Shown: positions 1 through 64,000 of the stretch, piece after piece
Layout: every line of letters begins with the position of its first letter
How positions within the stretch are numbered: the first letter of the stretch is position 1
Source: Bacteroidota bacterium
GTDB taxonomy: Bacteria > Bacteroidota > Ignavibacteria > Ignavibacteriales > Melioribacteraceae
DNA: 64,000 bases
Direction of reading: 5' to 3'
Assembly (NCBI GenBank): GCA_021824635.1
Contig: JAKAKD010000039.1
Location: 1 to 64,000, forward strand
Program-made: the position numbers and the translations under genes
The notes under the pieces: model-generated
Told to the model about the DNA's origin: nothing
What the model saw: only the letters and a program-made list of their open reading frames with translations
Database searches by the model: none

Positions 1-103
1 AATTTCGCAAAATCACGGAAAGCGTAGAATTCACGATCAAACTAGAAGGAAAAAAATTGCAGAGTGAAAGTAAGGGGATTTCATTTTGCAATCAAGGGAA
101 AAT

Positions 104-215
104 AAAATGTTCTATTAAAATACTTTATAAGAATTTCATATTGAAATGCCGTGAAATAATGGCTAATTCGTAAATATTTTTAAGCGTAATCTCTTATAAG
201 AAAAAAATGTTCTAT
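104..215. repeat. 12-bp direct repeat, exactly 100 bp apart
   Basis: The 12-mer AAAATGTTCTAT occurs at 104-115 and again at 204-215, close to the 3' end of the minus-strand regulator gene. Otherwise 1-218 holds no coding region that I can support, only AT-rich DNA and a weak stem (ATTGCA at 56-61 against TGCAAT at 87-92). In AT-rich DNA such a repeat may be chance. Confidence 0.3.
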
Positions 216-218
216 CTA

Positions 219-1547
219 TTATAATCCGTATAGCTTTCTTTTTCTCCAAAGTGTAGTTTCCGAAATACCAAGTATTCTTGCCGCCTCTTTTGTGTTGAGC
301 GCTATCTTCAATGTTTCTATTATATGCTCTTTTTCGAGATCTTCAATTTTTTGTTTTGGATAATCAACGTGCTTCGGTTTAAATAGCGTTATCTCGGAAG
401 GAAGGTATTCCGACTTAATAATATTGTCCTTTGCAAATACAAGTAATCGTTTTATAACCGTTTCTAATTCTCTAATGTTGCCGGGCCAGTCATAATCCGA
501 AAGAAGTTTTTTTGTGTCGTCAGAAATAATAATCTCTCTTTCTTTAGAATAATTTTTAATAAAATAATCGGTCAGTATAGGAATTTCATCTTTTCTTTCG
601 CGCAGAGGCGGAAGTTTTACTTTTATTCCGGCAATTCTGAAATAGAAGTCTTCCCGCAGAATTCCGGTGCTCAAATCTGCATCTACATTTCTATTTGTAG
701 CGCTGATAATTCGTATATCAATTTTATGAGTTATGCTTTCTCCCACTCTTTCAAATTCCATGCTTTGAAGAAACCGGAGAAGTTTTATCTGCATTGATTT
801 TGGAATTTCAGCCACTTCATCTAAAAAAACCGTTCCGGTATCGGCTAGTTCTAATCTTCCAATTCTATCTTTTATTGCGTTTGTAAACGCTCCTTTAATA
901 TGCCCGAATAATTCACTTTCAAAAAGATTTTCCGGGATGGCAGAACAATTAATAGTAATGAAAGGATTATTGCAGCGAGAACTGTTTTTATGAATGAACC
1001 GCGCTAGAACCTCTTTGCCTGTACCGCTTTCTCCTTCAATTAAAACGGGAATGTCGCTGTCCGCTACATCTTTTGCGGTTTTTAGAATTTCTTTCATCGT
1101 CAAGTTAGAGACAACAAAATTTTCGTCTTCAAATTTTTCTTCTATCTGATATGTAAGCCCTTTGATTTTTTTGCTCAAGCGGTGGTGTTCGTATACACGT
1201 TCGATTATATGAATAAATTCTTTATGCGTAAATGGTTTTGTGATATAATCGTATGCGCCATTTTTTATTGCTTCAACAGCAGATTCAATTGATCCGTGCG
1301 CTGTCATTAAAACAACGGTCGTGTCCGGCGATATTTTTTTAATCTCGCTTAGGACTTGCAATCCGTTCATCGGCTGCATTTTTAAATCTATAAACGCAAG
1401 GTCGAAATAAACTTCTTTGGCTCTTGCAAAAGCAAGGACGGGATTTGAAAAGACTTCCGGAGAATATCCCGAAGAACTCAAAGAAAGTTCGATTGTTTTT
1501 AAAATATTAATTTCGTCGTCTATTACTAAAATTTTTCCCTTATACAT
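219..1547 (-). CDS. sigma-54-dependent response regulator (NtrC family), GAFTNA variant
   Basis: Cytoplasmic transcription activator of the NtrC family, 442 aa. The receiver domain (about residues 5-115) has the acidic pair D10/D11 and the phosphoacceptor D54. A sigma-54 AAA+ domain follows, with Walker A GESGTGKE at 172-179 and Walker B near 240. A short C-terminal helix-turn-helix (about 400-442, containing EAARILGISETTLWRK) ends the protein. The loop that contacts sigma-54 reads GAFTNA at 219-224 where the family norm is GAFTGA; the other two sigma-54 activators in this window have the normal form. Its ATG overlaps the stop of the upstream kinase gene by one base (TAATG), so the pair is translationally coupled and should act as one two-component system. 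Target genes are unknown. Confidence 0.93.
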   Translation of the reverse strand: MYKGKILVIDDEINILKTIELSLSSSGYSPEVFSNPVLAFARAKEVYFDLAFIDLKMQPMNGLQVLSEIKKISPDTTVVLMTAHGSIESAVEAIKNGAYDYITKPFTHKEFIHIIERVYEHHRLSKKIKGLTYQIEEKFEDENFVVSNLTMKEILKTAKDVADSDIPVLIEGESGTGKEVLARFIHKNSSRCNNPFITINCSAIPENLFESELFGHIKGAFTNAIKDRIGRLELADTGTVFLDEVAEIPKSMQIKLLRFLQSMEFERVGESITHKIDIRIISATNRNVDADLSTGILREDFYFRIAGIKVKLPPLRERKDEIPILTDYFIKNYSKEREIIISDDTKKLLSDYDWPGNIRELETVIKRLLVFAKDNIIKSEYLPSEITLFKPKHVDYPKQKIEDLEKEHIIETLKIALNTKEAARILGISETTLWRKRKLYGL

Positions 1548-3388
1548 TATGCTGCCGGTAATTTAATTTGAAATGTGCTTCCCTGCCCTAAAGCGCTGAA
1601 AGCTTTAATCTCTCCATTGTGAAGTTCAATAATTTCTTTGGCTATTGATAAACCAAGCCCAAGGCTGCCGGGCGCCGTATCATCAATTTGAATAAATTTA
1701 TCAAATATTTTTTTCAGATTGTCCGGACTAATGCCAATTCCGGTATCGGAAATTTCTATTAATAAATTTTCTTCCGCCTTCGAAAATTTAACATTTATTT
1801 GTCCGCCTTTAGGTGTAAACCTTAGTGAATTTGAAACTAAGTTTTCAATGGCGCTGATTATATTATCGTAACTGCCGTTAATTTTTAATTCGTGGCTTTC
1901 ATCATTAATTAATAGAGTAATATTATTTTCTTTTGCTTGAATCGAAAATTTCTTCAGAATATGCTGGGCAAGTTTATGTGCTTCAAATTTTTCGAATTTT
2001 ACACGACCTATACTGGATTCAAGCTTGGTAAGTTCCAGAATTTCATATACAAGTTTATTCAGCCGTTCATAATCTTCTTTCATGGAAAGAACCAGTTCAT
2101 TCTGCTGAGCCGTAAGTTCACCAACAATTTTATCTTCAATAATACCAAGTGCCATTCCCAATGATGTTAAAGGCGTTTTCAGTTCGTGAGAAACTTTGGC
2201 AACGAACTCGGATTTCATTCTGTCTAACTCTTGATATTTGGTAATGTCGTTGAAAACAATTACCGTTCCCTTCATCTCGCTTTCGGGAATTTCCAGTGAC
2301 GCAGCTATTACCTTAAAATATTTTTGATTGCCGTCTCTATCCTTGACTTTCATAATATCGTCTTTCAAAAATCTTTCTTCTTGATCGGAATATTTTTTGC
2401 CGTTATGAATATTTTTATCCGGCGAGAGAAGCTTTTGAATTATCCCAAGATCAAAAAGTTCCGGCGGAAAAGATTCGTTAAATGTTTTGTTTGATAAAAT
2501 TATGTTAAAATATTCATCAACCAGCAAAACCGGCTCATTCATGCTTTCAATAATGAGTTCGGATTTTTTCTTCTCATATAAAATTTTGTTAAGATTTAGG
2601 CGTTCATAGACCTGAAGTTTCTCACTCATCTTGTTAAATTCTTCTGCCAGACTATTTATTTCATCGGCGTTTTCATCAATCTCTATCCGCTCGTCGAAAT
2701 GTCCTTCGGCAATATGAGTAACGGATTCACGCAGTCTTGTTATAGGCTTAACAATGTAATCGGAGAAACGAGATCCGAACGTTAAACTTATTCCTATTGC
2801 GCTGAAGAGAATTATAAGAATTGCAATCGTTGCGCTTTGAGTAATGTCTTTTACATGAGCGACCGAACTGTTCAACGATAGATGGTTAATCTCTAATATT
2901 CCATAATTAATTTTTTTGATTGCCTGAATTTCATTTACAAATCTGACGTAGTCTATTCTAAGTGCAGGATATTTTTCTGCGCGATAAATATTGTAATCAA
3001 TATTGTCTGATATATCTTTAAGAAAATTCTGGTATTCTACATTAAGCGAGTCTAAAATGTTTTTTTCCTCTTTAGTAATAACAGATACGCGCGCTCTGTC
3101 ATACCAGAAATAAAAGTCGTCTCTGTTCTTTTGAAACAGTCTTTCTCCGCGTTCAAAATTTTGATTGTACATTATAACAATTGCTTGAAGCTGTTCATCT
3201 AATGTCCTTCCAATATTATCTGCGGCAATAATGCTTGTATAATTTTCCTGCATTGTTTTTTTTATTGACTCGTTCAGATAATAAAAATTGTAAATACTCC
3301 AGAGTGTTGCAAAGAACATAATAAGCAGAATGACTGTAAAGCCGAGTAGAATTTTGCTGCGGAGACTTGTTGTGTATAAATTTATCAT
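1547..3388 (-). CDS. membrane sensor histidine kinase with HAMP and PAS domains
   Basis: Inner-membrane sensor kinase, 613 aa. Order of parts: TM1 at about 13-32, a roughly 150-residue helical periplasmic domain that resembles a four-helix-bundle sensor, TM2 at about 184-204, HAMP (about 207-260), PAS (about 275-385), HisKA with phosphorylated H401 in VSHELKTPL, and a HATPase domain with the G boxes DTGIGIS and GLGLS near the end. It lies directly upstream of the sigma-54 response regulator and its TAA overlaps that ATG, so it is the probable cognate kinase. The ATG at 3386-3388 faces the divergent aminopeptidase gene across about 145 bp. The ligand is unknown. Confidence 0.93.
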   Translation of the reverse strand: MINLYTTSLRSKILLGFTVILLIMFFATLWSIYNFYYLNESIKKTMQENYTSIIAADNIGRTLDEQLQAIVIMYNQNFERGERLFQKNRDDFYFWYDRARVSVITKEEKNILDSLNVEYQNFLKDISDNIDYNIYRAEKYPALRIDYVRFVNEIQAIKKINYGILEINHLSLNSSVAHVKDITQSATIAILIILFSAIGISLTFGSRFSDYIVKPITRLRESVTHIAEGHFDERIEIDENADEINSLAEEFNKMSEKLQVYERLNLNKILYEKKKSELIIESMNEPVLLVDEYFNIILSNKTFNESFPPELFDLGIIQKLLSPDKNIHNGKKYSDQEERFLKDDIMKVKDRDGNQKYFKVIAASLEIPESEMKGTVIVFNDITKYQELDRMKSEFVAKVSHELKTPLTSLGMALGIIEDKIVGELTAQQNELVLSMKEDYERLNKLVYEILELTKLESSIGRVKFEKFEAHKLAQHILKKFSIQAKENNITLLINDESHELKINGSYDNIISAIENLVSNSLRFTPKGGQINVKFSKAEENLLIEISDTGIGISPDNLKKIFDKFIQIDDTAPGSLGLGLSIAKEIIELHNGEIKAFSALGQGSTFQIKLPAA

Positions 3389-3534
3389 GAATTCAAGAAC
3401 TATTTAATTTCCACATATAAAATAGCTGATTGCTTTGCTTAAATAAACATCTTTTTATTAATTTGGTTTTGTTCAGCATGGTGCTATCTGCCGTTAGGGT
3501 GTTATCTAGAACAACAAAATATTCCTGTTTTTAA

Positions 3535-5226
3535 TTGAATCCTCACAATCTGTATTTTATCTTTCAAAAGAAATTTTCATTAAATGGAAGTTCCATTAAA
3601 ACTCTCTCAAAATATTTTTTCATTTATTCTCTTTTTACTATCAATCTCTTTGCTCAATTCGGCTCACAAGATTCCGGCGGCAAGCTTCCCCCCTTTCAAG
3701 CATGCTACGATGTTAAATTCTACGATATCAATCTGACAATTGATTTGAAAGAAAAAGCGATTGGCGGCAGTGTAACCATGCGCGCTGTTGCCGTAAATGA
3801 TTTAAATAAAATCTTAATTGACCTCGACAGCAGATATCAAATTGACGACGTTCAATCAATTACAAAAGACAAAAAAGAAATTGATTTGAAGTACACACAT
3901 GACAGCAACAAAGTCTGGATCAATTTTCCGGCAACTGTTAAAAAGGGAGAAACGTTCACAATAAAAACTACTTATGCAGGAATGCCTCGTATTGCGCAAA
4001 AACCGCCGTGGGATGACGGACTTGTTCTCGCCAAAAGCAAGGATGGAAAAGATTGGGCGACTTTAACCTGTCAAGGAGGCGGAGCCGATATTTGGTGGCC
4101 ATGCAAAGATCATCCTTCGGATGAACCGGATTCCGTCTCTCTTCATTTTACCGCATCCGCAGATTTAGTTCTGGTAAGTAACGGAAAATTTATTTCTTCA
4201 TCAGACAACAAAGACGGAACAAAAACTTGGAACTGGTTTGTCTCAACTCCAATCAATAATTACGGAGTAATATTTTATCTCGGGCCATACAAACGAATTG
4301 ATTATGATTACACAAGTGTAACTGGAGAAAAATTTCCATTCACAGTTTGGGTTCTACCGGAGAGTTACGATAAAGCAAAAGAACACGCGCCACAATTTTT
4401 AACTCACATGAGAGTATTCGAAGAACTCATTGGACCATATCCGTTCCGTGCAGATAAATATGCTGTCGTTGAAGCTCCGCATCTTGGCATGGAACAGCAA
4501 ACTGCAATTGCTTACGGATACGGCTGGAAAAATCATCCGCAATTTGCATTTGACTGGCTTCATAATCATGAATTCTCTCATGAGTGGTGGGGAAATCTTG
4601 TAACTTGTAAAGATTGGAGCGACTTCTGGATTCACGAAGGTCTTGGAACTTACATGCAGCCGCTTTATCTCGAAAAGGTTTTTGGCAAAAATGATTACTT
4701 TCGTTATATGAAAAGCATAAAACACTTTGCCAATAAAGTGCCTGTTGCGCCGCGCGGAGAAAAAACATCCGGAGAAAGTTACAGCAATGATACCTATTAT
4801 AAAGGAGCTTGGATTGTTCATACTCTTAGATATTATCTTGGCGATGAAATATTTTTTAAAGTTTTGAGAAGATGGGCTTATCTAACCGAAGAGATGGAAA
4901 TAATTACTGACGGCAGACAATGCCGGCTTGCTACAACCGATGAATTACTTGAGATCGCCGAAAAAATTTCCGACAAAAAATTGGATTGGTTCTTCGAAGT
5001 ATATTTAAGACATGCTTCTCTACCCAAACTAAATGCTGTTCGATCAGTGAATAAAATTGAATTGAGTTGGGAGACTGAAAATAATCTTCCATTCGTATTA
5101 CCAGTTGAAGTTAAACGCGCAGGAGAAATTCTACGCGTTGAGATGAAGAATGGAAAAGGCGAAATAGATATACCTGAAGGCGCAGACTTCATTGTAGATC
5201 CAAACGGATGGATTTTAATGAAATAG
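3535..5226 (+). CDS. M1 family metallo-aminopeptidase, secreted
   Basis: Zinc aminopeptidase of the M1 (gluzincin) family, probably exported. Counting from the TTG at 3535 (563 aa), the zinc motif HEFSH is at 345-349, the third ligand E368 lies in WIHEG, and a GMEQQ motif at about 318-322 takes the place of the family GAMEN exopeptidase motif. A hydrophobic stretch ending in NLFAQ looks like a signal peptide. It is shorter than full M1 enzymes (about 850 aa), as in the minimal bacterial forms lacking the C-terminal helical domain. The start is uncertain: no in-frame ATG exists; TTG 3535 gives an unusually long leader, while ATT at 3595 preceded by GGAAG would give a normal signal peptide. An out-of-frame ATG at 3584 could signal an indel. 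Confidence 0.9.
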   Translation: MNPHNLYFIFQKKFSLNGSSIKTLSKYFFIYSLFTINLFAQFGSQDSGGKLPPFQACYDVKFYDINLTIDLKEKAIGGSVTMRAVAVNDLNKILIDLDSRYQIDDVQSITKDKKEIDLKYTHDSNKVWINFPATVKKGETFTIKTTYAGMPRIAQKPPWDDGLVLAKSKDGKDWATLTCQGGGADIWWPCKDHPSDEPDSVSLHFTASADLVLVSNGKFISSSDNKDGTKTWNWFVSTPINNYGVIFYLGPYKRIDYDYTSVTGEKFPFTVWVLPESYDKAKEHAPQFLTHMRVFEELIGPYPFRADKYAVVEAPHLGMEQQTAIAYGYGWKNHPQFAFDWLHNHEFSHEWWGNLVTCKDWSDFWIHEGLGTYMQPLYLEKVFGKNDYFRYMKSIKHFANKVPVAPRGEKTSGESYSNDTYYKGAWIVHTLRYYLGDEIFFKVLRRWAYLTEEMEIITDGRQCRLATTDELLEIAEKISDKKLDWFFEVYLRHASLPKLNAVRSVNKIELSWETENNLPFVLPVEVKRAGEILRVEMKNGKGEIDIPEGADFIVDPNGWILMK

Positions 5227-5352
5227 CTGATGGGAAATATCATCGCACAATGAATCGTCCGGGTTTGAATTTTTATTTTTTCTGCTTTAACCTGTTGTCT
5301 ATAATTTGTTATAATTGCAAAAACATTTTCAATTAAATTGAGAACTTGATAT

Positions 5353-5715
5353 ATGAACGAAACACTCATTCTATTGTTGATTGGACTTGCTGCCGGAGTA
5401 GTTAGCGGCGTTTTAGGAATCGGCGGCGGCATTATAATTATTCCAATGCTAGTTGGATTCTTAGGTTATTCACAAAAAGAAGCACAGGGAACTTCTCTCG
5501 GATTATTATTACCTCCAATTGGAATTCTCGCTGTACTTAATTATTATAAAGCCGGTTACGTTAATTTACAAGCGGCTGGTCTTATGGTTATTACATTTAT
5601 CGTCGGAAGTTATTTCTCTTCAAAGTTGGCTGTAAATTTACCCGAAACCATTATAAAAAAAATTTTTGCAGTCTTTCTTCTGTTTTATGCCATAAAACTT
5701 TTTACTGAAAAGTGA
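5353..5715 (+). CDS. half-length TauE/SafE family membrane protein
   Basis: Integral membrane protein of the TauE/SafE (sulfite/anion exporter) family, 120 aa with about four hydrophobic helices. The signature GLAAGVVSGVLGIGGG near the N-terminus and the GTSLGLLLPP segment are typical of the first repeat of the family. Normal members have about 250 aa made of two such repeats, so this one is a half-size protein that would have to dimerise, or a family member truncated at its C-terminus. The following 32 bp lead straight into the EamA transporter gene on the same strand, so the two may be cotranscribed. The substrate cannot be told from the sequence. Confidence 0.8.
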   Translation: MNETLILLLIGLAAGVVSGVLGIGGGIIIIPMLVGFLGYSQKEAQGTSLGLLLPPIGILAVLNYYKAGYVNLQAAGLMVITFIVGSYFSSKLAVNLPETIIKKIFAVFLLFYAIKLFTEK

Positions 5716-5738
5716 TTTTCATGCATACATAAAAAATC

Positions 5739-5750
5739 GAGGTAAATATT
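5739..5750 (+). promoter_or_regulatory. Shine-Dalgarno sequence that places an ATT start codon
   Basis: GAGG at 5739-5742 is followed by five bases and then ATT at 5748. The frame is closed by a TAA at 5730, and no ATG, GTG or TTG occurs in this frame until 5877, which would remove the first transmembrane helix of the transporter. The good spacing makes ATT the best-supported start. Confidence 0.6.
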
Positions 5751-6641
5751 TTTTCAAAGCCGATTTCCAGAACAGCAGCAATTTTTCTTGCTCTCCTGGT
5801 TACATTTCTTTGGTCAACTTCATTCATAATAATTAAGTGGGGACTGCGTGATATTCCGCCGTTAACATATGCCGGTTTGCGTTATGTACTCGCCTTTCTT
5901 TGCCTTCTTCCATTTGCGTTGACTAAAAAAAGAATTGCTGAAATAAAAAGTTTAGACAAAAAAAATTGGATTCAATTAGCTCTACTCGGTTTTCTTTTTT
6001 ACACATTTACGCAGGGCACACAATTTATCGGGCTCTCTCTCCTTCCTGCAGTTACAGTTAGTTTGCTTCTGAACTTCACGCCAATAATTGTTGCCATAAT
6101 GGGAATTTTTCTTTTATCAGAAAAACCAACCATTCTTCAATGGTCGGGCACCTTTTTATTTATTGTCGGAATTCTGGTTTATTTTTATCCCGTGAATTTA
6201 CCGCCAGGCAGAGCACTGGGAATTGCTGTGATGTCAATCGGAGTTCTGGCAAATGCGGCATCATCAATCTTAGGACGCCGCATAAACCGGACCGGAAAAT
6301 TTGATCCGGTCACAGTTACATTAATCAGCATGGGCATTGGTTCAATTGTAATGCTGATAACCGGAATTACTTTTCAAGGATTACCTTCAATAAGTTTTAC
6401 AAATCTTCTTTTTCTTATCTGGCTGGCGGTTGTAAACACCGCATTTGCTTTCACAATATGGAATTTGACTTTACGTAACCTAACGGCAATGGAATCAAGC
6501 ATAATTAACGGAACGATGTTGATTCAGATTGCATTGCTTGCCTGGCTCTTTCTCGGTGAATCAATAACTATTGGCGAAGGAATCGGAATGTTCATTGCTT
6601 TCATTGGTGCGGTTATTGTTCAAATCAGAAGAAAGAATTAA
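5748..6641 (+). CDS. EamA/DMT superfamily exporter with probable ATT start
   Basis: Drug/metabolite transporter superfamily permease with two EamA repeats and about ten transmembrane helices, inner membrane. From ATT 5748 the protein is 297 aa, the usual family length. Its first residues include the typical DMT helix with FLWSTSFIIIKWGL, followed by PPLTYAGLRY; these would be lost if the first conventional start (TTG 5877, 254 aa) were used. Repeat 2 begins near the RALGIAVMSIGVLANAASSI segment. It follows the TauE/SafE gene by 32 bp. The ATG at 5721 in this frame opens only a three-codon ORF. The transported compound is unknown, as for most of this family. Confidence 0.85.
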   Translation: MFSKPISRTAAIFLALLVTFLWSTSFIIIKWGLRDIPPLTYAGLRYVLAFLCLLPFALTKKRIAEIKSLDKKNWIQLALLGFLFYTFTQGTQFIGLSLLPAVTVSLLLNFTPIIVAIMGIFLLSEKPTILQWSGTFLFIVGILVYFYPVNLPPGRALGIAVMSIGVLANAASSILGRRINRTGKFDPVTVTLISMGIGSIVMLITGITFQGLPSISFTNLLFLIWLAVVNTAFAFTIWNLTLRNLTAMESSIINGTMLIQIALLAWLFLGESITIGEGIGMFIAFIGAVIVQIRRKN

Positions 6642-6690
6642 CTTCCTCAATAGATAAACTCATTAACACAAATAATAAAAGAACAAAAAG

Positions 6691-9480
6691 ATGAAAAAAT
6701 TATTTTTTACGATTCTTGCGGCAGTTTCTTTGCTTAACGCTCAATCCAAGTATGATCCTTGGGTTTTTTCCGCACCGGCAAAAAAAGAATTTACAAAGAT
6801 CAATCAAACCGGCACAACAATAATCCCCAACGGAAGATTTATTACTCCATTGGGAAAAAATATTTTAACTGCTCCACATCCTTATGGATTAGCGCTTAGT
6901 CCGGATGGGAATATTATAGTTACTGCAAACTCCGGAACCGAGCCGTTATCAATTACAATTATCAAAAATATTTTGGGAGATAGTCCGGAAGTAAAACAAG
7001 TTCCGCCCGGCGCGCAAACAGATAAAGGAGTCTTGGCTTCGGTATTTATGGGGCTTGCAATCTCGCCGGACAACAAAATTGTTTACGTGGCTGGCGGGCA
7101 GACAAATAAAATATTTCTGTTCGATATATCAACCGGAGACAAAATTGATTCCATCAATTGTTCTTTTCAAGATAATCAAACAGATTACACACACGGTTAC
7201 ATCGGAGATTTAATTTTATCCAAAGACGGAAAAACAATTTACGCTGTAGACCAAATAAACTTTAGATTGGTTGCTGCCGATACTAAAACAAAAAAATTAA
7301 TTCAAAGCGTTCCGGTGGGAAGATATCCGTTTGGTATTGCACTCTCACCAGACGAAAAAAATATTTTTGTAGCGAATGTAGGTATGTATGAATACAAAAT
7401 GATCAAGGGAATCACAAAACAAAACATGAATGAGAAAGCGCTCAATTTTCCGGCATTCCCCTACCTATCCAAAGAATCTGAAAACGGTATAAAAGTCGGG
7501 GAATTGGACGTACCGGGACTTGGCGATCCGCATTCGCCCGATGCATTCTCTGTGTTTATACTCGAAAACAAAAAAAATAATATTCACGTTACAGCTAAAA
7601 TCAAAACGGGAAATCAGATTGGCGAAATGATTGAAGGTATTCCCGCAATTGGCGGCGCAAGCCCCAACTCTTTGGTGGCAACAAATAAATTTGCGTTCGT
7701 TAGCAATGGAACAAACGATGATATTTCTGTTATTGATATTCAAAAGAAAAAAGTTGTTAATACAATTAAGCTCAATCTTGATGAACGGTTAAAAAATTTC
7801 CGCGGAATAATTCCATTCGGTTTAGTTCTCTCACCGGATCAAAAAAGATTATATGCCGCCGAGTCCGGCATTAATGCAATCGCTGTTATTGATATTAACA
7901 AAATGAAAGTTATCGGACATATTCCAGCAGGATGGTTTCCCGCAAAATTAAAAGTGAGTAACGACGGGAAAAAATTATTCATCGCAAATGCCAAAGGATT
8001 TGGCAGCGGTCCAAACGGCGGCGTAAATTTTAAATCCGGACCGGAAGGAAGTTATATCGGCAACCTAATGAAAGGAACTGTAAATATAATTGACGTACCT
8101 AATGATGACGAATTGAAATTACTCACGCAAAAAGTAGTTGAAAATAATTTTTCTATTGATAAATCAAGTTCACCAAAATTTAATGACCGCAAAAATAATC
8201 CCATTCCACTTTTCCCCAAGGAAAAAGAAAGTCCGATTAAACATATCGTCTTTATTACAAAAGAGAATAGAACTTACGATGAAATATTCGGGCAAATTGA
8301 AAAAGGAGACGGCGATTCAACACTAGCTCGTTATGGAAGAAACGTTTCGTTCACCAATAGAAAGAAAACTCTTGAGGTGGAAAACACAACGGTAATGAAA
8401 AATCATCTGGAACTTGCAAAGCAGTTTGCCATCTCCGATAATTTTTACGTTGATTCAGATGTTTCGGCTGATGGGCACCGCTGGCTTGCAAATAACTATC
8501 CCAATGAATGGGTAGAAACAACAACACCTGCTAATTACGGAAACAACAGAGACTTCAAAGAGGATTCAAAAGCACCGGGTGTCTTTGGAATGAACAGTGC
8601 GGCGGGCGCTGTTTATCCTGAAGATATGAATGAAGCCGGCACACTGTGGGATCATCTTGCGCGCAATAAAAAAGATTTTTTCAATTTCGGATGCGGTTTA
8701 ATGTTTGAACCGGGCGCTTATCACGAAAGTTTTAAATATACCGGCGTTAAATCAACCGTGAACTTTCCCGTTTCCGCTCCGCTTTATAATAATTCTTCAA
8801 GAATGTATGCAACGTATAACACAAATATTCCGGATCAATTCCGCGCGGACATGTTTATCAAAGAGTTTAAAGAAAAATGGATTGGCGAAGGCAAGCAGAT
8901 GCCTTCCGTAATAACTGCAATTGTACCTAACGATCACGGTGCCGGAGAGCGACCCGCCGCAGGTTACCCGTTCCGGGAAAGTTATATGGCTGATAATGAT
9001 CTTGCTATAGGCCGCTTTGTCGAATTTCTTTCTCATACCCCGTATTGGAAAAATATGCTGATTGTAATTACCGAAGATGATGCTCAGAATGGTGTTGATC
9101 ATATTGACGCACACAGAAGTGTATTGATGGTTATCTCCCCTTATGTTAAGAGAAATTACGTTAGCCATATTCACTATAGTTTCGGAAGCATCTTCAAATC
9201 ATTTTGGAATGTGCTCGGAATACCATATCTAAATCAATATGATGCCGGCGCAAATGATCTTGCCGATTTCTTTACGGACAAACCTGATTTTACTCCTTAC
9301 TCTGCATTAGATATAGATAGAAAGATTTTTGATCCTCATAAAGCACTCGACCCGCTTGATGAAAAGTTTGATTGGAAATCCTTGAAAGAATCACCGGAAA
9401 TTGATAACGTTAAAGAGATGATGCGCGATGCAAAAGAACAGGATAAAGACCGACTAGAAAACAGAGAACGAAAAAAATAA
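6691..9480 (+). CDS. YVTN beta-propeller / phosphoesterase fusion protein
   Basis: Exported two-domain protein of 929 aa. A signal peptide (MKKLFFTILAAVSLLNAQ) precedes a YncE-like beta-propeller (about 55-490) with repeated LSPDGN/LSPDEK/LSPDQK-type blades and IPAGWFP. The C-terminal part (about 515-870) is a phosphoesterase of the alkaline-phosphatase fold related to acid phosphatase/phospholipase C: KHIVFITKENRTYDEIFG at its start, SDVSADGHRW, and the metal-site region ITEDDAQNGVDHIDAHR. Such fusions are known in many environmental bacteria as bifunctional YncE/alkaline phosphatase family proteins; the natural substrate is not established. It likely acts in the periplasm or at the outer surface. 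It stands alone between the EamA gene and a sugar kinase gene on the same strand. Confidence 0.88.
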   Translation: MKKLFFTILAAVSLLNAQSKYDPWVFSAPAKKEFTKINQTGTTIIPNGRFITPLGKNILTAPHPYGLALSPDGNIIVTANSGTEPLSITIIKNILGDSPEVKQVPPGAQTDKGVLASVFMGLAISPDNKIVYVAGGQTNKIFLFDISTGDKIDSINCSFQDNQTDYTHGYIGDLILSKDGKTIYAVDQINFRLVAADTKTKKLIQSVPVGRYPFGIALSPDEKNIFVANVGMYEYKMIKGITKQNMNEKALNFPAFPYLSKESENGIKVGELDVPGLGDPHSPDAFSVFILENKKNNIHVTAKIKTGNQIGEMIEGIPAIGGASPNSLVATNKFAFVSNGTNDDISVIDIQKKKVVNTIKLNLDERLKNFRGIIPFGLVLSPDQKRLYAAESGINAIAVIDINKMKVIGHIPAGWFPAKLKVSNDGKKLFIANAKGFGSGPNGGVNFKSGPEGSYIGNLMKGTVNIIDVPNDDELKLLTQKVVENNFSIDKSSSPKFNDRKNNPIPLFPKEKESPIKHIVFITKENRTYDEIFGQIEKGDGDSTLARYGRNVSFTNRKKTLEVENTTVMKNHLELAKQFAISDNFYVDSDVSADGHRWLANNYPNEWVETTTPANYGNNRDFKEDSKAPGVFGMNSAAGAVYPEDMNEAGTLWDHLARNKKDFFNFGCGLMFEPGAYHESFKYTGVKSTVNFPVSAPLYNNSSRMYATYNTNIPDQFRADMFIKEFKEKWIGEGKQMPSVITAIVPNDHGAGERPAAGYPFRESYMADNDLAIGRFVEFLSHTPYWKNMLIVITEDDAQNGVDHIDAHRSVLMVISPYVKRNYVSHIHYSFGSIFKSFWNVLGIPYLNQYDAGANDLADFFTDKPDFTPYSALDIDRKIFDPHKALDPLDEKFDWKSLKESPEIDNVKEMMRDAKEQDKDRLENRERKK

Positions 9481-9521
9481 AATGTTCTTCGAGATTTTTT
9501 CTTGGAAAGGAAAAGTGAAAT

Positions 9522-10418
9522 ATGAATTTCAGAATAACTTCCATTGGCGAAATATTACATGATGTTTATCCCGAATATAAAAAACTGGGAGGTGCCCCGT
9601 TTAACTTTATATATCACGTTTGGAAATTAAACGGGCAAGGAAATTTTGTTTCGAAAGTTGGAGACGATCAAAACGGCAGAGAAATTCTCAAGTTCTTAAA
9701 ATCAAAGAAGTTTGATTGCAAAAATATTTCAGTTGATCCCCATTATCCCACCGGGAAAGTGAATCTGCGGCTGTTGGAGAACAAAGTTCCTCAGTTTACA
9801 ATTTCACCGGAAAGCGCCTGGGATTACATAGAATTAACAGACGAGATTAAAAAATTAGTTGCAAAAAAAACCGACTTGCTTTACTTCGGAACATTATCGC
9901 AAAGAAGTTTTACTACAAGAAGCACTATTGAGCATCTTCTTAATGAAAAAATTAAATACTTCAGCGATCTTAATCTTCGTCATAGTTTTTTTAACGAGCA
10001 GATGATTTCTACCACTTTCAACAAATGCAATGTAATTAAAACAAATCAAGAGGAACTAAAAATCATTACCGGGTTATTGTTTAAAAGAGAGTATAAAATA
10101 AAAGATGCAGCTAAAAGATTAGTTGATGAATACAATTTGGATTTATTATGTATTACGCTTGGAGAGGAGGGCGCGTATTTATTTTCAAAAGATGGTTCAA
10201 ACAAAACGAAGTCTTCGGTAAAAAAAATTGTTGATACTTTGGGCGCTGGAGATGCTTATTCTGCAATTCTTTGTCTTGGTTATTTACATGGCTGGAAAAT
10301 TGAAAAGATCAATAAGATCGCAAACAAATTCGCCGGAGATATATGTACCGTAGAGGGAGCTCTTCCTGCAGATGATTCTTTTTATGATAAATATAAAAGT
10401 GCGTTTAAAAACAATTAA
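9522..10418 (+). CDS. PfkB family carbohydrate kinase (fructokinase-like)
   Basis: Cytoplasmic ribokinase/PfkB family sugar kinase, 298 aa. The N-terminal GEILHDVYPEYKKLGGAPFN matches the sugar-binding start of fructokinase-type members (GGAPAN motif), and the anion-hole signature DTLGAGDAYSA carries the catalytic base D244. It would phosphorylate a hexose with ATP. AAGGAAAAG stands just upstream of the ATG. No sugar transporter or hydrolase is adjacent, so the substrate remains open; fructokinase is the nearest guess from the short N-terminal motif. Its stop lies only five bases from the stop of the convergent PEGA lipoprotein gene. Confidence 0.85.
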   Translation: MNFRITSIGEILHDVYPEYKKLGGAPFNFIYHVWKLNGQGNFVSKVGDDQNGREILKFLKSKKFDCKNISVDPHYPTGKVNLRLLENKVPQFTISPESAWDYIELTDEIKKLVAKKTDLLYFGTLSQRSFTTRSTIEHLLNEKIKYFSDLNLRHSFFNEQMISTTFNKCNVIKTNQEELKIITGLLFKREYKIKDAAKRLVDEYNLDLLCITLGEEGAYLFSKDGSNKTKSSVKKIVDTLGAGDAYSAILCLGYLHGWKIEKINKIANKFAGDICTVEGALPADDSFYDKYKSAFKNN

Positions 10419-10423
10419 ATTTT

Positions 10424-10825
10424 TTATCTCTTCTTTACCGGGACAACTACTTTTGCCGGCACTAATTCTACTTCTATTTTTTCAGGCAACAAATTATACA
10501 TCGACCCCGTAAACATATCTACAAGCATTCCGGGAATAAATCCGTTGAGTGCATTTCCCCAAAACCAAAACGAAATTTTCCGGGTTATCTGTGTTTCGTA
10601 CGTTTCGTATCCTTCCAACTCAAATTTAATTACATGATTAGATCCGCGGTCAACATTAATTTGCTGCGGAGACATTCCGAATTTTTTGCCGTCAATAGTA
10701 ATCTTTGCATTGGTCGGTGTGGTTTTCAATCCTATCTCTTGTGTTGTTGTGTTTAATACAGTTGAACACGCGCTAAAAGAAAGAGCGAGGCTAATTATAA
10801 TCGTAATAATTAATAGTCTTCTCAT
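10424..10825 (-). CDS. PEGA-domain lipoprotein
   Basis: Small predicted lipoprotein, 133 aa. The signal peptide ends in the lipobox ALSFSAC with C20 as the lipidated residue. Residues about 33-85 form one PEGA domain (LKTTPTNAKITIDGKKFGMSP), a small beta module common on extracytoplasmic parts of bacterial surface proteins and kinases. A hydrophobic segment (WFWGNALNGFIPGMLVDMF) follows. No enzymatic motif is present. A related PEGA module is used by the Ser/Thr kinase encoded at 45735-47330. The role is unknown; a cell-envelope anchoring or binding function is the family expectation. Confidence 0.75.
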   Translation of the reverse strand: MRRLLIITIIISLALSFSACSTVLNTTTQEIGLKTTPTNAKITIDGKKFGMSPQQINVDRGSNHVIKFELEGYETYETQITRKISFWFWGNALNGFIPGMLVDMFTGSMYNLLPEKIEVELVPAKVVVPVKKR

Positions 10826-10940
10826 AAATCGTTTCCATTGTTACTTAGATTATCGTAAAAAATCAGATAATAGTTTAGTATGATTGAGAACATTATCATG
10901 CAAATAAGTTTATAAAGATGTCCTCATCATTAAACAATGT

Positions 10941-12194
10941 TCATTTCTCAATAAACGTTTCCCACCACTCCGTCAATTCTTTCGCATAACTGCCACGCAT
11001 CAGCAGAACATGATTCCCGAGCGGTGAGGTAAGTAAATCAGACGCTTTTGCCGATCCGTGAAGTTTAACCTTCACTTGTGTTCTGCAAAGATTTTCCGAT
11101 GATCCGGATTCAATAATTTCTCCGTTTGAGGTCCAAATCTTTTCTAAATTTTTCCCGCCTAATCTCAAAATTGTTACTTTACCTTTTGATAATTCTCCTT
11201 GAATACCAACACCAAGTCCCGACTCAAAGTGTGAACGCAATTTATAATTCTCCACCATGCTAATTGGAACCGTGCAGTGAGCAAACCATATTGAATTGTT
11301 TGATTCATCTAATTGTGCAGGATTAGCCATCCACACGACTTGATCTGTTAAAAAATTTGCCCATAGCATTCCAAGCGTTGATACAAGATCGCCCTCACAT
11401 CCGGCAACTATACCTTCATCATTTAATTTTGATAACGCAAAACATCCTGTCGTTTTTAAGTCAACAACTAAATCGAAGCACCGCACGGAAACAGCTGTAA
11501 GTTCATATTTTTTTATTAATTGTTTTAGCGCCGCGTAAACTTTTACAACGCTCTTCATTTCTTTTTTTGACGGCTCTTTTATTTCCGTTGCCCTAACTGT
11601 TAATGAATGTAAATCGTCACCTATCTGCTCTTCCTTAACTTCATCAATCAGTAATTTGAGCTCTTCCAAAGCTATTTTAATTACGCTTGGACCCCACACA
11701 TTTTTAATCGTAGATAATTCCGGAATGCTAGCCACAAGCCAATCGGATGGTTCACCGATTAATCCAATCTTTGTATTCTTCAGTTGATTAAAAACAGTGT
11801 GCTGATTTATAATTTTTTCTAGTTCGTCTTGCCAGCCTTTATTTGTATTGTCATCAAGATAAATGATCCTTCCTTTTTCACCATCTTGATTAAGCCGCGC
11901 TAATATTTCCAGCGCCGCAGGAAGAGAATTGTTCCCCGGATGAGCAAGTAATAGCACTGGCTCATTTTTAGCAAATTTTTCTCTTTCTTGTTGGAGAGTC
12001 AAAACTTTTTCTTCGGTTCCTCCGGTAACGATCAAATAATAAACCGGCAATGGAACGTTTATCATTTCGTCAGTAAGTTGTTCTCCGCCGAGTGAATGAA
12101 GCGAAGGAATAAGTTCCCCGATCATTTCTTCTATCGGTGTTTGAGTAATAGAACTTGAAACGGGAATGAAACCAAATTTTGTGTTTGCGTTCAT
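10941..12194 (-). CDS. L-fucose/L-arabinose isomerase-like protein
   Basis: Cytoplasmic protein of 417 aa that resembles the L-fucose isomerase C-terminal family. Supporting segments are TGCFALSKLNDEGIVAGCEGDL, which carries an acidic residue in the position of the metal-binding Glu, and WMANPAQLDESNNSIWFAHCT, the region that in fucose/arabinose isomerases approaches the active site. True L-fucose isomerase has about 590 aa, so this is one of the shorter uncharacterised members. GGAGAAG precedes the ATG. No kinase or aldolase of fucose metabolism is adjacent, so the substrate is unknown and isomerase activity is inferred from family resemblance only. Confidence 0.6.
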   Translation of the reverse strand: MNANTKFGFIPVSSSITQTPIEEMIGELIPSLHSLGGEQLTDEMINVPLPVYYLIVTGGTEEKVLTLQQEREKFAKNEPVLLLAHPGNNSLPAALEILARLNQDGEKGRIIYLDDNTNKGWQDELEKIINQHTVFNQLKNTKIGLIGEPSDWLVASIPELSTIKNVWGPSVIKIALEELKLLIDEVKEEQIGDDLHSLTVRATEIKEPSKKEMKSVVKVYAALKQLIKKYELTAVSVRCFDLVVDLKTTGCFALSKLNDEGIVAGCEGDLVSTLGMLWANFLTDQVVWMANPAQLDESNNSIWFAHCTVPISMVENYKLRSHFESGLGVGIQGELSKGKVTILRLGGKNLEKIWTSNGEIIESGSSENLCRTQVKVKLHGSAKASDLLTSPLGNHVLLMRGSYAKELTEWWETFIEK

Positions 12195-12301
12195 TTCTTC
12201 TCCAATACATTTATTCTAAAATCTTGCAACTATCTATTTTTAGAATCGGTCCTTCCTTTACGCGAATAAAATTTACTCAGCATTGGTGTTCCATTTCTTG
12301 A

Positions 12302-12631
12302 TCAATCAACAACAAACATTTTCGTTCCGGTCTCGGTTCTGGAGCGGTGAGGTTCATTATCGTCCGCAACTTGATAACTCATTCCCGGTGTTAATTTAAA
12401 AACTCTTCCGTCTTTCAATTCTGTAATCAATTCACCTTCTAAAATGTAAATTACATGACCGCGGCTGCACCAATGATCTGCAAGATAGCCGGGAGAGTAT
12501 TCTACAATTCTAACCCGAACATTTCCCGCTTCAAAAGTTTTCCAGAATGCTTTTCCAGTTTCTCCCGGAAATTCTTTAGGAACAACTTCGTTCCAATCAA
12601 CAACTGTAAACGGTACATTTTCAATTTTCAT
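12302..12631 (-). CDS. small cupin protein with DHWC motif
   Basis: Single-domain cupin of 109 aa. Cupin motif 1 region reads PGYLADHWCSRGHVIYILEGE and motif 2 region LTPGMSYQVADDNEPHRS, giving His residues suited to bind one metal ion. The DHWC stretch matches a group of small cupins annotated only by that motif; no reaction is known for them. The gene lies alone between the fucose-isomerase-like gene and the TonB receptor gene, all on the minus strand with gaps of about 50-107 bp. Function cannot be given beyond a likely metal-binding beta-barrel. Confidence 0.75.
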   Translation of the reverse strand: MKIENVPFTVVDWNEVVPKEFPGETGKAFWKTFEAGNVRVRIVEYSPGYLADHWCSRGHVIYILEGELITELKDGRVFKLTPGMSYQVADDNEPHRSRTETGTKMFVVD

Positions 12632-12681
12632 TTTCTACCATTATTTATTTCTGATTGTAAATTAAAATCTCCGGCTTTTTT

Positions 12682-14631
12682 TTACCAATTAATTTTTATT
12701 CCAAATATAAATTCTCTTCCTGGCTGCGGATAACCATAATCCGATTCGTAATATTTATCTAATATATTGTTGACTCTTAAGTAGAGCGCGTAGTTTTTAA
12801 ATATTTTTTGCGATGCTCTAAAATTCAAACGCAAATAATCTGGCATTGGAACAAACGCACTTGTATCGAGATTAACCCCGTACTCTTTTCCCGTATAAGA
12901 AATTTCACCGCCTAGGTTAAGTCCGAACTCAAATGTGTAAGAAGGGATTAAAGTAAGCAAGTGTTCAGGCCTGTATTCAAGAATGTCGGTTGCGGCGTTA
13001 TCGGATCTGTTTTTAGCGGAAAGATATGTGTAATTAAAATCTATCTTAAAATTTTCCAATTGATAATCCGCGGTTAACTCTAGACCTGCGAAAACGGCTT
13101 TGCCAATATTTTGAAATTGTTTTAATCCTCCTCCGACTGGAACTTCTTGAATCAGATTTTTAATTGCAGAATAAAAAAACGTCATGCCAATGTTATTTTG
13201 TTTGTTATACACGTATGAAATACCTGCTTCTGCATTCACACTTTGTTCCGGATTCAAATTCTGATTAGAAACATAACGCCCGGCGGTTTCGCTATAAAAT
13301 TCTTTCAATGTTGGAAACCGGCTTTTGCTTGCTAAATTCGCGTGAATACTAATTTTTTCATCCGGACTAAAATTTATTCCCAAGTTTCCATTAAAAATAG
13401 ATGTTGATGATCTAAGCGCGCCTCCGTTAGCGTAAACCGGCTTTAGCAAGTTCAGACCCGCGCCAGCTATAACACACAGATCGCTGCCAATTTGTAAATC
13501 CTGTTCCGCCGCTAAACTAAAATTATCAGCTTCATAATCTTTGAATCCCTGGTTAAAATTTCCCTCCTCTTTATGAACATCCTTTCTGTAAGAAAATGAT
13601 AATCTTGTTAATCCTATTGGTCTTGTATTTACAGAAGATGTTAAATTTATTCCGAGAGAATGATCATCGTAAGTTGAGCGGAATGCGTATGGCTTTGTTT
13701 GTGTTGTAAATGTTGCATCATCATAAGAATCTAAAACATTTTTAAATTGTTCATAAAACAGATTCCCCTTTATCACAAAGTCATTCCCTACAATAGTTCC
13801 GAACATGAGATTGTTAACGGTTTTTTTCCAATCATTAAATCTCCAGTAACGTGGTTTCGAAGTGTAAATATCTGTTGGTATTCCTTTTTCGTTATCAATC
13901 AACATAAGTGTGTAAACCAAATCAAAATTAAGTAAATCGTTAACACCGAGTTTTAACATCCCGCCGCGGTTTTCAAATTGGCTGTTTTTTCTTTCTCCGC
14001 CGTTTTCATTTCTGGCAGCTGAAAAAGTTTTGGGAAGATCAAATCCGTCGGATTTTGAAAACGTACCGTTCAAAGAATAAAATATTTTATCTATTGTTCC
14101 ATTTAAACCAACCGATCCTTTTTTTGCGAAACCGGATTCCAAATTAATATCTACCGCAAACATCCGTTCATTTACTTTGGAAATAAGATTTATTGTTCCG
14201 CCCATTGAATTAGCTCCGTAAAGCAATGAAGGCATTCCCTTTGTAATCGTAATTTTTTCGATGGTATTAATTGGTATGTTGCTCAAATCCACCAGTCCGT
14301 CGTACGGTTGATAAATAGGAATTCCATCTATAAAAACGGAAATTTCTCTTTGATCGAAACCGCGCAAATAAATTTTCGATTCGTTCTTTGAAGAAGTTGA
14401 TACGAATACTCCCGGCTCGTATCCGATAACTTTCGAAATATCTGTTCCGTTGACAGATTCTATTGCGTTGAGATGAACATCTAAAACACTGGATGATTTA
14501 ATAATGTTGCTCTGCTGAGATGTTACAATTACTTCGCCTAGATTGTATGTTCTAAGAGAATCAGTTTTTGCTTGTGAGTAAATCTGAGATGCAATTAGAA
14601 AGATGAGGAAAAAAGTATAAATAATTTTCAT
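12682..14631 (-). CDS. TonB-dependent outer-membrane receptor
   Basis: Outer-membrane receptor of 649 aa. After a signal peptide (about 1-20) comes the plug domain (about 30-150) with VIVTSQQ at its start and the features IYLRGFDQREISVFIDGIP and GANSMGGTINLIS. The remainder is a 22-strand-type barrel rich in aromatic residues, ending in FIFGIKINW with a terminal aromatic as required for barrel insertion. AGGACA precedes the ATG. The ligand is not visible; the barrel is in the size range of siderophore, cobalamin or metal receptors. Since the next genes make copper-dependent nitrite reduction, a copper role is possible but speculative. No cobalamin riboswitch-sized leader is seen upstream. Confidence 0.9.
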   Translation of the reverse strand: MKIIYTFFLIFLIASQIYSQAKTDSLRTYNLGEVIVTSQQSNIIKSSSVLDVHLNAIESVNGTDISKVIGYEPGVFVSTSSKNESKIYLRGFDQREISVFIDGIPIYQPYDGLVDLSNIPINTIEKITITKGMPSLLYGANSMGGTINLISKVNERMFAVDINLESGFAKKGSVGLNGTIDKIFYSLNGTFSKSDGFDLPKTFSAARNENGGERKNSQFENRGGMLKLGVNDLLNFDLVYTLMLIDNEKGIPTDIYTSKPRYWRFNDWKKTVNNLMFGTIVGNDFVIKGNLFYEQFKNVLDSYDDATFTTQTKPYAFRSTYDDHSLGINLTSSVNTRPIGLTRLSFSYRKDVHKEEGNFNQGFKDYEADNFSLAAEQDLQIGSDLCVIAGAGLNLLKPVYANGGALRSSTSIFNGNLGINFSPDEKISIHANLASKSRFPTLKEFYSETAGRYVSNQNLNPEQSVNAEAGISYVYNKQNNIGMTFFYSAIKNLIQEVPVGGGLKQFQNIGKAVFAGLELTADYQLENFKIDFNYTYLSAKNRSDNAATDILEYRPEHLLTLIPSYTFEFGLNLGGEISYTGKEYGVNLDTSAFVPMPDYLRLNFRASQKIFKNYALYLRVNNILDKYYESDYGYPQPGREFIFGIKINW

Positions 14632-14711
14632 TTGTCCTGTTCAATAATAGTTTTAGAATGTCTGCAGTTAGTTATTTTTATAAAGGATTTGATTCCGCTG
14701 TTTAAAAGGAA

Positions 14712-14729
14712 AGGCGGTTAATCCCGCCT
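14712..14729 (-). terminator. hairpin with T-rich tail on the minus strand
   Basis: AGGCGG at 14712-14717 pairs with CCGCCT at 14724-14729 across a six-base loop. Read on the minus strand it is followed by TTCCTTTTAAA, so it can terminate transcripts from the NapH-like ferredoxin gene before the TonB receptor gene. Confidence 0.55.
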
Positions 14730-14753
14730 CAAAAATAATAAAATTAATATTGC

Positions 14754-14776
14754 TGTAATGAGAAAGACTCATTACA
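14754..14776 (-). terminator. 9-bp stem-loop downstream of the NapH-like gene
   Basis: TGTAATGAG (14754-14762) and CTCATTACA (14768-14776) form a perfect nine-base-pair stem with loop AAAGA, 21 bp after the stop of the minus-strand ferredoxin gene. The tail is AT-rich rather than a clean T run, so it may protect the 3' end or assist the next hairpin at 14712-14729. Confidence 0.45.
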
Positions 14777-14796
14777 AACTTATTATCTTAATTAAT

Positions 14797-15885
14797 TTAT
14801 TCTTCTGCTTTAGCTTTCCCTTTTTCAGTAGATCTATTAAGTTCTTTTATTTCGGAAGGGCTTGTTGGGTGCCCGATGCTGTTTAAATGTTTATGGATAA
14901 ACAAATATTCTTCTTTGGAAACTTTATTGTGCCAATGTCCCGTCAGCATTCCTATTCCGGTTATCGCAATAAAAATTAAAACCACTCCGGCTGCAATTAT
15001 TTTTTTTGAGACTTTCTTCTGCCCAAATATATTTTTGACTTCAAGAGTATCCGCAACCGGACAAGCATCCACACAATTCAAACAAGAAGTGCATTCGTCA
15101 GAACGAACAGTAACAATCTTATCAACTTTTATGAATGAAGGACACGCTTTTGCGCACAATCCGCAATCTATACAACTCGCAGCGTTTCTTTTGATTTTGT
15201 TCGGGCTTAAAAATCCAATCAATCCAAGTAATGCACCGTAAGGACATAAATATCTGCACCAGAAATTTCGAATAACAACAGAAAGCAGAAATAAAACGCC
15301 AATAACAATTAGACTGAAACGGGAGATCTCCGCAAAGAAGTAAAACATTTTTATATCAGCGGCAATATTGTAGGCGTCACTCAAAAAAAACGCAAGCGCG
15401 GTTTCCGTCATGGAAAATATTGCGAATGCAAAAAATGCCAGCAGCAAATATTTTATTGCCCGTAGTGGATAATCAATAAATCTCGGAAGTCTAATTCTAT
15501 GTTTAAATAGTTTTTTCCAGATCTTGTCGCCAAAGTCTCCCACCATTTCAGAAATAAAACCAACCGGACACATCCAGCTGCAGAATGCTTTTCCAAATAC
15601 TAAAGAGACGCCAACAATGGCAAGAAAAATAAAAAATCCTGCGGGATGAACATTGTGTATTTGTCCGGTCTGAATAAAATAAACCACGCTCATCAATGCA
15701 CTTATCGGAAGAAATCCTTCTGCGCCCGGCGGTCTCTGATGAAATTCTCCCAATCCATTCGATTCCAAATATGAAATAAATTGTGAGAACTCAATTCCAA
15801 TCCAGATGCAGAGAATTACAAATGCAATCTGAACGGCAAATCTAATTTTTTGAATCGGCTTTTCTATATTTTTTATGTACTTCAT
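14797..15885 (-). CDS. NapH-like membrane 4Fe-4S protein
   Basis: Membrane-bound iron-sulfur protein of 362 aa related to NapH/MauN and the C-terminal part of NosR. Several transmembrane helices fill residues 15-320; cytoplasmic CxxxCP motifs occur in FCSWMCPVG and CRYLCPYG. Two [4Fe-4S] ferredoxin motifs follow, CIDCGLCAKACP and CTSCLNCVDACP (about 235-280), and a last helix is near 292-312. Such proteins pass electrons from quinol or assist maturation of periplasmic reductases. The gene diverges from the soluble ferredoxin gene at 15999 and lies beside the nitrite reductase cluster, so electron supply or copper-site activation for that cluster is a reasonable inference. No nap or nos genes are present. 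Confidence 0.82.
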   Translation of the reverse strand: MKYIKNIEKPIQKIRFAVQIAFVILCIWIGIEFSQFISYLESNGLGEFHQRPPGAEGFLPISALMSVVYFIQTGQIHNVHPAGFFIFLAIVGVSLVFGKAFCSWMCPVGFISEMVGDFGDKIWKKLFKHRIRLPRFIDYPLRAIKYLLLAFFAFAIFSMTETALAFFLSDAYNIAADIKMFYFFAEISRFSLIVIGVLFLLSVVIRNFWCRYLCPYGALLGLIGFLSPNKIKRNAASCIDCGLCAKACPSFIKVDKIVTVRSDECTSCLNCVDACPVADTLEVKNIFGQKKVSKKIIAAGVVLIFIAITGIGMLTGHWHNKVSKEEYLFIHKHLNSIGHPTSPSEIKELNRSTEKGKAKAEE

Positions 15886-15998
15886 ACCATTACACTTTCT
15901 TTTAACTTATTTCCCTTCACTACTTCTTTTTGAAACAAACGGAAAAGTTTCTATATTAATATCAGAAAAAAAACTCTGTTTATCAAATCGGAATTTAT

Positions 15999-16841
15999 AT
16001 GCTTCGTAAAATCATAAAAATAGATGAAGAAAAATGCGATGGCTGCGGAAATTGTGTCCCCGAATGTCGTGAAGGTGCGCTACAAATAATAGATGGTAAA
16101 GCTCGATTGATCAGCGATCTTTTTTGTGACGGGCTCGGTGCTTGTCTTGGAAACTGTCCGCCCGGTGCATTAACAGTTGAGGAACGTGAAGCTGAACCTT
16201 ATGATGAAATGAAAGTTATGAAATACATTACCGCCGGCGGTGTAAATGTTATTAAAGCTCATCTTGAACATTTGCGTGATCATCGAGAATTTGAATACTT
16301 AACGCTCGCTCTTGAATATTTACGTGACAGTGGAATTGAAAACCCTCTTTCGGCTAAAGAACTTGAAGAAAAAACATCTCATTGTGGTTGCTCTGGTTCT
16401 CAAGAGATGAATATTGAAAACATTGACGATAATGAAGATTTGAAAGATTCCCGTGTTTCTCATTTGATGCAGTGGCCAATACAGTTTCATCTTGTTTCGC
16501 CGCAAGCTGCATATTATAGAAATTCCGATTTCTTACTTGCAGCAGACTGCTGCGGTTTTGTTTATCCGGATTTTCACAAAGTTTTTTTAAAAGGAAAATC
16601 GCTCGCAATTGCATGTCCAAAATTAGATTCCAACAAACAAATCTATCTTGAAAAGTTGGTAACGATGATCAACGAATCAAATTTAAAATCTATCACAGTT
16701 TTGATAATGCAAGTGCCATGTTGCGGCGGTCTTGTGCACTTGGTTCAACAAGCAATTGATATTTCAAAAAGCAACATACAAGTTATGGTTACGGTCTTGA
16801 GTAATACCGGAAAAATTTTACAAACCTCCCGTTTAAATTGA
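15999..16841 (+). CDS. ferredoxin-like protein with two N-terminal 4Fe-4S motifs
   Basis: Soluble protein of 280 aa. Residues about 10-62 hold two cluster motifs, CDGCGNCVPECREGAL and the altered CDGLGACLGNCPPGAL. The second lacks the regular CxxCxxC spacing, having CDGLGACLGNCP. Further Cys occur in the middle (HCGC near 126-129) and C-terminal half (ADCCG, ACPKLD, PCCGG), which may bind another metal or a cluster. This arrangement is known in anaerobes as a 4Fe-4S protein of unknown exact role, often near nitrogen oxide genes. The ATG directly follows GGAATTTAT. It diverges from the NapH-like gene over 113 bp and precedes nirK by 256 bp, so redox service to the cluster is inferred. Confidence 0.78.
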   Translation: MLRKIIKIDEEKCDGCGNCVPECREGALQIIDGKARLISDLFCDGLGACLGNCPPGALTVEEREAEPYDEMKVMKYITAGGVNVIKAHLEHLRDHREFEYLTLALEYLRDSGIENPLSAKELEEKTSHCGCSGSQEMNIENIDDNEDLKDSRVSHLMQWPIQFHLVSPQAAYYRNSDFLLAADCCGFVYPDFHKVFLKGKSLAIACPKLDSNKQIYLEKLVTMINESNLKSITVLIMQVPCCGGLVHLVQQAIDISKSNIQVMVTVLSNTGKILQTSRLN

Positions 16842-16912
16842 TCAGTGAATTATTAGTTTCAAAATAATTTCGCCCCAGATTTTACCCTTTTATTCGGCAT
16901 AAGCATATTAAA

Positions 16913-16959
16913 TCGGACAAAGAGGACACGTTAAAAATTTAACTTGACCGATTGTCCGA
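16913..16959. promoter_or_regulatory. nested concentric inverted repeat upstream of nirK
   Basis: TCGGACAA at 16913-16920 is the exact reverse complement of TTGTCCGA at 16952-16959. Between them GTTAAAAATTTAAC (16930-16943) is itself an inverted repeat, and both have their centres at about 16936. No T run follows, so it is a poorer fit to a terminator than to an operator or structured leader. The role is unknown. Confidence 0.4.
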
Positions 16960-17002
16960 GATTAACTAAGTTGTAATCGGAATTAAAATTCTTTTATTGG
17001 GC

Positions 17003-17027
17003 AATGGATTTGAACATCAAATCCATT
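17003..17027. promoter_or_regulatory. perfect 25-bp palindrome upstream of nirK, probable operator
   Basis: AATGGATTTGA (17003-17013), spacer ACA, TCAAATCCATT (17017-17027): eleven-base arms without a mismatch. It lies 71 bp before the nirK ATG and about 24 bp upstream of a TATAAT at 17052, the place for an activator or repressor site. The inner TTGA-N3-TCAA differs from an Fnr box (TTGAT-N4-ATCAA), so another dimeric regulator is likely. Confidence 0.55.
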
Positions 17028-17051
17028 AGACGGAAAAATATTTTTTTGTAA

Positions 17052-17057
17052 TATAAT
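17052..17057 (+). promoter_or_regulatory. candidate -10 element for nirK
   Basis: TATAAT at 17052-17057 lies 40 bp before the nirK ATG, just downstream of the palindrome. No good -35 is seen, which agrees with an activator-dependent promoter. AT-rich sequence makes chance matches frequent. Confidence 0.35.
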
Positions 17058-17097
17058 AAGACAAGATGTTCTCTTTCTTTTATAAAAGGATTAAGTA

Positions 17098-18624
17098 ATG
17101 AAATCAAAAATTATAATACTCGGAATAATTTTAATAGTTGTTCTTTCCGCTCTAATAATAAGTTGCGGTGGCGAATCATCCGATCAAATAATCGGAGAAG
17201 AACATGCGCAATTAACACAAGCACCGTACGTCCCTCATGCAATAACAAGAAAACATCCGACTAAAGTTATTATTGACTTAGAAGTGCGAGAAGTTATTAA
17301 GCAGCTTTCCGATGGAGTTGAATATGTTTTTTGGACTTTCGGCGGCGACGTACCGGGAAGTTTTATTCGTGTTCGCGAGGGAGATTTAATTGAATTTCAT
17401 CTTCACAATCATCCGCTCAATAAACTTCCTCACAATATTGATCTGCACGCGGTAACGGGACCCGGAGGCGGCGCAACATCTTCTTTTACAGCCCCGGGAC
17501 ACACTTCAATTTTTTCATTCACAGTAAAAAATCCGGGACTATTTGTTTACCATTGCGCTACAGCTCCGGTTGGAATGCACATTGCAAACGGAATGTACGG
17601 TTTAATATTAGTTGAACAGAAGGAAGGATTGCCCCCCGTTGACCGTGAATATTATGTAATGCAAAGCGAATTTTATACAGAAGGAAATTACGGCGATGCC
17701 GGTCTGCAGTCGTTCAGCATGCAAAAGGCATTAACCGAAACACCGGATTATGTCGTATTCAACGGTTCGGTTGGTTCGATGGTAGGCGATAAATCATTGA
17801 AAGCAAATGTCGGTGAAAGAGTTAGACTTTATATTGGAAACGGCGGACCGAATTTGGTTTCATCATTCCATGTTATTGGAGAAATTTTTGATTTGGTTTA
17901 CAGTGAAGGAGGAAATATTGCGGTTCAGAAAAATGTTCAGACAACATTGATTCCTTCCGGAGGATCATCAATTGTAGAATTCAAAGTTAATGTACCTGGA
18001 AATTTTATAATGGTTGATCATTCAATCTTCCGGGCATTCAATAAAGGCGCTCTTGGAATGCTGACTGTTAGCGGAGCCGAAGATAAAACTATTTATTCAG
18101 GTAAACAGAAAGATGAACTTTATTCAGGCTCTATTTCTACTACCGGCGGTGTTAACCCTTTTACCGGCGAGCTAAATAAGGAAAACGGAAAAGAAGGTTA
18201 TGTTTCAAAATACTCAACGGGTGACAGCAAGGTTGATGAAAATCTTTTAAAGACAGCAATGGCAGAAGGGTCTAAGGCCTCTTCTCCAACAGAAATGTTA
18301 AATATGGGTCAAAGCGTTTACAATCAAAGCTGTGTTGCGTGCCATCAAGCAGACGGAAAAGGAATTGCGAATGTATTTCCGCCACTTGCAAATTCTGATT
18401 GGCTTAAAACACATTCAAAAGAAGAAGCGATTAAAAATGTTATTGCCGGAAGAACGGGTGAATTGACGGTCAACAACAAAACATACAACGGTATTATGCC
18501 TCCACAAAATCTTAGCGATCTTCAGTCGGCTGCCGTATTAACTTACGTTTATAAGAAATTTGCAGGCAAAGATGTTTCCGTCTCTGCCGAAGATGTAAAA
18601 AAAGTTAGAGCGGGAAAGAAATAG
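17098..18624 (+). CDS. nirK: copper nitrite reductase NirK fused to cytochrome c
   Basis: Periplasmic, lipid-anchored NO-forming nitrite reductase, 508 aa. The lipobox LIISC places the lipidated Cys at 23. The two cupredoxin domains keep all copper ligands: type 1 H112, C153, H161, M166; type 2 H117, H152, H308; active-site D115 and H258. A linker (about 330-395) joins a C-terminal class I cytochrome c with heme motif CVACH (412-416) and axial-Met candidate M468 in GIMPP. The built-in cytochrome should deliver electrons to the type 1 copper, as in known NirK-cytochrome fusions. ATAAAAGGATTAAGTA precedes the ATG. It heads a probable operon with the FGE-like, SCO, Ric and NO reductase genes. 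Confidence 0.95.
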   Translation: MKSKIIILGIILIVVLSALIISCGGESSDQIIGEEHAQLTQAPYVPHAITRKHPTKVIIDLEVREVIKQLSDGVEYVFWTFGGDVPGSFIRVREGDLIEFHLHNHPLNKLPHNIDLHAVTGPGGGATSSFTAPGHTSIFSFTVKNPGLFVYHCATAPVGMHIANGMYGLILVEQKEGLPPVDREYYVMQSEFYTEGNYGDAGLQSFSMQKALTETPDYVVFNGSVGSMVGDKSLKANVGERVRLYIGNGGPNLVSSFHVIGEIFDLVYSEGGNIAVQKNVQTTLIPSGGSSIVEFKVNVPGNFIMVDHSIFRAFNKGALGMLTVSGAEDKTIYSGKQKDELYSGSISTTGGVNPFTGELNKENGKEGYVSKYSTGDSKVDENLLKTAMAEGSKASSPTEMLNMGQSVYNQSCVACHQADGKGIANVFPPLANSDWLKTHSKEEAIKNVIAGRTGELTVNNKTYNGIMPPQNLSDLQSAAVLTYVYKKFAGKDVSVSAEDVKKVRAGKK

Positions 18625-18647
18625 TATTTAGTATCGAGTAATTAGAA

Positions 18648-19463
18648 ATGAGAAAAACAACGAAAAATATTTTATTCTTTTTAATGTTTAGTATTAACGC
18701 CTTGCTTGCACAAAGCGATAAAATTAATCCGGCAAATAATATGATGTTGATTAGCGGCGGCGTTTATACTCCCTTGTACGGTGAAAAGAATAATGACTTA
18801 AAAATAAAAGTAGCGCCATTCTTCATTGATAAATACGCGGTAACAAACTCACAGTTTTTAAAATTTGTAAAAGAAAATCCCAAATGGAAAAGATCAAACG
18901 CAAAAAAACTTTTCGCAGATGAAAACTATTTAAGCAATTGGAAAAGCGATTTGGAATTAGGAAAAAATGTTCTGCCGAACGGACCTGTGACGAATATTTC
19001 ATGGTTTGCGGCAAAAGCTTATTGCGAGTATTACAAAAAAAGATTGCCGTCAGTGGCGGAATGGGAATTAGTAGCAAAAGCAAGCTCAAATCAACCGGAC
19101 GGATCTAAAGATCAGAAATATATTAAACAAATACTTGAATGGTACTCGCGGCCGATAACGGAAAAGATTTCTCCGGTAGGTTCAAGAGGGAAAAATTATT
19201 GGGGTGTCTACGATATGCACGGGCTGATTTGGGAATGGACATCTGATTTCTTTAGTTCACTTGTAACAGGAGAATCCCGAGGTGACAGCGGATTGGAAAG
19301 AAATCTTTTTTGCGGAAGCGGTTCTGTGAATGCATCCGATTTCAAAAATTACCCGGCATTTATGCGCTCTGCATTCAGAAGCAGTTTGAAAGCAAATTAC
19401 ACAACGAGCAATCTCGGCTTTCGTTGTGTGAAAGATTACAAAGAAGAAAGGAAAACAAAATGA
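18648..19463 (+). CDS. FGE-sulfatase-domain protein lacking the catalytic Cys pair
   Basis: Exported protein of 271 aa with a signal peptide ending near LLAQ and a formylglycine-generating-enzyme fold: MMLISGGVYTP at the start, FFIDKYAVTNSQFLKFV, VTNISWFAAKAYCEYYKKRLPSVAEWE, and GVYDMHGLIWEWTSDFF. Genuine FGE needs a Cys pair in an LCxxxYC-type segment; the matching region here reads SVNASDFKNYPAFMRSAF with no Cys, so sulfatase activation is unlikely. A lone C lies in LFCGSG. Members of this fold beside nirK are, as I recall, found in other Bacteroidota, so a part in nitrite reductase assembly or electron transfer is possible. Its TGA overlaps the SCO ATG (ATGA at 19460-19463). Confidence 0.8.
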   Translation: MRKTTKNILFFLMFSINALLAQSDKINPANNMMLISGGVYTPLYGEKNNDLKIKVAPFFIDKYAVTNSQFLKFVKENPKWKRSNAKKLFADENYLSNWKSDLELGKNVLPNGPVTNISWFAAKAYCEYYKKRLPSVAEWELVAKASSNQPDGSKDQKYIKQILEWYSRPITEKISPVGSRGKNYWGVYDMHGLIWEWTSDFFSSLVTGESRGDSGLERNLFCGSGSVNASDFKNYPAFMRSAFRSSLKANYTTSNLGFRCVKDYKEERKTK

Positions 19464-20113
19464 AAAAGGCTTTGATAATTTCGGCGACTGTAAGTGTGGT
19501 TCTTCTTGGCGTTGTTCTTTATTTATTAATTGGAGTAAAAAATGTTGAGAGCGCACCACTTGAACAGGTAAAACAAACATCGTCTGAAATGAAACCATGT
19601 TGTGCAAATTTGAAAAATGATAAAGCCAATGATAATTCAATTTACCAATTGGAATCCGTTTGGAAAACCGAAGCGGGAAAGAAAATTACTCTGAATGATT
19701 TAAAAGGTAAGAAACAAATTATGGCTATGGTCTTTGCAAACTGCACATATGCTTGTCCACTAATTGTAAATGACATGAAGAAAATTGAATCTAAAATTAA
19801 CCGGAATGATGTGGACTTTCTCTTGGTCTCAATTGATTCAAAACGAGATACTCCAGAAGCTTTAACACAATATGCAAAGAACAATAAGCTTGATCTGAAA
19901 CGATGGCATTTGTTAACCGGTGATGAAAACGGCATAAGCGAATTGGCGGCTGTTTTAGGATTCAAATATAAGAAGGAACCGGACGGAAGTTTTTCACATT
20001 CAAACATTATTAATGTTTTAGACGAAAATGGAGTAGTGGCATATCAACACTTTGGGCTGAATCAGGATGTTCAAGATGTAATAGAAGAAATTAATAAAAG
20101 TAAGGAGCAGTAA
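19460..20113 (+). CDS. SCO1/SenC/PrrC family copper-delivery protein
   Basis: Membrane-anchored thioredoxin-fold protein, 217 aa from the ATG at 19460 that overlaps the preceding stop by four bases. An N-terminal helix (about 4-25) anchors it on the periplasmic side. The copper-binding set is present: CTYACP (C95, C99) and the distal H180 in SFSHSN. SCO proteins deliver copper to, or reduce thiols of, copper oxidases; here, between nirK and NO reductase genes, NirK copper loading is the likely job. An additional CC pair at 47-48 lies in the linker. Starts further upstream in the frame would run inside the FGE-like gene and add no recognisable sequence. Confidence 0.9.
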   Translation: MKKALIISATVSVVLLGVVLYLLIGVKNVESAPLEQVKQTSSEMKPCCANLKNDKANDNSIYQLESVWKTEAGKKITLNDLKGKKQIMAMVFANCTYACPLIVNDMKKIESKINRNDVDFLLVSIDSKRDTPEALTQYAKNNKLDLKRWHLLTGDENGISELAAVLGFKYKKEPDGSFSHSNIINVLDENGVVAYQHFGLNQDVQDVIEEINKSKEQ

Positions 20114-20114
20114 A

Positions 20115-20873
20115 ATGAATACATTATCAGTAAAATCAACAAACGACTTTTCACAATTAAAAGTGAAAGACGTTGTAACGGAAAATTTTCATGCGGTAGA
20201 GTTGTTTGAAAAACTTGGAATTGATTTCTGTTGTAACGGTAACCGTCCTTTGCAAGAAGCACTTAAAGAGAAGCAAATCTCCAACAATAAATTTTTAGAA
20301 GAGCTTAACAAAGTAAATCAATCTATTTCTTCCGAATCTCAGCGGTATTCCGAGTGGGATTTGAATTTTCTAACACAATATATTGTTAACAATCATCATG
20401 CATACGTAAAAAAAGCAATTCCCGAGATTACCGCTCATTTAATGAAAGTTAACCATGCACACGGGAAAAAATATTCATACATTGCAGAAGTTCAAAACAC
20501 ATTTGCACTTGTCGCAGAAGAAATGATGAGTCATATGATGAAAGAAGAACGCATTCTCTTTCCAATCATAAAGTATCTAACGGAATCTCAAAGATTCAAC
20601 GAAAAACCCAAAACCGGCGGATACGGGACAATTAAAAATCCGATCAGACAGATGGAAGCAGAACACGTTTCTGCGGGGAGCGCAATGGAAAAGATTAGAG
20701 CATTGACTAATAACTATACTTTGCCCGCGGACGCATGCACAACTTTTCAAGTTACATATAAAGAGCTTGACGAGTTCGAGAAAGATTTGCACAAACATGT
20801 TCATTTGGAAAACAATATTTTATTCCCGCGTGCAATTGAGTTAGAGGAAAATTTGATGAACGAAAACAAATAA
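20115..20873 (+). CDS. ric: iron-sulfur cluster repair di-iron protein (Ric/YtfE/ScdA)
   Basis: Cytoplasmic protein of 252 aa that repairs iron-sulfur clusters after NO or oxidative damage. The N-terminal ScdA/DUF542 domain (about 15-70) has the hallmark IDFCCNGN with C39 and C40; a hemerythrin-like four-helix domain follows with the His/Glu di-iron ligands spread over NNHHAYVKK, KVNHAHG, EEMMSHMMKEE, AEHVSAG and HKHVHLENN. It begins one base after the SCO stop, in the same operon as nitrite and NO reductases, which fits protection from the NO made by NirK. Confidence 0.93.
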   Translation: MNTLSVKSTNDFSQLKVKDVVTENFHAVELFEKLGIDFCCNGNRPLQEALKEKQISNNKFLEELNKVNQSISSESQRYSEWDLNFLTQYIVNNHHAYVKKAIPEITAHLMKVNHAHGKKYSYIAEVQNTFALVAEEMMSHMMKEERILFPIIKYLTESQRFNEKPKTGGYGTIKNPIRQMEAEHVSAGSAMEKIRALTNNYTLPADACTTFQVTYKELDEFEKDLHKHVHLENNILFPRAIELEENLMNENK

Positions 20874-20874
20874 T

Positions 20875-20897
20875 GTGCTTTAGAAAAGAGAAAGCAC
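20875..20897 (+). other. weak stem-loop between ric and norZ
   Basis: GTGCTTT (20875-20881) can pair with AAAGCAC (20891-20897), starting one base after the ric stop. There is no T run, so it may be an RNA processing or partial attenuation site rather than a terminator; it could also be chance. Confidence 0.3.
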
Positions 20898-20961
20898 CGG
20901 TTCTGTATTTAATAGACAAACTATTTACTTAAAACAATTTCTAACTATTAGCAGGATTAAA

Positions 20962-23181
20962 ATGAAAAAATATTGGATAGCATTTGCATCGGTAATTGTT
21001 ATATCGTTTTCTGTACTTGGTTGGGTGGGTACAAGAATTTATCAACAAGCTCCTCCTATCCCGAATAAAATACTTACAACAGGGGGACAAACGATCTTCG
21101 CCAAAAGTGATATTGAAGAGGGTCAAAACATTTGGCAGGCGCTTGGAGGAATGGAAGTCGGCTCTGTGTGGGGACATGGCAGTTATGTTGCGCCGGATTG
21201 GACTGCAGATTGGCTTCACAGAGAATCTATGTTTGTTCTAAATTTTTGGGCAGAGGCACAATCCGGGAAAAAATATTCCGGACTAGGCAACGAAGAGCAG
21301 GCAGCATTAAAATCAAGATTACAAAAGCTGTTTAGAAAAAATAGTTTCGACGAAACAAGTGGAACTATCACAATTGATCCGATAAGAGCTAAAGCTATTG
21401 AGGATAATATTAAATATTTCAGCGATGTCTTTTCAAACGGCAGAAATGAATACGCCATTCGAAAAAATTCACTAACCGATCCAGAGAAACTCCGTAAGCT
21501 AAGTGCTTTTTTCTTCTGGACTTCATGGGCAGCATCAACAAACCGACCAAATGATGAGATCACTTATACAAGCAACTGGCCGCATGAAGAATTAGTTGAT
21601 AACCATCCGACAGGAGATGCAGTCGTGTGGACGGGAGTAAGTATTATTATGCTTCTTGCCGGTATAGGAGGAATGATTTGGTATTACGGATCTCAAGAAA
21701 AAGAAAAACCATTCGGCGATGTTCCGAAAGACGATCCTTTACTTGGATCTGTTTTAACTCCTTCTCAAAAAGCTGTAATAAAATATTTTTGGGTCGTTTC
21801 CGGATTGTTGCTGCTTCAAATAGTTATGGGGATAATAACGGCGCATTATGGAGTAGAAGGTAACGGTTTCTACGGAATTCCATTAGCCAAATATCTGCCT
21901 TATACCATAACACGAACATGGCACAATCAATTAGGAATTTTTTGGATCGCAACTGCATGGCTTGCTTCCGGTCTTTACATCGGTCCCGCTGTTAGCGGTG
22001 TAGAACCCAAATATCAAAGACTAGGGGTAAATGTTTTATTCGGCGCTCTTCTTGTTGTTGTTCTTGGTTCGATGGCTGGCGAATGGTTGAGTGTTATGAA
22101 CAAAATGTCAGACAATAATTGGTTCTTATTTGGTCATAGTGGATATGAATATATTGATCTTGGAAGATTTTTTCAGGCTGCACTTTTCATTGGTTTACTT
22201 CTCTGGTTAGTTTTAATGGTAAGGGCAATAAAACCAGCATTGAAAAAGAAAGACGATCAGAAACAAATTCTTACATTATTTTTAATTTCCTCGGTAGCTA
22301 TTGCGCTTTTCTACGGCGCCGCTTTGATGTACGGTAAGCATACAAATTTAGCCATTGCGGAATATTGGCGCTGGTGGGTTGTACATCTCTGGGTTGAAGG
22401 ATTCTTTGAAGTATTTGCCACAGTTGTAATTGCTTTTTTGTTTGCCCGCTTGAAATTAATTAGTATAAAAACTACAGCTCGCGCGACAGTTCTTGCTTCG
22501 ACTATATTTTTATCCGGCGGTATAATAGGCACACTGCATCATTTATATTTCAGCGGTACGCCGATGATTGCGTTGACTTTAGGATCTGTATTCAGTGCAC
22601 TCGAAGTTGTGCCTCTAATTTTTGTTGGGTATGAAGCATGGGATAATATTCGTATTTCAAAATCTAAAGAATGGGTTTTAAAATACAAATGGCCTATATA
22701 TTATTTTGTTGCTGTTGCGTTTTGGAATATGCTGGGTGCGGGATTATTCGGATTTATGATTAATCCTCCTATAGCTCTTTATTATATGCAAGGATTAAAT
22801 ACAACACCAGTTCACGGGCACGCGGCGTTATTTGGTGTTTATGGAATGCTGGGAATCGGTTTAATGCTCTTTACATTGCGCGCAATAAGACCTGATATTG
22901 AATGGAACGAAAAGCCGCTCAAGTTTTCGTTTTGGTCAATCAATTTTGGATTATTTGCAATGGTAACATTCAGCCTGCTTCCGGTTGGCTTAATGCAGAC
23001 TTGGGCTTCTGTTCAATACGGTTATTGGTATGCGAGAAGTTCCGAATTTTTGCAGACACCATTAATGGACACACTGCGTTGGACAAGAGCTTTTGGTGAT
23101 ACAATTTTTGCAATAGGAGTAATTGTTTTAGTTTACTTTATAGCTCGCTTATCAATCAAATTTTTTAGTAAAGAGAAATAG
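20962..23181 (+). CDS. norZ: quinol-dependent nitric oxide reductase (qNOR)
   Basis: Integral membrane NO reductase of 739 aa that makes N2O from NO with quinol as donor. The N-terminal extension (about 40-215, with EEGQNIWQALGGMEVGSVWGHG) is the cytochrome-c-like domain of qNOR and has no CxxCH, which distinguishes it from cNOR. The catalytic core has about twelve helices; heme/FeB ligands visible are H321 (RTWHNQLG), H475 and E479 (VVHLWVEGFFE), H526/H527 (GTLHHLYF) and H618/H620 (PVHGHAALFG). GCAGGATTAAA precedes the ATG. It closes the nirK cluster and is followed by a strong terminator. Confidence 0.95.
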   Translation: MKKYWIAFASVIVISFSVLGWVGTRIYQQAPPIPNKILTTGGQTIFAKSDIEEGQNIWQALGGMEVGSVWGHGSYVAPDWTADWLHRESMFVLNFWAEAQSGKKYSGLGNEEQAALKSRLQKLFRKNSFDETSGTITIDPIRAKAIEDNIKYFSDVFSNGRNEYAIRKNSLTDPEKLRKLSAFFFWTSWAASTNRPNDEITYTSNWPHEELVDNHPTGDAVVWTGVSIIMLLAGIGGMIWYYGSQEKEKPFGDVPKDDPLLGSVLTPSQKAVIKYFWVVSGLLLLQIVMGIITAHYGVEGNGFYGIPLAKYLPYTITRTWHNQLGIFWIATAWLASGLYIGPAVSGVEPKYQRLGVNVLFGALLVVVLGSMAGEWLSVMNKMSDNNWFLFGHSGYEYIDLGRFFQAALFIGLLLWLVLMVRAIKPALKKKDDQKQILTLFLISSVAIALFYGAALMYGKHTNLAIAEYWRWWVVHLWVEGFFEVFATVVIAFLFARLKLISIKTTARATVLASTIFLSGGIIGTLHHLYFSGTPMIALTLGSVFSALEVVPLIFVGYEAWDNIRISKSKEWVLKYKWPIYYFVAVAFWNMLGAGLFGFMINPPIALYYMQGLNTTPVHGHAALFGVYGMLGIGLMLFTLRAIRPDIEWNEKPLKFSFWSINFGLFAMVTFSLLPVGLMQTWASVQYGYWYARSSEFLQTPLMDTLRWTRAFGDTIFAIGVIVLVYFIARLSIKFFSKEK

Positions 23182-23205
23182 TAAGCAAATTTAGCCGGTA
23201 TAAAA

Positions 23206-23231
23206 AAAGCTCGGTCTTCTGATCGAGCTTT
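23206..23231 (+). terminator. rho-independent terminator after norZ
   Basis: AAAGCTCGGTC (23206-23216) pairs with GATCGAGCTTT (23221-23231), including one G-T pair, around the loop TTCT. A-rich sequence precedes it and TTATATTTCT follows, so it can stop transcripts of the denitrification operon. Confidence 0.8.
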
Positions 23232-23315
23232 TATATTTCTTAGTGAAACTTTGCACAAATAACTTTATAAGAAACAGGTTAAATTGCCACCGAAAATTCA
23301 AAAGGAAAAACGGGA

Positions 23316-24077
23316 ATGAAATCTACCTTTATTCTTCCATCGGATACTTTTTACAATAGTGTATCAGACTTTTATGAAAAGATGATTGACTTCGAAAAAA
23401 ATCTGGAATTGCGAAAGGGTGCGTATCAAAGGATATTTTCAGAGAAAGGAATTAGTGCAGATATTGGCTGCGGAATCGGTCTGGACTCGATTGCGCTGGC
23501 TCTAAATGGACATGATGTAACCGCGTTTGATATATCACCTAAAATGATAGAAGAAGTGAAAAAGAATTCGATAAAATATAAAGTTGATATAGAAGCTCAA
23601 ACGCATTCATTCGCGTCTTTACCGAAAAGTTACAACGGAAAATTCAATAATGTTGTCTCGGTTGGAAATACAATTGCACATTTAGATAACGGACATCTGA
23701 AAAAAGCGATTAAGAAAATTTATAATCTGCTTTTACCCGGAGGGAAAGTTTTTCTTCATATTTTAAATTACGGCTTATTAAAAAAAGAGAACAGAAGAAT
23801 TAATAACATTGCCAGTAGGGATGGAAAAGTTATTATCCGGTTTTACGATTTTCGCAAGAACGATCTTGACTTCAACATTCTTTCGTTTCAGCAAAACTCA
23901 CCAAAAGATTTTCAACTTGTTACAACAAAACATTTTCCGCATACTAAAAATGAGATCAAATTTTATCTTGAAACAGCGGATTTTGGGAAAATAAAGTTCA
24001 TGAAAAATTTTGCAGGAGACAAATTTAACAGCGGTAGTTCTAAAGATATGTTTATCGAAGCCGTAAAGAAATTATAA
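23316..24077 (+). CDS. class I SAM-dependent methyltransferase
   Basis: Cytoplasmic protein of 253 aa with the Rossmann methyltransferase motifs: motif I ADIGCGIGLDSIALALNG (about 49-66), motif II acidic end VTAFDISPKM, and post-I GKFNNVVSVGNTIAHLD with a LLLPGGKVFLHI strand. These bind S-adenosylmethionine; the acceptor substrate is not visible. Its last six bases overlap the end of the convergent PH-domain gene. Nothing nearby points to a pathway. Confidence 0.85.
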   Translation: MKSTFILPSDTFYNSVSDFYEKMIDFEKNLELRKGAYQRIFSEKGISADIGCGIGLDSIALALNGHDVTAFDISPKMIEEVKKNSIKYKVDIEAQTHSFASLPKSYNGKFNNVVSVGNTIAHLDNGHLKKAIKKIYNLLLPGGKVFLHILNYGLLKKENRRINNIASRDGKVIIRFYDFRKNDLDFNILSFQQNSPKDFQLVTTKHFPHTKNEIKFYLETADFGKIKFMKNFAGDKFNSGSSKDMFIEAVKKL

Positions 24078-24677
24078 ATCTCTTTTGCAGTAGCGGCAAA
24101 CTTTTGCTTTCGCTTTAATTTTTTCCGCACAGTATGGGCATTCTTTCATTTCTTCACCAATCTCTCCGTCAACAGCATCGGCAAGTTTAAATGCCTGTTT
24201 ATTCATTTGATAATCTTTATACAATTCCTGCGCGCTGGAAAGTGCTTCTTTCAATTTCTGCGGATTCGAAAGAAAAGTATAACTTGTCTCTCCCATCTCC
24301 GCTGCCGTTTGAATCTGCACATTTCCAAAACCGAACATTCTGCCCCAAAGGGACTGCTGATATGATACGTTATTAATTTTATCAATCGGGCTTTCTTTAG
24401 AGGTGATTGTAAATACACCCGACTCATCTATAACTCTGTTGCTCGTAACTACCCACAAATCAAATTTCCACGAAAAATATTTATAGATAAAGTAAACCAA
24501 AGCAAGTAGCGGCACTATGAAATGCCACCATATTTTTATTTCTAATTTTGCAAAAATGTATATAACGACTGATGATGTAATAAGTATAAGTGTAATTATT
24601 AAAGGGAATATTAAAACAAACCAATGTTTGTGAGTTTCGAAAATTATCTGTTCTTCGTTTCTTAATGGTGTTCTCAT
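24072..24677 (-). CDS. membrane PH-domain protein with C-terminal zinc ribbon
   Basis: Membrane protein of 201 aa. Two hydrophobic helices (about 20-62) are followed by a bacterial PH domain (YdbS/bPH2 type, about 65-145, with VVTSNRVIDESGVFTI and INNVSYQQSLWGRMFGFGNV). The C-terminus carries a zinc ribbon CPYCAEKIKAKAKVCRYC, the form often seen in membrane proteins of this group. No catalytic residues are evident and its role is unknown. Gene ends overlap with the convergent methyltransferase gene by six bases; the Rrf2 gene lies 25 bp upstream on the same strand, so the two may be cotranscribed. Confidence 0.82.
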   Translation of the reverse strand: MRTPLRNEEQIIFETHKHWFVLIFPLIITLILITSSVVIYIFAKLEIKIWWHFIVPLLALVYFIYKYFSWKFDLWVVTSNRVIDESGVFTITSKESPIDKINNVSYQQSLWGRMFGFGNVQIQTAAEMGETSYTFLSNPQKLKEALSSAQELYKDYQMNKQAFKLADAVDGEIGEEMKECPYCAEKIKAKAKVCRYCKRDL

Positions 24678-24702
24678 TTAATCCTCAAATTAAAACGATA
24701 AT

Positions 24703-25131
24703 TTACAATGAAGCTATTTTGCTTGTGGTCTTCTCTCTTAAATTTTCTAAGGTTTCTTCACTTAACATATTATAAGCTTCCTCGCGCAACTTTCCCCATT
24801 GATGGTGCACCGGGCAGGGTGTTTCGTGAGAACATCCGGGAAAACCGAGAACGCATGATCTGAAAACATCCAATCCGTCTATAGCTTCAACAATATCAAT
24901 TAACTTTATTACGCTTGGTTCTTTTGCCAAAAAGAAACCGCCATTTTTTCCTTTTTTGGATCCCACTATTCCGCTGCTAGTTAGAATTTGTAATACTTTT
25001 GATACAAATTCCTTTGGAACTTTTAATTCCGTAGAAATCTCTTCGGCATTATAGATTTTTTTTTCTTTAGTGGACAAAAACAGTACGGCTTGAAGACCCA
25101 GCTCGCATGCTTTTGAGAAAAATACTGTCAT
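24703..25131 (-). CDS. Rrf2 family regulator with three cysteines
   Basis: Transcription regulator of the Rrf2 family, 142 aa. An N-terminal winged helix (about 1-70) has SKACELGLQAVLFLS and the recognition part ISTELKVPKEFVSKVLQIL, and the wing KKGKNGGFFLAK. C93, C100 and C106 (CVLGFPGCSHETPC) match in place the cluster ligands of IscR/NsrR, with C-x6-C-x5-C spacing instead of the IscR C-x5-C-x5-C. Thus it may bind an Fe-S cluster and sense NO, oxygen or cluster status; closeness to the NO reductase genes makes an NsrR-like role possible but unproved. Two palindromes lie in its upstream region. Confidence 0.88.
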   Translation of the reverse strand: MTVFFSKACELGLQAVLFLSTKEKKIYNAEEISTELKVPKEFVSKVLQILTSSGIVGSKKGKNGGFFLAKEPSVIKLIDIVEAIDGLDVFRSCVLGFPGCSHETPCPVHHQWGKLREEAYNMLSEETLENLREKTTSKIASL

Positions 25132-25222
25132 ATCATCCCATTGAATGTTTTCCGTTTAAAGATAATTATTCTGTTTCTATAAATCATGCTATTTTACGCT
25201 TATTTCATACTTTGCAAAGATT

Positions 25223-25238
25223 AACATTTTTTAATGTT
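25223..25238. promoter_or_regulatory. palindrome between Rrf2 gene and hendecad protein gene
   Basis: AACATT (25223-25228) and AATGTT (25233-25238) flank a TTTT spacer. It lies in the divergent intergenic region of the Rrf2 regulator, a common place for autoregulation. AT-rich, so chance is possible. Confidence 0.35.
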
Positions 25239-25259
25239 TCTTTAAGGATTTCTTAATTC

Positions 25260-25277
25260 AAGGAGCATATGTTCCTT
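25260..25277. promoter_or_regulatory. 18-bp near-perfect palindrome, candidate Rrf2 operator
   Basis: AAGGAGCATATGTTCCTT at 25260-25277 is symmetric except for one pair. It lies 43 bp before the hendecad protein ATG and about 130 bp before the Rrf2 ATG, so a bound regulator could affect one or both genes. Confidence 0.4.
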
Positions 25278-25319
25278 CTGTAAATTTTATAAGTATTTAA
25301 CAAAACAAAGGAGTACCAA

Positions 25320-25697
25320 ATGAAAAAGTTAGTTGCATTAGTAGTATTAGTTGCTTTTACATCAGTAGCTTTTGCTCAAGCTCAACCACAAAAGAAAGCT
25401 GAAGCAACAAAAGCCGCTGTAGAAAAGAAAGTTGCTGAAAAGAAAGTTGAAGCAGCTAAACCAGTTGCTGAGAAGAAAGTTAAAGCAGCAAAGAAAGTTG
25501 CAGCTGAAAAAGTAGAAGCTGCAAAACCAGTTGCCGAGAAGAAAGTTAAAGCGGCAAAGAAAGTTGCTGAAAAGAAAGTTGAAGCGGCTGAGAAGAAAGC
25601 TGAAATGAAAAAAGAAGCAGCTGAAAAGAAAGTAGAAGCAGCAAAGAAAGTTGCAGAAAAGAAAGCTGAAGCTGCTAAACCAGCGGTAAAAAAATAA
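25320..25697 (+). CDS. secreted Ala/Lys-rich hendecad-repeat protein (LEA-like)
   Basis: Protein of 125 aa with a clear signal peptide cut near AFAQA (about residue 19-21). The mature part is almost only A, K, E and V arranged in 11-residue units of the type VAEKKVEAAKP / VAEKKVKAAKK, repeated about eight times. Such hendecads form long amphipathic or right-handed coiled helices and recall group 3 LEA proteins and histone H1-like tails. The DNA copies differ by synonymous changes (for example GCAGCTAAA versus GCTGCAAAA), so the protein repeat is kept by selection, not by recent duplication. GGAGTACCAA before the ATG is a strong RBS, and a strong terminator follows, pointing to high expression. 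Function unknown; a periplasmic spacer or stress protein is possible. Confidence 0.85.
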   Translation: MKKLVALVVLVAFTSVAFAQAQPQKKAEATKAAVEKKVAEKKVEAAKPVAEKKVKAAKKVAAEKVEAAKPVAEKKVKAAKKVAEKKVEAAEKKAEMKKEAAEKKVEAAKKVAEKKAEAAKPAVKK

Positions 25698-25714
25698 TTT
25701 GTTTTTGCTTTATC

Positions 25715-25747
25715 AAAAAAGGAGAGTTATTACAACTCTCCTTTTTT
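25715..25747. terminator. strong bidirectional terminator
   Basis: AAAAAAGGAGAGTT (25715-25728), loop ATTAC, AACTCTCCTTTTTT (25734-25747): a 14-bp perfect stem with T run on both strands. It ends the hendecad gene and can also end the convergent malic enzyme gene. Confidence 0.9.
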
Positions 25748-25782
25748 ATTTTAAAGAACTTTCGTTACTCAGTCTGTAACTT

Positions 25783-27501
25783 TTATTTTATCCCCGATCT
25801 GAAGGGATAATATTGAGGTTCCCACTGAGCTTTTTTAATAACGCGATCGTATTCTTCATTACTTAATAAACGTCCCAAACCCGAATCGCGCGCTTCAATT
25901 GCCACTGCTTTGGCTACATGAAAAGAAACATTCCGGATATTATTTAAATCCGGCAGCAACATATTTTCGTTACATTGTTCTTCGGTCACCAAATCACTAA
26001 TTGCTTTGCTTGCCTTTAAAAACATTTTTGTGGTAATTCTTGTAGAACGGCTGACAAGGGCTCCCAAACCTACTCCGGGAAAAATGTAAAGATTATTACA
26101 TTGAGAAGTAACAAATTTCTTCCCTAATAATTCAAATTGAGAAAATGGACTTCCCATTGCAAATAATCCTTTTCCATTTGTAGCTTTTACAATCTCTTCC
26201 GGTGTACATTCCGATTTTGAAGTTGGATTTGACAAAGCGAATATTACGGGGCGTTCATCATTCTTTGCCATCTGTGTTAAGATCTCGGAATTAAAAAGTC
26301 CGCTGCTTGCAGTAACTCCAATCAAGACCGAAACTTTGCCATTGCGAATTATATCCAACAAAGAAATTGAATCGTTGGATTCTAATTTCCAATCCGCCAC
26401 TGAGGAACGTTTCTGTGCAAAACGTTTTTGATTTTCGGTTAAGCCGGGAGTATCTTCTAAGAGAAGTCCGCATACATCGTACGCAAATATTTTGCTTGCC
26501 GCTTCTTCTTTTGAAAGTCCTTCCTCTACCAGCATATTCTGAATGTTTGAAGAAATACCAAAACCTGCTTGTCCCATACCGACAATTAGAAATTTTTGCT
26601 CGGAGAATTTTTGTTTTTTAATTCTCATTGCAGTAATTAATGCGGAAAGCGCGACTGATCCGGTTCCCTGAATATCATCGTTGAAAGATAGAATTCTATC
26701 GCGGTATCTCTCAAGCAGTTTAAAAGCTTTATGTTTCGCAAAATCTTCCCACTGAAGTAATGCATCCGGAAAATTTCGTTTCACTCCAAGAACAAACCGT
26801 TCAATGAATTCATCATACTCTTTTCCTTCCAGTCTCTTCTTTTTGTAACCAAGATAAAGTGGGTCGTTGAGAAGGTTTTCGTTATTTGTTCCAACGTCCA
26901 AACTGATTGGTAGACAACCCGCAGGATGTAATCCTCCCGCCGCGACATATAAATTAATTTTACCAACAGGAATACCCATACCATCTGAACCGAGATCGCC
27001 AAGACCAAGAATTCTTTCACCATCGGTTACAACAATTAAATAAACATCGGGCAAAGAGATTCCTTGAAAAATCTTATCAATGTTACCGATGTTATCCGGT
27101 GTGATATAAATACCGCGGTATTCCCTTGTGATGTGACTTAACATCAAGCATGCTTTTCCTACTGTGGGAGTATAAACAATCGGCAGCATTTCAATCAGAT
27201 TGTTACAAAGCAGATTGTAGAACAAGGTTTCGTTTCTGTTAAGTAACCCCTGAAGAAAAATGTACTTTTCAATTTCATCATGTTTGCGTTTGTACATTTC
27301 ATAGCTTCTCTGTCTTTGTTCATCAATTCCCGAGATCGCCGGACGAAGCAATCCCGCTAGTCCTAAATTTAATCTTTCTTCTTCACTATAAGCAGATGCC
27401 TTATTTAGAAATGGATCCGTTACTAATTGCTGTCCGTGCAGATAAACTTCTAAATAGTTTTCTCCTGTTAAAGCATCCGTTTTCATTGAAAAAGTTTTCA
27501 T
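25783..27501 (-). CDS. maeA: NAD-dependent malic enzyme
   Basis: Cytoplasmic enzyme of 572 aa that decarboxylates malate to pyruvate with NAD. Length and motifs fit the large MaeA/eukaryotic-type group: YTPTVGKACL, the substrate/metal region LGDLGSDGMGIPVGKINLY, NDDIQGTGSVALSALI (metal-binding Asp pair), the dinucleotide-binding FLIVGMGQAGFGI, and FALSNPTSKSECTPEE. GGAGG seven bases before the ATG fixes the start. It links the TCA cycle to pyruvate and lies in line with, and 304 bp from, the end of the cstA gene. Confidence 0.95.
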   Translation of the reverse strand: MKTFSMKTDALTGENYLEVYLHGQQLVTDPFLNKASAYSEEERLNLGLAGLLRPAISGIDEQRQRSYEMYKRKHDEIEKYIFLQGLLNRNETLFYNLLCNNLIEMLPIVYTPTVGKACLMLSHITREYRGIYITPDNIGNIDKIFQGISLPDVYLIVVTDGERILGLGDLGSDGMGIPVGKINLYVAAGGLHPAGCLPISLDVGTNNENLLNDPLYLGYKKKRLEGKEYDEFIERFVLGVKRNFPDALLQWEDFAKHKAFKLLERYRDRILSFNDDIQGTGSVALSALITAMRIKKQKFSEQKFLIVGMGQAGFGISSNIQNMLVEEGLSKEEAASKIFAYDVCGLLLEDTPGLTENQKRFAQKRSSVADWKLESNDSISLLDIIRNGKVSVLIGVTASSGLFNSEILTQMAKNDERPVIFALSNPTSKSECTPEEIVKATNGKGLFAMGSPFSQFELLGKKFVTSQCNNLYIFPGVGLGALVSRSTRITTKMFLKASKAISDLVTEEQCNENMLLPDLNNIRNVSFHVAKAVAIEARDSGLGRLLSNEEYDRVIKKAQWEPQYYPFRSGIK

Positions 27502-27617
27502 TTACCATCCTCCATAAATTAGTGCCTCTAAATATAACCAGAATCCGAATTGCGGAGATAAAATTTAATGTTCTAATTTTTTTTCAATTCAGAGAAACAG
27601 ACATATTGAGGATATAT

Positions 27618-27644
27618 ATGAAAGGTAAGTGTTGTGGCTATTAA
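27618..27644 (+). CDS. possible micropeptide MKGKCCGY
   Basis: An eight-codon ORF (ATG to TAA) with two adjacent Cys. GAGG at 27608-27611 stands six bases before the ATG, better than many RBSs in the window. No plus-strand gene follows for 2 kb, so it is not an ordinary leader peptide; it may be chance, a regulatory RNA part, or a real micropeptide. Confidence 0.25.
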   Translation: MKGKCCGY

Positions 27645-27699
27645 AATAATATCGGCAATTTATTTTGCTCGTGTGGCTTCCTCAAAAATATTTTTTTGT

Positions 27700-27722
27700 A
27701 ATGCCTGGCTTAATCCGGCATT
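27700..27722. other. hairpin downstream of cstA
   Basis: AATGCC-T-GG (27700-27708) pairs with CC-GGCATT (27715-27722) leaving one bulged base and a six-base loop. It lies 84 bp past the cstA stop on the minus strand. The minus-strand tail is ACAAAAAAATATTTTT, so it is a weak terminator at best. Confidence 0.35.
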
Positions 27723-27805
27723 CATGAACAGGCTAAATTCAAATTTTTGAGAAACTCTTATCCATATAGAAAAAGTCTAAACATGACTTTAAAAATCAAT
27801 CTTTA

Positions 27806-29545
27806 TCATGCAATTACTTTTTTATTCTTTTTCAAGAAAACACTGACCGCCAGAAATACAACTCCAAGGGAAAGCAGGAAAAGAAAAGAATCCACTGCAA
27901 TAAGAATGTAATTGCCTTTCTTAACGTAATCAAAAAACAAAATAACCAAAGCCGTTATAGTTGTCGCAATCATGAATAGAGCCGGAAAGAGCGCAAAGAA
28001 ATATTTTTTCCCTTTCAAGACTAACCAGCTTGCAACGGTTATTAACGCCAGAGCGGCAAGAAGCTGATTTGCGGTTCCGAAAATCGGCCAAAGAACAGAG
28101 AATGCATTTGAATAAGCAAGAACAAACATGAAAATTACAGTCAATAAAGAATTGAACCAGTAATTTTTAAAGAATGGTTTTGGATTCTTAAAAAGAATTA
28201 CCCACAATTCTTCGAATAAATATCTGTTCAATCTAACTGCCGCATCAAGAGTTGTAATTACAAATCCTTCAACAAGTAAAATCCCAAAGACTGTACCAAG
28301 AGATATCGGTATTCCCAAACCTTGATGAAATAAATTTCCCGCAGCCAAAGAAAATCCTAAAATTGGATTTGATTTAACCAACGGATCCGAGGGCCAGACG
28401 ATAGATTTATAATCCACAAAACTTAACCCAACACCGATTGCAAGAAGGACACAAATAGCAAGCAGCGATTCCAAAAGCATAGCATTAAAACTAACTTTGC
28501 GAGCATCGGTTTCTTTTTCAAGTTGTTTGCAAGTTGTTCCGCCGCCTACGAGCGAATGAAAACCAGAAATTGCGCCGCATGCGATTGTTATAAACATCAT
28601 TGGCCAAATCATGCCAAGATTTTTTGCTCCTTCTGCAAAATTAAAACTTGGAAGTGAGACAACTGCGCCGCCGAATCCCACAAACAATAAAGATATTGCC
28701 ATTAAAAGAATCCCGCCGTAAAGAATTTGTACATTAATAAAATCGCGAGGTTGAAGAATTACCCAAACTGGTGTTCCAGAAGCAATCAAAACATATATTG
28801 AAATTATTATCATCCAATGAAATGGCTGTAATGAAACCGGAAATTCAATTCCAAGAAGAACAGAAATAATACAGATTACGGAAGCTAGCAGATAAGCGTA
28901 TAATGTTCTTATCTCTTTCTTATGAATCAGCCAGCCGAGAAATGGCGCACATAATGTTATAAAAATTACAGAGGTTGAAGCGATGCCTCCGATTCTTCCA
29001 TAAGTAATTCCATCGGATGTTACTGTTTTTAAGATTGTATCGGTTCCTTCAACACCGAGTTTTGCAAGAGGCCAAAGTGATGTTAAAGAAATTGCAGTTG
29101 CACTCAAAAAAGATGAACAAACCAATAGCAGCATCATAATTGTAAAAGTGATCATCAAATTAAAACCTGTTTTGCCAAGAGTGGTTCTTGCAACCTCCGC
29201 AATCGATTTTCCTTTTTCACGCAGACTGATGAACATAGTTGTAAAATCATGAACCGCACCAAGAAAAATTCCGCCGACTACAACCCACATCCATGCGGGA
29301 ATAAATCCGTATAGAACCGCCATTGTAGGTCCTATAATTGGACCCGCGCCGGCAATAGCCGAAAAATGATGAGCAAATACAACGTAGCGTTTTGTAGGAA
29401 CGTAATCCCTTCCGTCATTTATTGTTACTGCCGGAGTTGGATGATTTGCGTCTTCTCCCAGAGTTTTTGCAACCCATTTTGCATAAAATTTACTTGCCAG
29501 ATAAAATAAAACTATCGGAATTGCCAAAAAGAAAAGTACATTCAT
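27806..29545 (-). CDS. cstA: CstA family peptide/pyruvate transporter
   Basis: Inner-membrane carbon starvation protein CstA, 579 aa, with many transmembrane helices. Family segments are YVPTKRYVVFAHHFSAIAGAGPIIGP near residues 50-75, the GAVHDFTTMFISLREKGKSIAE region, SGFHSLVGGGTTCKQL, and GFVITTLDAAVRLNRYLFEE. Characterised homologues (E. coli CstA and BtsT) take up peptides or pyruvate during carbon limitation. GGCGGAG stands directly before the ATG. It diverges from an OmpR-type two-component pair at 29668, which may control it, as BtsT is controlled by a two-component system; this is inference. Confidence 0.92.
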   Translation of the reverse strand: MNVLFFLAIPIVLFYLASKFYAKWVAKTLGEDANHPTPAVTINDGRDYVPTKRYVVFAHHFSAIAGAGPIIGPTMAVLYGFIPAWMWVVVGGIFLGAVHDFTTMFISLREKGKSIAEVARTTLGKTGFNLMITFTIMMLLLVCSSFLSATAISLTSLWPLAKLGVEGTDTILKTVTSDGITYGRIGGIASTSVIFITLCAPFLGWLIHKKEIRTLYAYLLASVICIISVLLGIEFPVSLQPFHWMIIISIYVLIASGTPVWVILQPRDFINVQILYGGILLMAISLLFVGFGGAVVSLPSFNFAEGAKNLGMIWPMMFITIACGAISGFHSLVGGGTTCKQLEKETDARKVSFNAMLLESLLAICVLLAIGVGLSFVDYKSIVWPSDPLVKSNPILGFSLAAGNLFHQGLGIPISLGTVFGILLVEGFVITTLDAAVRLNRYLFEELWVILFKNPKPFFKNYWFNSLLTVIFMFVLAYSNAFSVLWPIFGTANQLLAALALITVASWLVLKGKKYFFALFPALFMIATTITALVILFFDYVKKGNYILIAVDSFLFLLSLGVVFLAVSVFLKKNKKVIA

Positions 29546-29622
29546 CTCCGCCTCACAAGTTGCATGAAAGAGTTGAAGTAATATAAAAATATTTGTAATG
29601 ATTCTTGAAAATTTTTATCTGT

Positions 29623-29652
29623 AGTTGGGGAGTTTAACAACTCTTTTTTTTT
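29623..29652 (+). terminator. terminator/anti-terminator-like leader of the OmpR-type regulator gene
   Basis: GAGTT (29630-29634), loop TAAC, AACTC (29639-29643) followed by nine T (29644-29652) looks like a terminator, yet no plus-strand gene lies upstream; the next gene begins at 29668. AGTTG (29623-29627) can pair with CAACT (29638-29642) instead, breaking the first stem. This suits attenuation of the leader, but stems are only 5 bp. Confidence 0.4.
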
Positions 29653-29667
29653 GTTTATCTTAAATAT

Positions 29668-30336
29668 ATGAGAATATTATTAGTAGAAGACGAGAAGAAA
29701 GTTGCCTCTTTTATAAAAAAAGGTTTGGAAGAGGAACTATACGAAGTGGACACTGCCGCCAACGGGAAAGAGGGTCTTGAACTTGGACTTACAGACGAGT
29801 ACGATTTGATTGTCTCCGATATTATGATGCCTCTTATGAATGGCTTACAGCTTACAAAAGAATTACGAAAGAATAAAATTACCACTCCTATACTTTTGCT
29901 AACAGTAAAAGACGGAACAAAAGATAAAGTTGAAGGGCTTGACAGCGGCGCCGATGATTATTTATCAAAACCTTTTGCCTTTGAAGAACTAACGGCAAGA
30001 GTGCGTGCTTTACTTAGAAGAAAAGAAACCCAAAAAGACAATTTGTTAAATGCAGATGATTTGGCAATAGACCTTGTGGCTCACAAAGTAACCAGAGCGG
30101 ATAAAGAAATTATACTTACACCTAAAGAATATTCTATTCTGGAATATCTCTTAAGAAACAAAAACAAGATTATAACACGGACAAAACTGATAGAACACGT
30201 TTATGATTTTCATTTCGACAGCGGCACAAATGTAATTGATGTTTATATTAACAAGCTTCGGATAAAAATAGACCACGGTTTCGATAAACAATTGATTCAC
30301 ACTGTGCGGGGCGTGGGCTATATAATTAAAGAATAG
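29668..30336 (+). CDS. OmpR/PhoB family response regulator
   Basis: Two-domain transcription regulator, 222 aa. The receiver (about 1-115) has the acid pocket ED at 7-8, phosphoacceptor D51 and K near 102 in LSKPFAFEE. The C-terminal winged-helix DNA-binding domain (about 127-222) shows LTPKEYSILEYLLRNKN and the end VRGVGYIIKE. The next gene, 13 bp on, is the histidine kinase, so they form one two-component system. It diverges from cstA over 122 bp. Confidence 0.95.
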   Translation: MRILLVEDEKKVASFIKKGLEEELYEVDTAANGKEGLELGLTDEYDLIVSDIMMPLMNGLQLTKELRKNKITTPILLLTVKDGTKDKVEGLDSGADDYLSKPFAFEELTARVRALLRRKETQKDNLLNADDLAIDLVAHKVTRADKEIILTPKEYSILEYLLRNKNKIITRTKLIEHVYDFHFDSGTNVIDVYINKLRIKIDHGFDKQLIHTVRGVGYIIKE

Positions 30337-30349
30337 CTTCGACTAAATT

Positions 30350-31774
30350 ATGCTTACAAAAATTAAATTGTTTTTCACTTCAACACGATTCAAAATTACA
30401 ATTTGGTATTCCTCGCTCTTCTTTTTAATGGAATTTTTACTCGGTTTAGTAATTTATTTTTACATTTATAACATTTCTCATATGAACCTGGATTCAAGTC
30501 TTAAAGCGCAAGCAAATTCTATTCTAAGGGTAATTGAAGAAAAACATATTGATTTGGACTCCTTTCAGCCAAGCACCGTGTACAAATCTGAAGACGAATT
30601 AATTTGGGATATTGCTTACGATGTAATTGTATTCAACCGCAGAAACACATTCATAGAAGTTACGACATCAAATAAAGTAATTTTTAAAACCGCTAATCTT
30701 GGTAAGGTTAGTCTGTCATTTCCCGAAAAGAAGGGAAAGTCTGCGTTGTTCGATTACAAAAACGAAGAACTCTCCGGAAGCGCAATTAGAGTCTGTCAGT
30801 TAAAAGGGAAAAAATATGTTGTAATAGTTGCATACTCTAAAGAATATATCTCGCAGACACTTAACAACCTAAAGGATGTTTATATTTTCATCGCTCCAAT
30901 CTTTTTTCTAATATCAATTATCGGCGGCGCACTTATCTCCTCAAAATCTCTTTCCCGCATTGATGCTATTATCAAAAAAACGGAAGAGATCACCGGACAA
31001 AATTTGGAAGAAACCATTCCGGGCGGCGAATATTTTGATGAGTACGGGCGGTTGGTAAAAAAAATGAATGAAATGGTTAGCAGAATTAAAACGTCTGTAG
31101 ATTTTATGAACCAGTTCTCTATTTCTGCCGCACATGAATTAAAAACTCCATTAACAATTTTGCGCGGTGAAATTGAAATTACACTTAAATCCGAAAAAAC
31201 TCCGCAGCAATACATTGAAGTTTTAAAAAGCAATTATGAAGAAACCATTAGAATGATCAAGATTGTTGATAATCTTTTCTTCATTTCGAAGAGCGATAAT
31301 GCAATGATCAACATTAACTATCATGAGATCGAGTTAAATTCATTCTTAAATTCTATAGTAAAGAGCTTGGGAATTTTAGGCCAAGAAAAAAACATGTCCT
31401 TGGTCTTAGAGAAGGCCCCAAATTTAATTATTCAAATAGACGTCAATTTAATGAAACAAGCGTTATCAAATATTATTGATAATGCTTTCAAGTTCGGTGA
31501 TGAAAATACAAACGTAACTATTTCCGCAAAAGATCTTGGCGAGAAAATTAAAATTAGTGTTTCAAATATGGGAGAAAAAATTCCCGCTGAAGAAGTTGAA
31601 AAAATATTTGATCGGTTTTACCGCGCAGATAAATCGCGCACAAGAAAAACGGGAGGGGTCGGGTTGGGACTGTCTGTCGTTAAATCAATCGTAAGCCTGC
31701 ACAAAGGAACAGTAGAAGTTCAATCAAACGACAATTCATTAACTACACTAAGCATTTTCATCCCCAAGATTTAG
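30350..31774 (+). CDS. membrane sensor histidine kinase paired with OmpR-type regulator
   Basis: Inner-membrane kinase of 474 aa: TM1 about 17-40, periplasmic domain about 41-175, TM2 about 177-197, HAMP about 198-250, HisKA with H262 in SAAHELKTPLTI, and a HATPase domain ending near 470 (GLGLSVVKSIVSLH). The architecture is that of the EnvZ/CusS type kinases. The partner is the regulator just upstream. The signal is unknown; the divergent transporter gene cstA suggests carbon supply as one option. Confidence 0.94.
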   Translation: MLTKIKLFFTSTRFKITIWYSSLFFLMEFLLGLVIYFYIYNISHMNLDSSLKAQANSILRVIEEKHIDLDSFQPSTVYKSEDELIWDIAYDVIVFNRRNTFIEVTTSNKVIFKTANLGKVSLSFPEKKGKSALFDYKNEELSGSAIRVCQLKGKKYVVIVAYSKEYISQTLNNLKDVYIFIAPIFFLISIIGGALISSKSLSRIDAIIKKTEEITGQNLEETIPGGEYFDEYGRLVKKMNEMVSRIKTSVDFMNQFSISAAHELKTPLTILRGEIEITLKSEKTPQQYIEVLKSNYEETIRMIKIVDNLFFISKSDNAMININYHEIELNSFLNSIVKSLGILGQEKNMSLVLEKAPNLIIQIDVNLMKQALSNIIDNAFKFGDENTNVTISAKDLGEKIKISVSNMGEKIPAEEVEKIFDRFYRADKSRTRKTGGVGLGLSVVKSIVSLHKGTVEVQSNDNSLTTLSIFIPKI

Positions 31775-31791
31775 AATATCACATATAAAAA

Positions 31792-31811
31792 AGGCGCCTC
31801 TCTGGGCGCCT
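31792..31811. terminator. GC-rich terminator between convergent kinase and rlpA genes
   Basis: AGGCGCC (31792-31798) and GGCGCCT (31805-31811) form a seven-base-pair GC-rich stem over a six-base loop, preceded by AAAAAA and followed by CTATTTTCT. It can serve both converging genes. Confidence 0.7.
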
Positions 31812-31825
31812 CTATTTTCTAGAAA

Positions 31826-32308
31826 TTAATTGAGAGTTCCTATTGGCTTTATTTCCGTATCAAGAGCAATTTCCGCAACTTTCACTCTTATAACGCCTCT
31901 GCCGATCATGCCTAGCGCAAGAGCTGTTCCTTTCGATAAATCCAAGTCCCGTCCATCAATATAAGGACCTCTATCGTTAATTCTAACAACTACGGATTTA
32001 CCGTTTTTTAGATTTGTTACTTGAAGGATTGTACCAAAGGGCAAATATTTATGAGCAGCTGTAAGAGCCATCTGGTTATATTGTTCGCCGTTAGCGGTTG
32101 TCTTTCCATGAAAACGCGGACCGTACCATGATGCCGTCATAACTCCCATTTGATTAAAGTTTACAGCCGTCATGCTTGGTTCAGCATCTCTGCTAATGAT
32201 TATCTTAGCTGCACCATTATTCTCGCTCGCAGACGTATCGCCAAAACCAATAAACCCTACGCTTGCGGCTATTAGACTAACGATGATAACTATTTTTAAT
32301 CTTTGCAA
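31826..32308 (-). CDS. rlpA: RlpA-like double-psi beta-barrel protein
   Basis: Exported protein of 160 aa with an N-terminal hydrophobic signal/anchor (about 5-24) and a double-psi beta-barrel of the RlpA family: MTASWYGPRFHGKTTANGE, LTAAHKYLPFGTILQVTN, VVRINDRGPYIDGRDLDLS. RlpA proteins are septal lytic transglycosylases acting on denuded glycan strands; here the SPOR domain is absent, so septal targeting is not shown. The start is TTG. Gene ends face the histidine kinase gene over a shared terminator. Confidence 0.88.
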   Translation of the reverse strand: MQRLKIVIIVSLIAASVGFIGFGDTSASENNGAAKIIISRDAEPSMTAVNFNQMGVMTASWYGPRFHGKTTANGEQYNQMALTAAHKYLPFGTILQVTNLKNGKSVVVRINDRGPYIDGRDLDLSKGTALALGMIGRGVIRVKVAEIALDTEIKPIGTLN

Positions 32309-32385
32309 ATATTACCTCTTTTTTGTTGAACATACGTTTTAAAGTTGGAGTAAAGGAAAAACTTCAGTTCGAAATACAGGCGGAG

Positions 32386-32721
32386 TTAATTCTTGAGTCG
32401 CGAAGTGAACCTAATGCTGGTTCGTCTTGTATTCTCTGCAAATGGCAATAAAGTATTTGAAAGAATATAATTTTTGAGGAGATAGATTGATAATTTTTCT
32501 GAATATCCGTTTTGATCGTTTTCTGAATTATGGGCTACATTAGTTAGTAAAACACTCTGATTAGAAGCTGAAAGACCAAGAGTTAAATTTTCTGCTACTT
32601 CCAAAACCGAATTACCAGAACACCGCGAAGATTTCATATTATTTGCGGGTTTTGAAAAAGCCGCTCCTGTAGTTATCAAGAGAACTAGAATAAAAAAATA
32701 TGTCAGAGCTTTTCGATTCAC
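32386..32721 (-). CDS. small exported protein of unknown function
   Basis: Protein of 111 aa with a signal peptide (LTYFFILVLLITTGAAFSK) and no family I recognise. It begins with GTG (32719-32721), and the RBS is weak. One Cys (SSRCSGN) occurs after the signal cleavage site. Mature part is rich in N, S and L with no repeats. It lies 77 bp upstream of rlpA on the same strand, so it may be cotranscribed with it. The signal peptide is the only support that it is real. Confidence 0.5.
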   Translation of the reverse strand: MNRKALTYFFILVLLITTGAAFSKPANNMKSSRCSGNSVLEVAENLTLGLSASNQSVLLTNVAHNSENDQNGYSEKLSIYLLKNYILSNTLLPFAENTRRTSIRFTSRLKN

Positions 32722-33097
32722 TAAACCACTTTTTAATTTGCTTCAAAAATTGACGCCCCAAATTTAATCATTTCCGGGTATAAGAGACAACCTTTTAGAG
32801 TTGTTGCTGCCATAATTAGGAAAACGAAAGTGCTGTTTTTAAGCAATTTTCAGAGAATTTAGTTCCGTGATGAAAATTTTGGGCTCTGGTTTTCCAAAAG
32901 TTACAGAAAAATAGCAACGTCGGCCTCAACCCTTGGACATAATCGGGTGATTTGTCTTTTATTTGAGAGCCTCTATTAATTCTTCTATTTAGATTTTACT
33001 TCCATCTTGAGTTTCAATCGAAAAACTATCTCATTCAATACTCCAATTTAAAGTCTTCCCTCTTTTTCATAAGTTACATGTTATTAAAGAAAGAGAA
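32722..33097. other. 376-bp non-coding region with a GC-richer core
   Basis: No ORF of note on either strand. Most is AT-rich, but 32911-32952 (around CGTCGGCCTCAACCCTTGG) is clearly richer in G+C and looks out of place. It lies in the 5' region of both divergent genes. I cannot match it to a known riboswitch or small RNA. Confidence 0.35.
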
Positions 33098-34564
33098 ATG
33101 ATGACAAAGGTTACGGCATTTATTCCGTTTGTGGATGAACCGACAACAATAGATTTAGTTAACCAACTACGGCTAATCCAATCGATTGATAAAATAATAG
33201 TTTTTACTCACGGCTTGTCGAGAATGCCAATTACAGGCTTAGAGGTATTACAATTAGACCGGATTGAAAGCTCGAAAACTATACGATCTATTGCAAAAAC
33301 AACTGAAACCAGATTTGTTTTAATAATAATAAAGCCGATAAAAATTAATTTAGGAAGTTTTGCAGTTGAACGATTTCAAAGCGTTGCTAATGATACCGGC
33401 GCGGGAATTCTTTACTCCGATTTTTATGAAACAAAAAACGGAAATCTAGAGAAACATCCAACTATTGATTACCAGTTAGGAAGCATCCGCGACGATTTTG
33501 ATTTTGGTCCCCTTCTTTTTATTGACACGGCTGCACTGAAAACCGCCGTAGAAACAATGGAACACAATTTTGAATATGCCGGACTTTATGATCTTCGTCT
33601 TAATCTCTCCCGGCAAAAATTAATTAGCAGAATTCCCGAATATTTATATCAAGCAACGGAAACCGATTTACGAAATTCCGGCGAGAAGCAATTTGATTAT
33701 GTTGATCCGAAAAACAGAATTGTTCAAATAGAAATGGAACAGGCGGCAACAAATCATCTAAAAAAAATAAACGCTTTTCTAGAACCAAATTTTTTAGAGA
33801 CTGAGCCGCTTAGTGACGGCTTCGAAGTAGAAGCCTCTGTTATTATTCCGGTAAAAAATAGAATAAAGACCATTGGAGATGCGGTTAATTCTGCATTAAA
33901 ACAAAAAACAGATTTTCCATTCAACGTAATTGTTGTGGATAATCATTCAACGGACGGATCAACAGAATTATTACGCTCACTTGCAACTAATCATAAAGAG
34001 TTGAAACATAATGTTCCGAAAAGAAAAGATTTGATGATTGGCGGATGCTGGAACGAAGCGCTTTACGATAAATCGTGCGGGAGATTTGCCGTGCAGCTTG
34101 ATAGTGATGATCTTTATAAAGATGAAAATTCATTGCAATCAGTTGTTAATCTTTTTAGAAAAGAAAAATGCGCGATGGTAATTGGTTCATATATTTTAAC
34201 TGATTTTTTATTAAAAGAAATTCCGCCCGGCTTAATAAACCATAGCGAGTGGACTAACAATAACGGCGCCAATAATGCGTTAAGAATAAATGGGCTTGGC
34301 GCTCCAAGAGCTTTTTATACACCTATTTTGCGTGAGATTAAAATTCCAAATGTCAGCTACGGAGAAGATTATTTTCTTGGTTTAACAATTTCCCGTAATT
34401 ATAAGATTGGAAGAATCTACGAACCAATTTATATTTGCAGGCGGTGGGAAGGCAATTCAGATTCCGCACTAGATATTTACAAACAGAACAACAACAATAT
34501 TTACAAAGACCGTCTCCGAACCTTTGAAATTCTGGCAAGACAAAAGAAGAATAAAACAAAATGA
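33098..34564 (+). CDS. glycosyltransferase with two GT-A-like domains
   Basis: Cytoplasmic protein of 488 aa. The C-terminal half (about 248-480) is a family 2 GT-A glycosyltransferase: [38 protein letters not shown], and the metal/nucleotide-binding QLDSDDLY, with [10 protein letters not shown] near the acceptor site. The N-terminal half (about 1-240) also looks like a GT-A fold ([38 protein letters not shown]) but with less clear motifs. Nucleotide-sugar donor and acceptor are unknown. The start has two ATG in tandem after AAGAGA. Its TGA overlaps the ATG of the HIT-family gene by four bases, so they are translationally coupled. Confidence 0.88.
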
Positions 34565-35556
34565 TGATCGAAGAGAAACCAGAAAAAAATTCCGGATACG
34601 AGTGGTGGGCTGAACGTACAAAAAAATTGCTCGATGAACAGAAAGTTTCCTGGCCATTATTAAAAACCAATTACGAGAATCTAGCAAATATTCAAACCCG
34701 CGTGTTTACGTTTGATGATTTTGAAATTAAGATTCAATTTAATCCGGATAGAATAAAATCTTCTTCTGCGGATGTTAGCGACAATGCAATTAAATTTAGA
34801 AAATGTTTTTTATGTTCCGATAACCTTCCGGAAGAACAGAACGGTTTGGTTTTTAATAAACATTTTTCAATTCTCTCCAACCCATATCCGATATTTCCGG
34901 AACATTTCACAATTTCAAAAAGGAATCACACACCACAAACCATTATTGGAAATTTTTCGGAGTTATTAGATCTCACAAGATCGCTCGGAAAATATTATAC
35001 CCTTTTCTATAACGGTCCTCAGTGCGGCTCTTCTGCGCCGGATCATATGCACTTTCAAGCGGGCACAAAAAATATTATGCCAATTGAATATGAGTTTAAC
35101 AGAATTGTCAACAAACTTCCGCTTGCGGCTATTGGTAATGGGAAAATCGAAGTGAGATTTTTTGAAGAATTTCTCCGCTACTTTATCTCTTTCGAATCAC
35201 GTAATAAGGGTGAATTGCTTTTTGCCTTTAAGACTTTTGTAAATGCATTCAAGAAAATTTCGGCGCCACATATTGAACCAATGATGAATTTGACCGCAAG
35301 TTATCAAGAAGATATTTGGCGGCTTATAATTTTTCCCCGTCAAATTCACAGACCACGTCAATTTTTTGCCGACACAAAAGAACAATTGCTTATAAGCCCC
35401 GCCGCAGTTGATATGAGCGGTTTGTTTATAACTCCACGCAGAGAAGACTTTGAAAAGATAAAACAAGATGATGTGATTGATATTTTCAAACAGGTAACAA
35501 TCACAAAAGAATATTTTGAATTTCTAAGAAAAAAAATCGGTGAGATTTTTATATAA
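34561..35556 (+). CDS. DUF4922/HIT-superfamily nucleotidyl-sugar phosphorylase-like protein
   Basis: Cytoplasmic protein of 331 aa. CFLCSDNLP (about 81-89) is a zinc-binding-like pair and [13 protein letters not shown] (about 155-167) is a HIT-type active-site motif in which the second His precedes FQ. The HMHFQ form is close to that of GDP-hexose phosphorylases (VTC2/GDPGP1, HLHFQ), and more generally to galactose-1-phosphate uridylyltransferase and ATP adenylyltransferases. The reading frame starts inside the stop codon of the glycosyltransferase gene (ATGA), so both products are likely made together and may share a nucleotide-sugar pathway. The substrate is inferred only. Confidence 0.75.
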
Positions 35557-35588
35557 CCGGTAAATCGTTGAAAGGTTTTAAGTATATC

Positions 35589-36734
35589 TTACAATACCTT
35601 CACCGCAATTACACTAACATCATCATCCATTTCTCCACCGGTATAATCAAAAATTTCTTTTTGCAACTGCTCAAGTGAATCGCTATCGTGATCAAGTCCG
35701 CCGATAAATTGCATTAATCTTTCTTCGCCGTAAAGTTCGCCGGATTTATTACGCGCTTCAGTAATTCCGTCTGTTACCAGAAACAATTCATCTCCGCTTT
35801 CAAGTTTAAGTTCAATATCTTCATACTCGCCGGATTTACTAAAACCAAGTAGCACTCCCGTAGAAACAATTCTTTTTACTTCTTTTGATTTGAAGATTAG
35901 CGGCAAATCTCCGGCACCCGAGTAACGCGCAGTTTTATTTTTTTTGTCTAGTATAATTATAGAAAGAGTAATGAACACCTCAGCAATTCTTTCGTCTTTA
36001 AAAACCGAATCGTTCACCTTTTGTAATATATGACTCGGCTGATAATCATTTGAAGATTCCAGAACAAACCGGGCGGCACTTCGTACATAGCCGGCGTAAG
36101 CAACCGCAAAATACCACGCACCCCAGCGCTTGCCCATAACATCGCCCAGAATTATTGCAATGTTATCATCGTTCAGTTTGAAGTAATCAATAAAATCTCC
36201 GCCTGGAACATTTTTAAACGGCATATGCCAATGTTTGATTTGAAATCCTTCGAATTGCGGAAATTCTTCCGGAACAACTTTGGTTCCCATTGAATCCGCC
36301 GCTCTTTGAACTTCATCAACAACTTTAACGCGTTCTTTTTCCAAACTTTTCAATATGGCGGAGACTTTTGCAATTACCACTTTTGGGCTGGACGTTTTAA
36401 TTATATAGTCTTCTATCTCTAGATCGAACCCCTGAAGTATATCTTCTTCTTCCCCTTTGGCGGTAAGAAAAACAAATGGAATTTGTTTGAGTTCGGCGTT
36501 TTCTAAAAGGAGTCTACGAAATTCATATCCGTCAACTTCGGGCATCATAACATCACTTATAATCAAGTCCGGTCTAATTTTTTCTGCGAGTTCGTAACCT
36601 TCTCTTCCGTTGCCGGCAACTTCACATCGGAATCCCGCTTTGGTAAGGTTATAATTAAAAAGTTTTGCAATATTAAACTCATCTTCAACAAGAAGAATAG
36701 TGATCAAAGATTTTGTGTTTTCCTGTGTCATCAA
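35589..36734 (-). CDS. receiver-RsbU/SpoIIE PP2C phosphatase
   Basis: Cytoplasmic phosphatase of 381 aa. Residues about 12-130 are a receiver domain with phosphoacceptor D61 in LIISDVMMPEVDG. After a short linker helix comes a PP2C/SpoIIE phosphatase domain (about 165-381) with the metal-binding aspartates in GGDFIDYF, ILGDVMGKRWGAW, LVTDGITEARN and MDDDVSVIAVKV. Such proteins dephosphorylate STAS anti-anti-sigma factors. The STAS gene lies 60 bp upstream in the same operon, so it is the probable substrate, with the histidine kinase two genes further up as possible phosphodonor. Confidence 0.92.
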   Translation of the reverse strand: MMTQENTKSLITILLVEDEFNIAKLFNYNLTKAGFRCEVAGNGREGYELAEKIRPDLIISDVMMPEVDGYEFRRLLLENAELKQIPFVFLTAKGEEEDILQGFDLEIEDYIIKTSSPKVVIAKVSAILKSLEKERVKVVDEVQRAADSMGTKVVPEEFPQFEGFQIKHWHMPFKNVPGGDFIDYFKLNDDNIAIILGDVMGKRWGAWYFAVAYAGYVRSAARFVLESSNDYQPSHILQKVNDSVFKDERIAEVFITLSIIILDKKNKTARYSGAGDLPLIFKSKEVKRIVSTGVLLGFSKSGEYEDIELKLESGDELFLVTDGITEARNKSGELYGEERLMQFIGGLDHDSDSLEQLQKEIFDYTGGEMDDDVSVIAVKVL

Positions 36735-36794
36735 TTATCTAATAAGTTTTTATTAATGGGTCCGGTATTTTTTTCTACTTTTAAAATGAACATG

Positions 36795-37136
36795 TTATTT
36801 ACCAAAGCTTTTTATTGCATTTTGCAAATCGCCGAATGATTCGAATACCCTGAACAAACGCGTTAATTCAAACATAGATTTAATTGCGGGTTTAAAGCCA
36901 ACCAATTTTAAATCACCGCCCATCTTTGCAACTTTCTTGAGCGTGTTAACAATTACTCCCAAAAATGTAGAATCTATAAACTCAACAGCGGTTAAATCAA
37001 TTATAATTTTTTTATAACCTGCGGTTATTTTCTCATTTACGTTAAACTTCAGTTCTTCTGCTTCACGCAAGGTTGCGCGGTCCAGATTTATGATTTCAAT
37101 TACTATATCATCAATTATTTCTTCAACTATTTCCAT
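36795..37136 (-). CDS. STAS-domain anti-sigma factor antagonist
   Basis: Single STAS domain of 113 aa with the phosphorylatable serine S56 in FIDSTFLGVIV, as in RsbV/SpoIIAA. When not phosphorylated such proteins bind and sequester an anti-sigma kinase. It is in the middle of an operon between a sigma-54 response regulator and a receiver-phosphatase. No RsbW-type kinase gene is seen in the window. A paralogue with the serine at the same position is encoded at 43017-43382. Confidence 0.9.
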   Translation of the reverse strand: MEIVEEIIDDIVIEIINLDRATLREAEELKFNVNEKITAGYKKIIIDLTAVEFIDSTFLGVIVNTLKKVAKMGGDLKLVGFKPAIKSMFELTRLFRVFESFGDLQNAIKSFGK

Positions 37137-37157
37137 TTTATATTTTTTGTTCCCGTT

Positions 37158-38540
37158 TTAATCTTTCGGTGAATCAATTTTGTATTTCTCCATTAAGCGG
37201 TAAAGAGTTGCTCTTCCAATTTTAAGTTTACGCGCGGCTTCGACTATATTTCCCTCGGTAACTTTTAATGCATGGCGTATAGCTTCTTCTTTCAATTTTT
37301 CAAATGGAATTATTGGAGAGTCCTCTCCAAACATAACCCCGTTGTTGCTTGTGCTAAAAGTTTTAAACTGTGATGCAATGTTTGCCGGCAAAGAATCAAT
37401 TTCAATCTGATCGCCATCGCTTAAAATCATGCATCGTTCAAGCGTGTTTTCAAGTTCGCGCACATTACCCGGCCAATCGTAATCATACATAATTTTAAGT
37501 GCCGGTTTAGAAACACCCTTCACTTTTTTGTTGAGTTTTGTGTTGAAGTGCTCTATAAAATGATTAATCAAAATAACTATATCGCCCTTTCTTTCGCGCA
37601 ACGGAAGTATGTGAATTGGAAAAGAGCTCAATCTGTAATAAAGATCTTCGCGGAAATTTTTATTCTCAACGGCGGCTTTTAAATCTCTGTTAGTTGCAGA
37701 AATAATTCTTACGTCGGTTTTAATTACTTCGTTACCGCCAACTCTCTCAAATTCTTTTTGCTGAATCACTCTCAAGATTTTTGCTTGAAGCGCCATCTCC
37801 ATTTCACCAATCTCATCAAGAAAAATCGTTCCGCTTTTTGCAAGTTCAAACTTTCCAATTTTTCTTACATGCGCGCCCGTGAAAGCTCCTTTTTCGTGAC
37901 CGAATAATTCACTTTCTAGAAGTTCGCGCGGAATTGATGCGCAGTTGACAACAACAAACGGCGCGGTTTTTCTTTTACCGTTATAGTGTATTGCGCGCGC
38001 CACCAATTCTTTTCCTGTTCCGCTTTCCCCTTCAATTAAAACTGTGATATCATTATCGAGAACTTTCGATACCATCTTAAATGCTTCCTGCATTTTTTTA
38101 TCTGCAGAAATGATGTTGTCGAAACTGTATTCTTTAGTAAGATTTTCTTTTAATTTTTCGACTTCGCGTTCAAGATCGTAATGTTTTATCGCGTTTCTAA
38201 TTGCGGGCTCTAGGCGGTTTTTATCAATTGGCTTGGGGAAATAATCGAACGCGCCAAGGCGAATTGACTCCAGCGCAACTTCAACGCTCCCTTGAGCGGA
38301 AAGCATTATCACTGGAATTTGCGGATTTCTAATTTTAATGCGGTTTAAAACTTCATTTCCGTTAATATCGGGAAGCATAATATCGAGCAGGACTAAATCG
38401 GGATTTTCAGAAAGAGCATTTAGAGCATCTGATCCGTTAATAAATGTTTTGCAATTGTAGTTCCACTGATTTTTAACCCAGTGTACAAGCATTTTAGAAA
38501 TTGATTCTTCGTCGTCAACAATAAAAACTAATTTTTCCAA
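37158..38540 (-). CDS. sigma-54-dependent response regulator (NtrC family)
   Basis: Activator of 460 aa: receiver (about 3-118) with D53 in LVLLDIMLPDING, AAA+ domain with Walker A GESGTGKE and the regular sigma-54 loop GAFTGA, Walker B GTIFLDEIGEM, arginine-containing second region, and C-terminal Fis-type helix-turn-helix (VEAARKLKIGRATLYRLM). It starts 20 bp after the end of the soluble PAS kinase gene, the likely partner. Joining a sigma-54 activator with partner-switching proteins in one operon is unusual. The promoter it acts on was not found. Confidence 0.94.
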   Translation of the reverse strand: MEKLVFIVDDEESISKMLVHWVKNQWNYNCKTFINGSDALNALSENPDLVLLDIMLPDINGNEVLNRIKIRNPQIPVIMLSAQGSVEVALESIRLGAFDYFPKPIDKNRLEPAIRNAIKHYDLEREVEKLKENLTKEYSFDNIISADKKMQEAFKMVSKVLDNDITVLIEGESGTGKELVARAIHYNGKRKTAPFVVVNCASIPRELLESELFGHEKGAFTGAHVRKIGKFELAKSGTIFLDEIGEMEMALQAKILRVIQQKEFERVGGNEVIKTDVRIISATNRDLKAAVENKNFREDLYYRLSSFPIHILPLRERKGDIVILINHFIEHFNTKLNKKVKGVSKPALKIMYDYDWPGNVRELENTLERCMILSDGDQIEIDSLPANIASQFKTFSTSNNGVMFGEDSPIIPFEKLKEEAIRHALKVTEGNIVEAARKLKIGRATLYRLMEKYKIDSPKD

Positions 38541-38559
38541 TATACCCTCGGCTGAAATT

Positions 38560-40521
38560 CTATTTTGGAAGTCTAATAATAAAAGTTGTTCCTTTGTTCA
38601 CCTGGCTTCTTGCTTTGATGAATCCTTTATGCAAATCAATTATTTGTTTTGCGGTAACAAGACCAAAACCGGTTCCGCTTATCTGCATGCCCGGTTTTTG
38701 AACCTTATTAAATTTTTGAAACAGATTCGGTAAATCTTTTTCCGGAATACCAACACCGGTATCGCTAACGGCAATTTCAATTTCTTTTCCGTAATCGTGT
38801 ATAATAACGGAAATTCTTCCGCCGCTGTTGGTATATTTAATTGCGTTCGAAATTAAATTCCAGAGAACTTTTGAGATTCTCTCTTTATCTGCATTTATTA
38901 TTATTCTTTCTTTTGGATATTCTTTGGAGAGAACAAGTTTTTTTTCAGTGATAGAATCATCAAGATTTTTAACGACCTCATCTATTACATCAGCAACATC
39001 AATGCTTGTTTTTTGAAGCTCTTCTTCGCCGGATTCGAGTTGCGAGAAATCAAGAATATCATTTATAAGTTTTGCGAGACGTTTTCCTTCCATCAGAATA
39101 ATATTACTAAATTCATGAACCGTCTCTCTTGGAAGATCGGTATCCGATAAAATTGTTTCTGCAAAACCGACAATTGAAGCAAGCGGAGTTCTTAATTCAT
39201 GAGAGACATTTGAGATGAATTCATTTTTAAGTTTATTGACTTCTTCGAGCACAGTAATTTTGTTCCGCGCCCTTTCCCTCTCTATCAGAATAATGCGGTT
39301 CGCTTCAATCAGTTTGGAATTCAGATCTTTTATTTTTTGTTCATCGAGTTTTCTTTTTGTTATGTTGCGCCCGAAGCTAAGCATTCCCGTAACTTCGCCG
39401 TTGTTCATCATCGGTTTAGCGCTTATCTCAAACGTAATCCCCTTATCAAACCGGTCTAAGAAGACCGTTTCAAAAGTTGTAATGCCATTTGAATTCAGAA
39501 TTTTGTTAAACGCTTCGGCAATTTTTGCTTCATCTTCTTTATCAATGAATTCAAGAAAATGTTTGCCAAGCATTTCTTCGGAAGTAAATCCGAGTGCCGC
39601 CGCTCCGTTTTTGTTTACCATGCTGAAGTAGCCAAATCCGTCCAGTATAAAAATCAAATCGTCCGCAGTATCAATCAACAGTCTAAATCTTTCTTCCGAG
39701 TTCTCTAAACGCAACTGAACTTTTTTCTCTTCTGTAATTTCTTGGATTACTCCAACAACACGAACGACTTCATCGTTCTTAATAATTGGGTTTGCAGAAT
39801 GACGCACCCAGTGTTCTTTTCCAAAACGGTCTTTCATGCGGTATTCAACAATCGCATCTTCTTTATTTCTTAATTTATTTATGAACTCTTTGAACAGCGC
39901 AAAATCGGATTCATGAATTGATTTAAGCACGCGGTATTTGTTCTGATAAATTTCTTCCGGTGAATAACCAAAAAGCGTTCTTACGGCTTCTGTAATGAAA
40001 TTAAATTCGGTTCCATCCGGGCTGGTGGAAAACAAAACAGTATTAATACTGTTTATGGTTTCTTTTATTGTTTGCTGAATTTCCGCTTCGGTAAGTAGAT
40101 GCTGCGGATTTTCTTCCGGCTTCAAAGTTTGCGGCTTTAATATTTCGTTTTTCAGCTTATCCAATTGAGAAACAATATTTGAGTGAACTGTTTTTGCGTC
40201 CTGCATCTTGTCTTTCGAAAATAACAACAGATAGTATTTTGATTTTTCTTCTTTTAAAAATAATTCCTTGTAGAACGTTTTATAACCGTATTCTTTAACG
40301 TAAGCTTTGTATGCACTTGATTGCTTGATTTCCGTAAGAGTCGGTTCCTTTTTTGCCGCAATCTTTGCAATTACCGCTTGAAGGTTTTTGTTTTCTCTTA
40401 TTAGACCTCCAAGTGAGAATAAAATGATTTTTTCAGATCCCTCTGATTTAAAAACCAGGCCGGCATCACTTTCAGTTAACTGGCAAATCTTATTAAGAAT
40501 ATTTTCCTCTTTGTTGTCCAT
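38560..40521 (-). CDS. soluble PAS-PAS histidine kinase
   Basis: Cytoplasmic kinase of 653 aa without membrane helices. The first 150 residues are of a type I do not recognise (possibly a degenerate GAF/PAS fold). Two PAS domains follow (about 155-268, with the PAC end VVRVVGVIQEITEEKK, and about 275-392), then a helical linker (395-430), HisKA with H441 in VSHELRTPLASI, and HATPase with DTGVGIPEKDL and GTGFGLV. It is the first gene of the operon that goes on with the sigma-54 regulator, STAS and RsbU genes. The signal must be intracellular; cofactor unknown. Confidence 0.92.
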   Translation of the reverse strand: MDNKEENILNKICQLTESDAGLVFKSEGSEKIILFSLGGLIRENKNLQAVIAKIAAKKEPTLTEIKQSSAYKAYVKEYGYKTFYKELFLKEEKSKYYLLLFSKDKMQDAKTVHSNIVSQLDKLKNEILKPQTLKPEENPQHLLTEAEIQQTIKETINSINTVLFSTSPDGTEFNFITEAVRTLFGYSPEEIYQNKYRVLKSIHESDFALFKEFINKLRNKEDAIVEYRMKDRFGKEHWVRHSANPIIKNDEVVRVVGVIQEITEEKKVQLRLENSEERFRLLIDTADDLIFILDGFGYFSMVNKNGAAALGFTSEEMLGKHFLEFIDKEDEAKIAEAFNKILNSNGITTFETVFLDRFDKGITFEISAKPMMNNGEVTGMLSFGRNITKRKLDEQKIKDLNSKLIEANRIILIERERARNKITVLEEVNKLKNEFISNVSHELRTPLASIVGFAETILSDTDLPRETVHEFSNIILMEGKRLAKLINDILDFSQLESGEEELQKTSIDVADVIDEVVKNLDDSITEKKLVLSKEYPKERIIINADKERISKVLWNLISNAIKYTNSGGRISVIIHDYGKEIEIAVSDTGVGIPEKDLPNLFQKFNKVQKPGMQISGTGFGLVTAKQIIDLHKGFIKARSQVNKGTTFIIRLPK

Positions 40522-40588
40522 TCAACAGCAATCATAAATAATTTTGATGTAAGATAATAAATTAGTGCGAGGAATAATAGACAATGCT

Positions 40589-41716
40589 TCATTTGGAATT
40601 AGCGTTATGATAAAACTTGAAAAGCAGGTAAAAGAAAAAAGAGAGCGCAGATGCAAAGACCCAGAATCCGTACTGTTTATTAAAATCTATTAACGAAGTT
40701 CCTATTAGCGGTCCTAAAATTGTACCGGCTCCATACATCATTACAAAGTAGCCGTTCGCTTGCGTCATATACTTTTTTTCAACTTGTTCAATGGTATAAT
40801 TTAATCCCACTGTATAAAAGGCGGGAACAAATCCGCCTATCAAGAAAAAAATAATGAGAAGGAAAACAAACTCTTCAGCAAAAACCGGAAGAAGAAAAAG
40901 AAATCCCAACAATGTTGAGATAATTAAAAGCAATTTGTATTTGGAAATCTTATCGGCAACATGTCCTACAATATATAGTATAACAATCCCGCCAACGACA
41001 AATGATGCAATAAAATAAGAAACCTGGTCGCTTGTAAAATAATTCCGCAGTCCATACAATGGAAGAACAACGATGACAGACGACTCAAATAGTCCATAAA
41101 TAGATGCCGAAAGTAAACTCATCAAAGGCATCTTTGCTATCGGCATTTTCAGCATCTTTTCATCTTTTCCCTTCAAATTTATTTCATCCATAAAGACCCA
41201 TTGAACTATAAACACAATCAGAACAATTGAAGAGCCGATAACAAAGGGGACCCAATTTCCAAGCTTTATGGTCCATATTAACATAGAGCCGATTGCAATT
41301 CCTATAGAAAGTATTACAACATATAACCCGATATTTTTTCCGCGGTTGGTATCATCGCTGTAATAATTGATCATTACTTCTGTCGAAACAAAAATGAAAG
41401 TTCCGCCAATACCCATTATTATTTTAACAAGGTATAGAAGCGGATAGATGCGCCAAAAAATGTGACCTAATGCGCTAAGCATCCAGATTAATAATCCTGC
41501 CGTTAAAATATTTTTAACATTGTACCGGTCTATTAATCTTCCTGTAAGACGGGAAAAAATAAAAATGCTTAAATAACCGGCCATGGCAGTTGAACCGGTG
41601 ATAAAGCTCGGTGTGTGGTTTAATTCCAACAACATTACTGTTACGGGCGTTACAAGCCCAAAACCAATTCCGCCAATTCCAATTCCCGCAAGAGCAAGTA
41701 CAAAATTTTTTCGCAT
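40589..41716 (-). CDS. MFS transporter
   Basis: Major facilitator superfamily protein of 375 aa with about twelve transmembrane helices. The loop between helices 2 and 3 reads SRLTGRLIDRYNVKN, matching the MFS signature GxLaDrxGrr, and the corresponding second-half loop is VGHVADKISKYK. The short length (about 375 instead of 400 or more) is common for drug-efflux-like members. The substrate is unknown. It diverges from the U32 gene over about 75 bp. Confidence 0.87.
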   Translation of the reverse strand: MRKNFVLALAGIGIGGIGFGLVTPVTVMLLELNHTPSFITGSTAMAGYLSIFIFSRLTGRLIDRYNVKNILTAGLLIWMLSALGHIFWRIYPLLYLVKIIMGIGGTFIFVSTEVMINYYSDDTNRGKNIGLYVVILSIGIAIGSMLIWTIKLGNWVPFVIGSSIVLIVFIVQWVFMDEINLKGKDEKMLKMPIAKMPLMSLLSASIYGLFESSVIVVLPLYGLRNYFTSDQVSYFIASFVVGGIVILYIVGHVADKISKYKLLLIISTLLGFLFLLPVFAEEFVFLLIIFFLIGGFVPAFYTVGLNYTIEQVEKKYMTQANGYFVMMYGAGTILGPLIGTSLIDFNKQYGFWVFASALSFFFYLLFKFYHNANSK

Positions 41717-41790
41717 ATATGTATAAATTGTTGAGATGAAAAATAGCTTAACAGAAAATAATTACACAACTTTTCTTATTATTGCACTGT

Positions 41791-43014
41791 ATGGAAAAAG
41801 ATAATATAAAAAAGCCTGAACTTTTGGCGCCCGCCGGCAATTGGACAATGTTAAACGCAGCAATTGAAGCAGGTGCAAACGCTGTTTATTTTGGAGTAAA
41901 ATCTCTGAACATGCGCGCCGCGGCAAATAACTTTGATCTACCCGATCTTCCGGGAATTGTTGCGCATTGTAAAGAACACAACGTTAAAACTCATCTAACT
42001 CTTAATACAATTGTGTTCGAAGAAGAATTGGATGAGCTGGATAAAATTGTACACGCCGCCAGTGATGCCGGAATTGACATGATAATCTGCTGGGATATGG
42101 CGGTGATTCAAAAATGCGTTGAGTACAATATGCCCTTCTGTATAAGCACTCAAGCTTCATCATCAAACTCTGCGACTGTAAAATTTTATGAGCGGTTGGG
42201 AGCTAAACGTGTTGTTCTTGCAAGAGAATGTACTCTTGATAAAATCAAAGAGATAAAAAGCAAATCCAATGTAGAGATTGAAACATTTGTCCACGGCGCA
42301 ATGTGCATTGCCGTTAGCGGAAGATGTTTTATGAGTCACGAGGTCTTTGGCAAAAGCGCGAATAGAGGAGAATGTTTACAGCCATGCAGAAGAGAATATC
42401 AAATCATTGACAGCGATGAAAAATTCGAATTGACATTAGGCAAAGATTACGTCTTATCGCCAAAGGATTTATGTACTATAGATATTTTAGATAAACTGAT
42501 CGAAGCCGGAATTGATTCTTTCAAAATAGAAGGGAGAAAAAGAAGTCCCGAATATATTGCAAATGTTGTATCAACATACAGAAAGGCAATAGATCTTTAT
42601 TTTGAGAACAAACTCGACGATGAAACGAAAAAAGAGTTTGTTGAAAAATTAGGTAAAGTGTACAACCGCGGTTTTTCTTCGGGTTTTTATATCGGCAAGC
42701 CGGGTTCTGAAAGTTATGCCAAAATTTACGGCAGTATTGCCACAACGCGCAAAGAATATATTGGCAAAGTTCTTAATTATTACAAAAAAAGCGGAGTAGC
42801 GTCGATAAGAATAGAAGCAGGTGAATTAAAAACTGGCGACCCAATTTATATAATTGGCAGCACAACAGGTGTTGTAGAACTGACAATAGATAAAATGATG
42901 CAGGAAGAAAATGAATTATGTGCTGCGCCAAAAGGAAATGATATTACAATTTTGTGCGAAGAGCGTGTGCGTCAATATGATAAAGTTTATAAAATTGTTT
43001 CTTCGGTGAGTTAA
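41791..43014 (+). CDS. peptidase U32 family protein (TrhP/RlhA-like)
   Basis: Cytoplasmic protein of 407 aa from ATG 41791; a TTG nine bases upstream in frame is less likely. Family motifs: PELLAPAGNWTMLNAAIEAGANAVYFGV at the start and the U32 signature ETFVHGAMCIAVSGRCFMSHE followed by NRGECLQPCRREY, whose Cys residues are thought to bind a cluster. A C-terminal U32 beta-barrel is present. Although named peptidases, well-studied members hydroxylate tRNA or rRNA (TrhP makes ho5U34 of tRNA; RlhA modifies 23S rRNA). Length and layout are near TrhP, so an RNA-hydroxylation role is the best guess. Confidence 0.88.
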   Translation: MEKDNIKKPELLAPAGNWTMLNAAIEAGANAVYFGVKSLNMRAAANNFDLPDLPGIVAHCKEHNVKTHLTLNTIVFEEELDELDKIVHAASDAGIDMIICWDMAVIQKCVEYNMPFCISTQASSSNSATVKFYERLGAKRVVLARECTLDKIKEIKSKSNVEIETFVHGAMCIAVSGRCFMSHEVFGKSANRGECLQPCRREYQIIDSDEKFELTLGKDYVLSPKDLCTIDILDKLIEAGIDSFKIEGRKRSPEYIANVVSTYRKAIDLYFENKLDDETKKEFVEKLGKVYNRGFSSGFYIGKPGSESYAKIYGSIATTRKEYIGKVLNYYKKSGVASIRIEAGELKTGDPIYIIGSTTGVVELTIDKMMQEENELCAAPKGNDITILCEERVRQYDKVYKIVSSVS

Positions 43015-43016
43015 AA

Positions 43017-43382
43017 TTATTTCCACTCAAGCTTTGGTTTTCCGCCGGAAAAACTTTCCACTGCTTCATCTAGTCCGGGGAAAACCTTAAATACTTTGTC
43101 CATACGTGTCAAAACAAAAACCAACGAGGGCATCTCTTCATTATAAACTAAGCGCAAGTCCCCATTAAGCGAATTTGTCTTTTTCAACAGCGCAACCATC
43201 GCGCCAAGAAATGTTGAATCCACGTATTCGCAAATGCTCAGATCTATAACAACTTTAACTGTCCCGCCGGAAATAACTTCTGAAACAAAATCTTTGAACA
43301 ATATAGCTTTGGCAAGAGTTGCTCTGTTGAGGAAAACGTGGATAATTGCAACTTCGCCTATTTTTTCTAATTTGAAATCCAT
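43017..43382 (-). CDS. second STAS-domain protein
   Basis: STAS protein of 121 aa, similar in layout to the one at 36795-37136: NRATLAKA near residue 20, and the phosphorylatable S56 in YVDSTFLGAMVALLKK. It would act as an anti-anti-sigma factor. It stands alone, ending two bases from the U32 stop (convergent). The receiver-phosphatase at 35589-36734 could serve both STAS proteins; no cognate kinase is present here. Confidence 0.88.
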   Translation of the reverse strand: MDFKLEKIGEVAIIHVFLNRATLAKAILFKDFVSEVISGGTVKVVIDLSICEYVDSTFLGAMVALLKKTNSLNGDLRLVYNEEMPSLVFVLTRMDKVFKVFPGLDEAVESFSGGKPKLEWK

Positions 43383-43586
43383 ATGAGTTTATTACTTCTT
43401 CTATACAATTTTGTGTATCAATATATGAATTCCCGATTAAATAGAAAACTAACCAATGATGATTTCAATCGGTTTTAAAAATAATTTTGTTGGATAGCTC
43501 CAATGAAATTACTTGGCCAATCTGGAGTTCTCTTTTTCAATATGTGATTTGCCGGCAATTAGCGGGATAACCTACGGCTGCAAAAG

Positions 43587-44408
43587 TCAGAATGGAATAC
43601 GGAAGCTTAACTGAAAATCATTTCCATACGGAGTTAAATTAATGTGGCTGCTAACCGGCTCCGATTGTATTGACTCATTTTCGTTTGTAAAAAAGAGAAG
43701 ATCAATTTGACTATAGAGCCAGAGCGCCGCGTAAGTAATTATAAATGTGTTCCGTAATTTGAACGATTTATTATACTCATCGTACTTCTGCTGAATGAGA
43801 AAGCTATCGGTTTCTTTCAAATAATTGTCTTGTTTCTTGTTCGCATCAATTGTGAAATAAATTACAGCGCCAATATTAAGAACAGATGCCGCCGTATTAA
43901 TCCAGCCCTTGGTTAAGTTACCGTGATGAAGCTGCCCAAGTCCGGGTAATAATAAGTTTTTTATAACCGCACCATCTGCAGGAACTTGATTTAAATATTT
44001 TATCTCTTGTTTTGGTTTCGTAGAATCCGCCGGTTGAATCATTTCCGCATCCGGATTTTTTCTAATATAGTCGGCTTTAACTTCATTGAAAATAGAAATT
44101 AGTTTAGGAGAAGTAATTGACGGATCCGGAATATATTTTTTATTGATCTTCAAGATTTGTTCAAAACTTTTTCTTGTTAATGAGTCCGCTCCATTTGAAT
44201 AAAAAACATTTGCTCGCATCAAATGAAGTTCAATCAATAAAGAATCGCTAATATTTCCCTTTGCAATCAACTGATCGGAAAATTTTATGACGTTGTCATA
44301 ATTGAACTTCGCATATTCCTGCTGAACCTTATCGAACGTAACTTCTTGAGAATAAACGAATGAGATTCCCATGAGAAAAAATATTATCAGAAACATTTTC
44401 TTTATCAT
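43587..44408 (-). CDS. exported DUF5683-like membrane protein
   Basis: Protein of 273 aa with a signal peptide (MIKKMFLIIFFLMGISFVYSQ). The first half (about 22-130) is helical, TPR-like, and recalls the usual N-terminal part of tetratricopeptide proteins. The second half has LLPGLGQLHHGNLTKGWIN, the signature of DUF5683, with a following hydrophobic segment and another near 225-240. The ATG overlaps the stop of the Kelch gene by four bases, so it is the last cistron of the kinase operon. Role unknown; possibly a membrane or outer-membrane partner of the Kelch protein or kinase. Confidence 0.75.
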   Translation of the reverse strand: MIKKMFLIIFFLMGISFVYSQEVTFDKVQQEYAKFNYDNVIKFSDQLIAKGNISDSLLIELHLMRANVFYSNGADSLTRKSFEQILKINKKYIPDPSITSPKLISIFNEVKADYIRKNPDAEMIQPADSTKPKQEIKYLNQVPADGAVIKNLLLPGLGQLHHGNLTKGWINTAASVLNIGAVIYFTIDANKKQDNYLKETDSFLIQQKYDEYNKSFKLRNTFIITYAALWLYSQIDLLFFTNENESIQSEPVSSHINLTPYGNDFQLSFRIPF

Positions 44409-45691
44409 TTGAGCAAAATCATTTTTTTTGTTAATGAATAATTACCTGTAGTCATTCTATAAAAATAAATTCCACTTGGAACACTGTTGCCGTTTTTATC
44501 TTCGCCATTCCAGCTGACTTGATATTTGCCCGGTGTCTTTTCTTCATTAACCAACTCGGTTATTTCTCTTCCTATGGAATCAAAAACTTTCAACTGAACC
44601 TGGCAGACAGCCGACACCTGATAGCTGATAATAGTGGATGGATTAAACGGATTAGGAAAATTTTGATCAAGAGAAAATTGCTTTGGCAATTCAGCATTGT
44701 TATGAACCGACGTTCCTTCATCAAGAATTTCAATATAAGGGACAACTTTTCCTAGGTGTCCGCGGTCTGTTCTTCCGCCGAAGACTGCAACAAACCCATT
44801 TTTATAAGCAACGGCCATTAATCCAGCGCGAGCATATGTCATTGGTAATGATTGTGTGATCTTTAAAGAACCATCCGGTTGAATTTCAACCTGTTCAACT
44901 GTATTCAACGCCGTTAATGTTTCATTATAACCGCCGATGATAAATCCCTTTTGACTAAGCGGATTATAAACTGCCGAGCCTGCAGCGCGGGATTCGTTCA
45001 ATTGTTCCGGCATATCGGTTAAAGTCTGAGTACTGATATTAAATTTTTGAATCGCCTTCATAACGCCGTTTATTACGCCGCCAAAAATGTAGATGTTATT
45101 GCCAACTATAAACGTCATACGCTGCCGCGGCGGGTCCGGCGAAGGAGAGTTAAAAGAAATTCCATTTTGTTTCGCGTTTAAGTTATATGCTTGAATGTAT
45201 GAGAGCGTGTCTCCTGCGGTAGCCGGGTCACCTCCAATTATATAAAAATTATCTCCCACAATTTGACCGGTAGAATATAGTCTTCCAAAATTTTTATTCC
45301 GGTCATATACCGATGCAAGATTAGTAACGATTTTATAATCCCAAGATTCAATTGCATTTTTATCGGTTGAGGCATCAACAGTGCCGCCGAAGTACATGAT
45401 ACTGCTCTTCCAAATATCTGCAACAAACTGGTCTCTTGGCTGAAGCATCCTACCAACCATCTTCCAAGTATTTTTTTCTACATCATATTCTTGAATCCAA
45501 TCAACTGCGCTTTGCAGTGAATCAGAGTATCCGCCCAGTATATAAATTTTACTGCTCTGAGCGGCAATATCATAAACAACCTGTCCGCCCGAAACCGGAT
45601 AAGGCATTTTGCCAACTACACGCCACCGTAGCTGCGCCTGGCTCATTCCAGCAGCAAATAAAATGAATATAATTAGTAATGTCTTTTTCAT
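44405..45691 (-). CDS. secreted Kelch-repeat protein with type IX sorting domain
   Basis: Protein of 428 aa. A signal peptide (MKKTLLIIFILFAAGMSQAQ) precedes about six Kelch blades (IYILGGYSDS, IMYFGGTVD, FYIIGGDPA, IYIFGGVIN, GFIIGGYNE, VAVFGGRTD) that form a beta-propeller over about residues 25-330. The last 85 residues are a type A Por/type IX sorting domain: FPNPFNPSTIISY, VFDSIGREITELV, GKYQVSWNGED, SGIYFYRM. The protein is thus sent across the outer membrane and either released or fixed to the surface. It is translationally coupled to the DUF5683 gene and lies 43 bp after the Ser/Thr kinase gene. Confidence 0.92.
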   Translation of the reverse strand: MKKTLLIIFILFAAGMSQAQLRWRVVGKMPYPVSGGQVVYDIAAQSSKIYILGGYSDSLQSAVDWIQEYDVEKNTWKMVGRMLQPRDQFVADIWKSSIMYFGGTVDASTDKNAIESWDYKIVTNLASVYDRNKNFGRLYSTGQIVGDNFYIIGGDPATAGDTLSYIQAYNLNAKQNGISFNSPSPDPPRQRMTFIVGNNIYIFGGVINGVMKAIQKFNISTQTLTDMPEQLNESRAAGSAVYNPLSQKGFIIGGYNETLTALNTVEQVEIQPDGSLKITQSLPMTYARAGLMAVAYKNGFVAVFGGRTDRGHLGKVVPYIEILDEGTSVHNNAELPKQFSLDQNFPNPFNPSTIISYQVSAVCQVQLKVFDSIGREITELVNEEKTPGKYQVSWNGEDKNGNSVPSGIYFYRMTTGNYSLTKKMILLK

Positions 45692-45734
45692 TTTTTAAAA
45701 ACTCTTTTTACATAAACGCTTAACGCAAAACAAT

Positions 45735-47330
45735 TTATTTGCTCTTTAAAGTAAAGTTGAGTTTAAGTGTATCACCTGCCCGGACATTATAGAAAGTATC
45801 AATGTCTTTGTAATTACTTCTTTTAATCTTTATCCCAATTAAACCCGGGGCAACTCTTACTAAACGCAACGGAGTCGGTCCTTTTTTTTCACCGTTGACG
45901 TAAACATCTCCCCATGGATTAGAATTGAAATTAATAAATCCCATTTTAGAATTGAGGTTTATATTTAGCCGTGTGACTGAATCGGCTTTGATCTTCACCA
46001 TTTGCGCCGGATAAGGCGGATATTCTGGATTAACAAAATTTAGTGTATAGTTTCCCTCAAGTAATTTTATGGGTTTGTTCAAAGGTGTCGTATCAAATTT
46101 TTCACCATTGATATAAATATCAACCCAGGGTTCAGCTGAAATAAATAATCCGCCATAACCAATTGATTTGTTTTGGTCAGCATTGGCATTCTGTAACGGC
46201 TTGTTTGCATCCGGTTTTTGTGACGACTCTTGATTTTTATTATTAACAACCGGTTCTTTCAATTTATTCAGATCCACTTGATCTTTTGCTTGTGAATTTT
46301 GCTGCTGCAAGCTATTCGGTTCTTCAGACTTATTATTTTGAGATACATTTTCTTTATCGTTTCCTGAAATAATTTTATTCTGACTCTGCTGATTCAACAT
46401 CGGTACAACAAAAATTGCTGCTATACCAAGAAAAATTACCACAATAAAGATCCATGCAAGTTTTGATTTATTTCCTTCCCGGTCAACATTATTAATTACA
46501 ATTGTCGGTTGATCAACGTGAATGTTTAATTCATCTAAAATTTCTTCGGCAGATTCATAACGCTGACCCACATTTTTCTTCAGCATTTTAGAAAGAATGT
46601 CTTTTATCAATTCCGGTTGTTCTTCCGCTAATTTAGAAACTTCGTTTTCATCGTAAGCCATTATTTCATTCAGCGTAAGACTTACGTTGTCCCGCAAGAA
46701 AGGATTCTTTCCAGTAAAGAGTTCAAAGAATACAACGCCGGCAGAAAAAATATCACTCTGGGGTGTAAGTTTTGCGCCGCGCACTTGTTCCGGACTCATA
46801 TAGCTCGGCGTTCCAACGATCGAATATGGATTCGTTACAAAATTATCTTCCGCAGAAAGAGCTAATCCAAAGTCACCCAATTTTACATTGAGGTTCTTAT
46901 CTATAAAAATATTTTCCGGCTTAATATCGCGGTGTATAATTTGATTCTTGTGCGCGTAATCCAATCCTTTTAATATCTGGATCATCACATGTTCTTTTTG
47001 TTCCGGTGAAAGAGTTTTTGTTTTGAAAATATTGCGGAGTGATTCTCCTTCAATGTATTCAAATGAAATGTAAAAGAACTCTTTGCTCATACCGAAATCG
47101 AGAACTTTGATAATGTTCGGATGATCTAGTTTGGCAAGAATTTTTCCTTCACGCTTGAAACGCTCTACCATTGAAGGATCCGGCAGCTTCTGTGTGTTCA
47201 GAACTTTGAGAATAATTTTTTTACTTAAATAAATATGATTGGCAAGAAATACGGCGGCATGCTCATCTTTCTTGAGCACTTCAATTATCTGAAATTTTTC
47301 GAACAATATTTCTGATGTAAGAGAAGACAT
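45735..47330 (-). CDS. transmembrane Ser/Thr kinase with two external PEGA domains
   Basis: Hanks-type kinase of 531 aa. Cytoplasmic kinase domain about 10-270 with ATP-binding K42, HRDIKPEN (D135), DFG at 153-155 and GTPSYMSPEQ. One membrane helix (291-311) leads to an N/Q/K-rich linker (about 313-392) and two PEGA domains (about 394-455 with GGLFISAEPWVDIYINGEK and 462-531 with INFNSNPWGDVYVNGEKKG) outside the membrane. This is a receptor kinase layout like PknB but with PEGA instead of PASTA. Its gene starts one base after the sigma-54 activator gene, and the activator lacks a receiver domain, so phosphorylation of that activator is an attractive hypothesis. Confidence 0.94.
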   Translation of the reverse strand: MSSLTSEILFEKFQIIEVLKKDEHAAVFLANHIYLSKKIILKVLNTQKLPDPSMVERFKREGKILAKLDHPNIIKVLDFGMSKEFFYISFEYIEGESLRNIFKTKTLSPEQKEHVMIQILKGLDYAHKNQIIHRDIKPENIFIDKNLNVKLGDFGLALSAEDNFVTNPYSIVGTPSYMSPEQVRGAKLTPQSDIFSAGVVFFELFTGKNPFLRDNVSLTLNEIMAYDENEVSKLAEEQPELIKDILSKMLKKNVGQRYESAEEILDELNIHVDQPTIVINNVDREGNKSKLAWIFIVVIFLGIAAIFVVPMLNQQSQNKIISGNDKENVSQNNKSEEPNSLQQQNSQAKDQVDLNKLKEPVVNNKNQESSQKPDANKPLQNANADQNKSIGYGGLFISAEPWVDIYINGEKFDTTPLNKPIKLLEGNYTLNFVNPEYPPYPAQMVKIKADSVTRLNINLNSKMGFINFNSNPWGDVYVNGEKKGPTPLRLVRVAPGLIGIKIKRSNYKDIDTFYNVRAGDTLKLNFTLKSK

Positions 47331-47331
47331 T

Positions 47332-48822
47332 TTATTGCTCGCCCATTTCTTTCAGTTTCAGTTGAATCCATCTAACAGAAACATCCAATGATTTAGCTGT
47401 TAATGTTCTATTGTGATTAAATTCCTCGAGCCGTTTTTTAAGAATCAGCATTTCGTATTCTCTAAGCGTGCCTTGAAAAGTTTCTACAACAGCCTGATCT
47501 TCAAGAATAATGTGGTCTGCGTGTAATTTATCTCCGTCGCAAAGAATCAGAGCGCGATGAATTACATTTATTAATTGCCGGATATTTCCAGGCCAGTAAT
47601 AACTTTCTAATTTTTTTATTGCCGCTGAATCAATTAACATGTTTTTCTTGCCGATTTTTTTGATAAAGAAATCAACCAGCAACGGAATGTCGCTTCTTCT
47701 TTCTCGAAGAGGAGGAATTCGAATAGGAAAAACATTCAATCTGTAAAACAAATCTTCCCGGAAAGAACCATCTTTTACAAGTGCCTGCAAATCTTTATTT
47801 GTCGCTGCAATAATTCTGGCATCAACTTTTTTTACTTTAACATCGCCAAGTCGTATAATCTCTCTATTTTCTAATACGCGCAAAAGTTTTGCCTGAAGCG
47901 CGGTAGAAATATCTGCGATCTCATCAAGGAAAAATGTTCCGCTATCGGCTGCTTCTAGTAATCCCTGTTTGTCGGTATTGGCGCCGGTGAACGCTCCTTT
48001 TTTATATCCGAACAATTCGCTCTCCAATAGAGTATCCGGTATAGAGCCGCAGAATTGAGCAAGAAACGGTTTTTCTTTTCTTTTACTAAGTTCATGAATT
48101 GCTTTTGCTGCAACTTCTTTTCCCGTTCCGCTTTCGCCAACAATAAGAACAGTCGCATCTGTCATTGCAACTTTGTGAATGAGATGCGTCAAAGTTCTCA
48201 TTGCAGTACTGTTGCCAATCATTTCCGGAATTTCTTCGGTTAACTGAAGCCTGTTGATTAGAATCTGATTTTCTTTTTCCAGTTCTTCCAGTTTAATAAT
48301 ACGGTCGAGTGCGAGTGAAACAAGGTTGGAAAAGAAACTCAAGAACAAAAGATTTTCATCTGTAAACTCGCGGCGGTCCAGCTGACTATCGGCAACAATT
48401 ACGCCCCAGACTTTTGCGTCTCTAACAATCGGAACACCGATAACAGATTTAATGCGTTGTATCTGAACGCTTTCAAATTGCGAGAGATGAGGATCGCTCA
48501 TTACATCATGATAAAGAAGCGGCTTTTTTTCTTTAATTACTTTCTGAAGTATTCCAGAAGAAAATTCGTGAAGGTCGGTAATAGTTTCGTTGGAAATTTT
48601 ACGTGCCGAGATAATTGAAAAATTATCGTTCTCTTCATCATACTTTACAAACAAACCCCGTTCAGCATTTATTACGTTAATGACAATATCAATCGCATCT
48701 TCTATCAATAAATCCTGGCGGGTAGCCGAATTGAGTATCTGGGTGAATTCATAGAGCGATTCGAACTCATCTTTAGAAAGATTTTTAATATGATTAATAT
48801 TTTCTTTGAAAAAATTACTCAT
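47332..48822 (-). CDS. GAF-domain sigma-54 activator
   Basis: Activator of 496 aa with no receiver domain. N-terminal GAF domain about 28-180 ([20 protein letters not shown]), AAA+ domain with GESGTGKE, the sigma-54 loop [17 protein letters not shown] and [11 protein letters not shown], and a C-terminal Fis-like helix-turn-helix ([22 protein letters not shown]). The GAF domain may bind a small molecule, or the protein may be phosphorylated by the Ser/Thr kinase encoded immediately downstream. The gene lies 20 bp after the lipoprotein gene. Confidence 0.93.
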
Positions 48823-48842
48823 TGATAGAACGTCTCAAATTT

Positions 48843-49820
48843 TTATTGAACAACAAAAGATGCCGGCAAAGAGCGGGCTCTGTTTTGAAAATCATCTACA
48901 ACCCAAATTACCCAGAAATATTGACCGGCTGGTAAATTATTTATTGCCGGTACGTCTGATGTAAATTCAACTTTCTCTTTAGAAAAACTTGCGGGTCCAT
49001 ATACCAATTTGGGAGAATTGCCTTCCGTGTAAATCTCAAAATTATAACTGAAATTAAATCCTGGCAAAAATCTATTCCAAACAAATTTTACGGGCTTCTT
49101 TACAACTTCCAGATTTGCGGGAGATTGGAAAATAATATCCTGCCTTATTGTTCTTTTAATTGTCGAAAAGCCGATTTTAAATTCTTTGCCGGTTTTATCA
49201 TAAACACTTATTTCAAAATTTTCTCCTATCCCTTCGTCCATAGAACTCAGATTCAAGTCAGCCGGTGAAAATTTATTTTCATAGAATCCCGAAGATGATT
49301 TAAACGAAAGACTTTTATTTATGTTCAGTTCGGTACAGCGTACAAAAACAGAAGCTACATCATTTTCGGGATCCGAAATTTTCGCTTTCACATAAAGCGT
49401 GTCGCTTTGAACTGTTGGATATCTGTTCACAACACTCGTGTAAATTACAAGACTATCAAGTTTCGGAATCGAATTGAGATAAGCATCAACGTGCTGAGTT
49501 CTCTGGTTTATAAGATTGATATTAAGAGAATCGTTGCTGTATCCATCTTTTTCAAAATAGATCCATCCTTGTTTCTGCGGCAGCTGATCAATCAAAAATT
49601 TTCCCGCAGCATCTGTTTCAACCAATAGATTTTGAGCTTTCCAAAAAACTTTTACTCCTGCAATAGGCTGATGAGGTAAAGCCGCCGTTTGGATTGTTCC
49701 CTCAATTGAAGCAAGCTGATAATCCGGGTTCAGCGGATCGAGCGGATTTAACCTTGGGGCATCGCATGAGAGTGCTGCGCCGATCAAAAGCAGCGATATA
49801 ATACCACGAAAAATTTTCAT
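48843..49820 (-). CDS. lipoprotein with carboxypeptidase-regulatory-like and Ig-like domains
   Basis: Lipoprotein of 325 aa; the signal peptide ends in GAALSC with C19 for lipidation. Residues about 38-110 resemble a carboxypeptidase regulatory-like (CarboxypepD_reg) beta domain (ASIEGTIQTAALPHQPIAGVKVFW, VETDAAGKFLIDQLP). The remainder has beta-rich repeats like those of Ig/fibronectin type III modules (PEN DVASVFVRC region; PAGQYFWVIWVVDD near the end). It is the first gene of the five-gene kinase operon. A surface or periplasmic binding role is inferred. Confidence 0.8.
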   Translation of the reverse strand: MKIFRGIISLLLIGAALSCDAPRLNPLDPLNPDYQLASIEGTIQTAALPHQPIAGVKVFWKAQNLLVETDAAGKFLIDQLPQKQGWIYFEKDGYSNDSLNINLINQRTQHVDAYLNSIPKLDSLVIYTSVVNRYPTVQSDTLYVKAKISDPENDVASVFVRCTELNINKSLSFKSSSGFYENKFSPADLNLSSMDEGIGENFEISVYDKTGKEFKIGFSTIKRTIRQDIIFQSPANLEVVKKPVKFVWNRFLPGFNFSYNFEIYTEGNSPKLVYGPASFSKEKVEFTSDVPAINNLPAGQYFWVIWVVDDFQNRARSLPASFVVQ

Positions 49821-49918
49821 ATACGGTTCAATTCCCTAGCGAAAAAACCATTCCCTTCAAAAACAAAGATAAATAAAAGCCAAAAGACTTGCGGCAAATA
49901 TGCAGGAAATAATTCTAA

Positions 49919-50707
49919 TTATAAACTCAAAAATAGACTTCCTGTGGAATAGAGCACGGCATTACCGGAGATTGTGACGCGGTCTCCGCGCTCTTCACAA
50001 AGAAGTTCGCCCATTCTTTTTGAAACTTGAAGCACACGAAAATTTTTCTTACTCAATTTTTCGGACCAATATGGAACAAGAACTGTATGCGCCGAACCGG
50101 TTACCGGGTCCTCATCAATTCCTTCGTTTGGTGCGAACATTCGTGATACAAAATCTACTTCGTTTCCTTTTGCGGAAATTATGACTGCATGCGGATGTAT
50201 CCGTTTTATCATTTCAATTTTCGGCTGATAATTCCGAATGTAATCTTCCGAATCGAAAACAACCAGTAGATAAAATCCATTTTCTAAAACTTCCAGCGGC
50301 TCTTTATCAAAACATTTTCTAATTAATTCGTTTATCGGCACAGGTCTTGGCTTGTGAGCTGGGAAATCTAGTGTTAGTAATTCTCCGTTTCGGTCAACAA
50401 TTAATTCTCCGCTTTTAGAGATAAATTTAATTTTTGTAGAATTTTTTTCAATGAAATTGAAAATCACGTAAGCGGATGCAAGTGTTGCGTGTCCGCACAA
50501 AGGAACTTCGCTTACAGGCGTCATCCACCGAATATGATAATGTTCTTTTTCTTTAACAAAAAAAGCTGTCTCCGATAAATTATTTTCTGCTGCAATATTT
50601 TGAAGAGTGGCATCATCCAGCCATTTTTCAAGAGGAACTATTGCGGCGGGATTTCCGCCAAATAATTTAGACGTGAATGCATCAACTTGATAGATTGGTA
50701 AAATCAT
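49919..50707 (-). CDS. PhzF family isomerase-like protein
   Basis: Cytoplasmic protein of 262 aa. Two-fold alpha/beta protein of the PhzF family: PIYQVDAFTSKLFGGNPAAIV at the N-terminus, catalytic-type Glu in ENNLSETAFFV (E45), PLCGHATLASAYV and DEDPVTGSAHTVLVPYW. PhzF isomerises a phenazine precursor, but most bacterial members belong to other, unknown pathways and no phz genes are seen here. AAGGAG before the ATG sets the start. Gap to the yjjX gene is 79 bp, filled with inverted repeats. Confidence 0.88.
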   Translation of the reverse strand: MILPIYQVDAFTSKLFGGNPAAIVPLEKWLDDATLQNIAAENNLSETAFFVKEKEHYHIRWMTPVSEVPLCGHATLASAYVIFNFIEKNSTKIKFISKSGELIVDRNGELLTLDFPAHKPRPVPINELIRKCFDKEPLEVLENGFYLLVVFDSEDYIRNYQPKIEMIKRIHPHAVIISAKGNEVDFVSRMFAPNEGIDEDPVTGSAHTVLVPYWSEKLSKKNFRVLQVSKRMGELLCEERGDRVTISGNAVLYSTGSLFLSL

Positions 50708-50735
50708 AATTTCTCCTTCGTCATTTTTTCGTGAT

Positions 50736-50784
50736 CTTGATCGTGTTCTTGCTCTTCAGATCAAGCTCATGAGCATGAGCAAGA
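50736..50784. repeat. interleaved inverted repeats in the phzF leader
   Basis: CTTGATC (50736-50742) pairs with GATCAAG (50759-50765), while TCTTGCTC (50747-50754) pairs with GAGCAAGA (50777-50784). The order A-B-A'-B' gives either a pseudoknot or two exclusive hairpins; GCTCATGAGC (50765-50774) adds a third symmetry. It lies just before the phzF RBS on the minus strand. Confidence 0.5.
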
Positions 50785-50786
50785 TT

Positions 50787-51320
50787 TTAAGAAAACATTT
50801 CCTTGTGTAAAAAAGGAATTAAAGCGACTTTCAAACCTTCAACGTAAAGCTCTTTTCTATTCATTACACCATTTGTAAAAAATCCGATGGCACCGTGTTT
50901 CTGTTTTGTGTTCTGCTGATTCATAATTTCATCCATAACATCGCCAAGCTCTATTCCTTGTAAAAGTTTTTCAACTACATTTTGCGGCAATTCGAAATGA
51001 GGCGACGTTCCAAAACCGATTCTTCCCTCTTTATCAATAATGCACATACAGCCAAACGCAAACCACTTTTCAAACTGTTTGGTGATCCCGCCTTCAATGC
51101 CGACAAAATAATCGGCGGAGAGATTTTGAGTATCATTAAGTTCTTTCAGTTTTATTGCCCGGTTTTGTGCACCGATAAAAGTTTGATCGTTCACAGGTTG
51201 AGTTGACACGCCTGATTCAACTTCAATTCCAATCACATCAACATTATCAAAATATTTCGCGAAAGATTCTTTAACCGAGGCTACCTTAACCGGATTTTTA
51301 GAACCGACAAGGATTTTCAT
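50787..51320 (-). CDS. yjjX: inosine/xanthosine triphosphatase (YjjX/DUF84)
   Basis: Cytoplasmic nucleotide house-cleaning enzyme of 177 aa; it hydrolyses ITP/XTP and removes damaged purine nucleotides. N-terminal VGSKNPVKVASVKESF and the segments FIGAQNRA and YFVGIEGGI, GDVMDEIM and KHGAIGFFTNG match the YjjX/NTPPase family. The gene follows nadA by 32 bp on the same strand, so it may be part of the nad operon. Confidence 0.87.
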   Translation of the reverse strand: MKILVGSKNPVKVASVKESFAKYFDNVDVIGIEVESGVSTQPVNDQTFIGAQNRAIKLKELNDTQNLSADYFVGIEGGITKQFEKWFAFGCMCIIDKEGRIGFGTSPHFELPQNVVEKLLQGIELGDVMDEIMNQQNTKQKHGAIGFFTNGVMNRKELYVEGLKVALIPFLHKEMFS

Positions 51321-51352
51321 TTTTCACACATATTGATTAGTAAAATTATTAT

Positions 51353-52288
51353 TCAAACAATTTCCAGCATTCTTTGAATTGGAAGAGAGGCTTTACGCGC
51401 TATCTCTTCCGGTATCTTAACCTCAAATTTATTATCACGCAACGACTCATAAAGTTTATCAACAGTGATCATTTTCATGTATTCGCAAATCGATTTTTCG
51501 CTAAGAGGATAAAATGCTGCGTCCGGTTTAATTTTTTTTAGTCGATGAAGAATCCCAATTTCCGTAGCGACAACAAATTCATCGGCATCCGATTTTTTGA
51601 CATAATCAATCATTCCCTCGGTAGAAAAAATATGTGTATTCTTGCAGTCGAAATAAATTTGCGATTTTAACATGCACGCCGATGAACAGCCGCATTCCGG
51701 ATGAATCAGAAATTCTGCATAGGGATGCCGGGCTTGTGCTTCATCAAAATTTACATCTCCAATTTTTTCGTGAACGTGACAGGCGCCATTCCAAATTTCC
51801 ATTTCGCGCCCGGTCATTGCAATTACATATTGACCAAGAAATTTATCGGGCAGAAAGAGAATCTTTCTTTCTTTCGGAATTGCCTGAACAACTTTTACGG
51901 CATTGGACGATGTACAACAGTAATCGCTTTCCGCTTTTACTTCAGCCGTTGTATTCACATACGAAACAACCAAGGCGTCGGGATTTTCCAATTTCCATTC
52001 CCTCAACTGATCGGCATTGATTGTAGAAGCAAGCGAACAACCTGCTTCAAGATCCGGAATTAAAATCTTTTTGTCCGGCGAAATGATCGAAGCAGTTTCT
52101 GCCATAAAATGCACGCCGCAAAAAACAATTAGATCCGCATCTGTTTTTGCTGCTTGCTGAGAAAGCCCTAGAGAATCGCCAACGAAATCCGCAATATCCT
52201 GTATTTCGTCAATCTGATAATTGTGAGCGAGAATTACAGCGTTCTTTTCTTTCTTCAGTTTTAAAATTTCATTTATTAAATCATTCAT
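51353..52288 (-). CDS. nadA: quinolinate synthase NadA
   Basis: Cytoplasmic 4Fe-4S enzyme that condenses iminoaspartate and dihydroxyacetone phosphate to quinolinate. From ATG 52288 it has 311 aa. Substrate and cluster motifs: AVILAHNYQIDEIQDIADFVGDS, VFCGVHFMAE (first Cys ligand), SYVNTTAEVKAESDYCCTSSNA, and HPECGCSSACM. An in-frame TTG at 52307-52309 would add only seven residues without conserved sequence, so ATG is preferred. It follows nadC by 22 bp. Confidence 0.95.
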   Translation of the reverse strand: MNDLINEILKLKKEKNAVILAHNYQIDEIQDIADFVGDSLGLSQQAAKTDADLIVFCGVHFMAETASIISPDKKILIPDLEAGCSLASTINADQLREWKLENPDALVVSYVNTTAEVKAESDYCCTSSNAVKVVQAIPKERKILFLPDKFLGQYVIAMTGREMEIWNGACHVHEKIGDVNFDEAQARHPYAEFLIHPECGCSSACMLKSQIYFDCKNTHIFSTEGMIDYVKKSDADEFVVATEIGILHRLKKIKPDAAFYPLSEKSICEYMKMITVDKLYESLRDNKFEVKIPEEIARKASLPIQRMLEIV

Positions 52289-52310
52289 CTCAAGATCCCG
52301 TTCTAACAAA

Positions 52311-53150
52311 TTAATTTTTAAAATTCATACTTATATCCAGTGCTTTAACCGAGTGGGTCAATGCACCTACTGAGATGAAATCCACTCCAGTCTCCGCAAT
52401 AGCGCGCACGGTATTTAGATTTACTCCGCCGGAAGCTTCAACTTTAACTTTTCCATCAATGAGTTTTACAGCTTCGTTCATTTGTTTTATCGACATATTA
52501 TCCAGCATGAGTATATCAGCTCCTGCATTCATAGCAATCTCCACTTCAGCAAGATTTGTCACTTCAACTTCAATTTTCATTTTTCCGGTTAGATTATTCT
52601 TTATCTGTATCACTGCTTCAAATATTCCTCCGGCTGCTTTAATATGATTATCTTTGATCAGCACCATATCATAAAGACCGATCCTGTGGTTTGTTCCCCC
52701 TCCTATTTTCACTCCGTATTTATCTAACATACGCAGACCCGGCGCTGTTTTTCTGGTATCAAGAATTACCGTTTTAAGTCCTTCAAGCTTTTCAACATAT
52801 TTGGATGTTGTTGTTGCAATACCGGAAATTCTCTGCAGAAAATTTAACGCGGTTCTTTCTCCTGTGAGCAACGACCGGTAAGATCCTTTCAGCCGAACTA
52901 TTTCGGTCCCAGCGGAAATGTGTTCTCCTTCTTTGACCAAATTTTTCCAGAAAATTTTCTTATCGAGTTTTTTAAAAACCGCCTTTGCAATCGGTAATCC
53001 TGCAAGAATACCATCCTCTTTAGCAATCATGAAGGCTTCTGAAACAGTTTTGCTCGGGACAATCAGATCGGTTGTTACATCGCCGCTGCCGATATCTTCC
53101 CGCAGGGCTTCGGAAATTATTCTGTCTAATTCTTTTCTATTGAGTTTCAT
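52311..53150 (-). CDS. nadC: nicotinate-nucleotide pyrophosphorylase NadC
   Basis: Cytoplasmic quinolinate phosphoribosyltransferase of 279 aa, turning quinolinate and PRPP into nicotinate mononucleotide. Typical segments: EDIGSGDVTTDLI near the start, GERTALNFLQRISGIAT, LDTRKTAPGLRMLDKYGVKIGGGTNHR, IKDNHI, MLDNMS, and VEASGGVNLNTV, FISVGALTHS. It lies between nadB (14 bp) and nadA (22 bp) in a pathway-complete operon. Confidence 0.96.
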   Translation of the reverse strand: MKLNRKELDRIISEALREDIGSGDVTTDLIVPSKTVSEAFMIAKEDGILAGLPIAKAVFKKLDKKIFWKNLVKEGEHISAGTEIVRLKGSYRSLLTGERTALNFLQRISGIATTTSKYVEKLEGLKTVILDTRKTAPGLRMLDKYGVKIGGGTNHRIGLYDMVLIKDNHIKAAGGIFEAVIQIKNNLTGKMKIEVEVTNLAEVEIAMNAGADILMLDNMSIKQMNEAVKLIDGKVKVEASGGVNLNTVRAIAETGVDFISVGALTHSVKALDISMNFKN

Positions 53151-53164
53151 CTATTTGATCGAGT

Positions 53165-54736
53165 TCAAATTTCAACAAATTTCGGTTTGTTCCCTTTTTG
53201 TATGACAATTGTTTTTTGATATTTCGTTTCTTCAGAGATGAAGTCATTTCGCATATGACAGCCCCGGCTTTCCTTTCTAATGAGGGCAGAATAAATAATT
53301 AATCGCGCAAGAATTAATAAACACCTTTTCCTGAAACCGTAATATTCTTCATCGTTAAAATTAGAAATAGAAATATATGAATCAATTTGGTGAAGTGCTG
53401 ACTGGAGAGTTTTGCCGTTTCGAATTATTCCCGCATTCTGCCAAAGAAGATCCGCAATATTTGCGCTTTCAACAGAAAAATTAATTTTATTCTCTTCCTC
53501 GATATAAAAATTTGTTTTTTCATCCGGATAATTATGAAAGAATTTTTGCTTGCTGTAATTAAACGCATGATCAACCGACCTTTTTCCGAACACTAAACAT
53601 TCCAAAAGAGAGTTGCTTGCAAGACGGTTAGCACCGTGAACACCTGTAGATGCCGTTTCGCCTATTGCGTATAAACGACTGATATTGGTTTCACCGTCAA
53701 GTCCGGTTTTGATTCCTCCAATCATATAATGTGCTGCCGGCGCAACAGGAATTGGATTTTTCGTAATGTCTATTCCAAATTTCAATGCTTCAACATAAAT
53801 ATTCGAGAAACGTTTTTTTATCTTTACCGGATTTAAATGCCGAAGATCCAAAAAAACATTCCGCGTGCCGGAGTTTTTCATTTCATTAATAATTGCTTCC
53901 GAGACAACGTCACGCGGCGAGAGTTCTGTTGTGTCATATTCTTCAAGAAATCTTTTTCCATTTTGATCGATTAAATAAGCGCCTTCGCCTCTGACTGCCT
54001 CGCTTATTAAAAACGTTTCTCCGGTAACGGAGTAAAAGGAAGTTGGATGAAACTGTAAGAATTCCATATTTTGAATTTGAGCTCCGGCGTTATAAGCTAA
54101 TGATATTCCTTCGCCTATCGATGTATGTGGGTTGGTAGAACGAGAGTACACAGATGCGCCGCCGCCGGAAGCAATGATTGTTGATTTTCCATAAATCATG
54201 CTTGACTTGTTGTTTTTGATGTCGTAAGCGTGAACACCAAAACATTCGTCTTCGCGGATAATCAAGCGTTGGACATAATGGTTTTCAAGTATTCGAATAT
54301 TTTTTTTCTTCTTAACTAATCTATGAACAAATTTTACAAGCTCTTCACCGGTTGCATCACCGCCGGAATGAAGAATGCGGCGCATCGAGTGCCCTCCTTC
54401 GAGCCCAAAAGCAATTTTACCATCCTCTTTATCGAATTGCATTCCCATTGAGATTAGTTCTTCAACTCTTGACTTTCCTTCATTCACCAAAATTTCAACT
54501 GCAGCTTCATTACATAAATTTCTTCCCGCTTTAATGGTGTCTTCAAAATGAAGTTTTACGGAGTCTTTTGTATCAACGGCGGCGGCAATTCCTCCTTGTG
54601 CCCAATATGAACTGCTCAAAGCAAGTGTCGATTTTGTTAAGACCGAGACACTTCCAAATTGAGAAGCATATAGCGCCGCATATAATCCGGCAAGTCCGGC
54701 ACCAACTATCACAAAATCGAACTGATTAGTTTCCAT
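53165..54736 (-). CDS. nadB: L-aspartate oxidase NadB
   Basis: FAD enzyme of 523 aa that oxidises aspartate to iminoaspartate, first step of NAD synthesis. N-terminal Rossmann motif DFVIVGAGLAGLYAALYAS, SYWAQGGIAAAVDTKDS, the Glu/Arg-containing FLQFHPTSFY, PVAPAAHYMIGGIKTGLDGET and the end-of-domain GVHGANRLASNSLLECLVFGKR agree with the succinate dehydrogenase/fumarate reductase flavoprotein family in its NadB branch. First gene of nadB-nadC-nadA. Confidence 0.96.
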   Translation of the reverse strand: METNQFDFVIVGAGLAGLYAALYASQFGSVSVLTKSTLALSSSYWAQGGIAAAVDTKDSVKLHFEDTIKAGRNLCNEAAVEILVNEGKSRVEELISMGMQFDKEDGKIAFGLEGGHSMRRILHSGGDATGEELVKFVHRLVKKKKNIRILENHYVQRLIIREDECFGVHAYDIKNNKSSMIYGKSTIIASGGGASVYSRSTNPHTSIGEGISLAYNAGAQIQNMEFLQFHPTSFYSVTGETFLISEAVRGEGAYLIDQNGKRFLEEYDTTELSPRDVVSEAIINEMKNSGTRNVFLDLRHLNPVKIKKRFSNIYVEALKFGIDITKNPIPVAPAAHYMIGGIKTGLDGETNISRLYAIGETASTGVHGANRLASNSLLECLVFGKRSVDHAFNYSKQKFFHNYPDEKTNFYIEEENKINFSVESANIADLLWQNAGIIRNGKTLQSALHQIDSYISISNFNDEEYYGFRKRCLLILARLIIYSALIRKESRGCHMRNDFISEETKYQKTIVIQKGNKPKFVEI

Positions 54737-54970
54737 GAAGAATAATACAATTGTCTGAAAGAAATGATTAATACCGATGCGAATTTAGATCAATCCGTTA
54801 ACCAATACAAAATTATTTTTAAGTTATCTGCGCGATTGTCAATTAATTGCCTAAATAAATAATGCTTTAAAGAATACAAAAATAATTTGTTATTTTTTCA
54901 TGGGACTGTTGGTTACTTTTCGTGGCAGTACTTCGTCTCTTTGTTTTTATATAATTATTGCGGAGAATTT

Positions 54971-56629
54971 ATGAGGAATCAAATCTTTGTTGTTTTCTTG
55001 ATATCATCCCTACTTTTAGTTAGATGCAGCAATAGTAAGAAAGAAGTTCAGACTGCGTTGGATAAAATTAACGCAGATGGATTAAAAGAAAAGATTTCAA
55101 TATTGGCTTCTGATGATTTTAAGGGACGCGCTCCGTCAACCCTGGGAGAAGAACGAACCATCAAGTATCTTGAAGAACAATTCAAGAAAATTGGATTACA
55201 GCCGGGGAACGGAAATAGTTATTTGCAGGAAATTCCTTTTGTAAAGATTACTACAGAGTTGAATTCAATAGCCGCCGTCATCAAAAGTAAAAATGAGACA
55301 TTGAATCTTTCCGTTCCAAAAGATTTTGTCGTTGGAACAACGAGAGTTGTGGATAACACTTCATTAAAAAATTCAGAAATGATTTTTGCCGGCTACGGAA
55401 TTGTTGCGCCGGAATATAACTGGAATGATTACGCCGGGCTTAATGTAAAGGGGAAAACCGTTGTTGTGCTTGTTAACGATCCGGGATTTGCCACCGGAGA
55501 TAAAAATTTATTCAACGGTAAAGCAATGACATACTACGGAAGATGGACTTATAAATTTGAGGAAGCCGCAAGACAAGGCGCTGCGGGCTTAATAATCATT
55601 CACGAAACCGATGCCGCCGGATACCCATGGAGCGTTGTTGAAAACAGTTGGACCGGAACCAGATTTTACTTAGAAACACCGGACAAAAATATGTCCAACT
55701 GCGAATTCAACGGCTGGGTTACTACCGAAACCGCGCAGAAAATTTTTGAAATGTCCGGTTTAGATTACAAAAAAGAAATTGCTTCCGCCGCACAAAGAGG
55801 ATTTAAACCCATTATTCTTTCTTCAAATATGTCAATTTCGTTTAAAAGTAAATTTGCTTATACAAAATCCAACAACGTGATTGGAGTTCTGCCGGGGAAA
55901 GAACTTGCCGATGAATATATTATTTATTCAGCTCACTGGGATCATTTTGGTGTAAGACCCAACACCGCACAGGGCGATTCAATATTAAACGGAGCTTTAG
56001 ATAACGCAACGGGAGTGGCGGGAATACTACAAGTAGCCGAAGCATTTGCAGCTCTTCCTCAACCTCAGAAACGCTCAATAATTTTCCTCTCTGTTACAGG
56101 TGAAGAAGCGGGATTGCTCGGAAGTGATTATTATGCCAAACATCCTCTTTTTCCCTTAAATAAAACAGCCGCAGTAATAAACTTGGATGCGCTTAATATT
56201 TTCGGAAAAACAAAAGATATTACTCTTGCCGGTTATAAAGATTCCGGATTAGATGATTACGCAGAAAAGGTAATCAAAGAATATGGAAGATATGTTGTGC
56301 CGGAACCAACTCCGGAAAAAGGGACTTATTTCAGAAGTGATCATTTTAGTTTTGCAAAAGTGGGCGTTCCTTCTCTCTATTTTGGAAGCGGTATGGATAA
56401 CATAGAACATGGTAAACAGTGGGGTTTGGATCAGTCCGCAAAATGGCTGAGAGAAAATTATCACAAACCGTCTGATGAATATAAACCGGATATCTGGAAA
56501 TTCGATGGGATGGTTGATGACTTAAAAATTATTTTCGAAGTCGGTTATGATCTAAGCATGACGAATAAATTTCCCAATTGGCTCGAAGGTTCTCCATATA
56601 AAGCCAACAGAGACGCAATGATGAAATAG
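54971..56629 (+). CDS. M28 family metallopeptidase, lipoprotein
   Basis: Exported aminopeptidase-like protein of 552 aa from ATG 54971, which has GGAGAATTT before it and opens a lipoprotein-like signal ending in LLLVRC. A PA domain is inserted at about 110-270 (VVVLVNDPGF, GAAGLIIIHET). The di-zinc catalytic domain follows with YSAHWDHFG (His, Asp), LDNATGVAGILQVA (bridging Asp), VTGEEAGLLGS (Glu pair), INLDALN and FRSDHFSFAKVGVPS (last His). All metal ligands are in place. It ends three bases from the convergent esterase gene. Confidence 0.92.
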   Translation: MRNQIFVVFLISSLLLVRCSNSKKEVQTALDKINADGLKEKISILASDDFKGRAPSTLGEERTIKYLEEQFKKIGLQPGNGNSYLQEIPFVKITTELNSIAAVIKSKNETLNLSVPKDFVVGTTRVVDNTSLKNSEMIFAGYGIVAPEYNWNDYAGLNVKGKTVVVLVNDPGFATGDKNLFNGKAMTYYGRWTYKFEEAARQGAAGLIIIHETDAAGYPWSVVENSWTGTRFYLETPDKNMSNCEFNGWVTTETAQKIFEMSGLDYKKEIASAAQRGFKPIILSSNMSISFKSKFAYTKSNNVIGVLPGKELADEYIIYSAHWDHFGVRPNTAQGDSILNGALDNATGVAGILQVAEAFAALPQPQKRSIIFLSVTGEEAGLLGSDYYAKHPLFPLNKTAAVINLDALNIFGKTKDITLAGYKDSGLDDYAEKVIKEYGRYVVPEPTPEKGTYFRSDHFSFAKVGVPSLYFGSGMDNIEHGKQWGLDQSAKWLRENYHKPSDEYKPDIWKFDGMVDDLKIIFEVGYDLSMTNKFPNWLEGSPYKANRDAMMK

Positions 56630-56632
56630 TTT

Positions 56633-57766
56633 TTATTTACCGAAAAATATTTTTAGAGGTCGCCACACTCGCTTTGCCCAGGCGGCCTCATTGTGTGTTG
56701 CAGTCTTATCTATATAAACAAACAAATCTTTATCAATTGAAAATCCTTTTTTCTCAAGAGCTGTTACCATCTCGTTAACTCCTGGCAGAAGTTGCGCATC
56801 CAGATCAATCCCTCCGTTATCTATATAAAGAGAGATCTCTTTTTTCTTGCCCGAATATTCTAAAACTTTTTTTACATAATCTATTTTACTGTATTTGAAC
56901 GCCGGAGAAAAACAAGCTGCTTTTGAAAATACCTCCGGGTGTTCCCATGCGCACATCATAGAAATCAATCCTCCCATTGATGAACCGGCTACTGCTGTGT
57001 TTTTGGCTTCGGGCAGCGTTCTAAATTTTGAATCAATTAACGGTTTTACTTTTTCTATTATGAATTTCATATAAAGACGACCTAGTGGTGTATCCGAATA
57101 TTCTACCATCCTATCATCAGTATTATTCATCCCCACTATTATGATTGGTTCAATCTCCCCGTTGCGAATTAAACTATCTGCGGTTTCATCAACTTGCCAG
57201 TCAATAAACATGCTTGACGTATGCGGATCAAAAATATTTTGTCCGTCATGCATATAAAGAACCGGGTAACGTCTTCCGGTTTCTTTTTCATAATTCGGCG
57301 GCAGCCACACTATAATATCCCTCGGCTTTAATCCGTCTATCGCAAGATTTTTAAAATACTCAACTTTGCCGGTAATCTGTCCGGCTATCTTGAAATTAAA
57401 TTTATCCCGCCAATTGTTTATGACTACGCTGACGGTTGTATCATGTTCAACTTTTAAAACTGTGTTTGGCGGAACGGTTGCATCATCTTTCAATGCTTCT
57501 GTTTGCCAATTTCCCTTTGTGAATTTGTATTCAATTCTAGCTCCTTTTGTAAAGCCGAGTGTTTTTTGCCATATTTTATTTGAGATTTTTTCTAGCGCTA
57601 CTTTTCCGGGATTCCAATTGCCAATCTCTTCTGCGTTTCCTACAATGTAGACTTTATCGCTGTCGTTCAAAGTTGGAGCTTCAACTCTAAACGTAACATT
57701 GATTCTTTCTTGTGAGTAAATAGGGAGAGAGGCAATAAACATCAGAACAGATAAAATACGTTTCAT
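56633..57766 (-). CDS. exported esterase with N-terminal CBM20-like domain
   Basis: Protein of 377 aa from ATG 57766, with AGGA before it. A signal peptide (MKRILSVLMFIASLPIYSQ) leads to a starch-binding CBM20-like domain (about 20-112: VTFRVEAP, VYIVGNAEEIGNWNPGKV). The rest is an alpha/beta-hydrolase of the esterase D/Fes group: RRYPVLYMHDGQNIFDP, nucleophile Ser in AGSSMGGLISM, and a C-terminal His in KTATHNEAAWAKRVW. The substrate may be an ester on a sugar or siderophore; this is not certain. Confidence 0.87.
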   Translation of the reverse strand: MKRILSVLMFIASLPIYSQERINVTFRVEAPTLNDSDKVYIVGNAEEIGNWNPGKVALEKISNKIWQKTLGFTKGARIEYKFTKGNWQTEALKDDATVPPNTVLKVEHDTTVSVVINNWRDKFNFKIAGQITGKVEYFKNLAIDGLKPRDIIVWLPPNYEKETGRRYPVLYMHDGQNIFDPHTSSMFIDWQVDETADSLIRNGEIEPIIIVGMNNTDDRMVEYSDTPLGRLYMKFIIEKVKPLIDSKFRTLPEAKNTAVAGSSMGGLISMMCAWEHPEVFSKAACFSPAFKYSKIDYVKKVLEYSGKKKEISLYIDNGGIDLDAQLLPGVNEMVTALEKKGFSIDKDLFVYIDKTATHNEAAWAKRVWRPLKIFFGK

Positions 57767-57822
57767 GATAGTCCTCAAAAATTAATGATGGTCAATTTCT
57801 CTAAAAATAATAACAAAAAATT

Positions 57823-58263
57823 TTATACTTTGGCATACTTTGGATTTTGCTTGCGCATAAATTTTTGCGGCTCTTTCAAAGGCACAAATCCGAATTGAGA
57901 ATAAAGACCATGAGCGTCTTTTGTAGCAAGCATCCACGTCTTTAAATCTTTCAGTTTGGAATGATTCATAATACTTTTCATTAACCACTTGGATAATCCG
58001 CGTTTTCTGAACTCTTCAATTATAAAAACATCCGCCAGGTAGCCAAAGCTTGCATAATCTGTAATTACTCGCGCAAAACCAATTTGCTTTTTATTGTGAT
58101 AAACTCCGAAACAGAGCGATCCTTTTATTGCTTTTTTAACCCGCTCAATTTTAATTCCCCTAGACCAATAAGCATTAACCAGAAAATTATGAATGATTTT
58201 GATCTGTAGCTTTCGTTTATCTGTGCTGATTAGATAGCTGCTTTTTTTAAATTCAGATTTCAT
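57823..58263 (-). CDS. GNAT family acetyltransferase
   Basis: Cytoplasmic protein of 146 aa from ATG 58263; a TTG 18 codons upstream would only add a Phe/Lys-rich leader. It has the GNAT acetyl-CoA fold: GFARVITDYASFGYLADVFI and the P-loop-like FRKRGLSKWLMKSIM, followed by ATKDAHGLYSQFGF. It resembles the group of small GNAT proteins starting with IS-TDK-LQIKIIHNFL and YWSRGI. Substrate unknown. Confidence 0.85.
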   Translation of the reverse strand: MKSEFKKSSYLISTDKRKLQIKIIHNFLVNAYWSRGIKIERVKKAIKGSLCFGVYHNKKQIGFARVITDYASFGYLADVFIIEEFRKRGLSKWLMKSIMNHSKLKDLKTWMLATKDAHGLYSQFGFVPLKEPQKFMRKQNPKYAKV

Positions 58264-58422
58264 AAAATTTTTTCTAAAATAGTAATTAGGCAAGAAACAA
58301 AACTCTTTTTTGCGCAAAATATGTTATTGTTAGAGAATTATTGAATGCAAATAGCCGCAACTCTCTTCTAAAATTACAAAAAACTGTTTGATTTTATAAA
58401 TACTTGGGCTGAGAAAGAGGCG

Positions 58423-58443
58423 GCGGAGTTTTATTTACTCCGC
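58423..58443 (-). terminator. probable terminator after the DUF1847 gene
   Basis: GCGGAG (58423-58428) pairs with CTCCGC (58438-58443), with further A-T closing pairs, just past the stop of the minus-strand DUF1847 gene. The minus-strand tail CGCCTCTTTCTC is only moderately T-rich. Confidence 0.5.
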
Positions 58444-58445
58444 TT

Positions 58446-59033
58446 CTAATTTTGTGAGATTTCTATCGGTTTAATAAATTGTTTTGGTGACAATTCCCGC
58501 AATGGATTGTGGTTATAAACCCGGTCTTTTACAATAACGGTTGTGTAATCGGGCTTCAGATTCCTCTGCAAGATTATATCATGTCCAAGACAAATTCCCA
58601 TGATGAGAACAAAGTCAACGCCTTCTGAATTTAGTTGGGCGGCCTGTCCAAGTGGATTGCATGAGACATTATGAATACAACTTTTATCATTTACTTCGTC
58701 CTGCTTTAAACCGCCAACAGCACAAGAAACGTAGGATGACCTGATATTGTTCTCTCTTAAAATATTTTTCAGATTCTTAGCAGTCTCTTCCATGCCGTAA
58801 CAATATGCAAGTCCGACTTTTTTATATTCCACTCTTTGGATGAACTCGATAATTTCCTGAATTCTCGAAAGAGAACCGGCTCGCCCGTCATCAACCAGTG
58901 CGGCAGCGGCCTGAATTATTTTTTGATTTTCATCCAGGTGATATTCGTTCTTGAGTTCATCGCCGTCAAAAGTTTCTACAGAACAACTTTCTCCAACTCT
59001 ACATATTTTTTTCGAACAAGCTATACAATCCAC
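58446..59033 (-). CDS. Cys-rich DUF1847 metal-binding protein
   Basis: Protein of 195 aa of the DUF1847 family, of unknown function. The start MDCIACSKKICRVGESC has four Cys (3, 6, 11, 17) suited to bind a metal or a cluster. Further conserved segments are VEYKKVGLAYCYGMEETAKNL, SCAVGGLKQDEV, CIHNVSCNPLGQAAQLN and FVLIMGICLGHD. The C-terminal GICLGHD region suggests a redox or metal site. Such proteins are more frequent in anaerobes. It stands alone with a terminator-like stem behind it. I cannot assign a reaction. Confidence 0.78.
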   Translation of the reverse strand: MDCIACSKKICRVGESCSVETFDGDELKNEYHLDENQKIIQAAAALVDDGRAGSLSRIQEIIEFIQRVEYKKVGLAYCYGMEETAKNLKNILRENNIRSSYVSCAVGGLKQDEVNDKSCIHNVSCNPLGQAAQLNSEGVDFVLIMGICLGHDIILQRNLKPDYTTVIVKDRVYNHNPLRELSPKQFIKPIEISQN

Positions 59034-59162
59034 TTCTGTAAAAATCCTTTTTTATTAATCTATAGTTATGATAAGATGTCGGTTCGTCAGAGAGGATTCA
59101 AGAATAAAAGATTGGAGATCTTTCTAAACAAATGAATTGTTTTTTTGATTAAGCGCTTGTTT

Positions 59163-59942
59163 CTATTTGGAAACATCCGTCGGTAAAATTGTATTGAGTA
59201 ATATTTGAAAGTATTTCTTGAGCAGTTGATAAAACTCATCTTTGTTTTTCAATTCAGTTTTTGTCTTTGTCCCATTATCAGTGATAGTTAAAGATGAATT
59301 GCTGAGAGTAACTCTTCCCGTCTGTGTGGCAATTGTACAAAGCATTCTGGTTCGAAATATTGAGTCCGAAAATGTTTGTTGATACTTACACATTTCTTCA
59401 AAATCCGGAAAGAGACGGGGAGTTAAAGAAAATTTGTACTGCAACTTCCATTCGTAATTTTCTCTCCTCCTCAGATCAAATTCGTCTTCTGCCACGCGGA
59501 TAATTTTATAATAACCGCTTACATCCCACAGTTCACCGTTAGGAAATTCAAGCGGCATACGGAACGAATCGCCAAAACCTACATCAACCAAATAATCTTT
59601 TTCGAGATGAACCAGAAGAGTCATGTGGTCAAACTCAGGACCTAAATCTTTACGCTCATGATTAAAAACTCTAGCCGAGAGCATATCAACTTTATATCCA
59701 AGCGAAGTTAAAAGCCAATGAAACAGCCCGTTCAATTCATAACAAAAGCCGCCTCGCTTTGACGGGATTATTTTTTGATAGATCCGCTCAAGGTCCAAAA
59801 CAATTTTATCCCGGTCGGGTACATCCAGATCTTCAAACGGAATTGAGAGCAAATGTTGATTTTGCAGCTCTGTTAAGAAATCCAAAGATGGCGGCTTAAC
59901 TTCCGATATTCCAATTCTAGCGAGATACTTTTCTATATTCAT
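59163..59942 (-). CDS. nat: arylamine N-acetyltransferase
   Basis: Cytoplasmic enzyme of 259 aa that moves acetyl or other acyl groups from CoA to arylamines or hydrazines. The Cys protease-like triad is complete: C67 in RGGFCYELNG, H106 in FDHMTLLV and D120 in VDVGFGD. Length agrees with bacterial NATs (about 255-280). No biosynthetic genes using such chemistry are near. It diverges from the secreted glycine-rich protein over 177 bp. Confidence 0.92.
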   Translation of the reverse strand: MNIEKYLARIGISEVKPPSLDFLTELQNQHLLSIPFEDLDVPDRDKIVLDLERIYQKIIPSKRGGFCYELNGLFHWLLTSLGYKVDMLSARVFNHERKDLGPEFDHMTLLVHLEKDYLVDVGFGDSFRMPLEFPNGELWDVSGYYKIIRVAEDEFDLRRRENYEWKLQYKFSLTPRLFPDFEEMCKYQQTFSDSIFRTRMLCTIATQTGRVTLSNSSLTITDNGTKTKTELKNKDEFYQLLKKYFQILLNTILPTDVSK

Positions 59943-60056
59943 AAATTGACTTTAAAATTCGACCGGATAGACGAACCGTACGACTCTACGGTTGAATATC
60001 AAATTCACTACTGGAAACTTCGCATAAAATTTTACCAAATTCACACAAATCTTTCC

Positions 60057-60071
60057 TGGCACGTTTTTTAC
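60057..60071 (+). promoter_or_regulatory. sigma-54-like promoter (-24/-12)
   Basis: TGGCACG at 60057-60063 is a perfect -24 box; after TTTT comes TTAC (60068-60071), one base from the -12 TTGC, with the right GG to (G)C spacing. It lies about 48 bp before the ATG of the glycine-rich protein. Three to four sigma-54 activators are encoded in this window. Confidence 0.55.
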
Positions 60072-60119
60072 CTATTCTAATCAAAACAATATAACATTTA
60101 CAATAACCAAGGAGTAAAG

Positions 60120-60548
60120 ATGAAAAAGGTAGTTTCACTAATTGCACTCTTTGCAATTCTTATTGCATACTCAAACATCTACGCACAAACACAAAATCCA
60201 AATCCTCCGGCTCAGCATGGCAAAGGATTCGTTGATAAGAACGGGGACGGTTACAACGATAACGCTCCAGACCATGATGGCGACGGAATTCCAAACGGAG
60301 TAGACCCGGATTATAAAGGTCCAAAACTTCAGAAGAATAAATTTGTTGATTTGAATGGCGACGGAATTAATGACAACGCCGGCAAAGGTAAACGCGGCGG
60401 CAAAGCCGGGAAAGGCGGATACGGTCCCGGCAATGGCACAGGTAATAATGGCGTTGGTCCCCAAAACGGAACAGGAAATGGAGTTGGAACCGGAACATGT
60501 ACCGGAACTCAAGGAACAAACGGACGCGGGTATAGAGGCGGTAAATAG
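60120..60548 (+). CDS. secreted glycine-rich protein with Ca-binding-like DxDGDG loops
   Basis: Protein of 142 aa with a signal peptide (about 1-22, ending SNIYAQ). Residues about 38-85 hold three acidic loops of the dockerin/thrombospondin-3 type: DKNGDGYNDN, DHDGDGIPNG and DLNGDGINDN, likely to bind calcium. The C-terminal third is Gly/Asn/Lys-rich (GKGGYGPGNG, GTGNNGVGPQNG). AAGGAG gives a strong RBS, a sigma-54-like promoter is upstream and a terminator follows. It may be a surface or matrix protein; no family beyond the loops is recognised. Confidence 0.8.
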   Translation: MKKVVSLIALFAILIAYSNIYAQTQNPNPPAQHGKGFVDKNGDGYNDNAPDHDGDGIPNGVDPDYKGPKLQKNKFVDLNGDGINDNAGKGKRGGKAGKGGYGPGNGTGNNGVGPQNGTGNGVGTGTCTGTQGTNGRGYRGGK

Positions 60549-60575
60549 ATCGCCGGATAAAAAATTTAGTTAACC

Positions 60576-60601
60576 GGGACTCTTAGGAGTCCCATTTTTT
60601 T
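60576..60601 (+). terminator. terminator adjoining the RBS of the next gene
   Basis: GGGACTC (60576-60582), TTAG loop, GAGTCCC (60587-60593), then A and seven T (60594-60601). The RBS GAGG (60602-60605) of the next gene begins at once after the T run, so either reading through or a separate promoter must supply that gene. Confidence 0.8.
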
Positions 60602-60611
60602 GAGGTTATTC

Positions 60612-61745
60612 ATGTATCAGATTGTAAGCAGCAGAGTAAATATTTTTTTTATCGTATTGTTTTCCATCTATTCACTTAGCTCTGCTCAGTGGAGTTTTAA
60701 ACTATCAACCGATCAAGAATATAATGATAATCCTTTCCGCACGCAGCTTGCGACAAAAACATTTCTCTCTTCAATTGATTTAGGATTGGAAAACGATCTT
60801 GGCGATATCTCTCTCGGTTATTATGGAAGTTATCTGAATTTTGATGTTGTGCCCGAAAGAAATTTTTATTGGCATCAACTTGCTGCATGGAAAAATTTTG
60901 AAAACTCTGCCTTGGGCATTTACGCAGAGCAAAGATTGAACAAAGATATTTACACATACTACGATTACTACAATATTACAGCGTATTACCGGCAGCAATT
61001 TAGTTTGAATGAATTTTATTTTACTCTGTCCCCGAATCTCAGTCTCACCAAGTATGAAAATATCAGCATAATGGATAACTACAAAGCAAACTTGAGTTTA
61101 AATATCAACCGTGGTTTTGAGAGCGGAACAACATTAATTTTTGGCGGCTCTATTAATTTCAAAAAATATCTTAACCCGATACAATCGGGAACATATACCT
61201 ATCTTGACGAGAACAACGTATTAGTAACAGATACTTATATTGATAAGAATGTTTCTTCGATTACACAGTTGGTTTCTTTCGGAAGAATTGCCCAATCAAT
61301 TACATCAACAACGGGTTTAGCTGTACAATTCACAAACAGAAGTATTTTGAATGGGTTTGGCGCCTTTGTGAAAGATCTAAATATGATTTACGGTGACGAA
61401 TCCGAAATGTTTGACGATCCGGTGAACTATGAAGGCAATAATCTATCTTTTGAACTCACTCAGATATTTTTTGATGACTTAGAATTCAAAGCAGGATTTT
61501 ATCTGAATCAAAAGCACTATCCTTCTCAAGGAATTTACGACGCTCTTTACAATTACGATACCGGTATAATGCGCAACGACACTCAAAACATTTTCACTCT
61601 TTCAATAAAGAAAAGTATTCCGCTGGGAAGTAACACCAATCTTTCGTTGGGGCTGGGTTATCAAACTATAAACAATAAATCCAACAGCGTTCCCTTCAAT
61701 TATATAAACAATTCGATCAACTTAAATCTGGGTTTTGAATTTTAA
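60612..61745 (+). CDS. putative outer-membrane beta-barrel protein
   Basis: Protein of 377 aa from ATG 60612 (GAGG six bases upstream). A hydrophobic signal (about 8-28, VNIFFIVLFSIYSLSSAQ) is followed by a chain with alternating polar and aromatic strands (SLGYYGSYLNFDVVP, TLIFGGSINFKKYL, LSLGLGYQTINN) and it ends in a Phe (LGFEF), all typical of outer-membrane barrels. No conserved domain is recognised. It is placed between the Ca-loop protein and a histidine kinase gene; it may be the porter or anchor of the former, an inference from adjacency. Confidence 0.75.
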   Translation: MYQIVSSRVNIFFIVLFSIYSLSSAQWSFKLSTDQEYNDNPFRTQLATKTFLSSIDLGLENDLGDISLGYYGSYLNFDVVPERNFYWHQLAAWKNFENSALGIYAEQRLNKDIYTYYDYYNITAYYRQQFSLNEFYFTLSPNLSLTKYENISIMDNYKANLSLNINRGFESGTTLIFGGSINFKKYLNPIQSGTYTYLDENNVLVTDTYIDKNVSSITQLVSFGRIAQSITSTTGLAVQFTNRSILNGFGAFVKDLNMIYGDESEMFDDPVNYEGNNLSFELTQIFFDDLEFKAGFYLNQKHYPSQGIYDALYNYDTGIMRNDTQNIFTLSIKKSIPLGSNTNLSLGLGYQTINNKSNSVPFNYINNSINLNLGFEF

Positions 61746-61831
61746 GACCATTAAATCAAATGTAATTGAATCCGAATGAAGGCTTCTCTTAATATTCCAA
61801 AATAGATTTTTGTAAATTAGGTAAGCATTAA

Positions 61832-63859
61832 ATGACAGAAAAAGTGAAGCATTTCAAAAATTTGCTAATACAGCCGAAAAGTTTGATCCTAATTTTTTCT
61901 TTAACGGCAATCATTGTTGTCTCTTCGGCAATAATAGAATTGAACCAGAGCAAAAGCGAAATGCTGGAATTAATGGAGAAGCAGGGGCGCTCCATTTTAG
62001 AGACAGTTCTTAAATCTTCCGACAACGCATTACTTTCTTACAACAAAATTGAAGATGAAATAGAGCAGCGGCTTCTTAACAATGCGAACACCGTAAAGTT
62101 GCTTTATGAGAAAAGAATGATAAACAATGCTTTACTTGAGCGTTTAGCCAAAGTGAATAATGTCTATCGCATTAATATTTTCGACAGAACAGGAAAAAAA
62201 ATCTTTAGCAGCCACAAAGACATTCATAATTTACAAGACGAAAAGGAAAATCCGCTTAAATATATTCAGCCGATTTTTGACGGTGATGCCGACACGCTAA
62301 TAATGGGAATAAAACCGGCTCGTTATTTGGTTAAGCAGCGCTTTGCCGTTGCTCTGGCTACTAACGACAGAAAAGCAATAGTTCTTAACATTGACGCAGA
62401 AGAACTGATGGAATTCCGGACAAAAGTCGGCTTCGGAGTTCTTCTTAAAAAAGTAACAGAAAATCCGCAATTAGTTTATGCTGTGCTTCAAGATGAAAGA
62501 GGAATTATAGCCGGCTCAGGAAAGATTGATGAATTAAAAAATATTGATCAAGAAACAATTCTTCAAAACAGTCTTAAAGATAATTCATACAAGTGGAGAA
62601 TTTTAAAATCCGTAAACATGGAAGCCTTTGAAGTACTGCATCCATTTATTTACAATAATAAAGTTGTCGGAATTTTTAGACTTGGGCTATCGCTTGATCC
62701 ATTAAACACAATAAACAGCAGGCTTTCGCGCCGAATTCTCATTATTACAATACTGCTTTTTATTTTCGGTTTTGTTACCATAACTCTTGTTTTTCTCCGC
62801 CAGAATTACAACGTCCTATCCCAGCGGTATAGCGTAATGGAATCTTATTCCACACGTATTTTAGATAATGTAAGCGACGGCATAATTGTTCTTGATTCCG
62901 GCAAAAAGATAAAAATGCTTAACAGAGCCGCGGAATTAATCTTATCTACTTCCGAAGATGAAGCAAAGGGCAAACTATTTAATTATTTCTTTTTTTCGAT
63001 TCAATGTGAAGAATTACTATCCTCTCCGGCACAGATAAAAGAAGTTGAATGCTCTATAAACGGAAAAGAAAAAATCTTTCTTTTTTCCATAAGTAAATTT
63101 GCAGACGAGAACAATTTCGAAAATCACATTTTAGTTTTTAGGGATTTGACGGAAACGAAGCGTCTCGAAAAACAAATACAACGCAACAACAAAATTGTTG
63201 CAATGGGAGAGTTCTCTTCATCAATCGCACATGAAATTAGAAATCCTCTTAACTCAATTGGAACAATAGCCCAACAGCTAGGAAAAGATTTTGTGGTAAA
63301 TGAAAACGGTGAAGAATTTAAAAACTTAACCGGTGTTGTATATAAAGAAGTCCGCAGAATAAATGATATTGTTGAGACATTTTTGAAATTTGGCAGGCCG
63401 CAGCCGGTTAAAGCCGAAGAGTTTAGTCTGAATGATTTTCTTACCGATATTGATAAACAATATTCGTCTCACTTATCTAAATATAAAATTGACTTGAGTC
63501 TTCTGCGCGGTTATGACGGCAATGTTAAGTGGGATACTCAGCAAATGAAGCAGGTATTTATAAACCTTATCGAGAACGCCATTGACTCACAACCCAACGG
63601 CGGAAAAATCGTTATCAAAACTTTTCAGTACAATCAAAATAATATTGAAATAACTGTTGCGGATTCGGGAAGAGGCGTTAATCCGGAAGAGTTGAACAAA
63701 ATTTTTGATTTGTACTTCACCACAAAAGGAAAAGGAAACGGCATCGGTTTAAGCATAGTTCACAAAATAATTACCGAACACGGCGGAGTTATCTCTGCGC
63801 AAAGTATTCTTGACGAAGGAACTACTTTCACCATTAAATTACCGATACAATATACATGA
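61832..63859 (+). CDS. NtrB/ZraS-like membrane histidine kinase
   Basis: Kinase of 675 aa: TM1 about 16-36, large extracytoplasmic sensor about 37-298 (double-Cache-like from its length), TM2 about 301-322, PAS about 335-445, HisKA with H467 in SIAHEIRNPLNSIG, and HATPase with DSGRGVNPEEL and GKGNGIGLSI. The HEIRNPL form of the H box and the short HATPase fit NtrB-type kinases that work with sigma-54 regulators. Its TGA lies next to the start of a response regulator gene. The signal is unknown. Confidence 0.93.
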   Translation: MTEKVKHFKNLLIQPKSLILIFSLTAIIVVSSAIIELNQSKSEMLELMEKQGRSILETVLKSSDNALLSYNKIEDEIEQRLLNNANTVKLLYEKRMINNALLERLAKVNNVYRINIFDRTGKKIFSSHKDIHNLQDEKENPLKYIQPIFDGDADTLIMGIKPARYLVKQRFAVALATNDRKAIVLNIDAEELMEFRTKVGFGVLLKKVTENPQLVYAVLQDERGIIAGSGKIDELKNIDQETILQNSLKDNSYKWRILKSVNMEAFEVLHPFIYNNKVVGIFRLGLSLDPLNTINSRLSRRILIITILLFIFGFVTITLVFLRQNYNVLSQRYSVMESYSTRILDNVSDGIIVLDSGKKIKMLNRAAELILSTSEDEAKGKLFNYFFFSIQCEELLSSPAQIKEVECSINGKEKIFLFSISKFADENNFENHILVFRDLTETKRLEKQIQRNNKIVAMGEFSSSIAHEIRNPLNSIGTIAQQLGKDFVVNENGEEFKNLTGVVYKEVRRINDIVETFLKFGRPQPVKAEEFSLNDFLTDIDKQYSSHLSKYKIDLSLLRGYDGNVKWDTQQMKQVFINLIENAIDSQPNGGKIVIKTFQYNQNNIEITVADSGRGVNPEELNKIFDLYFTTKGKGNGIGLSIVHKIITEHGGVISAQSILDEGTTFTIKLPIQYT

Positions 63860-63867
63860 GAGCTGAT

Positions 63868-64000
63868 ATGAACAAATTTTCTCTTTTAATAATAGACGAT
63901 GAAGAGCCGCAGTTACAATCGTTAAAAAGTTTTTTAGCAAAGCGCGGATATACAGTTTACACGGCCAGCAACGGAGAAGAAGGTTATAAAATTGCCGGAT
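63868..64000 (+). CDS. response regulator, cut by the window end
   Basis: Only the first 44 residues are seen: a receiver domain start FSLLIIDDEEPQLQSLKSFL with the acidic pair, then YTVYTASNGEEGYKIAG. ATG 63868 has GAGAG upstream; another in-frame ATG at 63856 overlaps the kinase stop (ATGA) and would add four residues. It is the probable partner of the kinase upstream, possibly a sigma-54 activator, but the output domain is outside the window. Confidence 0.88.
   Translation, partial: MNKFSLLIIDDEEPQLQSLKSFLAKRGYTVYTASNGEEGYKIAG

Follow-up and report, generated by a model that had tools for sequence, protein, structure and literature searches.

The window (the whole stretch of DNA analysed, 64,000 nucleotides) contains a nirK gene for a copper nitrite reductase, which is preceded on the same strand by a ferredoxin-domain gene, P0003, and further upstream by a divergently oriented NapH-like polyferredoxin gene (Table 1). 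The named records nearest to it by NirK come from Ignavibacteria and from unclassified Bacteroidetes bins, which points to Ignavibacteria as the probable order. A gene with an FGE-sulfatase domain (18648-19463), the product of which presumably resembles NirV, lies directly 3' of nirK, as it does in all 17 nirK loci of relatives that were fetched. Also beside the cluster, at 29668-31774, a response regulator gene is accompanied by another long ORF, which we take to encode its kinase. This pair is a second candidate regulator next to the Rrf2 family protein P0002 and recurs in loci L085, L086, and L087 (genomes G003, G005, and G006).

Table 1. Features at and around nirK in the window, with the basis of each assignment.
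Feature	Position	Strand	Basis or remark
NapH-like polyferredoxin gene, proposed target	14797..15885	-	Fer4_5; TIGR02163 87.7 bits, below cut-off 213
Top-scoring Rrf2-type site in the window, flanked by the divergent NapH-like and ferredoxin genes	15959..15982	+	19.1 bits
Ferredoxin-domain gene P0003, proposed target	15999..16841	+	Pfam Fer4
Box 1, resembling a half-site, 64 bp upstream of box 2	16911..16928	+	AATCGGACAAAGAGGACA; resembles box 2
Predicted nirK promoter, TTGACC-17-TAAGTT	16944..16972	+	sequence; geometry shared with some other upstream regions
Box 2, a degenerate box of the Rrf2 type after the -10	16974..16997	+	conserved in the genus; 12.2 bits
Reported 11-3-11 palindrome	17003..17027	.	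probably in the nirK leader, at roughly bases 24-48 from the predicted start
Box 3, before the ribosome-binding site, holding TATAAT	17052..17076	+	genus conservation; conserved core AATAAGAC-N6-TTCT
nirK, copper nitrite reductase with C-terminal cytochrome c domain	17098..18624	+	TIGR02376 344.9 bits, cut-off 296.3; Cytochrom_C 404-484
Rrf2 family regulator P0002, proposed box binder	24703..25131	-	Pfam Rrf2 E 3.6e-28

Copy number and conservation of the palindrome

An earlier note on this DNA had drawn attention to a perfect palindrome in front of nirK. It indeed reads AATGGATTTGA-ACA-TCAAATCCATT with 11/11 perfect pairs, and the TATAAT at 17052-17057 follows, as described, after a gap of 24 bases. 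The note had also called the palindrome very unlikely by chance, which is true of the 256-bp intergenic stretch by itself: a perfect palindrome with arms of at least 11 and a loop of 3-8 bases occurred in 0.24% of 20,000 stretches of 256 bp simulated with the composition of this intergenic region. It does not hold for the window, for which 40 simulations of 64 kb give an expectation of 0.43 such palindromes and in which 2 were observed; since the whole window had been read, the statistical weight of the palindrome is modest. The 17 related loci (329,830 bases) contain 10 palindromes of this kind, several of them ending in A-rich and T-rich sequence as terminators do. A terminator-like 14-5-14 hairpin with A-rich and T-rich ends also lies in the window at 25715-25747, behind 25320-25697, and has close counterparts in L083, L085, and L086. 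The full palindrome 17003-17027 is present once in the 3.06-Mb genome. Its 21-bp core pattern has 9 other matches, all with 3 mismatches and none with 2 or fewer, and it was on this ground rejected as a copy of a repeat family.

A search at E 1e-60 or better recovered nirK from 28 of 146 genomes, the own genome included, 7 of which belong to the genus of the window. For 26 of these 28 the upstream regions were compared in coding-strand orientation, the two left out being L016, in which the gene lies at the contig end, and L029, which is fragmentary. An alignment was made of six genus members, and the seventh, G009, was inspected by eye. Among the seven, the palindrome is perfect in one, retains 7/11 pairs in the nearest relative, G001, and is missing in five, including G009; in G010 the alignment has a gap where it would be. 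For G001, G010, G003, G005, and G006, respectively, the alignment shows 19, 0, 8, 9, and 5 of the 25 palindrome positions and 7, 0, 0, 1, and 0 of the 11 pairs to be kept, whereas 23, 16, 21, 19, and 19 of the 24 positions of box 2 and 24, 19, 19, 19, and 21 of the 25 positions of box 3 are kept. The flanking blocks are thus conserved within the genus and the palindrome, which sits in the most variable stretch of the nirK upstream region, is not. This is the outcome that the earlier note had itself named as speaking against its reading, and it teaches that an eye-catching palindrome near a promoter can be the least conserved part of the promoter region. Beyond these genomes, 79 of 80 named nirK loci were scanned up to 330 bp upstream; none has the palindrome, 7 have some perfect inverted repeat (arms of at least 9, loop 3-8), and 2 (L118 and L119, the former probably the same record as L008) have a box. 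A search of viral_contigs found no relative.

The nearest relative deserves separate attention. G001 keeps the core GGATTTG-N5-CAAATCC of the palindrome with 17/19 bases identical and its flanks less well (left 2/6, right 13/17); four pairs are broken and none of these is compensated. The exact core is present in 5/146 genomes, before nirK only in the own species and in G001. Because the core is better kept than its flanks, some constraint on it in these two species is possible.

The nirK promoter region and the readings of the palindrome

The predicted nirK promoter, which a generic promoter scan did not list, is followed after one base by box 2, TAATCGGA-N8-TCTTTTAT, which reads AATCGGA-N8-TC. 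The same geometry, i.e., TTGAC-17-TAnnnT with a box within 0-2 bases, is found in 6/12 Rrf2 and, counting the own one, 9/26 nirK upstream regions; a tenth nirK region (G040) has a spacer of 19 instead of 17 bases, and 16/26 do not have the geometry. The box 1 stretch (16910-16935) is identical in G001 (26/26). The distance from box 1 to box 2 (16911 to 16975) is 64 bp in G000, G001, G010, G003, and G005 and 55 bp in G006 and G055, i.e., about six and five helical turns, a spacing that may point to the involvement of two dimers or a loop. From the predicted promoter we infer that nirK transcription probably starts near 16979; if the prediction is right, this places the palindrome in the nirK leader.

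A leader position would fit a hairpin with a function in the RNA of this species, in its stability or translation, and with a fast-evolving sequence. The palindrome hairpin alone has -10.8 kcal/mol and the own leader a z of -2.45, and the nirK leader of G020 (L090), with a z of -4.25, has strong hairpins too, one of 10-5-10 and another around ACCGCA, which are unrelated in sequence. However, we consider such a function unlikely, as no unusual folding was seen in the other 8 of the 10 leaders tested, that of G001 included (z -0.67). With unusual folding in just 2/10 leaders the palindrome was rejected as a conserved leader structure. It was also rejected as an Rfam RNA, there being no match in 16500-17700 up to E 1, and as the start of a leader ORF (ATG at 17004), an ATG that G001 does not have. 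Although the hairpin lies between two genes of one orientation, the ferredoxin gene and nirK, it is extremely improbable as a terminator or attenuator: the stem has no T-run directly behind it and a scan of 16800-17120 for intrinsic terminators gave 0 sites. The earlier note itself had suggested the site of an undescribed nitrogen-oxide regulator; such an operator might be private to the species and its sister. The perfect symmetry of the palindrome, improbable in 256 bp, speaks for this, as does the core kept in G001 and found intact at nirK in these two species only. Nevertheless, an operator at this position is very improbable in view of its absence before nirK in 5/7 genus members, the uncompensated pairs in G001, and the lack of a second genome site within 2 mismatches of the core. 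On the sequences compared, the palindrome is a curiosity, real, yet not behaving like a nirK operator.

The Rrf2 gene and its proposed box among relatives

P0002 passes the cut-offs of the Rrf2 family (PF02082, 98.8 bits against 30; TIGR00738, 103.5 against 73.3), and the solved structures closest to it in sequence are Rrf2 family proteins (6y45, E 5e-7). It has three cysteines, potential Fe-S ligands judged by sequence, which are invariant in 13/13 orthologues. Orthologues were detected in 123/146 genomes at E 1e-40, far more than nirK, so that the Rrf2 orthologue, if active, must have other targets as well.

Of the 17 fetched nirK loci, 12 hold an orthologue of P0002, and in 8 of these a site like AATCAGA-N8-TCTGATT is located at or just before the Rrf2 start codon. 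A regulator box at its own gene is the usual mark of self-regulation. The 4 loci in which the box is lacking at the Rrf2 gene are all of the genus of the window, where self-regulation through the box seems to have been lost. A first motif matrix was set aside because it had been built from the nirK-region boxes, which made its scores there circular; the scores given here are those of an independent motif built from the 8 Rrf2-gene sites, all from outside the genus of the window. This motif ranks 15959-15982 first in the window, above the peaks of 20 simulated windows (9.5-17.7 bits). The score of box 2 ties for third and fourth rank, a level at which chance alone would give 1.6 hits in 64 kb, and neither box 2 alone nor box 3 (7.4 bits) rises above chance by this motif; the palindrome, at 2.7 bits, was rejected as part of an Rrf2 box. 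In the fetched clusters of G001, G010, G003, G005, G006, and G055 the top motif score falls on the divergent intergenic site and/or box 2. The 15959-15982 site is present in 6/6 genus genomes searched. For the shorter pattern TATCRGA-N8-TCYG, counts in six genus genomes range from 2 to 7, and all six have a copy upstream of the NapH-like gene of the cluster. The variant TAATCRGA-N7-TTCTKT, with 17 hits in the own genome against 10 for a backward control, was too weak to be of use.

The exact sequence AATCRGA-N8-TCYGATT occurs in 77/146 genomes (backward control: 3) and in 0/12 genomes of the window's genus. The 75 sites listed come from 41 genomes, 37 of them with an Rrf2 orthologue; 23 of these 37 each have one listed site that ends 0-15 bp before the orthologue. 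From the sites listed, 20 further stretches were hand-picked, from 12 genomes of one sister family. Of the 21 sites in them, 3 fall within reading frames; the other 18 are intergenic and all lie beside nitrogen-oxide, ferredoxin, NapH-like, DUF438, or Rrf2 genes. Six sites in five stretches belong to a cytochrome c gene followed by nosZ (identified with TIGR04246 in three stretches and by similarity in the other two), one to a cytochrome c gene with narG next in line (671 bits with TIGR01580 for a cut fragment), and two to nrfHA (both models above cut-off). Four are at ferredoxin genes resembling 15999-16841 (one checked in Pfam) and three at genes for DUF438-hemerythrin-PAS proteins (one checked), and there is one site each at a NapH-like gene and at an Rrf2 gene of G094, a genome without a P0002 match at 1e-40. 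Where the neighbouring genes diverge, as at some of these sites, the opposite neighbour could be the target.

Proposed control of the cluster and described regulators

We consider it probable (about 0.7) that the palindrome is an inverted repeat confined to one lineage, without a shared regulatory role and probably situated in the nirK 5' leader, and that the cluster is most likely controlled through the flanking boxes, to which the Rrf2 protein would bind. As a family, Rrf2 proteins work as dimers at palindromic sites, and in IscR and NsrR three cysteines hold an Fe-S cluster. The protein encoded at 24703-25131 would bind the palindromic AATCRGA-N8-TCYGATT, of which the copies in the window are degenerate. 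Because box 2 begins right behind the -10, a dimer bound there would exclude RNA polymerase, i.e., the protein would act as a repressor. By analogy with NsrR, NO may attack the cysteine-held Fe-S cluster, upon which the protein would be released and nirK and its partners would be switched on. NO or nitrite would in this way relieve repression of nirK and its helpers and, outside the genus, in most relatives examined, also of the Rrf2 gene. We lean, somewhat less firmly, towards a wider proposal: the Rrf2 orthologue group may regulate itself and be a hitherto undescribed master regulator of nitrogen-oxide respiration throughout the order, one protein acting via the box behind the -10 on the genes for nitrate, nitrite, ammonifying nitrite, and nitrous-oxide reductases. 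The idea of an undescribed nitrogen-oxide regulator gains support, since the box-bearing Rrf2 genes are orthologues of 24703-25131, the gene named in the earlier note and now a supported candidate; the site, however, is moved from the palindrome to other boxes (15959-15982 and 16974-16997).

The boxes may also be real operators of another regulator than the Rrf2 protein, e.g., the two-component pair 29668-31774. Their assignment to Rrf2 is based on position alone, the Rrf2 gene of the window's genus has no box, and the pair is again found next to the cluster in G003, G005, and G006. We regard this as distinctly unlikely, given that 23 of the 75 sites listed end directly before an Rrf2 orthologue.

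The nearest described regulator to the system of boxes and Rrf2 protein proposed here is, as far as we can judge, NsrR. Its targets in beta-proteobacteria include nirK and norB (PMC1274295). P0002 resembles it in its Rrf2 domain and three cysteines, and the boxes resemble its sites in being palindromic, operator-like, and located at promoters, but the consensus differs, gATGyAT-N5-ATrCATc for NsrR (PMC1274295) and AATCRGA-N8-TCYGATT here, and the proposed targets in relatives include nosZ, nrfHA, and narG. The NsrR operator finds at best 8/14 positions in 16842-17097, also over the palindrome, and P0002 scores 36.5 with the NCBIfam NsrR model (cut-off 182). The palindrome has an NsrR-like half, ATGGAT, but with 11 bases between the halves instead of 5. 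Likewise, it holds TTGA..TCAA as do the DNR, HcpR, and FNR boxes, but with 3 instead of 6 bases in between; its best matches are 6/12 for DNR, 7/14 for HcpR, and 6/10 for FNR, and it contains no TTGATnnnnATCAA-like FNR/DNR box. The earlier note, which had seen no fit to the Fnr, NnrR, or NsrR consensus, was thus right as far as the four patterns tested here go, those of NsrR, DNR, and HcpR being from PMC1274295.

A second system for comparison is Mros1101 of Melioribacter roseus, a BadM/Rrf2 gene near nrfHA and nosZ that has been suggested to control the nos operon (PMC3534657). It can be likened to P0002 by its family and nitrogen-oxide gene setting, although the portion of that account available to us gives no operator and no wider target set (PMC3534657). 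In the open-access literature, as far as its accessible text goes, no operator or link to nirK was found for the Rrf2 group of 24703-25131. The type of regulator is known, and what we propose as new is the box AATCRGA-N8-TCYGATT together with a protein for nitrogen-oxide genes. For the usual CRP/FNR candidates, PMC8510549 reports no evidence of denitrification control in the Ignavibacteria and related genomes it studied. A defined candidate operator and a named protein make the question of control directly testable. Relatives in the order carry nirK, nrfHA, and Sec-type nosZ, and how these genes are controlled is therefore relevant to the production or removal of nitrous oxide; in 10 genomes of the genus no nosZ was found at E 1e-80, in a search run without positive control. 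In two loci of unrelated lineages, L143 and L176, nirK is preceded by perfect palindromes, AATTGGATGTTTGCATCCAATT and AATAAAGGATGTTTTTGTCCTTTATT, with a GGA-N8-TCC spacing equal to that of the box, which perhaps represent a wider Rrf2 operator type.
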